A stretch of 48,934 nt of DNA from Candidatus Gastranaerophilales bacterium (lineage in GTDB: Bacteria > Cyanobacteriota > Vampirovibrionia > Gastranaerophilales > Gastranaerophilaceae), in assembly GCA_944322855.1 (NCBI GenBank), contig CALUQG010000014.1, positions 1 to 48,934 of the forward strand, in the 5' to 3' direction. Made by a program: the position numbers and the translations under genes. Positions 1 through 48,934 of the stretch are shown here, piece by piece (position 1 is the stretch's first letter; every line of letters begins with the position of its first letter). The notes beneath the pieces were generated by a model. The model ran no database searches. It had not been told where the DNA came from and saw nothing but the letters and a program-made list of their open reading frames with translations.

Positions 1-342
1 TCATTTTTTAAATATTAGCACAACTGGACATTACCAAAATAATCATTTTATCCGTACACTTCAAAATCGGTGCGTAATCCAGCTATATTAAGAAAAAATC
101 AAACTATCCGTACAGTCCGAAAAAAGTCCATTTCGGCAGTTTGATTTTTTTGGTAAACTTAATTTTCCGACCTGAAAACGCCCTCGCAGAGCGGGCTGTC
201 CAAAATAATCAAAGTATCCGTACAAATAAAACCGGTCGTTAAATTACAACAGCAATTTCGCCCCAAAACCCTTATCTCAAATGTCCTGTTAAACTATATA
301 CAACACCCACGTTTTTCGAGGGTTTGGCAAAAATTAGAGAAA
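1..342. other. Non-coding region left of tRNA-Ser
   Basis: I see no credible gene here. The stretch is AT-rich and is dominated by four copies of a 25-bp repeat (34-58, 90-114 and 200-224 direct; about 130-154 inverted), listed separately. From 225 to 342 I see nothing definite apart from the 3' flank of the tRNA. The left edge of the window cuts the region, so any neighbouring element cannot be judged. Confidence 0.6.
34..224. repeat. Array of 25-bp repeats, three direct and one inverted
   Basis: Copies at 34-58 and 200-224 agree at 22 of 25 positions (pattern ccaaaataatcannntatc followed by cgtaca). The copy at 90-114 agrees with 200-224 at about 20 of 25. An inverted copy has its conserved half at 139-154. 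The arms 93-105 and 139-151 form a perfect 13-bp inverted repeat. The ends of the direct copies fall at 58, 114 and 224, so the spacings are 56 and 110 bp, about one and two units. Read on the minus strand each direct copy begins TGTACGGATA. Repeated transposase-binding sites of this size behind a TGT...ACA end are typical of Tn7-like and Tn402-like elements, but no transposase is visible in the window. Confidence 0.7.
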
Positions 343-430
<88 letters not shown>

Positions 431-478
431 ATCACAAATATATTTTATACCAAATCCAAAAAATAACAAAAATGAAAA

Positions 479-829
479 TTATTTCTTTTTCGCTACACCC
501 GGAGCATCTTTAATGATAAAAGGACGGACAAATGCATATGTACCGTACAAAGATGTTATTAAGCCTGCAAGTGACAATGTCAGAGATGTTTTTTTCATTT
601 TTTGAGAGAGAAGAGAGCCAATTGTTATAAGCGTTGTTCCGGTCATAATCCCGAGATAGCCTTTAAAGATTGTGCGTGGAACAACAATTGTATCATTCAT
701 ATCTGCAGAATTTTTTGCTGCAGTATAAAATTTTTCCAAAAATTTTTCTTTTTTATTTTTAAGATTTTTTTCTGTATTGTCTGGAGATGAGGTTTGTTTA
801 AAAGATGGTGTGACGGCAATTATTTTCAT
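479..829 (-). CDS. Small membrane protein of unknown function
   Basis: A 116-residue protein that I do not recognise. The N-terminal 45 residues are polar and contain the motif SFKQ at 9-12. Residues about 55-77 and 83-102 are hydrophobic and probably form two membrane spans. The tail is lysine-rich (VAKKK). The ATG at 829 is preceded on the minus strand by AAAAAAGGATATGCT, a plausible ribosome binding site. It lies between tRNA-Ser and the MCE gene, both on the same strand, with no obvious shared role. It may be a lineage-specific inner-membrane protein; function cannot be given. Confidence 0.75.
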   Translation of the reverse strand: MKIIAVTPSFKQTSSPDNTEKNLKNKKEKFLEKFYTAAKNSADMNDTIVVPRTIFKGYLGIMTGTTLITIGSLLSQKMKKTSLTLSLAGLITSLYGTYAFVRPFIIKDAPGVAKKK

Positions 830-888
830 AGCATATCCTTTTTTCTAATACCAGAATTTTATAATAAAAATTTTCTTGTGCAAATAAG

Positions 889-1752
889 TTATTCGTTGAT
901 AACCTGTCCGAAAAGGAGTCTCAGTCCGCCGAATTTTTTTTGCAGAGTTTTTCTTATACCACAAGAAATTGCATTTGCATTAGCGGCCAATCCTTGCACA
1001 TGGCACATTGTTGTTTCTACAGACGGCATAACTCCTCCATTTACATCTGTAGTTGTTCCTGCGAGGTTTGAGCTCATTGTTTCAAGATTTTTAGTTGATT
1101 GTTCAAGATTGTTTATTGTATTTTCAAGATGTTTTTCCTGTATCGAAGTATTGAATTTTTTTGTTACATTGTCAAGGTTTTGAGTTGTTTTTGATAGATT
1201 ACCGGTTGTTGTATAGAGATTTTTTTGATTTTCTTTCAATATTTCATTGACTGATTCAAAAACAAGATTTAGTCCTTCCAGTGCATTACTCAAGTTTTCT
1301 GAACTTTTGGCAAGATTGTATTTTATTTCTTCTAAATCATCCGGATTTTGGTTTGACATGAATGTATCAACATCAACAGTTGCTTTTCCTTGTATTTCTG
1401 AACCGTTTGAAAGCATTATTTTTGATGGATTTTGGGGATAAACCAGTTCCAAAAAATCGTGTTCTTTATCTTTGTGTTTTTCTTTTTTCAACAAAACAGT
1501 TGTGTTGTCAGGAAGTAAAAGATTTTTTGGATACAAAACTATTTTTATAAGAGTATGATTAAAATCATCACTATGTCTTAATTCATGGGCTTTCCCGATA
1601 ACAAGTCCTTTGTAATAAACTGGGAGTTTTTCATGTATAGGGCGTAATTCTTTAAATTTTGCCGTAATATACGTAAATGTAGTTAATTTGTAAATGTAAA
1701 ACCCAAGTCCTGCCAGTATTATTAGGGCAGTAATGTATAATATTTTTTTCAT
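889..1752 (-). CDS. MCE/MlaD-family lipid transport protein
   Basis: A 287-residue protein with one N-terminal membrane anchor (residues 4-23), then an MCE domain at about 27-120 (VYYKGLVIGKAHEL and the following beta-rich part). The rest is a helical region rich in Asn, Ser, Thr and Leu with heptad-like repeats (about 140-245). This is the MlaD/TGD2 architecture: the anchor sits in the inner membrane and the MCE ring faces the periplasm, moving phospholipid between envelope layers with an MlaE/MlaF ABC transporter. No mlaE or mlaF gene is next to it here. The C-terminus has two cysteines (MCHVQ, ISCGI) and an amphipathic end. Family assignment is firm; the substrate is inferred. Confidence 0.85.
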   Translation of the reverse strand: MKKILYITALIILAGLGFYIYKLTTFTYITAKFKELRPIHEKLPVYYKGLVIGKAHELRHSDDFNHTLIKIVLYPKNLLLPDNTTVLLKKEKHKDKEHDFLELVYPQNPSKIMLSNGSEIQGKATVDVDTFMSNQNPDDLEEIKYNLAKSSENLSNALEGLNLVFESVNEILKENQKNLYTTTGNLSKTTQNLDNVTKKFNTSIQEKHLENTINNLEQSTKNLETMSSNLAGTTTDVNGGVMPSVETTMCHVQGLAANANAISCGIRKTLQKKFGGLRLLFGQVINE

Positions 1753-1826
1753 AAATCAAATAATAGAACTCATTTGAAAAAGAAAAAATTCATCACCCGG
1801 TTAAGAAAGATGTCTATATTTACAGA

Positions 1827-2189
1827 TTAACTTTTAGTTCTGTTCAAAGCTTTTTGAAAAGCTTCTTCCATAAATTTTACGGGATTTTTTAAACCTAATT
1901 TTGCTAATAAATTATTTCTGCCAATTGCATACGTAATTGAATATTTTTTTTCGTGTTTTATTACATTTGCAAGCAAATTTTCGTCTGCAAGTTCTGAAAC
2001 ATAAACATCAAAATCGGAATTTATAACTTTGCGTATAAATTTATCGTATTGTTGAAGCATTTTTGTACGAAGTAGTCCGGGAACTCTGCTAAACCTTTTA
2101 TTAATAATTTCTTGTGCCCCATGTGTTATAATCAATTTTCTGCCAAAAGACTGCTGTGTGGTTTGGTAATTCGAATGTATTCTTGTCAT
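1827..2189 (-). CDS. Unknown small soluble protein
   Basis: A 120-residue protein with no signal peptide or membrane span, and basic overall. The N-terminus (MTRIHSNYQTTQQSFGRK) carries the short SFGRK motif seen in variant form in other unknown proteins of the window. The remainder looks like a compact alpha/beta domain (residues 20-118). The minus-strand sequence before its ATG has AAAAAGAGAG at about the right distance for ribosome binding. It lies 74 bp upstream of the MCE gene on the same strand and is divergent from the HELGH gene at 2381. I do not recognise the family. Confidence 0.7.
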   Translation of the reverse strand: MTRIHSNYQTTQQSFGRKLIITHGAQEIINKRFSRVPGLLRTKMLQQYDKFIRKVINSDFDVYVSELADENLLANVIKHEKKYSITYAIGRNNLLAKLGLKNPVKFMEEAFQKALNRTKS

Positions 2190-2380
2190 AACTTTAATCT
2201 CTCTTTTTTACAGATGTACAGTATAAATCAACAAAAAGTATTTTTTGTTCAGTACATTCATACAATTTAATAATTTTTTACAATATTTCTCCAATTTGTT
2301 GTTAGAGAATATTAGATGGCAAAAATTCTTATGTTTGCATTTTATAGCAACATAACAAAATACAAGAAATTAAACATAAA

Positions 2381-3895
2381 ATGTTGATAACACCTGAAAA
2401 TCTAAAAACAGTTGTAATAAGTCCTTCAAAAAATAATCCGGTAAACACAAACTCAATCAACACTGCATCCCAAAAGAATATTGCCGGTTTAAAACAAGAT
2501 ACTGTTGAAATTAGTAATCAAAATAATAAAACTAATTTCCAAAAGAATAAAAAGACAATCATAGCAGCTGTTTTAACAGCTATTGGATCAATTGCTGCAG
2601 GATACACAGTTGCACAACGATATGATTATTACAAATTTATGTGGAAGTTAAACGAGCATACTCTTTCCACAGACAAAAATTTGATTAAAGAATCCCTTGA
2701 TATGTATAAATCTTTAATCCAGAATTATAACTTAAAAAACGGAAGAATTTATAAAGAATATATAGACTTTGAACCGGCAAAGACTGTGGAAGAAGCCCAA
2801 AAGTTTGCCAGAAAATTTTTTAATATAAAAAACTTCAATATAGACAATCTGGAAATAGCAAACTGGGTAAATGAAACTTTTGTAAAATTTAATAATAAAT
2901 TCAAGGGGCAAAGACTTTTGCCTGCCAATATTGAATACAAAAATTCTCTTGGGAAAGATGAAACCGTTGCAACAATGTCCACTAATCTGTTTGATTTATC
3001 AAATTCTACACTATATCTTTCAAAAAAATATTATCAAAAAGCAGATTACTATCTTGAGCTTTTAAATTATGGAAAACTACAAGGAAGAATGAACAAAGGA
3101 TTTTATGAAAAAACGGTTGATGAATTTCCTTATATCCCCATAAGCCTGGAAAAATATCTGGATTTTGTAAAAAGATATAAAGAAATTATGAAAAACCCAA
3201 ACAAATATACAGCTCCGCAAAAAATAGCAATGTTTAATGAATATATATCTGTTGAAAAACAGATGACATACCTGAAAGAAAAAGAAAATATCAAGGAATA
3301 TATTACTTATTTGAAAAACAAAAATTTGCAATTTTCTGAAAAAATATCAGAAAAAATAAACAATTTCGATACCCTGTCACAAAATGAGGCTTTGGAACTT
3401 CTCACTGATATAGTAAAAGAAAACAATTTAAAAGTAGCATACGGATTAAGACCAAGAAAAGAAACTTCAGATATTTTTCATGAACTCGGACATCTGGCAT
3501 TTAAAGAAAAATTCTTAAGCGACAGACAATCTGTATTTGAACAAAATATACATATATTAGAACAAGCACTTCAAGAGGTTCAAAACAAATTAGATTTATA
3601 TAGAAGAAAGAATATCGTAAAACGTTTCTTTTTATTAAAAAAGCTACCCAAAGTTCCGAAGTATCCGAAAACCAATGACCTGAATTTAGATTTGCCTGAG
3701 GAATTAGGTAAAGAAGAAAAAATGATTGCCGGTTTCATATCCAATTATGCAATGACATCACCTTCAGAATTCATAGCAGAAACATTTTCTGCATTATGCG
3801 AACGTCCGATAGAAGAGTTTTCTGATGATATTATAAACCTGTACAAAAAATACAAAGGACCAATGCTGGAATTTTTTGAAAATAATACCATTTAA
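2381..3895 (+). CDS. Membrane-anchored HELGH zinc metallopeptidase-like protein
   Basis: A 504-residue protein. Residues 1-55 are Asn/Ser/Thr-rich and disordered-looking, with the motif NFQK at 52-55. A membrane span follows at about 58-78, then a large helical body. HELGH lies at 367-371 and is followed by a second conserved block, SPSEFIAETFSAL (E463 and E467), and the ending YKKYKGPML. HExxH plus a distal EFxAE glutamate is the gluzincin zinc-site layout, as in anthrax lethal factor-type domains. The gene at 33767 shares the same zinc motif, the SPxEFxAE block and the YKGPxL ending, so the two are paralogues. Whether it is an active peptidase and what it cuts are unknown. It converges on the epimerase gene with an 8-bp gap. 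Confidence 0.75.
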   Translation: MLITPENLKTVVISPSKNNPVNTNSINTASQKNIAGLKQDTVEISNQNNKTNFQKNKKTIIAAVLTAIGSIAAGYTVAQRYDYYKFMWKLNEHTLSTDKNLIKESLDMYKSLIQNYNLKNGRIYKEYIDFEPAKTVEEAQKFARKFFNIKNFNIDNLEIANWVNETFVKFNNKFKGQRLLPANIEYKNSLGKDETVATMSTNLFDLSNSTLYLSKKYYQKADYYLELLNYGKLQGRMNKGFYEKTVDEFPYIPISLEKYLDFVKRYKEIMKNPNKYTAPQKIAMFNEYISVEKQMTYLKEKENIKEYITYLKNKNLQFSEKISEKINNFDTLSQNEALELLTDIVKENNLKVAYGLRPRKETSDIFHELGHLAFKEKFLSDRQSVFEQNIHILEQALQEVQNKLDLYRRKNIVKRFFLLKKLPKVPKYPKTNDLNLDLPEELGKEEKMIAGFISNYAMTSPSEFIAETFSALCERPIEEFSDDIINLYKKYKGPMLEFFENNTI

Positions 3896-3903
3896 TAAAA
3901 ATA

Positions 3904-4764
3904 TCATTTATCATACAGATGACTATTGCATAAATATTTATAAAGTTCTTTTAGTCCGTTTTCTATAGGAGTAAATTTGAAATCAGGTATTTCTTTTAGC
4001 AAAAGAGTATTGTCACCCGTGTATTCATAATTTAACCCGTCTTTTAAAAAGCTTATTTTCGCATCATATCCGCTTATTTTGTTAACGGTTTTAGCTATTT
4101 CAAACAAAGAAACTCTTTCTGTCGGTGTGACATTTATTACCCTATTATCTGATGGGAAATTATTCATAAAAAACTCAACGATTTTGCAAAGGTCATTAAT
4201 ATATAAATAATCAAAAAAAGCATTTTGATTGATAATCACAGGTTCATTTTTCAAATTTTGCTGAATTACATAAGTCGGAAATCTTGATTTATTTTCATAT
4301 TTTCCAAAACAAGCAAATATATTCAAACACAACACGTCATTTCTTGATAGAGCCAGTTTTGCTATTTTCATTTTTGATATCCCGTAGCCGTCCTTTGGAA
4401 TATAATCACCTATTTGAAATTCTTTAACTTTGTGCAGATTTCTGTTTTTAGCGTAAGCCGCACCCGAGCCAAAGAGTATTGTTTTAACATTATCTTTCTT
4501 TACCTTTAAAAGATTATCAATCATTGTCAGATTGTCTTTTTCACATGATACAGGATCCGGACAGTTTCTATTCCCTCCTACAGATGCGCAATGAATAATA
4601 AAATCTATTCTATTTATTTCAAAAAAATTCTGCACCTCATTAAAATCAGTTAAATCAATCTCATCACGTAATGGACAAAAAAGAGTATATTTCTTTTGAA
4701 GATGTTCTTTTAAATTTTTTCCGATAAATCCACCGGAACCTGTAATTAATATATTTTCTAACAT
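3904..4764 (-). CDS. NAD-dependent sugar-nucleotide epimerase/dehydratase (extended SDR)
   Basis: A 286-residue Rossmann protein with the nucleotide-binding motif GSGGFIG at about 8-14, an acidic/aspartate segment (DEIDLTD), a serine region (FGSGAAY) and the catalytic YGISK (YxxxK). This is the extended short-chain dehydrogenase fold of GDP-fucose synthase, UDP-glucose epimerase and related enzymes that make activated sugars for surface glycans. The C-terminal substrate-binding part (FTPIENGLKELYKYL) is typical. The exact sugar cannot be told from sequence. It stands alone here, divergent from hydG with 145 bp between them. Confidence 0.85.
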   Translation of the reverse strand: MLENILITGSGGFIGKNLKEHLQKKYTLFCPLRDEIDLTDFNEVQNFFEINRIDFIIHCASVGGNRNCPDPVSCEKDNLTMIDNLLKVKKDNVKTILFGSGAAYAKNRNLHKVKEFQIGDYIPKDGYGISKMKIAKLALSRNDVLCLNIFACFGKYENKSRFPTYVIQQNLKNEPVIINQNAFFDYLYINDLCKIVEFFMNNFPSDNRVINVTPTERVSLFEIAKTVNKISGYDAKISFLKDGLNYEYTGDNTLLLKEIPDFKFTPIENGLKELYKYLCNSHLYDK

Positions 4765-4874
4765 AAAATTATGATAACAGGAGAAAGTTGTTTTAGCTTT
4801 TTATTTCAATTTTTTTACATACTAACTTTATATGTTTTCTTCATAAAAATATTTTTCTTTGCTTTTTATCTGCG

Positions 4875-4898
4875 TGATATAATAATTACAAGAGGGGG
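4875..4898 (+). promoter_or_regulatory. Extended -10 promoter and RBS for hydG
   Basis: TGATATAAT at 4875-4883 is an extended -10 element (TG, one base, TATAAT). It is followed by the purine-rich AGAGGGGG at 4891-4898 and the start codon at 4910. The -35 region is poor (TTCTTT at 4855-4860), which is common with extended -10 promoters. Confidence 0.5.
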
Positions 4899-4909
4899 AA
4901 TATGGTATT

Positions 4910-6331
4910 ATGTACAATCCTAAATCACATAAGGCAGAAGAATTTATCTGCCATGAGGAAATTCTGGATACTTTAGAATATGCTGAAAAGAACAAAAATA
5001 ATTTGGAAGTTATAGACCAAATTCTGGAAAAAGCCAGACTAAAGAAAGGCCTTTCTCATAGAGAAGCTGCTGTTTTGCTGGATTGCGAAATAGAAGAAAA
5101 AAACAAAGAAATTTTTGATCTTGCAATGGAAATCAAACAGGACTACTATGGAAACAGAATAGTTTTATTTGCGCCTTTATATCTTTCAAATTATTGTGTT
5201 AACGGTTGTGTATACTGTCCCTACCATCATCAAAACAAACACATTCCAAGAAGAAAACTAACTCAGGAAGAAATTCGTAACGAAGTAATTGCCCTTCAAG
5301 ACATGGGGCACAAAAGACTCGCTATAGAATCAGGTGAAGATCCTGTAAACAATCCTATTGAATACATATTAGAATCATTAAACACTATTTATTCAGTAAA
5401 GCATAAAAATGGTGCAATCCGACGTGTTAATGTAAACATTGCAGCGACAAGCGTAGAAAATTACAAAAAACTTCACGAAGCCGGAATTGGTACATACGTA
5501 CTGTTTCAAGAAACTTATAACAAAGAAACTTATGAAAGACTTCATCCCACAGGGCCAAAACACAATTATGCCTATCATACGGAAGCTATGGACAGAGCAA
5601 TGGAAGCCGGTATTGATGACGTAAGTCTCGGTGTATTGTTCGGACTGGAGTTATACAGGTATGAGTTTACAGCTCTGATGATGCATGCAGAACACTTAGA
5701 AGCCGCATTCGGCATCGGGCCTCACGCAATAAGCGTTCCTCGTATCAAAAAAGCTGATGATATTGATCCGTCTGCTTTTGACAACGGTATAGATGATAAT
5801 ACATTTGCCAAAATTGTAGCTTGTATACGTATTGCAACACCGTATACAGGCATGATTATTTCAACAAGAGAATCTCAAGAATGTAGAGAAAGACTTTTGA
5901 AACTCGGTATCTCTCAAATGTCAGGAGGCTCAAAAACAAGCGTAGGCGGATATTTTAATCCAATGCCTGATACGGAGGACTCTTCCCAATTTGATATTTC
6001 TGACAGAAGGCCTCTTGATGAAGTAATAAAATGGCTTATGGAATTAGGATACCTGCCAAGCTTTTGTACTGCCTGCTATCGTGCAGGGAGAACCGGCGAA
6101 AGATTTATGGAAGTTTGCAAACAACAGCAGATTCATAACTTCTGCCACCCTAACGCAATCATAACGTTGAAAGAATATCTAGAAGATTACGCATCTGAGG
6201 AAACGAAAAAGCTTGGAGAAAAATTTATAGAACATGAGATGCAAATTCTCGAAAGTCCTGAAAATATTCGAACTGCTACAGCCGCAGATTTGAAAAAAAT
6301 TGAGGCCGGTGAAAGAGATTTTAGATTTTAA
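4910..6331 (+). CDS. hydG: [FeFe]-hydrogenase maturase HydG (radical SAM tyrosine lyase)
   Basis: A 473-residue radical SAM enzyme. It cleaves tyrosine to p-cresol and makes the CO and CN- ligands for the hydrogenase H-cluster. The SAM cluster motif CX3CX2C is at C96, C100 and C103. The HydG-specific C-terminal motif CX2CX22C is complete at C386, C389 and C412, which separates it from the thiamine enzyme ThiH. The ThiH-like TIM-barrel blocks (FAPLYLSNYC, GTYVLFQETY, PRIKKADD) are present. ATG 4910 is fixed by AGAGGGGG upstream. hydE, hydF and the hydrogenase itself are not in this window, so the maturation genes are dispersed. This implies anaerobic H2 metabolism. Confidence 0.95.
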   Translation: MYNPKSHKAEEFICHEEILDTLEYAEKNKNNLEVIDQILEKARLKKGLSHREAAVLLDCEIEEKNKEIFDLAMEIKQDYYGNRIVLFAPLYLSNYCVNGCVYCPYHHQNKHIPRRKLTQEEIRNEVIALQDMGHKRLAIESGEDPVNNPIEYILESLNTIYSVKHKNGAIRRVNVNIAATSVENYKKLHEAGIGTYVLFQETYNKETYERLHPTGPKHNYAYHTEAMDRAMEAGIDDVSLGVLFGLELYRYEFTALMMHAEHLEAAFGIGPHAISVPRIKKADDIDPSAFDNGIDDNTFAKIVACIRIATPYTGMIISTRESQECRERLLKLGISQMSGGSKTSVGGYFNPMPDTEDSSQFDISDRRPLDEVIKWLMELGYLPSFCTACYRAGRTGERFMEVCKQQQIHNFCHPNAIITLKEYLEDYASEETKKLGEKFIEHEMQILESPENIRTATAADLKKIEAGERDFRF

Positions 6332-6337
6332 AACTAA

Positions 6338-6368
6338 AAACCCCTCAATTTTTAGTTGAGGGATTTTT
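6338..6368. terminator. Bidirectional terminator between hydG and the secreted unknown
   Basis: A 7-bp perfect stem (ccctcaa 6342-6348 with ttgaggg 6356-6362) has A residues before it and T residues after it, so it can end transcription from both convergent genes. Confidence 0.8.
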
Positions 6369-6370
6369 AT

Positions 6371-7069
6371 TTAGAAACTATTTCTTACTTTTATTTTCAG
6401 TATCGGAAACATTTTGTCTCTTGAACCAAAATGAGAATATATTATCCTTTGCGGTTTTAGTTTTGATTTTTCAATCTCAAACATTCCATGAATGAGCTGA
6501 TAAGTTTTTATTTCTTCAAATTGGTATTTGTAGAAATCTGTATTCGTATCATTTACGAGCATAAAGGTTTTGGGTTTAAACCATTTTTTCTTTAGTTCAA
6601 TTTTGTTATTTTTAAATTTTGAAATTTGCACAATTTGAACATCAGGAAAATATGGTTTTATTTCAGGAATTGTAAGCTCTTTTCCTGTAATTTTTTCACC
6701 GTCAAAATCCAGTCTGTAAAATTTTAAATTATGAGCATTGTACCCTATAAGACTTGTTCCGTCTAAAAATTCGTAAGTAGTTCCGCTGCCGGCATCATAC
6801 TGTTTCTGGTTATTTTCATATACGCTGTATCCGCCGGAACCTTTTGTTACATATTTAGTAAAAATTATTTCGTCATTATTAATTTCATTTAGGGGTGTTT
6901 GTACTGTTTCATTTTTTGCACCTTGAACTTTAGTCCATTCCTTTGTTTTTATGTTGTATTTCAAAGACTGAGTGTCCTTCACATCATTAGTTACTGGTTT
7001 TGTATAATTATAAGCAAATGCAGTATTTGTAAATAATAAAATAACTAATGCTGCAATAAATTTTTTCAT
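6371..7069 (-). CDS. Secreted protein of unknown function
   Basis: A 232-residue protein with a clear signal peptide (MKKFIAALVILLFTNTAFAY; cleavage expected after AFA at about residue 19). The mature part is beta-rich with many Lys, Tyr, Asn and Asp residues and no cysteine, suggesting a periplasmic or outer-membrane-associated beta protein. I do not recognise the family. It ends at the shared terminator with hydG and is transcribed towards it. The next gene upstream on the same strand (the OmpH-like gene) is separated by its own terminator at 7110-7148, so this gene probably has its own promoter. Confidence 0.75.
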   Translation of the reverse strand: MKKFIAALVILLFTNTAFAYNYTKPVTNDVKDTQSLKYNIKTKEWTKVQGAKNETVQTPLNEINNDEIIFTKYVTKGSGGYSVYENNQKQYDAGSGTTYEFLDGTSLIGYNAHNLKFYRLDFDGEKITGKELTIPEIKPYFPDVQIVQISKFKNNKIELKKKWFKPKTFMLVNDTNTDFYKYQFEEIKTYQLIHGMFEIEKSKLKPQRIIYSHFGSRDKMFPILKIKVRNSF

Positions 7070-7109
7070 AAACTATCTCCAAAATATAATTTTTATATAT
7101 TATACATTA

Positions 7110-7148
7110 CAAAAAGAGACCCTGTAAATAGTACAGAATCTCTTTTTG
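7110..7148 (-). terminator. Terminator of the OmpH-like gene
   Basis: The arms caaaaagaga (7110-7119) and tctctttttg (7139-7148) pair perfectly, with a further inner pairing ctgta/tacag (7122-7126 with 7132-7136). On the minus strand the arm ends in a T run, as expected 20 bp after the stop codon of the OmpH-like gene. Confidence 0.75.
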
Positions 7149-7167
7149 ATTAAATTTAAAGCAGTTA

Positions 7168-7629
7168 TTATTTTACAGCTTTTGCAATTTCTGATGTAAT
7201 ATCGCTGCCGCCATAGAGAACTACGCCTTTAGCAAGAACAATGTCATAGTTTGCAGCTTTAGCTTTTTGAGCAATTATACCGGAAATATTTTTGTCAATT
7301 GCAGCCAATTTTGAAGCGTAATCTTTTTGAATAGCATTTCTCTTAGCATTGAGTTCTTTGTTGTATTTTTGTTCAAGAGTCTTTTTCTTTGCTGCATTTG
7401 GTTCTTTTGCAACAGTTTCTCTTGCTGTTTTTACAAAATTAGCAAGATCTTTAATTTTTGCTTCTCTGTCAGCTTTGAGTGATTTAACCTGAGCAGAAGA
7501 TGCAACTACTTTTTGTACATCAACAACAGCGATTTTTGAAGGAACATTTGAAACAGCGAAATTGTTAACAGACATACCTATTACAAATGCACCAAGAGTC
7601 AAAGCCAAATACTTAACACCATTTTTCAT
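7168..7629 (-). CDS. OmpH/Skp-like periplasmic chaperone
   Basis: A 153-residue protein with an N-terminal signal or anchor (YLALTLGAFVIGMSVNNFA), the conserved start of the mature domain KIAVVDVQKVVASSAQVK, a long charged coiled-coil stretch (about 60-115) and a conserved end around AANYDIVLAKGVVLYGGSDIT. This is the Skp/OmpH family, which binds unfolded outer-membrane proteins in the periplasm. I chose ATG 7629 over an in-frame ATG 24 bp upstream because AAAGGAG sits just before 7629. It is a single-gene unit with its own promoter and terminator, and is divergent from the flagellar operon. Confidence 0.88.
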   Translation of the reverse strand: MKNGVKYLALTLGAFVIGMSVNNFAVSNVPSKIAVVDVQKVVASSAQVKSLKADREAKIKDLANFVKTARETVAKEPNAAKKKTLEQKYNKELNAKRNAIQKDYASKLAAIDKNISGIIAQKAKAANYDIVLAKGVVLYGGSDITSEIAKAVK

Positions 7630-7658
7630 ATATAAATCTCCTTTACTTATCAATTTAT

Positions 7659-7686
7659 ATTGTATAAAAAAAACAAATTATTACAA
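7659..7686 (-). promoter_or_regulatory. Sigma-70-type promoter of the OmpH-like gene
   Basis: On the minus strand TTGTAA (7681-7686) and TACAAT (7659-7664) are separated by 16 bp, and lie 30 bp before the start codon at 7629. Confidence 0.55.
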
Positions 7687-7730
7687 GGATATTAATGATT
7701 ATTACATTACAGGAAAAGGTTAAGTCAAAA

Positions 7731-7748
7731 ATACATCAAATGATGTAT
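7731..7748. promoter_or_regulatory. 18-bp palindrome upstream of the flagellar operon
   Basis: atacatca-aa-tgatgtat is a perfect inverted repeat, about 95 bp before motA and 45 bp from the divergent OmpH promoter. It could be an operator for either unit; no regulator is known. Confidence 0.35.
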
Positions 7749-7841
7749 ATTCTAATGTACTAAAATATGAAATCATAATAGTAGAAAAGAATTGGGGATA
7801 ATATATTCTATTGCGAATATAAAAATTGAGAGAGGTAAATT

Positions 7842-8648
7842 TTGAATTTTTCGGCAATAATTGCACTCGTCGCAGCAGTAATATTAATAGTGGCTTCGCA
7901 TGGAGCAGATGGAGAGTCAATGGTTTCTTTGCTCCAGCCATCAGCAATTATGATTGTACTGGGCGGCACATTTTGCGCAGCTATTGTTAACTTTAAGCCA
8001 TCAACACTTATTACGGCGATAAAAGCCTCTGCAGAGGTTTTTACGGACAAACAACCCTCACATAAAGTTATAGATGAAATTATTTATCTTGCACATCAAG
8101 CAAGAATGAAAGGGCTTTTTTCCTTGAATGCTATGGTTGATAATATACAGGATCCGTTTTTAAAAAGAGGAGTGCAGCTTTCTATAGATTTTAACAATCC
8201 TCAAATGATTTACGATATTTTGAAAGCTGAAATATCATATGACGAGGAAGAAGAACTTATAAATTCAAGGGTTTTTGAGGCTCTTGGCGGATATGCCCCG
8301 ACCTTTGGAATTGTCGGTGCTGTTTTTGGTTTGATACAAATCATGGGTTATATTGAACAGCCTGATATTCTTGCCCAGGGGATTGCGGTTGCATTTGTAT
8401 CAACACTGTATGGTGTCGGATTTGCAAACCTTTTATTTCTTCCTGTTGCAGGAAAACTAAAAATGAACCTGAGAGAAAAAATACTTCTAAAAGAAGTTGT
8501 CTTGCAAGGTATAGTCTCTATCCAAATGGAAGAATCTCCGATGGTTATAGAAGAAAAACTTGTTGCATATTTAAAATACCATAACAGAAATCATTCTATT
8601 GAACAGCACGGCAAGAAAGACAGAACCGGAATTTTTGGAACGAGATAA
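7842..8648 (+). CDS. motA: Flagellar motor stator protein MotA
   Basis: A 268-residue inner-membrane protein of the MotA/TolQ/ExbB family. Together with MotB it forms the ion channel whose flow turns the flagellar rotor. Four membrane spans are visible (about 2-19, 30-50, 150-172, 182-204). The third contains the conserved ALGGYAPTFGIVGAVFGLI segment with the motif proline. The cytoplasmic loop between spans 2 and 3 carries the charged residues that contact FliG. The start is TTG at 7842, supported by GAGAGAGG just upstream and by a hydrophobic N-terminus immediately after it. It is the first gene of motA-motB-fliL-fliM-fliN, and its stop overlaps motB by one base (TAATG). Confidence 0.95.
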   Translation: MNFSAIIALVAAVILIVASHGADGESMVSLLQPSAIMIVLGGTFCAAIVNFKPSTLITAIKASAEVFTDKQPSHKVIDEIIYLAHQARMKGLFSLNAMVDNIQDPFLKRGVQLSIDFNNPQMIYDILKAEISYDEEEELINSRVFEALGGYAPTFGIVGAVFGLIQIMGYIEQPDILAQGIAVAFVSTLYGVGFANLLFLPVAGKLKMNLREKILLKEVVLQGIVSIQMEESPMVIEEKLVAYLKYHNRNHSIEQHGKKDRTGIFGTR

Positions 8649-9403
8649 TGAGAAACGATTATTATTCAAATTCACAAGATTACATAAACCGCTGGGTTAT
8701 TTCGTATGCAGACTTTGTTACAATGCTGCTTGCACTTTTTATGGTGCTTTTTGCTTCAAGCCACATGGGTACAACGAAAATCAAGGATGTGAATAAATCA
8801 ATACAAAAAGTGTTTACCTCTCAATCTATTGTAAAAGAACCAGCAGCTGAATTTAAAGAAACTGAAAATGTTAAGAATATTGAAACAGAACAAAATCCGC
8901 AAAGCCAACTTGAAAACAAAGGGAAGACTATCCTGGATGGAGGAGACGGAATCCTTGATACAACAACAGTTATGGCATATATTAAAAAGGATTTTAATAT
9001 AAATACTTCTGTAAAAATTTTCAAAACCGACAGAGGTGTAGTTATAAGGCTAAATGATACTATGCTTTTTGATCAGGGATCTGCTATAATAAAACCTGAA
9101 GCAATGGTAACTCTGCAAAAAATTGCTGAAACTCTGGCAAAATTCCAAAATCCTGTCGTAATAGAAGGACATACAGATTCAATGCCGATAAATAATACTA
9201 AATTCCCTTCAAATTGGGAACTTTCAACAGCCAGAGCAACAAATATAATTAAATATTTGACAACAAAATACAAAATGCCGCCTTCAAGGCTATCAGCAGT
9301 CGGATATGGAGAATACATGCCTGTTGAAAGCAATAATACACCTATAGGACGTGCAAAAAACAGAAGAGTGGATATAATAGTATTAAGTTCTGATAAAAAA
9401 TAA
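8648..9403 (+). CDS. motB: Flagellar motor stator protein MotB
   Basis: A 251-residue protein with a short cytoplasmic N-terminus, one membrane span (16-38) containing the proton-binding aspartate D22 in SYADFVTMLLALFMVLF, a flexible periplasmic linker (about 40-115) and an OmpA-like peptidoglycan-binding domain (about 120-248) with GHTDSMP and NWELSTARA. It anchors the stator to the wall around the rotor. Its ATG overlaps the motA stop, implying translational coupling. Length and architecture are normal for MotB. Confidence 0.95.
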   Translation: MRNDYYSNSQDYINRWVISYADFVTMLLALFMVLFASSHMGTTKIKDVNKSIQKVFTSQSIVKEPAAEFKETENVKNIETEQNPQSQLENKGKTILDGGDGILDTTTVMAYIKKDFNINTSVKIFKTDRGVVIRLNDTMLFDQGSAIIKPEAMVTLQKIAETLAKFQNPVVIEGHTDSMPINNTKFPSNWELSTARATNIIKYLTTKYKMPPSRLSAVGYGEYMPVESNNTPIGRAKNRRVDIIVLSSDKK

Positions 9404-9421
9404 AGAAGTTGGAGAAATAAA

Positions 9422-10045
9422 ATGGCAAAACCTACACAGGCAAAAGATCCTGAACCAAAAGAAAAAGATAACAAAGAAGGCGGCGGTTCAAATAATATTT
9501 TGATTAATATTATTACAACTACGATTGTTTGTATTATCTTTATTGGTGTAAACTACTTTTTGCAATCTAATTTGTTAACAACAAAATTAGATAAAATTTC
9601 CACAGAACAAACAGCCGAGGATGAATCAGCTGATTTGGATAAACCGGAAAAAGGTATAGTTCTTGATCTTGGTGATTTTACCATGAATTTAAGTGATATT
9701 GAGCCAAGAAGATACCTAAAAGCAAATGTTGCAATCGAAGTTACAAATCCGGAACCTGATTCAACACAGGCCGAAGAGCCTAAAAAAGAAAGCGGTGGCC
9801 ACGGCGGACATGGAGAAGCTGCAGCTCCTGATCCCAAAGCGGCACTTGTTGCAGAAATGGAACAATACAAACCCGCTATCAGAGATGCCGTAATCACTGT
9901 TTTGACCAGCAAAACATCTGATGAACTTGCAACCACAGCAGGAAAAGAACTTGCAAAACAGCAAATTGCAGAATCAGTAAACGGTATTTTTGATGGTGAA
10001 AGAGAAGTAATCAGAGTCAGTTTCGGTCAATTTATAATGCAGTAA
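9422..10045 (+). CDS. fliL: Flagellar basal body-associated protein FliL
   Basis: A 207-residue protein with a charged cytoplasmic start, one membrane span at about 23-48 and a periplasmic FliL domain (VLDLGDFTMNLSD... ending in RVSFGQFIMQ). FliL surrounds the stator and supports torque. An unusual Gly/His/Ala insertion lies at about 118-138 (SGGHGGHGEAAAPD), between the early domain strand and the C-terminal helix, which makes it somewhat long for the family. GGAGAAATAAAATG gives a good start. It follows motB by 18 bp and precedes fliM. Confidence 0.9.
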   Translation: MAKPTQAKDPEPKEKDNKEGGGSNNILINIITTTIVCIIFIGVNYFLQSNLLTTKLDKISTEQTAEDESADLDKPEKGIVLDLGDFTMNLSDIEPRRYLKANVAIEVTNPEPDSTQAEEPKKESGGHGGHGEAAAPDPKAALVAEMEQYKPAIRDAVITVLTSKTSDELATTAGKELAKQQIAESVNGIFDGEREVIRVSFGQFIMQ

Positions 10046-10063
10046 AAACAAGGGGATAAAAAA

Positions 10064-11083
10064 ATGGCTGCTTCAGACAAATATTCTGAAGACAATATAA
10101 TAGACGGAATAAAAATCGACTATGGAGAAGCCGGTGCTTATGTGAATTCTTTTGAAGATCATGATGAGCATAAAAAGGGTTACAAACTCTACAACTTCAG
10201 GAGACCTGACAAATTTTCAAAAGATCATTTGAGAGGACTGCAAGATATTCATAAAGAATTTTCAAGACAGCTTGCACTCGTTTTGACAGCTTATTTGAGA
10301 ATGCACCTTGAAGTTGATGTTGTTTCTGTAGACCAGCTTACTTATGATGAATTTATGCGTTCTGTTCCGAGTCCTATTTCTATTGCTATTTTTGAACTTA
10401 ACCCTCTTCCGGGACAGATACTCCTCGGTATAAGTTTTGAGGTTCTTTCAAGTATCGTTGACAGAATGCTTGGCGGTGTAGGTTCCGTAGAGTCAAAAGC
10501 AAGAGAACTCACGGATGTAGAAGAATCTCTTGTCAAAAAAATGATTGAAAGAACTATTCAAACACTTGCTGACGCATGGTCACATATTATCCCTGTAGAA
10601 AGCAATTTAATAGGACTGGATAACAATTATTCCGGTATTCAAGTTGCAACAGCAGGTGAAATTGTTGCATTAATTACTCTTGAAGTGCATATTTCGGGAA
10701 AACATTACGGATTAATCAGCTTATGTTTTCCATACCCTGTATTGGAAAATATACTCTCACAATTAACAACCCAGCATATATTCCAGACAAAGGGTATCAT
10801 TGCAACAAGTGAAGAGCGTCAAAAAATGATTGAAAAACTCGATACATCTTTAGTCGATGCAAATGTAATTTTTGGTGAAACAAATATCACAATGAAAGAC
10901 TTTCTTGATTTAAAAGAAGGAGATGTATTAAAATTGGATAATGCAGCTACCGAAGATTTGATTGTCAGAATTAACGGTGAAAGAAAGTTTTATGCCCGTC
11001 CGGGTAAAATAAAAGACAAAATCTGCGTAAAAATTACAGACAGATACGATTACTATGTAGATGCACTAAAACGTTACTTTTAG
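10064..11083 (+). CDS. fliM: Flagellar motor switch protein FliM
   Basis: A 339-residue C-ring protein. The middle CheC-like domain spans about 50-240 (SVPSPISIAIFEL, GQILLGISFEVL, DRMLGG, ELTDVEESLVK), followed by a C-terminal SpoA/FliN-like domain (LDTSLVDANVIFGETNITMKD to the end). FliM binds phosphorylated CheY at its N-terminus and sets the rotation direction. Here the usual N-terminal CheY-binding peptide (LSQxEIDALL) is not obvious; the nearest stretch is SEDNIIDGI at 8-16, so the interaction may be diverged. It lies in the motA-fliN operon. Confidence 0.93.
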   Translation: MAASDKYSEDNIIDGIKIDYGEAGAYVNSFEDHDEHKKGYKLYNFRRPDKFSKDHLRGLQDIHKEFSRQLALVLTAYLRMHLEVDVVSVDQLTYDEFMRSVPSPISIAIFELNPLPGQILLGISFEVLSSIVDRMLGGVGSVESKARELTDVEESLVKKMIERTIQTLADAWSHIIPVESNLIGLDNNYSGIQVATAGEIVALITLEVHISGKHYGLISLCFPYPVLENILSQLTTQHIFQTKGIIATSEERQKMIEKLDTSLVDANVIFGETNITMKDFLDLKEGDVLKLDNAATEDLIVRINGERKFYARPGKIKDKICVKITDRYDYYVDALKRYF

Positions 11084-11095
11084 AAAGGATTTCAA

Positions 11096-11662
11096 ATGCC
11101 AGACGATAACATGCAAAATGATAATATCAATCAATCGAACACTCCGGAAGATTTCGATGGTTTGTCTAATGAAAATCCTCTGGATATTGAACCTGAAAAA
11201 GATATACCGGTTTCTGAAAACATAGATATGTCAAATATGGAAAAAGCTTCCGAAACTGACTATCATTTTGATGAAATTCAAGGTAAGGCTGTTAATAATG
11301 AAGTAAAAATTGATGCTTCTTCACAGAATACAGAACCTGTTACTGTTCGTCCCGTTGAATTTACTCAATTCGACAGTTATACACCGACAAACACAGATAC
11401 GAACAAAAACCTTGAGCTTTTAATGGATATCAAACTGGAACTTACAGTTGAACTAGGCAGATGCCAGCTTCCTGTAAAAAAAGTTTTGGAGCTTACCAGA
11501 GGTTCTATTATTGAGCTTGACAAAGTTGCAGGTGAATCAGTCGAGCTGTATGCGAACGGAAAACACGTTGCAAACGGTGAAGTTGTAGTAATTGAAGATA
11601 ATTTTGGACTTCGTATTACAAGTATTACTGACCCTGAAGAAAGAATAAAAAGTTTAGAATAA
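11096..11662 (+). CDS. fliN: Flagellar motor switch protein FliN with long acidic N-terminus
   Basis: A 188-residue protein. The C-terminal SpoA/FliN domain (about 105-185; [53 protein letters not shown]) forms the bottom of the C-ring with FliM. The preceding ~100 residues are rich in Asp, Glu, Asn and Ser and look disordered. That makes the protein longer than the ~130-residue FliN of enterobacteria, but long acidic extensions are known in other phyla. AGAAAGGATTTCAAATG is a strong ribosome site. It is the last gene of the operon and converges on murQ with only 6 bp between stops and no visible terminator. Confidence 0.93.
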
Positions 11663-11668
11663 CTATAA

Positions 11669-12559
11669 CTATTCAAAAATTCTTCTTAATACACCTTGAT
11701 GTTGCTTCAACAGATTGTCAGCGTCATTGTAGTCAAGACCGTATAAAATAAATAAGATAGCGTGTTTTATTTTGTAACCGTTAGATTCAAGTACATTCTG
11801 CGCTGTCAATTCTTTACACTGGCATATCTCCGAAACAATGGTGATTGCTCTTCTTTTTAATTTTGCGTTTGTCGGCTTCACATCAATCATAAGATTGTGA
11901 TATGTTTTTCCTATTCTAATCATAGAACCGGTAGACAGCATGTTCAAAATCATTTTTTGAGCAGTACCGGCTTTCATTCTCGTTGAGCCGGAAATAGCTT
12001 CTGCACCTGTTTCTACACAAATAAAACAGTCTGCAAATTCTTTCATCTTTGCTTGCGGATTGGACGTAATAGCAATTGTTTTGCATTGCTTTATTTTTGC
12101 AATCTGCAAAAACTTGCATACGTATTTTGCATTCCCTGAGGCTGAAATACCTACGATAGTATCATTATTGCAGATATCGTTCTCATCAAAATCAAACAGA
12201 GCCATATCTTCAGAGTCTTCTGCTCCTTCAATTGCTTCTCTAAGGGCTCGATCTCCGCCGGCAATTATACCTTTTACCATATCAGGAGGAGTGTTAAAAG
12301 TAGGCGGACACTCAGAGGCATCAAGAACACCAAGTCTTCCGCTTGTTCCTGCTCCGACATACAGAAGTCTGCCGCCATGCAAAAAATTTCTTACAATCAT
12401 ATCGACTGCTTTGGTTATTTGAGGAATACATTTTCTAACTGCCTCGGCGACTTTCATATCCTCATTATTAATCATAACGAGCATATCGTATGTTCCGACC
12501 AGATCTATATTAATTGTGTCACGGTTAATGTTTTCTGTTGCAGTTAAATCATTACTCAT
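11669..12559 (-). CDS. murQ: N-acetylmuramic acid 6-phosphate etherase MurQ
   Basis: A 296-residue SIS-domain enzyme that removes lactate from MurNAc-6-phosphate to give GlcNAc-6-phosphate in the cytoplasm. The family signature GAGTSGRLGVLDASECPPTF lies at about 70-89. Other hallmark blocks are IAGGDRALREAIEGAEDS, GISASGNAKYV and the conserved GSTRMKAGTAQKMILNMLST. It starts 12 bp after the anmK stop. With AnmK it completes recycling of wall-derived 1,6-anhydro-MurNAc. It is the last of five tightly spaced genes running from 16866 to 11669. Confidence 0.96.
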   Translation of the reverse strand: MSNDLTATENINRDTINIDLVGTYDMLVMINNEDMKVAEAVRKCIPQITKAVDMIVRNFLHGGRLLYVGAGTSGRLGVLDASECPPTFNTPPDMVKGIIAGGDRALREAIEGAEDSEDMALFDFDENDICNNDTIVGISASGNAKYVCKFLQIAKIKQCKTIAITSNPQAKMKEFADCFICVETGAEAISGSTRMKAGTAQKMILNMLSTGSMIRIGKTYHNLMIDVKPTNAKLKRRAITIVSEICQCKELTAQNVLESNGYKIKHAILFILYGLDYNDADNLLKQHQGVLRRIFE

Positions 12560-12571
12560 TAAATTACCCGA

Positions 12572-13708
12572 TTAATTGTACGAAACTACTCCCATGATAA
12601 CTCTTTTTTTTGCTCCTGTACAGACGGGCAGATTATTTGTCTTTTTTTCTATTGTGCAAAACCCTAGCAGTGCAAATGCTATAGCTTCTTTATATTTATT
12701 ATCAATTCCAAAATTCTCATGGGTTTTGATTTTGACAGAAGGTGGAAAATATTGTTCCAAATATTTTATCAAGGTTTTGTTGTAAGCACCGCCGCCTCCA
12801 AGGACAATTTCTTTTATATCTGTCTTAGGGAAAACAAAATTGTTATATGCATCATAAATTGTTTTCGCAGTAAGTGAAGTAACTGTTGCTATTGTGTCAT
12901 AAGGATTTTCTGGTGCTGTTTGAAAAATTCTTCTCGCATATTTTTCATTAAATAGCTCTCTGCCTGTAGTTTTAGGCGGAATTTTTGTATAATACGGTTC
13001 TTGTAATAAAATTTCGAGCCATTTTTCATCAATAGAACCCTGGGAAGATATTTTGCCATCTTGGTCATAAGGTTTATGAAAAAGTTTTTGCATAAAATAA
13101 TCAATCAGCATATTCCCCGGGCCTGTGTCAAAAGCAAATGTTTCGCATTTATCAGAAAGAACTGTTACATTTGAAATACCACCGATATTTTGTATAGCTC
13201 TTGGAATTTCTTTCTTGAATATTAACTCGTCCGCAAACGGAACCAGCGGCGCACCCTGTCCTCCTGCTGCAATATCTTTTGAACGAAAATCTCCGACCGT
13301 TGTAATTCCTGTCAGCGCTGATATCACAGAGATATTTCCTATTTGAAGTGTGCTTCCGGTTTTTATGTTTGATGTTGCTATTTCATCAGGAATATGACAG
13401 ATTGTCTGTCCATGGGAGGAAATAAAATCAATCTGTGCTCTGTCATATTCTGATTTATCTATAAGTTCATCAGCACATTTTGCAAAAAGTTTCCCCACTA
13501 CAAAATCCATATTACAAACATCCCTGACAGAACCGTTGTTGTTTGCAAGCTGCAGGAGTTTTTCTCTTATTTCTTCGGGATAACTTACTGAATGCGAACA
13601 GACAACTTCAAAGTCAAAATCATTATTTATTTTGACCAGACAGGCATCTATCCCATCAATTGATGTTCCTGACATCATTCCAACAGCTAATTTATAATCT
13701 TTTTCCAT
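12572..13708 (-). CDS. anmK: Anhydro-N-acetylmuramic acid kinase AnmK
   Basis: A 378-residue ASKHA-fold kinase that hydrolyses and phosphorylates 1,6-anhydro-MurNAc to MurNAc-6-phosphate. The N-terminal ATP-binding signature GMMSGTSIDGIDACL is at about 10-24. The second phosphate block FDTGPGNMLIDYFM and the third block EIVLGGGGAYNKTLI are both present, as is the substrate loop SHGQTICHIP. It directly feeds MurQ (12-bp spacing). The gene lies 9 bp after dgkA on the same strand. All catalytic motifs appear intact. Confidence 0.96.
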   Translation of the reverse strand: MEKDYKLAVGMMSGTSIDGIDACLVKINNDFDFEVVCSHSVSYPEEIREKLLQLANNNGSVRDVCNMDFVVGKLFAKCADELIDKSEYDRAQIDFISSHGQTICHIPDEIATSNIKTGSTLQIGNISVISALTGITTVGDFRSKDIAAGGQGAPLVPFADELIFKKEIPRAIQNIGGISNVTVLSDKCETFAFDTGPGNMLIDYFMQKLFHKPYDQDGKISSQGSIDEKWLEILLQEPYYTKIPPKTTGRELFNEKYARRIFQTAPENPYDTIATVTSLTAKTIYDAYNNFVFPKTDIKEIVLGGGGAYNKTLIKYLEQYFPPSVKIKTHENFGIDNKYKEAIAFALLGFCTIEKKTNNLPVCTGAKKRVIMGVVSYN

Positions 13709-13717
13709 TTTAAATCT

Positions 13718-14098
13718 TTAGTACAGATACATAATCAAAAGTTTTCTTCCAAAAAGCATTATGCCGATTAAAATACTTGTCATTGCCGCAATTAAAACAA
13801 CTCCGGCAGAAAGATCTTTTGCCATTTTTACCATTTTGGAATATTTATTTTTGTATACAGCATCAAGAGCAAATTCTATAACAGAGTTGAATAGCTCAGC
13901 TGTAATAACAAAACTTATAGCCAGTATCAGAACACAGTATTCAATACATTTAAAATTCAAAAAAATTCCGCCGAGCAGAGATAAAAAGCCTGCAAGTAAA
14001 TGAAATCTGTAATTGCGCTGGGATTTGTAAGCCACACTCAATCCCTGCAAAGCATAAGACAAACTTTTTTTGTATCCACCCGATGTAAACTTAGACAT
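13718..14098 (-). CDS. dgkA: Diacylglycerol/undecaprenol kinase DgkA
   Basis: A 126-residue integral membrane kinase with three membrane spans (about 33-50, 54-74, 97-118). The family motif ELFNSVIEFALDAV (E and N of ExxNxxxE bind Mg-ATP) lies at 64-77. Enzymes of this small trimeric family phosphorylate diacylglycerol or undecaprenol; next to peptidoglycan-recycling genes, undecaprenol kinase activity is attractive, but that is inference. Its start overlaps the end of ybeY by 8 bp, a sign of coupled translation. Confidence 0.92.
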   Translation of the reverse strand: MSKFTSGGYKKSLSYALQGLSVAYKSQRNYRFHLLAGFLSLLGGIFLNFKCIEYCVLILAISFVITAELFNSVIEFALDAVYKNKYSKMVKMAKDLSAGVVLIAAMTSILIGIMLFGRKLLIMYLY

Positions 14099-14624
14099 TT
14101 ACTCCTGCTCCGTTTATTATTTCCTGCTGTATATCCCACATTTCTTGGAGCGATTTTTCATCTTCATGATCATACCCCAATAGATGAAGTATACCGTGAG
14201 CAAGTAAAAAATACAATTCTGAAATAAATGAATTTTGATTATGACTTTCTTCTTCAGCTTGAAATTTTGCTTTATCCAGCGATATAATTATTTCGCCGAG
14301 ATTTATTTCATTGTCAAAAATAAATCTTTCTTCTGCAGGACTATCGGCAAAAATTGCAAATGTAATGACATCTGTCGCACAATCTTTGTTTCTGTATTCT
14401 CTGTTTATTTCGTGTATTTTTTCGTCATTGCATAAAACAACATCAAAATACAAAAGCCTGCAGTCATACTTTTCAAGACAGGAATTTTTCACCCACTCTT
14501 CGTTTGTCAAAAAGTATTCAAGCATATTTTTAGCATCAAAATGAAGTTTGCCTAAGTCAAATTTTTCTGTAAAATTCTTATATTCATTTTCTATAAAAAT
14601 ATTTATTTCAGGAATCTTTTTCAT
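14091..14624 (-). CDS. ybeY: rRNA maturation endonuclease YbeY
   Basis: A 177-residue zinc-dependent RNase acting in 16S rRNA 3' maturation and ribosome quality control. The metal-binding signature HGILHLLGYDH gives H143, H147 and H153. The upstream conserved block TDVITFAI and the strand NLGEIIISLDKA are present. The N-terminus overlaps the last 17 bp of the upstream HD-domain gene and the C-terminus overlaps dgkA. Adjacent ybeY, 7TM-HD and dgkA genes are widespread in Firmicutes and related groups, supporting all three assignments. Confidence 0.95.
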   Translation of the reverse strand: MKKIPEINIFIENEYKNFTEKFDLGKLHFDAKNMLEYFLTNEEWVKNSCLEKYDCRLLYFDVVLCNDEKIHEINREYRNKDCATDVITFAIFADSPAEERFIFDNEINLGEIIISLDKAKFQAEEESHNQNSFISELYFLLAHGILHLLGYDHEDEKSLQEMWDIQQEIINGAGVNV

Positions 14625-16866
14625 CTGGTTTATTTTCGTTGTTTTCTGTATTATTTTCAGTTTCGTTCTCTATTTTTTGAAGCCTTTTTTGAATTTTCTT
14701 TTCGATTTTTTCTTCTTCTTCCGTATTAATTCTGTCAGGAGCAACAAATTTCTTTTTCATAGCCTTTTCTTCGAGTTCCTGAATGATATTTTCGTGATAT
14801 TTAATTCTTTGGTGATGCGCTGCCCTGAGGTTTTTGCTCATTGCAGCAGCTATTGTTTTTAAATCTTTCAAAGTCAAAGGGCTGTCAGAGAGCTGACCGT
14901 CATTGAGCTTTGTCTGAATAATTTTGTTAATCATATTATCAAGTTCTTCTTGAGAATGTTCTTTTAGAGTTCTTGAAGCTGACTCAACAGAATCTGCAAT
15001 CATTAAAATAGCAGTTTCTTTCATATTCGGTCTAGGGCCTGTATAGCGGAACTGTTCTTCTGTAACTTTTTCAGCGCCTTCTTCCATTTTGGCCTGATTA
15101 TAAAAATAGCTTGCAACGGAATCTCCGTGGTGCTGAACAATAAAATTTTGTACAATTGGCGGAAGCCCGTATTCTTTTGCGAGGTCGATACCATCTTTAG
15201 GATGGGCGGTAATGACCATTTTACTCAATCTTGGATTGAGTTTTGTGTGAGGGTTTTCGATACCAAAATATGTCTGGTTTTCTACGAAAAACAGAGGTCT
15301 TTTTAATTTTCCGATATCGTGATAAAGTGCACCGACTCTTGCGAGTACAGGATCAGCGCCAATTGCTTCCGCTGCAGTCTCACAAAGATTAGCAACCATA
15401 AGGCTATGTGCAAATGTTCCTGGTGCTTCAAATTGCAAACGTTTTAACAGAGTCTGGTTATTGTCTGCAAGTTCTGCAAGTCCATACGGTGTAACTATTT
15501 TGAACATGCTTTCAAACAACGGAATAATACCAAGAACAATAATACCGCTGAGAAGTCCGTTACAAGTTCCAATCAATGCATTTTTCCATATTAAGCTTGA
15601 TCCTATAGGTGTAATTGAATTTTCTATAAAATATACAACTAATATGGCAAACAGCATTGAAAAGCCTATTTCTCCGCCTATCTTTACAAGGTCAAAACGT
15701 CTTGAATATCTGACTTTTGATGTAGAAATAGCTGCAATAATACAAACTATTATGAAAACAGCAGAAGGCTGTATAGGCATTTGTTCAACAAGAGCAACGA
15801 GAGTAATCAAAATTGTAGTCATACAAACGGATACCCTCGGATTGGTAAAAATAGAAATCAATACAGCAAGGGCAGGGAAGGGCAGAAAATAAAAAGACGC
15901 TCCGCTTGGCAAAACAGCTGCAAGTGCTGCAATCAGTATTGACAAAAGACCCATTACTGAAAAATAATTTCTGGTTACAAACTGTTTTTCATAAAACAGC
16001 AAATAATACATTAGTGTAACCATACCAAATAAGACAAGAGCAAATATACCGGCAATTGCTTGAAAATTGAGTTCCAGTACATTATATCCCATTTTTTGAA
16101 GAGCATCTTTTTTAACTCTGGTAACAGGTTCACCTGCAAAAAGAATTTTGTCGCCCTTTTCAAATTTAACAACAGTCGGCGCAACAGAATTTATCGCATT
16201 TTTCTTTGCAAGTTCAGTGGCTGTTTCATCAAAAACCATGTTCGGAACAATTACTTGTTCCAAAAGGGCTGATATAATACGAATTTCACCTTTTGATGTT
16301 TCAAAATGAGTGTGCCTCAGTATCATTGAGGTAAGATTATTTTTTTCAAAATCTTTTTCGGTTACACCTTGATTAAGAACATTTGTCAGAGTTTTTTGAG
16401 CCTTTTTAAATGTGGAATGAAGTCTTTCATCACCGGCATTTATCAAATAATTCAGGATATAATCCTTGTAATAATTTCCTTCAAAATCAAAAAGCAAAGA
16501 CATTTCTTCTTTTTTTTGCGCATAAGATGAATTTTTGGCCCTTACTTGTTCAATTGCTTTGACGAGAGTAGCATAATTGTTTTTTATGTATGTATCTTCC
16601 GCAGGAGTCAAGATAGGTTCGACTTTTTGGGCTATTTCTTTTTTATTTTGTTCAGTCTTGAACGTATCAACAACCCTTATTGTTTTGCTGGCAACAATAT
16701 CTTTTTTACTCGTGCCGTCTTCATTTATAATGCTTTGAAACAGATAATATCTTGCAGACAAAACTGCTGTCATCAGTATTGCAAATAATATAAAAATTAG
16801 CAGATTAATAATCTTTGAAGATGAAAAAGTATCTGCAAGAAGATTGGTCAATTGAATTTTTTTCAT
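14608..16866 (-). CDS. 7TM-HD (PgpH-like) cyclic-dinucleotide phosphodiesterase
   Basis: A 752-residue membrane protein. Order: N-terminal span (about 19-40), an extracytoplasmic 7TMR-HDED domain (about 45-265), seven membrane spans (about 268-455), then a cytoplasmic HD domain with H487 and the HDIGK metal motif at 516-520, followed by further HD residues (VITAHPKDG, VQHHGD). A charged Glu/Lys/Asn tail begins at about 710. The PgpH family hydrolyses c-di-AMP to pApA, so this protein probably links an external signal to c-di-AMP level, wall homeostasis and osmotic control. It is the first gene of the five-gene unit ending with murQ. The substrate is assigned from the family. Confidence 0.9.
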   Translation of the reverse strand: MKKIQLTNLLADTFSSSKIINLLIFILFAILMTAVLSARYYLFQSIINEDGTSKKDIVASKTIRVVDTFKTEQNKKEIAQKVEPILTPAEDTYIKNNYATLVKAIEQVRAKNSSYAQKKEEMSLLFDFEGNYYKDYILNYLINAGDERLHSTFKKAQKTLTNVLNQGVTEKDFEKNNLTSMILRHTHFETSKGEIRIISALLEQVIVPNMVFDETATELAKKNAINSVAPTVVKFEKGDKILFAGEPVTRVKKDALQKMGYNVLELNFQAIAGIFALVLFGMVTLMYYLLFYEKQFVTRNYFSVMGLLSILIAALAAVLPSGASFYFLPFPALAVLISIFTNPRVSVCMTTILITLVALVEQMPIQPSAVFIIVCIIAAISTSKVRYSRRFDLVKIGGEIGFSMLFAILVVYFIENSITPIGSSLIWKNALIGTCNGLLSGIIVLGIIPLFESMFKIVTPYGLAELADNNQTLLKRLQFEAPGTFAHSLMVANLCETAAEAIGADPVLARVGALYHDIGKLKRPLFFVENQTYFGIENPHTKLNPRLSKMVITAHPKDGIDLAKEYGLPPIVQNFIVQHHGDSVASYFYNQAKMEEGAEKVTEEQFRYTGPRPNMKETAILMIADSVESASRTLKEHSQEELDNMINKIIQTKLNDGQLSDSPLTLKDLKTIAAAMSKNLRAAHHQRIKYHENIIQELEEKAMKKKFVAPDRINTEEEEKIEKKIQKRLQKIENETENNTENNENKPDEKDS

Positions 16867-16972
16867 ATTATATTTCTCAAATTATTGTATTTGCTTAATT
16901 TATAGTTATTTTAATACTTACATTAAGAAAAGCAATCCTACTGACGAAGTAGCACAGATAAAAGAAATATAT

Positions 16973-17701
16973 TTATATATCTGCTCCGCCTTCATTTTTC
17001 ATTTTTTCCAGTGCTTTTCTTGCACCAGTGGACTCTTTTGCAAGCTGGATAACAAATTCCGCAGCCTGTGTGTCTCTAGCTATGGCTTCTTTTAATGACA
17101 ATATTTCCTCAATGCTCATTTCCTGAACAGAGGAATCAGGCATGTCGGTTTCTAAATTTTCTTTAAACAAATCCTGCGATTTCTCATCATAACCCGGCAA
17201 ATTTTTCTTGAAACCGTACCATTTATGAAACTGATGCAGCATATAATATATATTTATATCGCCTTTAGAAATGAGAAACATTTCTCTGGAAGAAAAAGAT
17301 ATCTTCAATTTTTTCTCACAAAACAAACCTGTCAAAAAATTTAAATATAAAGCTTTCAAACCTTTATGCGGAGTAATAAAGCCTTCTTCTTCTTTTATTT
17401 TTTTCAAAATTTTTCCTGCATGCGAAAGTCTATACACAGGAGTACCTTTTTCTTCAATAAATTTCAAAAGCAGTTTAGGCTCTGTTAAGCAGAATTTCAC
17501 AATATTTCTGACTTCTGCATCCATTGTCTCCAGAATTTTTTGGGTTTGAGTCGACAATACCATAGTTTCTGAAGCGTTGATATGCGTTTTTGTTGTTGAA
17601 TTCGTATACGTACGTGGTTTCAACTGTTCAAGCGTATTTTCAAGCTTTTTTCTTCTTCTGTCGAGTATATAGTTTATTATTCTTTTAATAAATTTAGACA
17701 T
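16973..17701 (-). CDS. Unknown cytoplasmic protein
   Basis: A 242-residue basic-to-acidic protein without signal peptide. The first 30 residues are strongly basic (RRRKKLENTLEQLKPR). The middle (60-170) is predicted helical with one hydrophobic patch. The last 45 residues form a charged helix (EEILSLKEAIARDTQAAEF...). No catalytic motif is obvious and I do not recognise the family. It lies between the 7TM-HD gene (same strand, 106 bp downstream) and divergent gcvPB. Because the 7TM-HD gene has its own 106-bp upstream gap, co-transcription is possible but not shown. Confidence 0.7.
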   Translation of the reverse strand: MSKFIKRIINYILDRRRKKLENTLEQLKPRTYTNSTTKTHINASETMVLSTQTQKILETMDAEVRNIVKFCLTEPKLLLKFIEEKGTPVYRLSHAGKILKKIKEEEGFITPHKGLKALYLNFLTGLFCEKKLKISFSSREMFLISKGDINIYYMLHQFHKWYGFKKNLPGYDEKSQDLFKENLETDMPDSSVQEMSIEEILSLKEAIARDTQAAEFVIQLAKESTGARKALEKMKNEGGADI

Positions 17702-17702
17702 T

Positions 17703-17738
17703 TTGACATATATTCCGCAAATATAATAATATTATAAT
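17703..17738 (+). promoter_or_regulatory. Candidate promoter of gcvPB
   Basis: TTGACA at 17703-17708 is a perfect -35 element. TAATAT at 17727-17732 follows with an 18-bp spacer, and a further TATAAT lies at 17733-17738. GGGGAT at about 17750 and ATG at 17765 follow. The 63-bp gap is too small for a glycine riboswitch. Confidence 0.5.
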
Positions 17739-17764
17739 AGCTACTTTGGGGATTTTTAACAACT

Positions 17765-19216
17765 ATGACAAAATTAATCTTTGAAAAATCAATTGACGGT
17801 ATGTCCGGTATAGAAATTACAGACAACGATATAGATATCAATACACTAGGTATCCCTGAAAAATTTTTACGGAAACAAAAAGTTTGTCTGCCACAGGTTA
17901 GTGAACTCGAGACAATGAGACATTTTAAAGAACTGTCAGACAAAAATTTCTGTGTTGAATCCGGATTTTATCCGCTTGGTTCCTGCACCATGAAATATAA
18001 TCCTAAAGTTAATGAATATCTGGCATCACTTGAAGGATTTACGGAACTTCACCCCTTGCAGGATGATGAAGATGCACAGGGGGCACTTGAATTGATGTAT
18101 AAATTGCAAGAAGCTTTAAAAATTATAACAGGCATGGATGCAATTACACTGCAGGGCTCTGCCGGAGCTCATGGAGAGCTTTGCGGAATGATGATTGTAA
18201 AACACTATTTTAAATCCAGAAATGATTTAAAAAGAAAAAAGGTTATTATTCCGGATTCTGCTCATGGAACAAATCCTGCGTCTGCCGGTATGTGCGGTTT
18301 TGAGATTATAAGAGTAAACAGCAATGAAAAAGGTCAGGTTGATGTTAACCACCTCAAACAGCTTTTTGTTGAGAACAAACACGAAATCGCAGCAATAATG
18401 ATGACAAACCCGAATACACTCGGTTTGTTTGAAGAAAATATACTTGAAATTTCTCAAATAGCTCATGCAAACGGCGCTCTTTTGTATTATGACGGAGCAA
18501 ATCTGAATGCAATAATGGGAATAACAAATCCTAAAAAAATGGGGTTTGATATTGTTCATCTGAATTTGCATAAAACTTTTGCTGCACCTCATGGCGGAGG
18601 TGGTCCCGGCGCCGGCCCTGTAGGAGTTATTGAATCCCTAAAAGACTTTTTACCTGTACCTGTTATCGATTTTGACGGGAAGAAATATTTCAGAAAATAC
18701 GATTTAAAAAATTCTATAGGTAAAATCAAAGAATTTCAGGGTAATTTTTCAGTTCTGGTTAAGGCTTATGCCTATATTCTAATGAAAGGAAATACACTAA
18801 AAAATGTCTCTCAAGATGCAGTTTTAAATGCAAACTATGTAAAAGAAAAATTAAAAGCTTATTATGAACTGCCTTTTGATTTACCGTGCATGCACGAGTT
18901 CGTTCTGTCCGGCGACAGACAAAAGAAAAAGGGGGTTCACACTCTTGAAATAGCTAAAAGACTGATGGATTACAAATTTCATCCTCCAACGGTTTATTTT
19001 CCTCAGATTGTTTCCGAGGCTTTGATGATTGAACCAACAGAATCGGAAAACAAACAGCGTCTGGATGAATTCATTGATGCAATGATAAAGATAGCCGGTG
19101 AAATTGATGAAAATCCTCAAAATGTTCTTTCAGCACCGCATCTGACATCTGTAAAACGTGTTGATGAAACATCTGCGGCCAGACATCTTGATTTGCGCTA
19201 TAAAAATATTGATTAA
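17765..19216 (+). CDS. gcvPB: Glycine dehydrogenase (decarboxylating) subunit 2, GcvPB
   Basis: A 483-residue PLP enzyme subunit of the glycine cleavage P-protein, in the split two-subunit form. The PLP lysine is K270 in NLHKTFAAPHGGGGPG, the family hallmark. Other conserved blocks are FYPLGSCTMKYNPK, LQGSAGAHGELCGMM and HGTNPASAGMCGFE. P-protein decarboxylates glycine and loads the aminomethyl group on GcvH. The partners gcvPA, gcvH and gcvT, often adjacent, are absent here, so gcvPB is uncoupled from them in this genome. A small unknown gene follows 62 bp later. Confidence 0.95.
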   Translation: MTKLIFEKSIDGMSGIEITDNDIDINTLGIPEKFLRKQKVCLPQVSELETMRHFKELSDKNFCVESGFYPLGSCTMKYNPKVNEYLASLEGFTELHPLQDDEDAQGALELMYKLQEALKIITGMDAITLQGSAGAHGELCGMMIVKHYFKSRNDLKRKKVIIPDSAHGTNPASAGMCGFEIIRVNSNEKGQVDVNHLKQLFVENKHEIAAIMMTNPNTLGLFEENILEISQIAHANGALLYYDGANLNAIMGITNPKKMGFDIVHLNLHKTFAAPHGGGGPGAGPVGVIESLKDFLPVPVIDFDGKKYFRKYDLKNSIGKIKEFQGNFSVLVKAYAYILMKGNTLKNVSQDAVLNANYVKEKLKAYYELPFDLPCMHEFVLSGDRQKKKGVHTLEIAKRLMDYKFHPPTVYFPQIVSEALMIEPTESENKQRLDEFIDAMIKIAGEIDENPQNVLSAPHLTSVKRVDETSAARHLDLRYKNID

Positions 19217-19278
19217 ACTGAAAAAATTCTGTAACATAGTAATATAAATTTTTAACAGCTATCGTCGGAAAAATTTTT

Positions 19279-19938
19279 ATGCATGAATATTATTTCAAAA
19301 TCAAAAAAGGTGATATAGAATTTGAATGTTCTACCTCTGATAAAATCACATTTGAAGAACAGTTGTCTGATTGGATAAACGGCATAGTTCAAGGAACGTA
19401 TGTTGAACCGCCAGTGCAGAATAACAAAGATGCCGGAAATGAAGCTGCAACTGAGCAGCCTCAAAGAAGCGGTTTTATTGATGTAAAAAATCTTGTATCG
19501 ATAAATGATATGCAAACTCCACCGTTATCCGCAAATTTTGATTTCGGTGAAGAAAAACATGATGAAATTCCTCAACAGGAAATGAAATTTGAGGATGCAC
19601 TTCAAGAATCACTTGAAAATCCCAAAACAGAAGTTATTGAAAAACAAGAGCAGATTTCTGATTTTGAGGACTATATAAAAACTTTTAACCCTGAAAATCA
19701 AATGGATTACCTTGTTGTTACAGCTATGTATATTTTAAATATAGAAAATAATGAAAGATTTTCAATAAAACAACTAAATGCCAAACTTGTTCCATTTACA
19801 GGAAAACCTGTTGATCATGCATTGATGCAAGAAGCTATTGAGCAGAACTATATAAGAATAGTTCCTGACCTTACAGAGACAAGCGAATTTACGGAATATA
19901 CACTGACACAAGATGGTGAAGGATATTTTGTTATATAG
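19279..19938 (+). CDS. Unknown two-part protein with possible winged-helix end
   Basis: A 219-residue acidic protein. The first ~45 residues (MHEYYFKIKKGDIEFECST...) look like a small beta domain. Residues about 48-130 are low-complexity, rich in Glu, Gln, Asn and Pro. The C-terminal 85 residues (about 133-219) are well ordered, alternating helices with a final beta hairpin (EFTEYTLTQDGEGYFVI), which resembles a winged-helix fold. I do not recognise the family. It lies 62 bp after gcvPB on the same strand and 174 bp before glgC, so it may be read through from gcvPB. Confidence 0.7.
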   Translation: MHEYYFKIKKGDIEFECSTSDKITFEEQLSDWINGIVQGTYVEPPVQNNKDAGNEAATEQPQRSGFIDVKNLVSINDMQTPPLSANFDFGEEKHDEIPQQEMKFEDALQESLENPKTEVIEKQEQISDFEDYIKTFNPENQMDYLVVTAMYILNIENNERFSIKQLNAKLVPFTGKPVDHALMQEAIEQNYIRIVPDLTETSEFTEYTLTQDGEGYFVI

Positions 19939-20112
19939 TTTGATAGGTAGTTTTTACAAAAAATATATTAGTTTGGTATACATTTGCAGAAAGTACAAAA
20001 AATATTAACTTTTATTTTCAGTGCAAATTATTTTTAATTCATAATTTATTATTTATTTTTAAAGGAAATATGATATGATAATTTACAAAAGGATTTTATA
20101 GGAGCTTTTTGT

Positions 20113-21348
20113 ATGTCTGTGGATGATACTCTTGTTATGATACTGGCCGGAGGAGAGGGCAAAAGATTGTATCCTCTTACAAGAGACAGAGCGAAGCCGG
20201 CTGTTCCGTTTGGCGGCAGGTATAGAATTATTGATTTTGTTATTAATAATTTTATCAATTCCGGATTTTTTAAGCTTAAAATTCTTACGCAATATAAATC
20301 AGACTCACTTAACAAACATATTGTCAGAACATGGCCATTGTCTCCAATTATCAATCAGTATGTTGATCTTGTTCCGGCGCAGATGAGAATAGACGGGAAC
20401 TGGTATAAAGGTACAGCAGATGCTGTTTTTCAGAATATTCACCATATTCTTGCTGAGGACAGCAGTTATATCGCAGTATTTGGCGGAGACCATGTATATA
20501 AGATGAATGTTGCGGAAATGCATGATTTTCATGTAAAAAACAATGCTGATTTAACTATTTCAGCTATACCTATTCCCATAGAACAGGCAAGTGAATACGG
20601 GATTATGGAAGTTGATGAGAATTGGCATTTAACAAATTTTGTTGAAAAACCTACTACAAAACCAAAACATATACCCGGTGATGAAACAAAATGTCTTGCT
20701 TCAATGGGAAATTATATTTTTAACAGAAATAAACTTATTGAAGAACTCCGAATTGATGCAGATATTCAAACATCTAATCATGATTTTGGAAAAAATATTA
20801 TCCCCAAAATGCTTTCTCAAGGGGATAGAATTTTTGTTTACGATTTTTCCAAAAATGAATTCCCCGGGATGGAAGAGTCAGAACGCGGTTATTGGAGAGA
20901 TGTAGGAACAATAGATGCATACTGGCAGGCTAATATGGATTTGCTGGCATATGATCCTGAATTTAATCTGTATACAAAAAAATGGCCTATAAGAACTTTT
21001 AATTACAATTATCCTCCTGCAAAATTTATCTGGGAGGAACTTGAAAGACGTGGTATGGCAACAAACTCTCTGGTTTCTGAGGGGTGTGTAATTTCCGGCG
21101 GTACATTGTCAAGATGTATTCTTTCGCCAAAAGTTAGAATTAACAGTTTTTCAAGTGTTGTTGATTCAATAATCATGGAAAATGTAAATGTCGGCAGACA
21201 TTCTCACATCCAAAAAGCAATCATAGATAAAAATGTTGATATTCCGCCGTATACAAAAATAGGTTTTGACCGGGAGGAAGATGAGGCAAGAGGTTTTTAT
21301 GTCTCGTCTGGCGGAGTTACAGTAGTACCTAAAGGAGCTCAGCTTTAA
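20113..21348 (+). CDS. glgC: Glucose-1-phosphate adenylyltransferase GlgC
   Basis: A 411-residue nucleotidyltransferase that makes ADP-glucose for glycogen. Conserved parts are the N-terminal AGGEGKRLYPLTRDRAKPAV with the following PFGGRYRIIDF, the GTADAVFQN motif, the FGGDHVYKM block, FVEKP and the C-terminal left-handed beta-helix (CVISGGTLSRCILSPKVRI). TAGGAGC upstream supports ATG 20113. It is the committed step of glycogen synthesis, and the window also holds a GH13 enzyme. Its stop codon overlaps the ATG of the thioredoxin-like gene (TAATG), so the two are translationally coupled. Confidence 0.96.
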   Translation: MSVDDTLVMILAGGEGKRLYPLTRDRAKPAVPFGGRYRIIDFVINNFINSGFFKLKILTQYKSDSLNKHIVRTWPLSPIINQYVDLVPAQMRIDGNWYKGTADAVFQNIHHILAEDSSYIAVFGGDHVYKMNVAEMHDFHVKNNADLTISAIPIPIEQASEYGIMEVDENWHLTNFVEKPTTKPKHIPGDETKCLASMGNYIFNRNKLIEELRIDADIQTSNHDFGKNIIPKMLSQGDRIFVYDFSKNEFPGMEESERGYWRDVGTIDAYWQANMDLLAYDPEFNLYTKKWPIRTFNYNYPPAKFIWEELERRGMATNSLVSEGCVISGGTLSRCILSPKVRINSFSSVVDSIIMENVNVGRHSHIQKAIIDKNVDIPPYTKIGFDREEDEARGFYVSSGGVTVVPKGAQL

Positions 21349-21836
21349 TGAAAAATTTTAAGCCTAATATTAAAAATATATTAATCGTTTGCTTTGTATT
21401 GCTTATTAGTGCATTGACAATTGCAAGTTGTAAGGCAATACTTCCAAAAGCTAATCTGAAGCCCTCTGATTATGATTTGGGTGTAAGATATGAACAGGCA
21501 AAAAATGAAGATAAACCTATGCTGGCTGTTTTTTATGTTGATTGGTGTACATATTGCAAAAGGTTTATGCCAAGATTAGACAAAGTCAGAAATTTAAACA
21601 AAGATGATTTTAATGTCGTGCTGATTAATGTTGAAAATCCTGAAAATGCAAAACTTGTTGAAGAATATAGAATTTCTGGCTATCCTTCCGTTTATATAAT
21701 TGACCCTAAATACGATAACAGGGTTCATATTGACAATGCTTTCTTTGATACAGTTTCCGACTTAAATAAGGAAGTAAACAGATATTCGAATTTTAGAAAA
21801 CTGGTTAAAAAGGGTGAATCATGCAAACAAAATTAA
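21348..21836 (+). CDS. Thioredoxin-fold lipoprotein (WCTYC)
   Basis: A 162-residue protein. Residues 10-28 form a hydrophobic signal ending in IASC, a plausible lipobox with C28 as the lipidated residue. The mature domain is thioredoxin-like with the redox motif WCTYC (CxxC) in FYVDWCTYCKRF, the cis-proline region SGYPSVYII and a short C-terminal helix. It probably works as a membrane-tethered thiol oxidoreductase in the periplasm. The downstream pilin-like proteins contain cysteines, so it might help form their disulfides; that is inference from gene order. Its start overlaps the stop of glgC and its end overlaps the next gene by 16 bp. Confidence 0.85.
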   Translation: MKNFKPNIKNILIVCFVLLISALTIASCKAILPKANLKPSDYDLGVRYEQAKNEDKPMLAVFYVDWCTYCKRFMPRLDKVRNLNKDDFNVVLINVENPENAKLVEEYRISGYPSVYIIDPKYDNRVHIDNAFFDTVSDLNKEVNRYSNFRKLVKKGESCKQN

Positions 21837-22459
21837 TATCAAAATCAAAGGCTATGACTTTTGCAGAACTGGCATTGACACTTCTTATTATTGGTGTCGT
21901 TTTTGCCGTTACAGTTCCGGGATTGAAAAAGACAAAAGAACGTTCACAGATGGAAACCGGTCTAAAAAAAGCCTACAGTACAATAAATCAGGCAGTAGAC
22001 AGAGCTCTTGGTGCAACTGATGTCGATTATGCAAGAAGTAATCTTGAAACAACCATTCCTGATTCAATGGATCAATGGGATTTTACAAATAATGATAAAT
22101 TTATGGATACATATTTGCGACCATTTTTGTCAATACAAAGAGATTGTTCAACATCTGATCCTCAATGTTTTGGTGCTTCATACAGAAAATTGGATGGTAC
22201 TGCAGAAGGAAGTATCTATACTTATGCAAAATCAGTATTGCTAAATGACGGGATGGCAATGCAAGTTCATGGCTGCAATGGTAATATTTGTGATGTTCAC
22301 GTAGATTTGAACGGTCCTAATGAACCGAATGTATGCGGTGTTGATTATTGGGAATTTACTATAAATAAAGCAAGAGGACTTGTTTTGCCAAACGATGAAG
22401 GTGGCGATTACTCAACTCAAGAAGTATTTGATAATGGTTGGAAAATTACAAAATGGTAA
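21821..22459 (+). CDS. Type IV pilin-like protein 1
   Basis: A 212-residue prepilin-like protein. The leader MQTKLISKSKA is followed by MTFAELALTLLIIGVVFAV, matching the prepilin peptidase pattern with Glu at +5. The residue before the expected cut is Ala rather than the usual Gly. A hydrophobic alpha helix follows, then a globular domain (about 40-212) with cysteines at about 107, 112, 147, 152 and 169 that could form disulfides. This is a minor pilin or pseudopilin for a type IV pilus or type II secretion-like machine. Its start overlaps the thioredoxin-like gene by 16 bp, and a second pilin-like gene follows 21 bp later. Confidence 0.85.
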   Translation: MQTKLISKSKAMTFAELALTLLIIGVVFAVTVPGLKKTKERSQMETGLKKAYSTINQAVDRALGATDVDYARSNLETTIPDSMDQWDFTNNDKFMDTYLRPFLSIQRDCSTSDPQCFGASYRKLDGTAEGSIYTYAKSVLLNDGMAMQVHGCNGNICDVHVDLNGPNEPNVCGVDYWEFTINKARGLVLPNDEGGDYSTQEVFDNGWKITKW

Positions 22460-22480
22460 ATAACGAAAGGTTTTTGATTT

Positions 22481-23080
22481 ATGTTTAAATATAAAATAAA
22501 AAAAGCAATGACGTTCGGGGAAATAATTGTTGTTTTGATGATACTAGGAGTATTAGCCTCTGTAACTATACCGGGTTTGAAAAAATATTCTCAAAAAACA
22601 GAACTAGGTGAGCTTGGAAGAAAATCGTTTCTAAATATTGAAGACGCAGTAGATAATGCGATATTAACAGAGGGCCCTGTTCGGAACTGGGATTTTTCAT
22701 CGTCTGCTAACTTTTTTAATAAATATATTGAACCAAACATAAGACATACAAAGGTCGATGCTGCTTCAAATTCGTTAATTACAAGTGATGGTTCTTCTAT
22801 AAAAGTTATTGCCTGCAGTGAAAATGATAATGAAGCTACATTAAGCTATTGTCAGTTGGAAGTTGATGTTAACGGTAATAAGGCTCCGAATTTGGATGGT
22901 AAAGATAAATTTAAGTTTCAAATAAGCAAAAATGGAAATGATGCTTATTATGTTTCTGAATCTGTAAAACCGCTTCAAAATAGTGTAGGAGAACAGCTTG
23001 CAAAGAATAACTGGAAATTTTCAGATAACTTGTGGAATTGCGACCCTGCATCAGCATATACCGGTGGGTGTGTATACTAA
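22481..23080 (+). CDS. Type IV pilin-like protein 2
   Basis: A 199-residue prepilin-like protein with leader MFKYKIKKA and mature start MTFGEIIVVLMILGVLASV, again with Ala before the cut and Glu at +5. The N-terminal helix and the block IPGLKKYSQKTELGE align with the previous gene, so the two are diverged duplicates. The C-terminal half is beta-rich with cysteines near ACSEN, YCQLE and at the end (WNCDPASAYTGGCVY). AACGAAAGG upstream supports the start. An inverted repeat accggtg/caccggt (23060-23066, 23084-23090) spans the stop codon and could slow or end transcription. Confidence 0.85.
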   Translation: MFKYKIKKAMTFGEIIVVLMILGVLASVTIPGLKKYSQKTELGELGRKSFLNIEDAVDNAILTEGPVRNWDFSSSANFFNKYIEPNIRHTKVDAASNSLITSDGSSIKVIACSENDNEATLSYCQLEVDVNGNKAPNLDGKDKFKFQISKNGNDAYYVSESVKPLQNSVGEQLAKNNWKFSDNLWNCDPASAYTGGCVY

Positions 23081-23108
23081 ATACACCGGTTATACTATTG
23101 TAAAAAAA

Positions 23109-23149
23109 TTGCGTTTATATACAATTGTTAGTATGATAACAATTGTATA
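23109..23149 (+). promoter_or_regulatory. Promoter with perfect 13-bp inverted-repeat operator for the efflux operon
   Basis: TTGCGT (23109-23114) and TATGAT (23132-23137) are 17 bp apart. The perfect inverted repeat tatacaattgtta (23118-23130) and taacaattgtata (23137-23149) fills the spacer and the start-site region, so the -10 box lies in the centre. A bound dimeric repressor (TetR or MarR type) would block RNA polymerase. No such regulator gene is adjacent. The hairpin is not followed by a T run, so it is not a terminator. Confidence 0.7.
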
Positions 23150-23172
23150 ATTGCAGGGAAGAGGATTTTATA

Positions 23173-24357
23173 ATGAATAAGAAAAAATGGATAGGGGTAA
23201 TAATTATTGCGGTAATTATAATACCTATTGTTTTTAATAAAGTTGCAAGTATAATTACTGCAAAAATTCAGGCAGAAATGCAAAAAAGACCTACACCGGT
23301 TGAGGTAGCATATGTTACGGAAGGTGAAATTTATCCAAAAGCCGAATCTGTAGGCCGTATTGAGGCAAAATATTCAGTAGATGTAGTTGCAAGAATTAAC
23401 GGCTGGCTACAAAAAAGATATTTTCAAGAAGGTGCTTTTGTAAAAAAAGGCCAGACTCTTTTTCTAATCCAGCCAAATGAATATCAGATTGCAGTGCAAC
23501 AGGCGGAAGCTGCTGTCAGACAGTCTGAAGCTGCATTAATAAATGCAGAAAAAGAACTGGTCAGGGCAAAAGAGCTGGTAAAAAATGATTTTGTCAGCAA
23601 ATCATATTATGACAATGCGCTTGCTACCCGTGATCAAAGCAGAGCGACAAAAGATGTGAACAAAGCCAATCTCGCAGCTGCAAGATTGAATTTAAGTTAT
23701 ACAAAAATTAATTCTCCTGTTGACGGCAGAGTCGGAAAAATTTTGATTACAGAAGGAAACCTTGTAAATTCTCAGTCAGGGCCTTTGACAAGAATTGTAA
23801 GCACAAGTCCGATTTATGCATATTTTACAATAAAAAGTGAAGATTATATAAAATATATGAAGAGTGTAAGTGATGCTAAAAACAAACGTTTTTCAGGCAT
23901 GGATGTTCACATAACACTTTCTGACGGAACTGAATATAAAGAAAAAGGCAAGCTTGAATTTGTTAACAACGAAGTTGATCAGACAGCAGGAACGATTTCA
24001 CTCAGAGCTACTTTTGAAAACAAAGACCATTTGCTTGTTCCCGGTGACTTTGTAAATGTCACAGCAATTGCTAAAAATCCTGTCAAAGTTGTTCTTGTTC
24101 CTCAAGAAGCAGTTTCAGACAGTACAGAGGGTACTTATGTATGGACAGTTGATCAGGACAAAAAAGTTCATCAAACTTATGTGACAATTGACAAACAAGA
24201 AAAAGACTATTGGATTGTTACTAAAGGGTTAACCCCCGGACAAATGGTGGTTAGAGCAGGATTTCAAAGACTCAGACCAGGTTCTTTGATTTCATTTGAA
24301 GAGCCAGCATCTCAAGAAGATAACAAGAAAGAAAACGATAATGACAACCGAGAATAA
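23173..24357 (+). CDS. RND efflux periplasmic adaptor (membrane fusion protein)
   Basis: A 394-residue adaptor of the AcrA/MexA type. It has an N-terminal anchor (residues 5-22), a barrel-sandwich/lipoyl half ([31 protein letters not shown]), a helical hairpin (about 85-145), the returning lipoyl half ([15 protein letters not shown]) and beta-barrel and membrane-proximal domains. It joins the inner-membrane pump to the outer-membrane channel. I take ATG 23173 rather than the in-frame codon 30 bp upstream because GAAGAGGATTTTATA lies directly before it and the earlier codon falls inside the operator region. Its last 17 bp overlap the pump gene. Confidence 0.93.
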
Positions 24358-27300
24358 TAACTCAGCTGATAAAAATAAAGAACAGGATTTGTATTTTTTT
24401 ATACGTAAACCCAGATTTGCAATTGTTATTTCAATTTTCATAACTCTTGTCGGGTTTATTTCAATCATGGGATTGAAGCTGGAAAAGTATCCTAATATTA
24501 CACCTCCTCAAATTCAGGTTACTGCTTCGTATCCAGGAGCAAGTGCTGATGTTGTTGAGTCATCTGTAGCTTCTATTATTGAATCTCAAGTCAACGGTGT
24601 TGAAGACATGCTTTATATGATTTCGACAAGTTCTGATGAGTCATATCGTCTTCAAATATATTTTAAAGTAGGTTCAGACAGAAATATTGACCTTGTAAAC
24701 GTTCAAAACAGAATACAGCAAATTGAACCAAAACTGCCCGAGGATGTAAAAAGGCTTGGTGTTACAGCAAAACAGCAGGTATCAGGTGCCGGTGTTGCTA
24801 TTTTGAACCTTGCTTCTACTGACGGCAGATATTCGCAGCTCGATGTTACCAACTATGCTTCTATCTTTATCAAAGACGAAATTGCTCGTTTACCTGGTGT
24901 TGGTGAGGTTGGAGTTTACGGTGCCGGTAATTACTCTATGAGAATTTGGCTTGATACCGAAAAAATGGCAAACTTGAATGTCTCTGTTTCGGAAGTTCAA
25001 AATGCTATCTCTACGCAAAACGTACAGGTATCAGCCGGTGCGCTCGGTCAAGAACCCGGGCCGGATAAGCAAAAGTTTCAAATTACATTGAGAACCAAAG
25101 GTCGTCTTTTAGAACCTGAAGAATTTGAAAATATTATTGTTCGTTCAAATCTTGACGGTTCAAGCATAAAGATAAAAGATATTGCCAGAGTTGAACTCGG
25201 CTCGGAGACATATTCCAGAAACGGGCGTGTTGACGGCAATCCTGCCGCTTTGATGCAGATTATTCAGATACCCGGTGCAAATGCTATTGAAATTGTTAAT
25301 GAAGTAAAAGCCAAAATGGCGGAATTAGAAAAGACAATTCCTGATGGCATGAAATTGTCAATGGTGCATGATGATACGTTATTTATTCGTGAATCAATGA
25401 AAGAGGTTGTGAAAACAATTATAGAAACTTCTATCATTGTAGTTGCGATAATATTTGTTTTTCTTGGCGATCCGAGAGCTACACTTGTACCGTTGATTGC
25501 AATACCTGTTTCATTAATAGGTACTTTTGCCGCATTGCCTGTATTTGATATGTCAATTAACTTATTGACGCTGTTTGCAATGGTTCTTGCTGTTGCAACG
25601 GTTGTCGATGATGCGATTGTTGTAATCGAAAACGTAAAGCGACATATTGAAGCAGGAAAGGATCCTGTTCAAGCAACACAGATTACTATGCAGGAAATCG
25701 GCGGTGCTCTTGTTTCTATGGCATTAGTTTTGATGGCTGTATTTGTTCCTGTTTCGTTTATGCCGGGTTTGTCAGGTTTGATGTATAAACAGTTTGCTGT
25801 ATGTATAGCCGTGTCTATTGCTTTATCCGCTGTTTGTGCGTTGACTTTGTCTCCTGCTTTGTGTTCTATTATTCTTCGACCTGAAGATCCGAACAGAAAA
25901 CCTTCGAACAAGGCTTCTGCTGCTATAAAATGGATTTTTATGGAATTCAACGTATATTTCCAAAAGCTTACGGAAATATATTTGCATTATGTTAAAAAGT
26001 TTGTATACAGCCCAAAACTTACCCTTATTACATACGGTGGTATAGTAGTTTTGATGCTTGTTTTATTTAAGATAATTCCGACAGGCTTTATTCCTGACGA
26101 AGATCAGGCTGTATTACTCGCTCAGGTCAGCTTGCCTGCAGGTGCATCACTTGCAAGAACAACTGACGTTACATTAAAAATGGAAGAAAAGCTTGCAAAG
26201 ATAGAAGGTATAGAAGGAAGGATTGTCTTTGTCGGAATGGGGCCTTCTAACGAAGCATTTATGGTTATACGACTTGATGAGTGGAGCAAGCGTGAATTTA
26301 ATATCTTCCAAAAGATTATAAGAAAGTTTCAGGGTAAAGAAACAGATTTGTCTTTGAATGCAATTTTGGGAAGAATAAGCAAAGAATTTTCGGAAATCAG
26401 AGATGCCCAGATAGGTGTTTTCTCTCCTCCTGCAATTACAGGTATGAGTATGCTCGGTGGTTTTGAATTCCAGATGCTGTCAAAAGCTGAATATACACCG
26501 CAGGAAATGCAGCAATTTGCGAATATGCTTATGATGGCCGGTAATCAGGATAAAAGACTTTCTAATGTTTATACACAATATCAGGCAAATATGCTGCAGT
26601 ATATTGTTGATATAGACTATGCAAAAGCAATGGCTCAGGGCATCAATTTGCAAGAATTGTATTCTACACTGTCCTCAACACTCGGCACATATTATGTAAA
26701 CGACTTTAACAAACTCGGCCGTGTATTCAGGGTTCAATTGCAAGCTAAACAAAGGTTCAGAAGAAATTCCAATGACCTTACGGGAATATATGTAAAAAAT
26801 AGTGCCGGACGTATGGTTCCTATAACAACTGTTGTATCTTTGAGACAATCAGTCGGTGCCGGTTCTATTACAAGATATAACCAGTATCGCAGCGTCCAAT
26901 TCTCAGGCAACCCTGCGCCGGGCAAGAGCTCAGGTGATGCTATGAAAGCTATGGAAGAAGTTGCAACAAAAACATTGCCGAAAGATATGGGCTATGAATG
27001 GTCAGGTACTTCAAAACAGGAAATTGAATCAAGCGGTCAAACCACAACAATTATTGCTCTTGCATTAATATTTGTATATTTGTTCCTTGTTGCTCTATAT
27101 GAGAGCTGGTCTATTCCTTTTGCGGTACTGTTGATATGTCCTCTGGCGGCTGCAGGTGCATTGATTTTCCAATTAATAATGGGACAGGCTTTTGATTTGT
27201 ATTCTCAGGTCGGTATGATTATGCTTATCGGTTTGGCGGCTAAACAGGCAATTTTGATTGTTGAATTTGCTAAAGAATTGCATGAAAAAGACGGTAAATC

Positions 27301-27577
27301 TATTGAAGAGGCTGCTGTTGAGGCATCACATATAAGATTTAGAGCAATTATGATGACTGTTGTAGCCTTTGTCGTAGGTATGCTGCCATTGATTCTTGCT
27401 CATGGCGCCGGTGCGTCTTCAAGAATATCTGTCGGTTCTACTGTATTCGGAGGTATGATGGCTGCCGGAACATTAGGTACTATTATGACTCCAGCTTTTT
27501 ATGTAATCATTCAGCACCTAGTTGAAATTGCTCTTGGCAGAAAGAAATTGAAAAAAGTTGATAATGACAATAAATAA
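24341..27577 (+). CDS. RND multidrug efflux pump (HAE1/AcrB family)
   Basis: A 1078-residue inner-membrane proton/drug antiporter. It has the duplicated RND layout: one span, a large periplasmic loop and five spans, repeated. The first span starts near [19 protein letters not shown] and the porter domain includes [11 protein letters not shown]. The proton-relay aspartates lie in [17 protein letters not shown] in the fourth span. The second-half equivalents ([19 protein letters not shown]) contain the expected lysine. ATG 24341 is preferred over an upstream in-frame TTG because it gives the normal short cytoplasmic start. The substrate is not predictable. It forms an operon with adaptor and TolC genes. 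Confidence 0.95.
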
Positions 27578-27605
27578 TTCATAATATTATTACCACGGTG
27601 AAGAG

Positions 27606-29438
27606 ATGAATAAGATATTTAAAAATTCTATAGCATTAATAATAACGATAGCTTTTCTGGGATTACAAATATATCCTTGTGCTGCGTTTTCTTTGGATTT
27701 AAAGAAAAACAGTTCTACTGTTAAAACTACTTCAAAAGTTAAAAATACATCGAAAAAAGAAACAGGTTCTTCCCGAAAGGTTGATTCAACTAAAATTGCT
27801 CTTTTAGGTAAAAATAAATCAACAAACAAAGTAACTAAAAAACAGAAAAATACAGAGAATACAAAAACAAAAAAACAGGGTTCCTGGGCCAGATATAAGG
27901 CTAAACGCGAGGCTGCAAAAGATGCGGAAAGTACAGTTACGGCTAAAACTGATAAAAATCAGCCTTCTGTTCAAATAATTTTGAAAAATGAAAAAGAGAA
28001 AACAAAAGCTAAAAAGCAGCCGAAAATTAAACAAAAACGTTTCAGAAAACCTGATCCTAAGAAAGCAAAGACTCAGGAACAAAAGCCTGTAGAGATTAAT
28101 CTAAAAGAAGAAAATAAACCGCACAAGCCGACTGAGGCGGAACAGCAGGAAGCGGATGCCTTCAATGCATCAACTGATGACAATGCAAAAATGGAAGCGG
28201 CTGTTTCTACAAACAGAATAATTTCTGTTGATGATTGTGTAAAAATAGCTCTGGAAAATAATCCGACTATCCTTTCTCAATTAATAAGCAAGGATATCTA
28301 CAAAAACAAGATTGCTCAGGCCTGGTCAAATTATTTTCCTACGATAAATGCTGGGGTGTCTTTTTCCAGAAATGATATGCTGGTTACAAACTTTAGATTT
28401 CCGATGCAGCAATACAACTCCTGGAATACTCCGAACTTGGGTGTAAATTTACTTTTGTATGACTTCGGAAAAACCCGTGCGCAGGCAGGTATAGCAAAAA
28501 AATCTTTTGAAGGTGCTCAACAGGCGCTTCAAGCTAATATCAATGACGTTGTTTATCAGGTTAAAAGTGCATATTACAACCAGCTCTATTTACAGCAGCA
28601 GGTTGAAGTATATGAGGATTCCGTATTGCAGTATCAAATCCACCTGAAACAGGCTCAGGCTTATTATGCAATCGGAAGTAAAGCAAAAATTGACGTTTCT
28701 ACGGCTGCTTATAATCTTGATAACACAATGCTAACACTTGTACAGGCAAAAAACTCTTTAGAAAGCGGTTTTGCACAGTTAACAAATGCAATGGGTGTCC
28801 CCGAGTTTGCAAGATTTGATATCAAAGACAGATTGGATAAAAAAAGATATGATATAACTTTTGATGAAGCTTTTAAAATAGCTATGGAGCAAAATCCTAC
28901 ACTCACCGCTGCCAAGAAAAAAATGGAAGGTTCTAAGATACTTGTAAGATCATCAAAAGTTGCTTTCTTACCGGATTTAACAGGGTTTGGCAGCTTTACA
29001 CAGGGTGGTAAGAAACCTGATACAGATTACGGTTATCAAATCGGAGCACAACTTTCTTATACTAATTTGAATTTGTTATTGTTAAAACAACAGGTTGATG
29101 AGGCAACATTAACTTATAAAAAAGATCAGGCTGATTATGAAACGCAAAGACAAAAATTGTATCTTGACGTAAAACAGGCATACATACAATTAAAAAATGC
29201 ACAGCAGTCTATTCCTGTTGCACGTTCTTCAATGGAAGTTGCAAAAGAGAGATATGATCTTGCTTCAGGCAGATATAAAGTAGGTCTCGGTGATGCAATT
29301 GAGCTAAAAGATGCACAGATTGAGTTTGTGAATGCAAAATTGCAGTATTACAATACTTTAATGCAGTATCATATCTCTGCTGCAAATCTCGAAAGAGTAA
29401 TTGGTGCGCCGCTTACAACAACTGATGTAACTTTGTAA
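27606..29438 (+). CDS. TolC-family outer membrane channel with long lysine-rich N-terminal region
   Basis: A 610-residue protein. A signal peptide (about 1-27, ending CAAF) is followed by ~170 residues rich in Lys, Thr, Ser, Gln and Glu (about 32-200), with no predicted fold. The TolC domain occupies about 205-605 in two repeats (ISVDDCVKIALENNPTILS and the matching FDEAFKIAMEQNPTLTAA), with typical helix segments RYKVGLGDAIELKDAQIEF. It forms the outer-membrane exit duct of the adjacent RND pump. Ordinary TolC proteins lack such an extension; it could sit in the periplasm and touch peptidoglycan, but that is a guess. It starts 28 bp after the pump. Confidence 0.92.
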   Translation: MNKIFKNSIALIITIAFLGLQIYPCAAFSLDLKKNSSTVKTTSKVKNTSKKETGSSRKVDSTKIALLGKNKSTNKVTKKQKNTENTKTKKQGSWARYKAKREAAKDAESTVTAKTDKNQPSVQIILKNEKEKTKAKKQPKIKQKRFRKPDPKKAKTQEQKPVEINLKEENKPHKPTEAEQQEADAFNASTDDNAKMEAAVSTNRIISVDDCVKIALENNPTILSQLISKDIYKNKIAQAWSNYFPTINAGVSFSRNDMLVTNFRFPMQQYNSWNTPNLGVNLLLYDFGKTRAQAGIAKKSFEGAQQALQANINDVVYQVKSAYYNQLYLQQQVEVYEDSVLQYQIHLKQAQAYYAIGSKAKIDVSTAAYNLDNTMLTLVQAKNSLESGFAQLTNAMGVPEFARFDIKDRLDKKRYDITFDEAFKIAMEQNPTLTAAKKKMEGSKILVRSSKVAFLPDLTGFGSFTQGGKKPDTDYGYQIGAQLSYTNLNLLLLKQQVDEATLTYKKDQADYETQRQKLYLDVKQAYIQLKNAQQSIPVARSSMEVAKERYDLASGRYKVGLGDAIELKDAQIEFVNAKLQYYNTLMQYHISAANLERVIGAPLTTTDVTL

Positions 29439-29440
29439 TA

Positions 29441-30559
29441 TTATATCTTTACTACTGATATATATTTTCCGCCGTCAGACTGCCTGATATACCCTTTTAG
29501 TTCCAAATTCATTAATATTACGGTTAATTCACCGAAATCAATATCGAGTTTTATACATAATTCATCAGGAGTTGCATTTTGTCTTGCGATATAATCAAAC
29601 ACGGGCCGTTCTTCTTCTGTCATATCAAGTGTTTGTTCAATCCCTGTATCTGCTGTTAAAGGTTTGTTTATATCAATCTGCCAGCCCAGTGCATCAAGAA
29701 TGTCCTGTGCGCAGGTAATTACTGCGGCACCATTTTTGATTAGTTTGTATACACCTTCTGTGTTTGGATTAGTTAAAAGTCCCGGCATACACATAAGCTC
29801 TCTGTTTTGTTCAAGACAAAAATTTGCGCTTATCAATGCACCGCTTTTTAGTGCTGCTTCAGCAACAAGAGTACCTTTCGAAAGACCTGTTACTATCCTG
29901 TTTCTGTGCGGAAAACGCCATGTCATCGGTTGGAAACTCGGCCAGTATTCACTGAATATTGCGCCGCCTTTTTCTTCTATTTCTTTGTATAGTTCTTTGT
30001 TTTGTGTAGGATAAATGAAGTCAAAACCGCTTGCAATTACTCCTATTGTGCTTAAATTGCTGTTTAAAGCGGCTTTATGTGCACATGTATCAATGCCCAT
30101 TGCAAGTCCTGACACTATACACAAATCTGTACCTTTAAATTCTGAGATTATTTTTGAAAGAACTATTTTTGCACTTTCACTGGCTTTTCTTGAGCCAACA
30201 ACTGCTACTGTTCTGTCAAAATTGCATCTGTTTAAATCTCCTTTATAAAACAATGTAACAGGAGGATTTGGAATTTGTTTTAACAGGTATGGAAAATCCT
30301 TATCCGTATAATTTATAAAATTCAGATTTTTTTCTTTTATGTAGTTTAAACATTCATCTGGGTCTGTATTATCACGTTCTTTTAAAAAATCCATTACCTG
30401 CTTTTTTGTTAAATTTTCTATACCGATAAGACTGTCAGGCCCTGCGCACCATGCTGATTTGATTGAGCCGAAATGATCAAACAGTGTTTTTATAAATCCG
30501 CTGCCTATTTTTTCTATTGATGCAAATGCCAACCAGTATTTTGAATAATCTTCACTCAT
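29441..30559 (-). CDS. dprA: DNA processing protein DprA
   Basis: A 372-residue DprA/Smf protein, which loads RecA on incoming single-stranded DNA during natural transformation. A short N-terminal helical domain precedes the Rossmann-like core (about 95-290) with VGSRKASESAK, SGLAMGIDTCAHKAAL, GVIASGFDFIYP and RNRIVTGLSKGTLVAEAALKSGAL. The C-terminal ~60 residues form the winged-helix DprA domain (EERPVFDYIARQNATPDELC). The stop faces the TolC stop with a 2-bp gap and no terminator. It lies 30 bp after the glycosyltransferase on the same strand. Pilin genes in the window would fit transformation, but no comE-type genes are seen. Confidence 0.94.
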   Translation of the reverse strand: MSEDYSKYWLAFASIEKIGSGFIKTLFDHFGSIKSAWCAGPDSLIGIENLTKKQVMDFLKERDNTDPDECLNYIKEKNLNFINYTDKDFPYLLKQIPNPPVTLFYKGDLNRCNFDRTVAVVGSRKASESAKIVLSKIISEFKGTDLCIVSGLAMGIDTCAHKAALNSNLSTIGVIASGFDFIYPTQNKELYKEIEEKGGAIFSEYWPSFQPMTWRFPHRNRIVTGLSKGTLVAEAALKSGALISANFCLEQNRELMCMPGLLTNPNTEGVYKLIKNGAAVITCAQDILDALGWQIDINKPLTADTGIEQTLDMTEEERPVFDYIARQNATPDELCIKLDIDFGELTVILMNLELKGYIRQSDGGKYISVVKI

Positions 30560-30589
30560 ATGTATAATCCACTGCAGGTTATAATTTTA

Positions 30590-32149
30590 TTAATCTCTAA
30601 AATTATTTATATCTATTATTTTGTTAACTTCCTGAGGAACATAATACGGGCAAGAATTCCACAAAATTGTATCCATAGGTATATCAGACTGGTTTTGAAC
30701 CACTAGTCTGTTGCAATAGCCTTTAACCATATTTGTTGAACCATCCAGCTTTAAATTAAAATATCCGCAAGACTGGCATATTTTTATTCTGAAACCATGT
30801 TCATTTAACTTGTCGGAAACTTCTTTTATCGCATCAACCATACGAATTTGTGATGATGATGAATATTTTTTCTTCTTAAATTTGAACACAGCTTTAACAA
30901 GACCGCTTTCTGATATCAAATCAAGTTTACAATTGAGGTTATTTCTTCCGTCTGTGACACAAACATCCACAGTAGACATTTCGCATTCTTCGTCTGTTTT
31001 TCTTTTAGTAAGAGCCTCTGCTATATTGCCTATTACCGGAATATGGAAAAATATTTTTAATAGGGAATACAATGGATATAATGCAAGATATCCAACATTT
31101 TTTGCACCAATTCTGGATGTGTAAAGTGAAGCCAGAAATGCTACAGCAAGTATTACACCCATTGTAAATACGAATGTGTAATCAAACACAAAATAATAAT
31201 TATATGTAAAAGCAAAAATGCTAAGGTATATAAGCATCAAGAACCAAAAATTCGGAGCCAAAATATTCAGCAAAAATTCTCCAAATTTTATATTTGATTG
31301 GAAAATCAGTCTCAAACAATGCCACACAAGTGATAATTTGAATGATACTGACTGTTTTCTGTCTTTGTAATTATCAATAGATGTGTATGTTCTGACAAGA
31401 GGGCAGAACTTTGGGATAAATCCGCTTCTGACAAGCAGAGTCGTGTATTTTAATTCGCTGTTGACATCTTTGAAGTCAACACATTTGATTTTATCAAGAA
31501 CTTCTTTACGAATTACAAAAATATCAGAATCTATAATTGTAGCCAGTCCCATCAAAGAACGGCCGCAGTTAAAAATTCTGTCAATGTATGAGTGATAGGT
31601 GTTTTTTATAGAATTCAAAAGTGTTTTTGTTCTTGAAATATATTCTGTTAAACCGACAATTATATTTTCACCGTTTAGATTTGCATTTATTGATGCGAGA
31701 AAATTCTCATCTATATATCTATCAGCGCTCAAGAAAACAAAAGCATCAACATTCTGATAAGACAACAAACCTTCTAAAAGCCACGAAATTGCTTCATCTT
31801 TTCCGACAGGAGCGTTTTCTCCGACTCTCCATATTTTTGCACCGCCTATGAATTCGAGTATATTTGATGAATTATCAGTACAGTGGTCAAGAACTATATG
31901 GGTTTGGAAATTGTTTTTCGGATAGTTCTGCTTATTTAAAGCTTCCAGCAGTGGAACAATCGTAGACTCATTGTTTCTTGCATAAATTATAACTATCATG
32001 TTATTAGGTTCTGCTGCCGCATTATATTTTTGTTTTTGTAAAAACTTTTTTGCTTTGGAGCTGCTAATTACGCAAACCGTAAAATACAAAATATAGATAA
32101 TTACATATACAAACAGTATTACAAGTAAATTCAATAATAAGTTAACCAT
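30590..32149 (-). CDS. Membrane family-2 glycosyltransferase with Cys-containing C-terminal domain
   Basis: A 519-residue protein. A first span lies at about 3-28, followed by a GT-A catalytic domain (about 48-270): VIIYARNNEST, HIVLDHCTDNSSN, the metal-site region SADRYID and a C-terminal acceptor part. Two or three membrane spans follow at about 300-375. The last ~120 residues are cytosolic. They hold ICQSCGYFNLK, GYCNR and WNSCPYY, four cysteines spaced as a possible zinc knuckle. The GT2 assignment is firm; the glycan product is unknown. The QxxRW motif of processive synthases is not clear. It is followed by dprA 30 bp later. Confidence 0.87.
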   Translation of the reverse strand: MVNLLLNLLVILFVYVIIYILYFTVCVISSSKAKKFLQKQKYNAAAEPNNMIVIIYARNNESTIVPLLEALNKQNYPKNNFQTHIVLDHCTDNSSNILEFIGGAKIWRVGENAPVGKDEAISWLLEGLLSYQNVDAFVFLSADRYIDENFLASINANLNGENIIVGLTEYISRTKTLLNSIKNTYHSYIDRIFNCGRSLMGLATIIDSDIFVIRKEVLDKIKCVDFKDVNSELKYTTLLVRSGFIPKFCPLVRTYTSIDNYKDRKQSVSFKLSLVWHCLRLIFQSNIKFGEFLLNILAPNFWFLMLIYLSIFAFTYNYYFVFDYTFVFTMGVILAVAFLASLYTSRIGAKNVGYLALYPLYSLLKIFFHIPVIGNIAEALTKRKTDEECEMSTVDVCVTDGRNNLNCKLDLISESGLVKAVFKFKKKKYSSSSQIRMVDAIKEVSDKLNEHGFRIKICQSCGYFNLKLDGSTNMVKGYCNRLVVQNQSDIPMDTILWNSCPYYVPQEVNKIIDINNFRD

Positions 32150-32380
32150 CTTATTCCTCGTATGAGCCTGACATTTTCATTTATACGGTTGGGGAGACTC
32201 AATAATCTTTATGAAAAGATTTTATATAAAAAAAACTTAAAAATCCAGTAAATCCCAAAAACTCCTACATAAAGACTAATTTATAAAACTTAATAAATGT
32301 ATTATACTGGTTAAGTATAATTAAAATAATACCGATAATATTAATGGAAAATGTATAATCAGCTTTTGAGGGTTAATGAT

Positions 32381-33466
32381 ATGGAAGCTAATAAAACAAA
32401 TACTCAACCTGAAAATACAAAATTTACTTCAATTATGCAAAAAGAAATTTTTGAAGAACCCGGAGTTGTTAAAAATCTTCTTGAACGCTATACAACACCG
32501 GATGATAAAATAACACTGGAACTTCCTGAAAAGATAGATAATATAGTTATTGTTGCTAGCGGTTCTTCATATAACTGTGCGGCAATTGCAGCACCTTTAT
32601 TCATTGAATATGCAAATCTGCCCTGTGAGTATGAGTATTCAAGTGAATTTGTTCTTCAAAAAAAACATTTTGTCACACCTCATTCATTATACATTTTTGT
32701 CTCTCAATCAGGAGAAACTTCGGATACATTAAGAGCCTTGAAAATGATTAAAGATGAAGGTGTGAAAACAATGTGTATCACAAATGCTGAAAATTCTACT
32801 ATGTGGAATTTATGTGATTATAAAATACTTTCTGATGCCGGAGAAGAAAAAAGTATTGCTTCAACAAAAGCTCTGACCGCACAAATACTCTGCTCAATTT
32901 TGATATTATTGAAAATTAATTATAAACAAGGGGTGGATATTTCAGGATATTTGAACACGATGAGACGTGTTCCTGCATATCTTGAAAGAATAAATTTAAA
33001 CCTTGATAAAATTAATACTGTTGCACAAGAAATATCAAAATACAGTAATATATCAATTCTTGGTAACAAAAATTACTACCCTGTTGCAAAAGAAGGTGCT
33101 CTCAAAATCAAAGAGACCTGTTATCTGAATGTAATGGCATATCCTTTTGGCGAATTTATGCACGGTCATGTTGCAATACTAAACCAGAAATCTGTTATTA
33201 TTGCCATAATTGATGAAGAAAACTCTGAATTCGCTGTTAGAAATTTGCAAAAAATTCGCCAGGATTATAATCCAAAAATTATTTGTATAACAAGTGTTCA
33301 GGATGTCAAAGCAGGTGATTTGAATATATATATAAAAACCAAAAGAAAATTGAAAGCCATATTTGGCGCATTGTTGACTTTACAGCTTATCGCCTGCAAA
33401 CTCGCTTCTATTCTGAAAAGAAACCCTGACAGACCAAAAGGGTTGAAAAAGGTTGTTAAAGATTAA
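32381..33466 (+). CDS. Double-SIS sugar-phosphate isomerase (GlmS isomerase-domain-like)
   Basis: A 361-residue protein that resembles the C-terminal isomerase half of glucosamine-6-phosphate synthase (GlmS) without the glutaminase half. It has FTSIMQKEIFEEPGVVKNLL, SIS domain 1 (ASGSSYNCAAIA, SQSGETSDTLRALK, STKALTAQ) and SIS domain 2 (NKNYYPVAKEGALKIKE, YPFGEFMHGHVAIL). Stand-alone proteins of this kind are often fructosamine or glucosamine-6-phosphate deaminase/isomerases (AgaS/FrlB-like). ATG 32381 has GAGGG upstream; the earlier in-frame codon does not. It ends in a strong terminator at 33473-33501 and is likely monocistronic. Confidence 0.85.
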   Translation: MEANKTNTQPENTKFTSIMQKEIFEEPGVVKNLLERYTTPDDKITLELPEKIDNIVIVASGSSYNCAAIAAPLFIEYANLPCEYEYSSEFVLQKKHFVTPHSLYIFVSQSGETSDTLRALKMIKDEGVKTMCITNAENSTMWNLCDYKILSDAGEEKSIASTKALTAQILCSILILLKINYKQGVDISGYLNTMRRVPAYLERINLNLDKINTVAQEISKYSNISILGNKNYYPVAKEGALKIKETCYLNVMAYPFGEFMHGHVAILNQKSVIIAIIDEENSEFAVRNLQKIRQDYNPKIICITSVQDVKAGDLNIYIKTKRKLKAIFGALLTLQLIACKLASILKRNPDRPKGLKKVVKD

Positions 33467-33472
33467 AAATAG

Positions 33473-33501
33473 AAAAGACCGGTTTATTTCCGGTCTTTTT
33501 G
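33473..33501 (+). terminator. Terminator of the SIS isomerase gene
   Basis: Perfect 10-bp arms aaaagaccgg (33473-33482) and ccggtctttt (33490-33499) with a 7-nt loop and a T run. Confidence 0.9.
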
Positions 33502-33653
33502 ATTTGGTAATAACCCAAATCTCCTCCCAATATATTTTACAAATTATTCTCAAAACGATTAAGTATATTAAACCATTGAAAATTCTGTTTGTGAAGACAT
33601 TAATTAAGTGTAAAAAGTAACATTTTTTTTACAATCATGGATAAGCAGACTAC

Positions 33654-33680
33654 GACATGGTTTCCATGTTTTATTTTTTC
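33654..33680 (+). terminator. Orphan terminator-like hairpin
   Basis: A 6-bp stem acatgg/ccatgt (33655-33660, 33664-33669) with a TTT loop is followed by TTTTATTTTTT. There is no coding gene directly upstream on this strand. Confidence 0.45.
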
Positions 33681-33766
33681 TTAACAATACTTAATATTTT
33701 CTTTTTTAGTTAAATTTTGTTATCTATCTAGCAAATTATTGTATTTTTTTGTATTAAAAAAATGTT

Positions 33767-34885
33767 ATGAAAATTTCAAAAACTATATTCCCATATTATA
33801 AATCAATTGAAAAAAAGGCTGTTTTTGCCAAAACAAAATATCTGTGCAAACATTCACAGAGCCTTCAGGAAATAAATTTTAAACAGAAAAATATTCATAT
33901 ATTAATGGATTTTATTCACCGAGTTTTTTCTAAAAAGGTTGTATTTGCCCGGGCCGAATCTATCAGTGAAGTTCAAAAATTTGCAAAAAATTATCTTGGA
34001 TATAATTTTAGATGTTTTAATTATTTAGAACAAGCAAATCTTATTAATGAGCAATTTTCATTGATTAAAAATATCTATCCAAAAATAAAAATGCCGGATA
34101 ATGTTGACGCTATAACTTCCTTAAAAGGTGGTTATGCAAAATTTATGATAAATCATGATACGGGAAAAACTAAAATTATTTTTGATAATTATCCTATATA
34201 TAATTTACAAAAAAATAAAGCTGAAATTATAAATAATTCCGGCTTAATCTACTCATCAGATAGAAAATTGCATGTTCATCCAAACATTTCTTTTGACACC
34301 AAGGAAAAGTTTGAAATGTTAATTAACAAACTTCAAAATAGAAATGATGAATTGACATTAAGTGATTATTATCAAATTGCTTTAACATTAAGGTCTCTAA
34401 AAAATCTAGAAATACAAAAGCAAGAAATTCCTTTATTTTTTATAAAAAATATTGTAAAATCCCCACAAAATATAAATAAATTAAAGGCCCAAAATATAAT
34501 AATTGATTTAAACAGGATTGAAAAAGAACCAAAAGAAGAACAGTATAAACTTCTGTTAAATCTTGAAAAAAAACTTGATATTGTATATACCCCTTGGATA
34601 TCAAGATTTGAGCAAATAGTTGTTCATGAGCTTGCTCATTTGATGTGTTACCAAAAAAGTAAGCATTTTTTTAATAGTGTTTTTTCAACTTTAGAGAATA
34701 GTTTCCACAAAAAATTTGAGTCAAAAAAAGAAATTGAAACGGCAATGCAAGTCAGTCCTTATGCAACAAAATCACCTTTTGAATTTGTTGCGGAAGTTTT
34801 CAGTCACAATTTCTTCGGCCGCAAATTTTCAGATGAAGTTTTGAAACTTTATGAAAAATATAAAGGGCCTAAACTTTTAAATTAG
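33767..34885 (+). CDS. HELAH zinc metallopeptidase-like protein, paralogue of the 2381 gene
   Basis: A 372-residue basic protein with no clear signal peptide. The N-terminal 45 residues contain NFKQK at 37-41. The middle (50-260) is helical. HELAH lies at 287-291, followed by SPFEFVAEVFSHNFF (E339 and E343) and the ending YEKYKGPKLL. The zinc motif, EFxAE block and YKGPxL ending match the gene at 2381, although the spacing from HExxH to EFxAE is about 45 residues shorter. A gluzincin-like peptidase fold is probable; activity and target are unknown. Its stop lies 7 bp from the convergent GH13 stop. Confidence 0.75.
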   Translation: MKISKTIFPYYKSIEKKAVFAKTKYLCKHSQSLQEINFKQKNIHILMDFIHRVFSKKVVFARAESISEVQKFAKNYLGYNFRCFNYLEQANLINEQFSLIKNIYPKIKMPDNVDAITSLKGGYAKFMINHDTGKTKIIFDNYPIYNLQKNKAEIINNSGLIYSSDRKLHVHPNISFDTKEKFEMLINKLQNRNDELTLSDYYQIALTLRSLKNLEIQKQEIPLFFIKNIVKSPQNINKLKAQNIIIDLNRIEKEPKEEQYKLLLNLEKKLDIVYTPWISRFEQIVVHELAHLMCYQKSKHFFNSVFSTLENSFHKKFESKKEIETAMQVSPYATKSPFEFVAEVFSHNFFGRKFSDEVLKLYEKYKGPKLLN

Positions 34886-34892
34886 AACTATT

Positions 34893-37226
34893 CTATTTTT
34901 TTACTTTATAAATTTTGAATTCTGAAGGCTTTAATTCTCCAAAATGCATATCTGTTTCAGGTTTTGAAAATTTAACTTCTTCAAACATTCCTTCACCTGT
35001 ATCACCGTCTTTGTATACATACTCGGAAACTATAGTATAATCACAGGGTAATTGGATACTTTTGTCGTATACGCTTTTCCCTTCTTTTATATATGTATTT
35101 GAAAAGCCATCTTCAGAATTTTCTGTTATTTTTTCTGTTGGAGATTGATAGTTTGCGACTATTAGCAGAGCTTCCTTAAGCGGATCTTTTGATACCATCC
35201 AAACTGAAAAACCGTCATCATGCTGTACAAAGATTTGGGCTTCTCCATCTCTAGCCAGTTCATTGTTGAGTGCGAATTTGTTTATTGCATTGAATTTGTT
35301 AAAAAATCCATAATTCTTTTCACGCGGCATAGAAACTTCAGCACCTATAACACTTTCAATACCTGTTTTGGTGAAAGATTCATCTCCGTCAATAAACATA
35401 ACTGGACGCTGTGCGTTTTTTCCACCCGGAAGAAACTTATATTTGAACCATTTAAACAATGCGCCTGCTTCACCTAATTGTCCAGGGTACTGATCAATAG
35501 AACGGAATTCACCGTCTTGATTGTTGTATGTTTTCAATATAGATAAAGGTGTTTTGCATTTTGCTTCAGTGTTGTAATGTTCAAGATCCTGATTATTTTT
35601 GATTATTTCTTGAGGATTTTTGCTAAATTGTGAAATTATGTCATTTCCCCATAGAATATCAAAAGCCATGTCCTCATGGTATTCTCTTAAAAATCCGTCC
35701 CATAGCATATATTCTGCAAGTGTTGCAAAATGGGGAACAACTTTTTTCAGTTCTTTATTTGCTTTGCCAAGCACAATTCTCGGTGCACGATAGCTTATTG
35801 GTTTACCATCTTTTTCTGAAACCGTATCTACAACGTGGTCAATGTGATCAACCCTGAATCCGTCAAAATTATAGTCTTTTTGAAGAGTTTTCAAATATTC
35901 GATGTATCTGTCTATTACAGGTTTGTTGTATTCACCGTTTTCAAGAAAGACAAAGTAAAACGGAGTCTGGCAATCAAGATTTGCAAAATGCGTGACATCA
36001 TCACCTTTGTAATCATAATGTTTAAATACAGGATAATCACCTGTTTCAGACATTTTATCAAAAACGGGAGTTCCTGCTGAACACCAGGCACCACCCGGTG
36101 CCGGCCACAGGCCTTCTTTTATAAGAAGTTGAATAGTCTCTCCCTGCTTTTTTATATCATTTTCTGTGATATTTTTTAGCGATTTTAAATCGTTCAAACT
36201 GTCTATCAATTCTTTTGCTCTGTCATGTAAAGAAATTTGATTTTCTTTTTTCATCATTTCATCAGAAAATTCTTTCTTTCTTGGCAAAATGAGGTCTTCA
36301 AATTTGTCATATATAGTTTGATAATATTCAGAAAGAGTATTTGAACCTTTATTCAATGTTTTTTTGTAAATGTCGGCTACTATTTCAATATCCTCGACAT
36401 CAAACTCTCCTTCTGACTTGAGTTTTGCTGCTGTTTTGTCAGCTTCTGATTTGATTTTTTCAATCAGATTTTTTATATCAAACCATCTTGCAATGGATGG
36501 ATTTGCCAGAACCATTTTGGAAAAACGTCCGGTTTGCGGCAGTACATCATATATAACACAATGTCCTGAAAGTTGTGCAAGTTTTACAAACAGCTGTACC
36601 TGTCCTTTTGTATCCAAACATAATTTTTGTGTGAGATTTTTATCTTCTAAATTAGGACTAACTTCACTGCTAACAGGCAGATAAGCACAGCCGAATTCTC
36701 TCGGGTGAAACGGTATTAGATATATTGTTGTTGATAAGATTTTTGCGTCAGGATTGCCGGCCGGCAAAATTAATACCTGTCTAAGCCAGTCAATGAATTT
36801 TCCTGTTTCTTGCGTTTTATTTCCATCGCCAAGACCTGCAAGGTTTATTAATTTAATGTTGTGCTGTTCTTTTGTTAACCATGTTCCGTCTGTGTATCCG
36901 GCACGCTGAGCCGGTGAAATCTGTGAGTTTTCAAAATGAAATTCCCCATTGTCATCCATTACACCGTTAAGTTTACACTTTAATTCTATTCCGTATAAAA
37001 CTTCTGCTTCAGAGAGTTCTTCCAGCGCTTTGATGTATGGATAAGGAAGGTACCCGTTTTCATTGATTAATCTTTCAAGCTCATTTTTTCTTTCAGGTGT
37101 AATGCCGGAATAATTATATATTTCTCTTAATTTTTTGAATAAAGAATTGACTGTTTTTTCAATATCTTCTTCATTTTTGGAAAATTTATCTTTAATATTT
37201 TTCAAAAAAGTACAACTGGAAAACAT
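34893..37226 (-). CDS. Large GH13 (alpha-amylase family) enzyme
   Basis: A 777-residue glycoside hydrolase. Region II GFRVDHIDH carries the likely nucleophile D460 and region III TLAEYMLW the acid/base E505. A region-IV-like FIDGDESF follows near residue 600. The likely region I is VIYDVLPQTG (about 224-233) without the usual final Asn-His. About 220 residues separate regions I and II, a large insertion with helical content. It has no clear signal peptide (a short MFSSCTF start), so it is probably cytoplasmic and acts on glycogen or maltodextrin. The exact activity (hydrolase, debranching or transferase) is not predictable. It is divergent from the acyltransferase at 37361. Confidence 0.85.
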   Translation of the reverse strand: MFSSCTFLKNIKDKFSKNEEDIEKTVNSLFKKLREIYNYSGITPERKNELERLINENGYLPYPYIKALEELSEAEVLYGIELKCKLNGVMDDNGEFHFENSQISPAQRAGYTDGTWLTKEQHNIKLINLAGLGDGNKTQETGKFIDWLRQVLILPAGNPDAKILSTTIYLIPFHPREFGCAYLPVSSEVSPNLEDKNLTQKLCLDTKGQVQLFVKLAQLSGHCVIYDVLPQTGRFSKMVLANPSIARWFDIKNLIEKIKSEADKTAAKLKSEGEFDVEDIEIVADIYKKTLNKGSNTLSEYYQTIYDKFEDLILPRKKEFSDEMMKKENQISLHDRAKELIDSLNDLKSLKNITENDIKKQGETIQLLIKEGLWPAPGGAWCSAGTPVFDKMSETGDYPVFKHYDYKGDDVTHFANLDCQTPFYFVFLENGEYNKPVIDRYIEYLKTLQKDYNFDGFRVDHIDHVVDTVSEKDGKPISYRAPRIVLGKANKELKKVVPHFATLAEYMLWDGFLREYHEDMAFDILWGNDIISQFSKNPQEIIKNNQDLEHYNTEAKCKTPLSILKTYNNQDGEFRSIDQYPGQLGEAGALFKWFKYKFLPGGKNAQRPVMFIDGDESFTKTGIESVIGAEVSMPREKNYGFFNKFNAINKFALNNELARDGEAQIFVQHDDGFSVWMVSKDPLKEALLIVANYQSPTEKITENSEDGFSNTYIKEGKSVYDKSIQLPCDYTIVSEYVYKDGDTGEGMFEEVKFSKPETDMHFGELKPSEFKIYKVKK

Positions 37227-37360
37227 ATAAACTTCCTCCGGCTAAATTGTCAAACTCTGTGCCAATCATATCATAAATTATATACATAATAAATAAGTAA
37301 AATGAGCGATAAAGAACTAAGTATATGCAAATTTTTTATATTTGGTGTAATATTAAGATT

Positions 37361-38020
37361 ATGTTTAAAATAGATAAGCGTTATACAATTCCAATACTTT
37401 CATTTCTGGTAAAAAACTTTTATACTTTTGAAAGTTGGTTTTATGATTGCAAAAATATAAATTATCCCAAAGATAAACCCGTCATCTTTGCTTTGTGGCA
37501 TGCACATCAATGCGCATTGTATGCAAATGAGGACAGAGGTTCACTAAATGTTATGATATCAAAATCAAATGATGGAGAAATTATAGCTGCTGCAACCGAA
37601 CAGGTCGGGATAAAAGTTATTCGTGGTTCACATAAAAGAGCAGGCGCATCTGCAACTCTTTCAATGATTGAAAAATTAGAACAAGGGGAAAATGCTGCGA
37701 TTACTATTGATGGGCCAAGAGGCCCTAAAGGTGTGGTTAAAGACGGTATTATTAATATTGCAAAACTTTCTCAGGCACCAATTATTCCTATGACGTGGTA
37801 TTCACCTTCAAAATGGCTTTTGAAATTCAAGACTTGGGATGAATTCCGTTTTCCATTACTTGGGGTAAAAACTATTGCTCTGTATGGAGATCCTATTTAT
37901 GTTCCGTCGGACTGTTCAAAAGAAGATGCTGAGATATACAGGAAAAAAGTCGAAAATGCATTAAACGATTTATATAAACAGGCACAAGAAAACTTTAAAG
38001 AATTTAGAGAAGATTATTAA
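37361..38020 (+). CDS. DUF374 lysophospholipid acyltransferase-like protein
   Basis: A protein of 219 residues from ATG 37361, or 231 from the in-frame ATG at 37325; neither has a good ribosome site and I prefer the shorter start for its normal N-terminus. The family blocks are PVIFALWHAHQCAL (the HxxxC/HAHQ motif), ISKSNDGEIIAAATEQVGIKVIRGS and ITIDGPRGPKGVVKDG, characteristic of DUF374. This is an LPLAT-fold group linked to lipid A or lipoprotein acylation in Gram-negatives. It probably acts at the inner membrane. It ends at a terminator at 38035-38062. Confidence 0.88.
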   Translation: MFKIDKRYTIPILSFLVKNFYTFESWFYDCKNINYPKDKPVIFALWHAHQCALYANEDRGSLNVMISKSNDGEIIAAATEQVGIKVIRGSHKRAGASATLSMIEKLEQGENAAITIDGPRGPKGVVKDGIINIAKLSQAPIIPMTWYSPSKWLLKFKTWDEFRFPLLGVKTIALYGDPIYVPSDCSKEDAEIYRKKVENALNDLYKQAQENFKEFREDY

Positions 38021-38034
38021 AATTTAACATTCAA

Positions 38035-38062
38035 AAAGAGGGCGTTGCCCCTCTTTAAATTT
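38035..38062. terminator. Bidirectional terminator
   Basis: aaagaggg (38035-38042) pairs with ccctcttt (38049-38056), with loop cgttgc and T-rich flanks. It serves the acyltransferase and the convergent 52-aa gene. Confidence 0.8.
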
Positions 38063-38085
38063 TTATCATTCGGTATCAAATCGTG

Positions 38086-38244
38086 TTAAACCAGACCCAG
38101 CATTTTTTTGTACCAGCTGAATGTTTCCAGTTCCAAACCGTTAAATGTTGTTTTTAAACATTGACGTTTCAGATAAGAATCAAACTCATCGTTGAATTTT
38201 GACTTAATTTCTTTAACTTCCTTTGATGCAGTGTTAGTAGACAT
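38086..38244 (-). CDS. 52-residue protein of unknown function
   Basis: A small soluble protein starting MSTNTASKEVKEIKSKFNDE, charged and helical, ending TFSWYKKMLGLV. I place the start at 38244 because the minus strand has a near-perfect Shine-Dalgarno AAAGGAGG eight bases before it; an upstream in-frame ATG at 38289 lacks one. It is single-gene, bounded by the terminator at 38035-38062. There is no domain I can name. The strong ribosome site suggests high expression. Confidence 0.7.
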   Translation of the reverse strand: MSTNTASKEVKEIKSKFNDEFDSYLKRQCLKTTFNGLELETFSWYKKMLGLV

Positions 38245-38522
38245 AGAGCCTCCTTTGATAAATTTGTAAAATATATATGAAATCAACATTGACCTTAATG
38301 AGTTAATTATATCACATATTAGGCATGTTGGCTAGAGAATTTACTATAAATGTAAAACTTGTAAACGTAAATTTTTGCTAAAATCAATAGTTTTTGAAGA
38401 AATGTATCTTTACATATTGACATAAAATGTTTGTAATATATAGCTATTTAGTATATCTTATTTCATCGCACAGTTTTTGAATAAGAATTATTATTACAAG
38501 TGTAATGTTAACATTTATTAAA

Positions 38523-39290
38523 TTATGTAAACAAAGCATTTTGGATCGGATTACGTTTTACTGCACGAGCCAGTGCTCCCGGAGGATGCATTCTGTCACC
38601 AGAGGGAAGATCTCCGTATTTGTCTTTTATTCTTTGAACAAGATTTCTTTTTTCAGGATCAGGTTCAAAAAACAGTTTTGCATATATGCTGACTCCGTCA
38701 GAAATTATTGGTTCTGTTGAATCAGAAAATATATCTCCGTATTTTCTTAGAAAAGCACGATGTGCTATTGCATTCATCCCCAGAAAGTCTAATTCTTCTT
38801 GAACAGAACTGTCACCATCATTATCTTTTGCATGTCCTGCTTCATGAAGAATAGCTTCTGCAATTGCTAATATGACAGGGAAATCATTTGTATTTCGATA
38901 TCGTTCATTAATTGTTATTATATTTCTGCCAAAATCATATTGCGCATGAATTCCTGGTTCTGTTGTTTTATCAAAAAGAATTCTTATGTTCTGTTTTTCG
39001 ATAAATTTTACAGCCTCTGCACCTGATTTATACGGAACTTTGACTCCCATATTTTTCAGGTACTTTATGTCATCAGGATCAAACTTCAAATCTTTCAGAG
39101 CAAGCATGGATGATTCCAATGTTTTGTCTTTAAGCCAGGGGAGTTTTTGGACAAAATCTATACCTGTTGTAGAAACAGGTTCTGTTTGTTCAATTGGATT
39201 TTTTGTCCATTCCTGATTTTGAACTGGTGAAGATATTTTAGAAAAAACTGTTGATATTGGCATTACCGGTGTCATTTGATATTGTCTCAC
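38523..39290 (-). CDS. HEAGH metallopeptidase-like protein next to the four-winged-helix regulator
   Basis: A 255-residue protein from the GTG at 39290, or 250 from ATG 39275. Residues 1-60 are Pro/Thr/Ser-rich. A compact domain follows with ITINERYRNT, then AEAILHEAGHAKD (H149, E150, H153) and QEELDFLGMNAIAHR, where E165 or E166 could be the third zinc ligand. This layout recalls ImmA/IrrE (M78) peptidases, although the match is only partial. A charged C-terminal part (SGDRMHPPGALARAVKRN) follows. It begins 5 bp after the four-winged-helix gene, so the two form an operon. The role is unknown; a regulator-processing or sensing role is a hypothesis. Confidence 0.75.
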   Translation of the reverse strand: MRQYQMTPVMPISTVFSKISSPVQNQEWTKNPIEQTEPVSTTGIDFVQKLPWLKDKTLESSMLALKDLKFDPDDIKYLKNMGVKVPYKSGAEAVKFIEKQNIRILFDKTTEPGIHAQYDFGRNIITINERYRNTNDFPVILAIAEAILHEAGHAKDNDGDSSVQEELDFLGMNAIAHRAFLRKYGDIFSDSTEPIISDGVSIYAKLFFEPDPEKRNLVQRIKDKYGDLPSGDRMHPPGALARAVKRNPIQNALFT

Positions 39291-39295
39291 TGTAA

Positions 39296-40522
39296 TTAGT
39301 TTTCATTATCATAAGAGATTGTGTATTGTGGGCTTACAGCCAGCCATCTGAAAGTTTCAGAACTTTCAGTTTCCGGAAGGTCTGTAACAAAAGTACCGCC
39401 GTAACGTCCTCTTGAAAAGTTTACGTAACCTAATTTAGAAAGATTTTGCAGCGCTTTTCTGATAGTATTGCTGGACACATCAAATTTTTCGGAAAGAACT
39501 TCCATTGAAGGCAATTTGTCTCCTATTTCATAGTTTTCTGCTATAAAGTTCTTGATAATATTTTCAATTTTTTGATAGCTGTAAAATGCAGCATCTTCAG
39601 CCTTTGCGAATATTGATGAAGCTAGTATTGAAACTTCGTTATCCGGCTGTAAAACATTTGAATCAGGTATTTTTGTGACCGTTGTACCGTAGCGGCCTCT
39701 TCTTGCAAGCAGAATACCTTCTTCTATCAAAGATTTCATTGCATCATGAACTGTTTTGATACTTACCTTTAATATGTCGGAAAGTTCCTGATGAGCAGGC
39801 AGTCTGTCTCCAACTTTATAGTTGTTTTTGATATATTCTTTAAGGTCTTTTTCTACTTGTTGCACAAGTGTTTTGGATGTTTCTTCCTGCGGCTTAAAAA
39901 ATTCTTTTTCAGCATTTGTAAATGACGGAATTTGTTTTAATATCCAGTTTGCATCGTTTGAACGAAATGCTCTTGCTTCTATAATCCCTTGAGAACAGAG
40001 AAAATCGAGAGCAAGTCTGGTTGTATTTGTTGAATTCCCGATTATTGAAGACATTGTCCTTGCGGAAGGAAGCGGCTGATTGATTTCAATTCCGTTATCG
40101 AGAATGTATTTTTTTATTTGTGCAATAACTTTTTCTCTTTTTGATGATGCTTTTCTGATAATAGGGTTAGAGGAGTTTGTGTCTCGTATGATAGTTCCTA
40201 TTCTTTGTTTGGATTCTAACAGTCCGGCATCTTCTACAAAGCGGATAGCATTTTGAACAGTTCCGACGCTGACTCCAAGGTAATATGCAATATCTGCTTT
40301 TTTAGGAAGAAGAGAATTGTTTTCTATTTTTCCTTTTTTTACTCCTGAAACAATCCAGTCCGTCAGCCATTTCTTTATTATTGAATCTTTTGATTCAAAA
40401 GTATTTTTAAAATTCGGAATTTCTTTTGGTAGTTCTGTTATGTTTATTCTTTTAAGTTCATTTTTTTCTAATTTTTCAAAAGAGTTTATTTTGTCTGCAG
40501 ATGAAGTTTGATTATCTGACAT
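39296..40522 (-). CDS. Regulator with four tandem GntR-type winged-helix domains
   Basis: A 408-residue protein with four winged helices at about 45-113, 127-195, 218-284 and 316-381 and no sensor domain. The third and fourth are closest to the consensus (GDRLPAHQELSDILKVS, RGRYGTTVTK; GDKLPSMEVLSEKFDVS, RGRYGGTFV). The first two are more diverged (LLPKKADIAYYLGVS; LPSARTMSSIIGNS). Usual GntR proteins have one such domain plus a ligand domain. GGAGG lies 12 bases before the ATG. A palindrome overlaps the promoter, suggesting self-control. The first 40 residues are charged and unstructured. Confidence 0.85.
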   Translation of the reverse strand: MSDNQTSSADKINSFEKLEKNELKRINITELPKEIPNFKNTFESKDSIIKKWLTDWIVSGVKKGKIENNSLLPKKADIAYYLGVSVGTVQNAIRFVEDAGLLESKQRIGTIIRDTNSSNPIIRKASSKREKVIAQIKKYILDNGIEINQPLPSARTMSSIIGNSTNTTRLALDFLCSQGIIEARAFRSNDANWILKQIPSFTNAEKEFFKPQEETSKTLVQQVEKDLKEYIKNNYKVGDRLPAHQELSDILKVSIKTVHDAMKSLIEEGILLARRGRYGTTVTKIPDSNVLQPDNEVSILASSIFAKAEDAAFYSYQKIENIIKNFIAENYEIGDKLPSMEVLSEKFDVSSNTIRKALQNLSKLGYVNFSRGRYGGTFVTDLPETESSETFRWLAVSPQYTISYDNEN

Positions 40523-40547
40523 ATTTTCTCAATGCCTCCACACTTTA

Positions 40548-40591
40548 TTATGATATAATATCATAATTATAAATAAACAACAATTATTTTT
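40548..40591 (-). promoter_or_regulatory. Promoter of the four-winged-helix gene with overlapping palindrome
   Basis: On the minus strand TTGTTG and TATTAT are 17 bp apart, a good sigma-70 match. The 19-bp perfect palindrome ttatgatat-a-atatcataa (40548-40566) covers the -10 box and the start site. This is the layout of an autorepressor operator, 25 bp before the start codon at 40522. Confidence 0.6.
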
Positions 40592-40644
40592 TTTGCTAAT
40601 AACCAGTACCGCCGGCAATAAAAATTAACAATAAAACGTATAAT

Positions 40645-41301
40645 TTATAAAACAATACGAAAGACTTCGTCGATAGTTTTTTTAGGCGGCTGTTTTGTTG
40701 TGTTGTTTCTGTCGGGATATCCGACAGTCAGCAAAGCTGCGATTTTGTCACCTTCATTCAATCCGAGAATATTGCTGAATTCTTTTCTTGCAACAAGCGG
40801 TGCACACATCCAGCAGGTACCCAGTCCCAGAGCATGAGCGCACAAAGACATATTCTCTATAGCCGCACCCATACTGAGTATGGAGGAGCGATTGTCGTAT
40901 TTAGAAAGTTCTTCGTTGCTCATTCCTGCTCTTTCCAAAATAGAAAGCATTGTAGATACACGTTTTTTTTCAACAATAACAAATACTACGGGTGCTTTAT
41001 AGAAAAACATTGAATAATATTTGTAACCGTTTAATTTATTTTTATCTTCTTCAATGGAAACAATTTTCTGGAATTCATTAAATTTATTTTCAACAGCGTC
41101 TGCCATTTGTTGTTTTGTGTTTTCATCAAAAATGGCAATAAACTCCCAGTTTTGTGTATTAGTCGCACTGGGGGCTAATCTGCCTGCATCGGCAATTTTT
41201 TTTATTAACTCTTTGGAGGGTATTTCATCAGTGTATTTTCTGATAGTTTTTCTGGAATAAAGCACATCAAAAAAATTTGTATTCTCAAAATTTGAACTCA
41301 T
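40645..41301 (-). CDS. Nitroreductase-family FMN oxidoreductase
   Basis: A 218-residue flavoprotein of the nitroreductase superfamily, using FMN and NAD(P)H. FMN-binding N-terminal block SRKTIRKYTDEIPSKELI and RLAPSATNTQNWEFI are present, as are the central dimer helix with GAAIENMSLCAHALGLGTCW and the end LLTVGYPD. Its start and that of the VWA gene are divergent and only 17 bp apart, a gap that contains both ribosome sites but no room for promoters. The physiological substrate is not predictable. Confidence 0.92.
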   Translation of the reverse strand: MSSNFENTNFFDVLYSRKTIRKYTDEIPSKELIKKIADAGRLAPSATNTQNWEFIAIFDENTKQQMADAVENKFNEFQKIVSIEEDKNKLNGYKYYSMFFYKAPVVFVIVEKKRVSTMLSILERAGMSNEELSKYDNRSSILSMGAAIENMSLCAHALGLGTCWMCAPLVARKEFSNILGLNEGDKIAALLTVGYPDRNNTTKQPPKKTIDEVFRIVL

Positions 41302-41318
41302 AAGGACTCCTGAATAAA

Positions 41319-42053
41319 ATGCTCAAACAAAAACACAAAATATTTATGCTAATATTACTAATTTTTTGCGGAGTTGTAAATACTTTTTTTCTATCAGAAA
41401 AAGCATTTTGTTCCTCAATAAACGGTTATGCTCAAAAACAGGACGATGAATTTATATTGTTTATTGTTGATTTTTCAAATAGTATGACAGAAAAACTCCA
41501 TGGTACGCAGAAAATAAATATGGTATTGGATACGATGCAGCTTCTTTTGCCTCAAATTCCTGATAATAAAAGGGTTGGTTTAAGGGTCTACGGGCACAAG
41601 GGAGGTTATATGCTGCCGGGAATGGCCTGTAAAGCGAGTTCTCTTCTGGTTCCTATGACAAAAAATTCTGCTGCGTCGATACAAAGTGCACTTTTTTCAT
41701 TAAAACCTACAGGCTGGACACCTATTACATATTCGCTTAAACAGGCAGTGAATTGTGATTTTGCAGGGGTAAAAGGTAAGAAAAGGATTATCTTGTTAAC
41801 AGATGGAGGAGAGAATTGTGATGAAAGCCCATGTGATTATGTAATGGAATTGCAAAAAACAAGACAGGATATTTTTATTGATGTAATTGCCTTTAATATT
41901 TATGATCAAGAGGCAAACAATCAGCTGAAATGTACGGCTCTTGTCACAAGCGGAAAATTCTACAAGGCAAATACCGCTGCTGAACTTTTAAACAGTCTGT
42001 CAAATTCATTGAATATCTCAAAAGAAGTTCAAGGAGTGATTATCACTCATTAA
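41319..42053 (+). CDS. Secreted VWA-domain protein
   Basis: A 244-residue protein with an N-terminal signal peptide or anchor (residues 6-26, LILLIFCGVVNTFFL) and a von Willebrand A domain (about 45-225). The MIDAS metal site is intact: DFSNS (DxSxS), the conserved Thr in TGWTPITYSLKQA and the LLTDGGE block. It has extra cysteines (CDESPC, CKASS) that may form disulfides. Such domains bind proteins through a metal ion. Its stop overlaps that of the convergent rnhB by 4 bp. The function is not known; it is not part of a MoxR or chelatase cluster here. Confidence 0.85.
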   Translation: MLKQKHKIFMLILLIFCGVVNTFFLSEKAFCSSINGYAQKQDDEFILFIVDFSNSMTEKLHGTQKINMVLDTMQLLLPQIPDNKRVGLRVYGHKGGYMLPGMACKASSLLVPMTKNSAASIQSALFSLKPTGWTPITYSLKQAVNCDFAGVKGKKRIILLTDGGENCDESPCDYVMELQKTRQDIFIDVIAFNIYDQEANNQLKCTALVTSGKFYKANTAAELLNSLSNSLNISKEVQGVIITH

Positions 42054-42754
42054 AACAAGCTGAGCTGGGTTTTATTTTTTTCCGGCAATTGTAAAATGTT
42101 TCTCAAAAATTTTTCTCTGTGCCAGACAGTCGGACCGAATTTTTTAATTGCTTCTATGTGCTCTTTACTCAGGTAGCCTTTATTTTTTTCCCAGTGATAT
42201 TCAGGAAATTCTTTTGATATTTGTTCCATAAATCTGTCACGGCTGACTTTTGCAAGAATACTGGCAGCCGCAATAGCTGCAGACTTTGAATCTCCTTTTA
42301 CAACTGTAATTTGAGGATAAGAGAAATTCTTTATTTGACGATTGCCGTCAACAAGAACTTTTATTTTTGATTTATTTGATTTTTCTATAATTTCTTCACA
42401 GGCTTTTTTCATACATCCGAGAGATGTGTTCAAAATGTTTATTTTTTCTATCTGTTTTACACTGCCCTGCTGGATTGAAAAATGGCATTTCCCTATCTTT
42501 TCAAGTTCAGTTATTGTTTCAAATAATTCTTCTCTTTTATGTTCTGTAAGCTGTTTTGAATCATTCAGAATTTGTAATTTTTCAAATAAGTTTTCATCAT
42601 CACAATCAGAAAAACATACTGCCGCAGCAAATACCGGCCCTGCTCCGGGGCCTCTTCCGGCTTCATCCGTGCCTATCACAATATCGGAACCATTTGAAAG
42701 TTTATTGTCAAAATCAAAAAGCTCTTGAATTTTTGAAATTTTATTCTTCATCAT
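42050..42754 (-). CDS. rnhB: Ribonuclease HII
   Basis: A 234-residue endonuclease that cuts RNA in RNA-DNA hybrids and excises misincorporated ribonucleotides. The DEAGRGPGAGPV motif is at the N-terminus, with further catalytic acidic residues in VDGNRQIK and the conserved KGDSKSAAIAAASILAKVSRD. Residues 1-25 are a short charged extension. Its start overlaps rbgA by 14 bp. It is the last gene of the lepA-rbgA-rnhB unit. Confidence 0.95.
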   Translation of the reverse strand: MMKNKISKIQELFDFDNKLSNGSDIVIGTDEAGRGPGAGPVFAAAVCFSDCDDENLFEKLQILNDSKQLTEHKREELFETITELEKIGKCHFSIQQGSVKQIEKINILNTSLGCMKKACEEIIEKSNKSKIKVLVDGNRQIKNFSYPQITVVKGDSKSAAIAAASILAKVSRDRFMEQISKEFPEYHWEKNKGYLSKEHIEAIKKFGPTVWHREKFLRNILQLPEKNKTQLSLF

Positions 42755-43595
42755 TGATGCTTTCTAAACTGTCAAGTGTAAGTCTTCCGGTTCGTCCTGA
42801 GCGAAAATCTGTCAAAACCATTACAGCGGTTCTTGTTATATCCGGTTCTTCGTTTTTTACAATCCAGTTTCTGCTTTTTGCTATTTCAGAAAGTGTAAAT
42901 TCTGCGTCTATTTTATAATACTCCCGTACATTTTGAGGGTATTTGTTTTTTAATATATCAAGAAGTTCTTGAGCAACTTCTTCGTTTTCATAAGCGTTTT
43001 CACTGACTGAATTAACCATTGCAAGCTTTGCTGCTTTTGTCTGGTCTTCTTGCTTTAAAGGGATTATGCCCGGAGTATCAAGCAAATCTATTTTGGGATT
43101 AACTCTTACCCACTGCTGCTGGCGAGTAACACCTGCTTTTGCGCCGACTTTGGTTTTTCCTTTTTTTATTAATTTATTTATAATACTTGATTTTCCGACA
43201 TTTGGCATTCCTACAACCATTACTCTTGCCGGTCTGGGAAGTAACCCTTTGGAGACAAGTTTGTCTATTTTAGGTTTTGCAAGTTCTGTGACTTTGTTTA
43301 CAATAAGAGAAATATCGTTGTTTTTAGATGCACACGATGAAATCACAGGGAAGCCGGTTTTTTGTTCATAAAACTTCTGCCATCTTTTTGTTTCTGTTTC
43401 ATCTGCAAGGTCTGATTTATTCAGAACTATTAATCTCGGTTTGTCTCCCAGCAGTTTTTTTATATCAGGATATACAGAACTCTCAGGAATTCTTGCATCA
43501 AGAACCTCAATAACAACATCTACAAGATTGAGAAGTTCTTTCAGTTTTTTTTCTGCTTTTGCAATGTGACCGGGATACCAATGAATGTGAGCCAT
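42741..43595 (-). CDS. rbgA: Ribosome biogenesis GTPase RbgA/YlqF
   Basis: A 284-residue circularly permuted GTPase that assists late 50S subunit assembly. Permuted motif order is visible: G4 LNKSDL before G1 GMPNVGKSS, then G2 (KAGVTRQQQW) and G3 DTPGI. The N-terminus MAHIHWYPGHIAKAEKKLKE is the family start. The C-terminal helical RNA-binding part is present. Its stop overlaps the rnhB start, and its own start lies 9 bp after lepA. Confidence 0.95.
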   Translation of the reverse strand: MAHIHWYPGHIAKAEKKLKELLNLVDVVIEVLDARIPESSVYPDIKKLLGDKPRLIVLNKSDLADETETKRWQKFYEQKTGFPVISSCASKNNDISLIVNKVTELAKPKIDKLVSKGLLPRPARVMVVGMPNVGKSSIINKLIKKGKTKVGAKAGVTRQQQWVRVNPKIDLLDTPGIIPLKQEDQTKAAKLAMVNSVSENAYENEEVAQELLDILKNKYPQNVREYYKIDAEFTLSEIAKSRNWIVKNEEPDITRTAVMVLTDFRSGRTGRLTLDSLESINDEE

Positions 43596-43604
43596 AAAAA
43601 ACCC

Positions 43605-45416
43605 CTATTCTTCATTCAGGCTCAAAACAGCCATAAATGCTTCTTGCGGAACTTCTACTCTTCCGACTGCTTTCATTCGTTTTTTGCCTTTTTTCTGTTT
43701 TTCAAGCAATTTACGTTTTCTTGAAATATCACCGCCATAACATTTGTCCAGAACACTTTTTCTTAGTGCTTTGATATTTGTACGGGCAATAATTCGACCT
43801 CCGACAGCAGCTTGAATAGGAACTTCAAACATTTGTCTCGGGATTATGTCTTTTAGTTTTGCTGTGAGTTTTTGACCGACATAAAAAGCGTTGTCTTTGT
43901 GTACAATTGCACTCAGCGCATCAACAACTTCACCTGCAAGCATTACATCAAGTTTTACGAGCTCAGAGCGTTTGTATTCTTTAAACTCATAATCCATACT
44001 TGCATAGCCTTTTGTCCTTGATTTCAACTGATCGTAAAAATCAACAATAACTTCACTCAATGGCATTTCGTATTCTAAATCAACACGAACTTTGTCAATA
44101 TAGTGCATATTGATAAAGTTTCCTCTTTTGGACTGGCACAAATCCATTAATGTACCGACATAATCATTTGGTGCTATAATATTGACTTTTACATACGGCT
44201 CTTCGATATATTCCCTGTATTGAGGGTCAGGAAGGTTTGCCGGGTTGTCAATCTCAACAACTGTTCCGTCAGTTTTGTGAACACGATATACAACGGACGG
44301 CGCTGTTGTGACAAGAGACAGGTCATATTCTCTTTCAAGTCGTTCCTGTGCAATTTCCATATGGAGCATACCCAAAAAACCGCAGCGAAAACCAAAACCC
44401 AGAGCAGATGACGTCTCAGGTTCAAAGGTTATCGAAGAGTCATTGAGTTTTAGTTTTTCAAGAGATTCTTTCAAGTCCTGATAATCTTCATTGTCAACCG
44501 GATAAAGCCCTGAAAAAACAACAGGCAGAGCTTCTTTGTAACCTGGCAATGGCTCTTTCGCAGGCATTGCTGCATTTGTTACGGTATCACCAACAAATCT
44601 TGTCAATTCTTTTATTGAACAGGCCATATACCCTACATCACCGGTGCAAAGTTCTTTAACAGGTACTCTATTTGGATTAAGATATCCAAGTTCTATTACT
44701 TCATATTTATTTCCGGATGCCATAAATTTGATGTTGTCACCGACTTTTATGCTTCCGTCTACTATTTTAAAAAAGCATAAAGTACCCAGATACGGGTCAT
44801 AGGCACTGTCGAAAACGAGTGCTCTTAATGGTTTGTCAGATGTATCTTCAGGCGGCGGAACAAATTTTACTATGGCTTCCAAAATTTCTTCAATACCAAT
44901 TCCTGCTTTTGCACTTGCAGGTATTGCATGTTCCGAGTCTATACCGAGAACATCTTCGATTTCTTCTTTAACTCTTTCTACATCAGCGGACGGCAGATCA
45001 ATTTTGTTTATTACAGGAATAATTTCAAGGTCTTGTTCAATGGCGAGATAGGCATTCGCAAGTGTCTGTGCTTCAACCCCCTGAGTGGAATCAACAATCA
45101 AAAGTGCACCCTCACAGGCTGCAAGAGACCTTGAAACTTCGTAAGAAAAATCAACGTGTCCGGGTGTATCAATCAAATTCAGTTCATATTCCTGACCGTC
45201 TTTTGCTGTGTATTTCATTCTGGCGGCATTCAATTTGATTGTAATCCCTCTTTCTCTTTCTATATCCATAGAGTCAAGGAGCTGATTTTGCATATCTCTT
45301 TGCGCCACTGTTCCTGTATATTCCAGCAGTCTGTCGGCCAGAGTTGATTTACCGTGGTCGATATGTGCTATTATGCAAAAATTTCTTACGTTTTTAATGT
45401 CTCTGTTCTTTGTCAT
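43605..45416 (-). CDS. lepA: Elongation factor 4 (LepA)
   Basis: A 603-residue translational GTPase that promotes ribosome back-translocation and initiation-stage assembly. The G domain has [15 protein letters not shown] (G1), [10 protein letters not shown] (G2), DTPGHVDF (G3) and NKIDLP (G4). The EF-G-like domains II, III and V follow, then the LepA-specific C-terminal domain ([19 protein letters not shown]...). Length is normal for the family (about 600). It begins the lepA-rbgA-rnhB unit. Confidence 0.97.
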
Positions 45417-45588
45417 AGTGTTAGTATAAGCAAAAAAACAGAATTTGTAAAAAATATCAATGAAAAATTTATGATAAAAAATAGAAATAGTATGAACTAA
45501 TTTTTTGATAAAACAAGCTGTGAATAGAAAGTTTAAACTATTACCGCAATACCATATTACTCGGCTATATCCCTCATATTAAGATTAC

Positions 45589-46602
45589 TTATTTTTTATA
45601 AGAAATTTTTAACCCGAGCACCCTCCAGACCTTTCTTGGTTTGCTGCCTGAATAATCGTTTTTTACAGAAAAGATTTTTTGCATAAACTCAGAAAAATCA
45701 AACCTGTATAAAGCAGTGAATGGAGAATAATAGTATGCATTTCTTGCTGTAGGATGCTGGCAGTAGCACACCGGAGAATAACAAGGTCTCGCACCTTTCA
45801 ACAATTTTATGCTTGAAGGTTCTGTTACATTTCCGAGATAACCAAACTCCTTTTTAGATTGCCAGCTCCAACATCGGCTAATATTACCTTGAGCATCTAC
45901 ATGGAGCAATTTTGAGCCTGCAAAACATAACACTTTTGATGTATTAATTTCACGTGCTTTTAGCATGTCTTTATTATATTTATGCTCCTTTATTTTCAGG
46001 TATTCTTCAATATGTGGAGAATATATTGTAATTTCTCTATTTTCCTGCTTAATTAACCTTATATAGATAAATTCTATGTTGTGCTTAGAAAGCTCTTTTT
46101 CAATATATCTTAGTGTTTCGAAATTTTCTTCTGTAACAACAGATACTATACGGATAGCGGTTTTATCTTTTATTATTTGTTTTATCTTAATAATATTCTG
46201 AATATTTTTATCCAAATCTTTGATTTCCGATACATGCAATGCACCATGTATTAGTTTCAAATTATCTCCTGCCGCATCAATGAATTTTTCAAATACAGAA
46301 ACGGGAAAAGACATATTCGAATACAAAATCATTTTATTCCCAAGTTGTGATATCCTTTCTGTAGTTTCTATAAATTTTGGATGACAAAAAGGTTCACCGC
46401 CAATGAGATTAACTTCGTATTCTGACCCCAATTTTTCAAGTAAGCTCAAAAAACCTTCAATTACTTCATCGCTTGCATTCTTTAGTTTTAGCGGTTCATG
46501 TTTATTTAAAAAGCCTTGAGAGCAATATTCACAGCAGTAATTACATTTTTCGGTTATATTGAATTCAATAAAAGGTTTTACTCTGTCAGCGGCTTTTGTC
46601 AT
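45589..46602 (-). CDS. Radical SAM protein of a surface-glycan unit
   Basis: A 337-residue radical SAM enzyme. CNYCCEYC at about 18-25 is the CX3CX2C cluster motif, and IGGEPFCHP is the SAM-binding GGEP-like segment. Later cysteines (VLCFAGS, ISRCWSW, PVCYCQH) could bind a second cluster as in SPASM-like enzymes. The end (IFSVKND...VWRVLGLKISYKK) matches in form the end of the upstream 533-residue protein, and a similar tail occurs in some surface-glycan glycosyltransferases. Its start overlaps that gene by 17 bp. Substrate unknown. Confidence 0.85.
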   Translation of the reverse strand: MTKAADRVKPFIEFNITEKCNYCCEYCSQGFLNKHEPLKLKNASDEVIEGFLSLLEKLGSEYEVNLIGGEPFCHPKFIETTERISQLGNKMILYSNMSFPVSVFEKFIDAAGDNLKLIHGALHVSEIKDLDKNIQNIIKIKQIIKDKTAIRIVSVVTEENFETLRYIEKELSKHNIEFIYIRLIKQENREITIYSPHIEEYLKIKEHKYNKDMLKAREINTSKVLCFAGSKLLHVDAQGNISRCWSWQSKKEFGYLGNVTEPSSIKLLKGARPCYSPVCYCQHPTARNAYYYSPFTALYRFDFSEFMQKIFSVKNDYSGSKPRKVWRVLGLKISYKK

Positions 46603-48187
46603 TATTTTTACCTCTTCTAATTTTAATTTTCAAACCTGCAATTGTTACGACTTTAAATTTTTTATTGTTTGCTATTTCATTTTTTATAGAAAAAATTCTC
46701 TCAAACGCATTTGAATATTGAACTTTTCTATTTATCGGAGCAGGATTTTCAAGAGCAAAACGTCTTTGTTTTTCGGCTTCAATTCTATCCATGAGCATTT
46801 TTTGCTGATTTCTGTGACCAATTAGTTTTTCATACAATTCAATCTGTCTCAGATGAATAATATCTTTGGGACGAGGATTGAAACTTTTTCGGTCTTTTAT
46901 CATATCCAGATTTGCAAATTTTATTCCTTTAAACAAAAAATGGTATTCACTGTTGTGTATCAATATATTGTCAGAAATATTCTTCGGTCTGTTGGCAACT
47001 TTGTCAGATGCCCCGATATCATAATCATCGTTTAGATAAACAGTATCCCAACCCAGTTTATCTCTATACTTATAGTCTGTTATAAAGTCCGAGTCCGAGT
47101 CCGAGTCCTTTTGGATACCAAGAGCCGTCATAACACCGCTTCCTATGACGCATATGTCATCAGGGGTCAAAATTTCCATCGTCTTTAAAAAAGACGGCAA
47201 ATTTCGAATTCTACGAACAAAATTATGCCCCGGAATATAGTCATACCTCATTTTTAAATATTTTATATTATTCGGTGAAAGCAAAACATCTGAAAGGTAT
47301 TTGCATTCATCTTTTCCGTCCGATGAATGAACTGTACAAAAGCACTCTTTGGGTAAAAGGTGGTCAAACATTTCTCGAATATCTTTTTTGCAATCTTGAG
47401 AAAGCTTTGATAAATCTTTTTCACAATTTTTGTGCTGATTTGTTGCGACAATAACTTTAAAACTCAAATGATTGGCTTGAAGCAGCTTTGATTTTTCAAG
47501 TATAGTTGTGTCATCACCGCATTTTGATATATTAGGTTCATATATATCAAGCAAAGCATTGGTAAAAGCAATGCAGTTATCTTCAAAATCAAGCTCAACA
47601 TCTCCGACAATATCAAAATATTCATTTATTATTGTTTTTACATTGTCGATATAACTAAACAGCGGATTCCACACAACAAATATTGCACAATTGTCATAAT
47701 TCAAATCCACAAATCCTTTTAGAATTCTTTGTTTGTCTTCTGTATTAAATCCGAAATCACAAAACCAGTTAAAATCCCAGCTATAGCCTATATCAACATG
47801 TTTGATATAAACATCTTTATCTAAAGCTGCAGCAGCAGCGATTCGATGAGCGCCATTAGCAATCAAACCATCACAAAAAGGTACAGAGCAATTTTCGTCA
47901 AAACCTTTATTTTTAATTGACTCAATTAAATTTTTAAAACTGTTGATATAATCGTCAATATTTACTTTTTCACAAGGGTTGCCGAAAGCATCGACTGGTT
48001 CAACTCCCATTGTGCGCATAAGGATATGTCTTATATACAAATCCTTATAACAATCAGTGCAGTAGTCGTTGTAAGGTTTTTCCAGAATTTCTTTTGCGTA
48101 CAAATATTTTACAACTAAATCAATTCTACGATAATCAAATAGATTCTTGGCTTTTACTTTTTCTAAAGGCACTTTTTCTTCTATCAT
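46586..48187 (-). CDS. Predicted nucleotidyltransferase-like glycan protein with HR segment
   Basis: A 533-residue protein of uncertain function. Residues 101-120 (VPFCDGLIANGAHRIAAAAA) resemble the GxHR segment of ParB/sulfiredoxin-like folds. Residues 165-290 look alpha/beta. At 345-370, GSG followed by a Ser-Asp run (DSDSDSD at 361-367) resembles the nucleotidyltransferase GS...DxD site. The C-terminal tail (ERIFSIKNE...VVTIAGLKIKI) is shared in form with the next protein. The Ser-Asp run is encoded by a six-base tandem repeat. It is the first gene of the pair and begins just downstream of a perfect hairpin. Confidence 0.75.
   Translation of the reverse strand: MIEEKVPLEKVKAKNLFDYRRIDLVVKYLYAKEILEKPYNDYCTDCYKDLYIRHILMRTMGVEPVDAFGNPCEKVNIDDYINSFKNLIESIKNKGFDENCSVPFCDGLIANGAHRIAAAAALDKDVYIKHVDIGYSWDFNWFCDFGFNTEDKQRILKGFVDLNYDNCAIFVVWNPLFSYIDNVKTIINEYFDIVGDVELDFEDNCIAFTNALLDIYEPNISKCGDDTTILEKSKLLQANHLSFKVIVATNQHKNCEKDLSKLSQDCKKDIREMFDHLLPKECFCTVHSSDGKDECKYLSDVLLSPNNIKYLKMRYDYIPGHNFVRRIRNLPSFLKTMEILTPDDICVIGSGVMTALGIQKDSDSDSDFITDYKYRDKLGWDTVYLNDDYDIGASDKVANRPKNISDNILIHNSEYHFLFKGIKFANLDMIKDRKSFNPRPKDIIHLRQIELYEKLIGHRNQQKMLMDRIEAEKQRRFALENPAPINRKVQYSNAFERIFSIKNEIANNKKFKVVTIAGLKIKIRRGKNNDKSR
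47086..47108. repeat. Hexanucleotide tandem repeat in the nucleotidyltransferase-like gene
   Basis: About 3.8 copies of agtccg on the plus strand, in frame as alternating Asp-Ser codons at residues 361-367. Changes of whole units would add or remove Ser-Asp pairs without a frameshift. Confidence 0.85.
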
Positions 48188-48205
48188 CTCTTCTTGCCAT
48201 CTTTT

Positions 48206-48241
48206 TCAAACATCACATTTTGTATAAAATGTGATGTTTGA
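48206..48241. repeat. 36-bp perfect hairpin in the leader of the 533-residue gene
   Basis: Arms of 16 bp (48206-48221 and 48226-48241) with a 4-base loop. It lies 19 bp upstream of the ATG at 48187. No T run follows on either strand, so it is not an ordinary terminator. It may be an operator or affect translation. Confidence 0.75.
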
Positions 48242-48276
48242 AGTCTTGAAGAAAATTATTCTTATAAATATCAATC

Positions 48277-48320
48277 AGTTCGTAGGGTGGGCACACTCCG
48301 TTTTGGCCCACCTACGAACT
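48277..48320. repeat. Palindromic repeat with GTAGGGTGGGC arms
   Basis: Arms 48277-48292 (agttcgtagggtgggc) and 48306-48320 (gcccacctacgaact) pair with one extra base. Repeats of the form GTAGGGTGGGC are frequent in cyanobacterial and proteobacterial intergenic DNA. Confidence 0.7.
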
Positions 48321-48330
48321 TGCATTTATC

Positions 48331-48836
48331 AATGCCGTTGGGCAAGTATGCCCAACCGACGTCAGCCTTCTTGCTGTCATCCTGAAGCGTGATTTTGGGA
48401 TTAATGCTTTGGTCCGGTGTGTTCAGGATCTTTGAATTTTTTGGGAACACAATTATTTTTTGTTTTTATTTTCCACCCATTCTTTATATAAAGAACGGGT
48501 GGAGCCCAAGAAACCCCGACCTGATGCTTCGTTCATACAGAAAGTAACACAAACCTATGCTCGGCAACTCGGCACGTAAAAATTGCTAAAGTATAAAAAT
48601 TAATTTGATACAAATAATTTCCCGTGCCTCAAACAAACCTCGCTTGTAGTTGTTTGTGAAACTTTCTGTAACTCACTACGCAAAGGTCGGATTATTAAAA
48701 AATATCAACAGTGTTTAACCAAAGTCACAACGGCAAAGCCGTATCACCTCTTCGAGGTTTAGTTATTCTTTTCTCTGTAAGTCGGGAACGAAATTACTAA
48801 CGTCGGTTAGGCATACCTTGCCCAACAGCATAGATA
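48331..48836. repeat. Inverted pair of ~38-bp palindromic repeats (possible MITE)
   Basis: 48331-48369 contains gttgggca-agta-tgcccaac (48337-48356). The segment at 48796-48836 on the opposite strand matches over about 30 bases with one insertion and few changes. The two copies face each other about 430 bp apart and may mark the ends of a non-autonomous element. Confidence 0.5.
48516..48690. repeat. Long imperfect inverted repeat
   Basis: 48537-48554 pairs with 48652-48669 at 16 of 18 positions, and the outer blocks ccgacct (48516-48522) and aggtcgg (48684-48690) also pair. A smaller hairpin (48630-48636 with 48650-48656) lies within it. Confidence 0.6.
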
Positions 48837-48934
48837 AATATGAGATTTATATCAAATGCAAGGGGTTCGGGGACGGCACGTCCCTGATGGCGTAGTCTAT
48901 GGGTTAGAGCTTTTTAGCATTTGAAGAAAATTTA

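Follow-up and report, generated by a model that had tools for sequence, protein, structure and literature searches.

What does a regulator built solely of winged helices do beside a protein that resembles a metallopeptidase, and do the two form a switch? We addressed this question in a window of 48,934 nucleotides (the whole stretch of DNA analyzed) from a Candidatus Gastranaerophilales genome (Vampirovibrionia; G000, 2.0 Mb, 98% complete). A first-pass annotation, made from the sequence, had described on the minus strand a regulator gene followed by a gene for a protein with HEAGH and a later EEL motif, and had suggested that the second protein might cleave the first. Gene order and motifs were read correctly, the second motif being QEEL.

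The regulator (39296-40522, minus strand; 408 aa) consists of four consecutive GntR-type winged helices, as had been proposed. Searched with the full-length sequence, Pfam family PF00392 gives four matching segments, and each unit also passes the curated gathering cutoff of 27 bits when cut out singly (30.8, 27.5, 45.5, and 47.8 bits). The AlphaFold2 model places the winged-helix units at residues 45-112, 126-195, 219-282, and 308-379, joined by floppy linkers; its pTM is 0.32, and the relative placement of the four units is left unpredicted. The absence of a ligand domain was likewise borne out: Pfam and NCBIfam scans detected no C-terminal effector, ligand, or oligomerization/dimerization domain, and the model holds nothing beyond winged helices and floppy ends. 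The units carry the LP...LS/A and G..GT wing signatures of the GntR superfamily (PF00392: FadR, HutC, MocR/PdxR, and YtrA types), and each scores above the family cutoff. Known GntR members, however, combine one winged helix with a ligand or aminotransferase-like domain and dimerize, whereas the only domains in this protein are its four winged helices. In the literature searched, we found no paper on multi-GntR regulators. Units D3 and D4 share 39% identity, which fits the expectation from tandem duplication. Over 25 genomes, conservation is highest in the recognition helices (0.73-0.81), intermediate in whole domains (0.62-0.71), and lowest in the linkers (0.43-0.59).

The regulator occurs in 53 of 59 relatives; almost every genome of the order, as well as some other families of the class, has it as a single-copy gene. 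Among 292 genomes drawn from the phylum, 128 carry it, all belonging to family f1, and none outside the class matched. The architecture is lineage-specific.

Footprinting across genomes revealed a conserved promoter upstream of the regulator gene (40555-40598, minus strand), with TAGCAA at 40593-40598, a -35 box TTGTTG at 40578-40583, a 17-bp spacer, and a -10 box TATTAT at 40555-40560. Its consensus, TARCAAAAA followed after about 9 bp by TTGNTGTTTWTTTA and an extended -10, is nearly invariant through the genus and family, being found in 23/23 genus genomes and 33/36 other family genomes compared with 10/432 control genes. Other families have a related form (TAGCA, 15-18 bp, TGTTTTAWTA), the second block of which is present in 19 of 27 genomes and at 1 of 432 control genes. 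Whole-genome pattern searches recovered roughly one site in each genome, in most cases at the regulator gene itself. Because a conserved promoter with about one site per genome sits at the regulator gene, autoregulation is probably the simplest reading of these sequence patterns. The family f1 element spans the -35 to the -10, so that any protein occupying it would obstruct RNA polymerase. Against this, a conserved promoter can also mean strong constitutive expression or control by another regulator, and the whole-genome pattern searches found no second target, an unexpected result for a core regulator.

The first-pass annotation had also noted a 19-bp perfect palindrome over the -10 box. This repeat is real and correctly placed, but it is 21 bp long (40547-40567; ATTATGATATAATATCATAAT; arms of 10, loop of 1). 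About 1.3 such repeats are expected by chance per window, while only 0.3% of 123-bp stretches of the same composition contain one. It is confined to the window genome and present in none of 22 congeners; as it is not conserved, we rejected it as an operator. Three other candidate motifs were also set aside. The inverted repeat TAGCAA-N8-TTGCTA, considered as a regulon motif, falls largely within genes at its other positions in the genome; an operator common to the regulator and small-gene promoters (the small gene is described below) showed weak resemblance, with most genomes within reach of at least 3% of control promoters; and an N-terminal FxG motif of Gastranaerophilales proteins was dropped after showing no N-terminal enrichment. 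The cleanest intergenic match to TAGCAA-N8-TTGCTA elsewhere is a perfect copy at G000:C4:33347-33366 (L157), between response-regulator-like and prenyltransferase-like genes.

The second gene (38523-39275, minus strand) encodes a 250-aa protein with a zincin-like HExxH motif, which we refer to as the HEAGH protein and leave unassigned to a family. It had been listed with a GTG start at 39290, but its orthologs begin at the equivalent of the ATG at 39275, with MTPISPVF-like starts in the alignment, so the GTG is probably wrong and the ATG the better choice. The gap to the regulator is accordingly 20 bp from the ATG; the 5 bp first reported holds only with the GTG. HEAGH occupies residues 144-148 and QEE residues 159-161. 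The H, E, G, and H of HExGH and the QEE are invariant in 15 orthologs and kept in distant ones too, so that the protein has both the HExxH and the conserved downstream acidic ligand of a zincin. In the AlphaFold2 model, a confident one (pLDDT 83), HEAGH lies inside one helix (132-151) and QEE inside the next (158-179), and the predicted fold is zincin-like. We infer that the protein probably binds metal and acts as a hydrolase (or oxygenase).

Structural matches to the HEAGH protein are zincins of several families, none of them decisive. The best is the ChlB HExxH domain (8s5f; Z 8.0, rmsd 4.0, 143 residues, 13% identity), although a Z of 8 falls within the range of unrelated or chance matches. 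Deuterolysin (Z 6.6) and other zincin catalytic domains (Z 5-6.6) share the general zincin arrangement but differ in the downstream motif, at 10-17% identity. By sequence, the protein has no Pfam match at E up to 10, no NCBIfam match at E up to 1, and nothing meaningful in the PDB. The ImmA/IrrE likeness first proposed stands in part. Like the ImmA/IrrE metallopeptidases (M78, PF06114, including PprI), the HEAGH protein carries HExxH on one helix and an invariant Glu on the next, and its gene adjoins that of a DNA-binding protein. M78 membership, however, is not supported: PF06114 does not match the window protein and reaches E 0.044 in only 1 of 15 orthologs, and IrrE/PprI align at Z 4.7-4.9 over only about 90 residues (88 at Z 4.9; Foldseek E 0.044). 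The neighboring gene also differs, being GntR-type rather than XRE-type and often present without a HEAGH gene. Elsewhere in G000, a distantly related TPR-repeat protein (L002:973-1962, contig C18) has the signature HEFVHGKDND..S..EE in common with the HEAGH protein and occurs in most genus genomes.

A third gene, missed in the first pass, was found by tblastn and alignment (38089-38244, minus strand). It encodes a 52-aa protein (MSTNTASKEVKEIKSKFNDEFDSYLKRQCLKTTFNGLELETFSWYKKMLGLV) and lies 3' of the HEAGH gene by 181-371 bp (aligned ends), in the same strand and order, in 23/23 genus genomes. It has a strong ribosome-binding site, a predicted promoter of its own (38306-38334, minus strand; TAGCCA, 17 bp, TATAAT with TG), the -10 of which is conserved in the genus, and a predicted intrinsic terminator after it (38029-38060, minus strand). 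Farther upstream, at about 38340-38382 on the minus strand, the promoter block TAGCAAAAATTTACSTTTACAWSTTTTACATTTATAGTAAAT, with an inverted repeat TTTAC-N7-GTAAA, is strongly conserved in the genus. The small protein occurs in 54 of 59 genomes of the order, nearly always in single copy, and its C-terminal half is hyperconserved (KTTFNGLELETFSWYKKMLGL). It has no convincing Pfam or NCBIfam match. As a near-universal protein of an animal-gut bacterial order that falls in no Pfam or NCBIfam family, it is a good target in itself.

The association of the HEAGH gene with the small gene is phylogenetically wider than its association with the regulator. The two are neighbors in the genus, in g90, g92, g32, g34, and g35, and in families f2 and f4, and in all of these beyond the genus except g90 the regulator lies elsewhere. 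This pattern is in keeping with a reading in which the HEAGH protein has the small protein as its functional partner (its substrate or its inhibitor) and the regulator is simply upstream in one clade. The best structural match points the same way, since 8s5f, an alpha-ketoglutarate HExxH enzyme from a family described in PMC12636437, carries out a peptide modification; such oxygenases would share with the HEAGH protein both this alignment and a small conserved protein encoded nearby. On the other hand, identity is 13%, the Z score is in the range noted above for unrelated matches, NCBIfam gives no match, and no other peptide-maturation gene was seen beside the HEAGH gene. Moreover, most genomes that lack HEAGH still encode the small protein; in one of these, G033, its gene sits directly behind the regulator. 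In f6, f7, g97, and g96, the small gene is unlinked to, or not seen near, HEAGH. We therefore regard this partnership as unlikely, if the least so of the alternatives.

The survey of gene order bears on the proposed pairing of regulator and HEAGH protein. The HEAGH gene is patchy, occurring in 15 of 146 genomes of the class; it is present in all 23 genus genomes, in some genera of the family, and in some other families. Regulator and HEAGH gene are adjacent in all 23 genus genomes and also in genera g97 and g90, always on the same strand, with gaps of -7 to 166 bp (aligned ends), mostly below 55. Thus, the gene order is not unique to this genome, which would have spoken against the pair. The genes flanking the block vary, and therefore the block has been kept while its surroundings changed; such adjacency in about 25 genomes argues for some functional tie in the clade, where the two genes probably share a transcript. 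In all other genera found to have both genes, the two are unlinked, on different contigs. Most genomes carry the regulator without a HEAGH gene, and across the order the HEAGH protein is dispensable to the regulator. Conversely, G040 (99% complete) has the HEAGH gene and only a short, weak match to the regulator. In three loci of family f6 (L097, L098, and L102), the HEAGH gene is preceded not by the regulator but by a small gene weakly like DUF6812. Phages, plasmids, and viral contigs gave no match for HEAGH or the regulator, and a phage or plasmid origin was rejected; a defense system was also rejected, as PADLOC matched neither the HEAGH nor the small protein, and the regulator only as generic winged helices.

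ImmA cuts ImmR, and by analogy the HEAGH protein could cut the regulator and free its promoter on a signal. Co-directional adjacency conserved in three genera, a zincin-like model with IrrE/PprI among its matches, and flexible linkers between the winged helices in the AlphaFold2 model are all consistent with such cleavage. The linkers are, however, the least conserved parts of the regulator, and the HEAGH protein lacks an M78 family match. Because the regulator is near order-wide while HEAGH is patchy and unlinked elsewhere, and because each is found alone, an obligate regulator-protease switch is unlikely, and we consider the proposed cleavage quite improbable. A mainly chromosome-organizing protein that bridges DNA and also binds its own promoter would fit four DNA-binding units per chain, a core distribution, no ligand domain, and no regulon motif in the genome pattern search, but the strong conservation of the recognition helices, together with a single, highly specific promoter element in each genome, suggests that the protein reads DNA in a sequence-specific manner, which leaves this role equally doubtful.

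Altogether, we consider it fairly likely that the locus centers on a core regulator that arose by tandem duplication and represses itself over ~45 bp, with the HExxH protein co-expressed but not an obligate partner. One GntR winged helix would have been duplicated in tandem until one polypeptide carried four DNA-reading heads and lacked a ligand pocket; the product would serve Gastranaerophilales and some sister groups as a core transcription factor. Most likely, we infer, the regulator binds its own promoter all the way from the TARCAAAAA block and the -35 through a T-rich spacer to the extended -10. In doing so it would repress its own gene, and its level would stay constant or respond to competitors for this DNA. 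Within the clade, the HExxH gene directly behind it would share this autoregulated promoter, and the small gene 3' of it would be transcribed from its own promoter up to its own terminator.

A more far-reaching reading of these sequences is that the ligand-free regulator acts as a monomer on a long asymmetric operator and forms one functional unit with the clade-specific HExxH enzyme and the hyperconserved 52-aa protein; we think this rather unlikely. Most bacterial regulators gain specificity by dimerizing on a palindrome. A core regulator that has four GntR heads per chain, lacks a ligand pocket, and has a long, conserved, non-palindromic promoter would represent a different solution to specificity.
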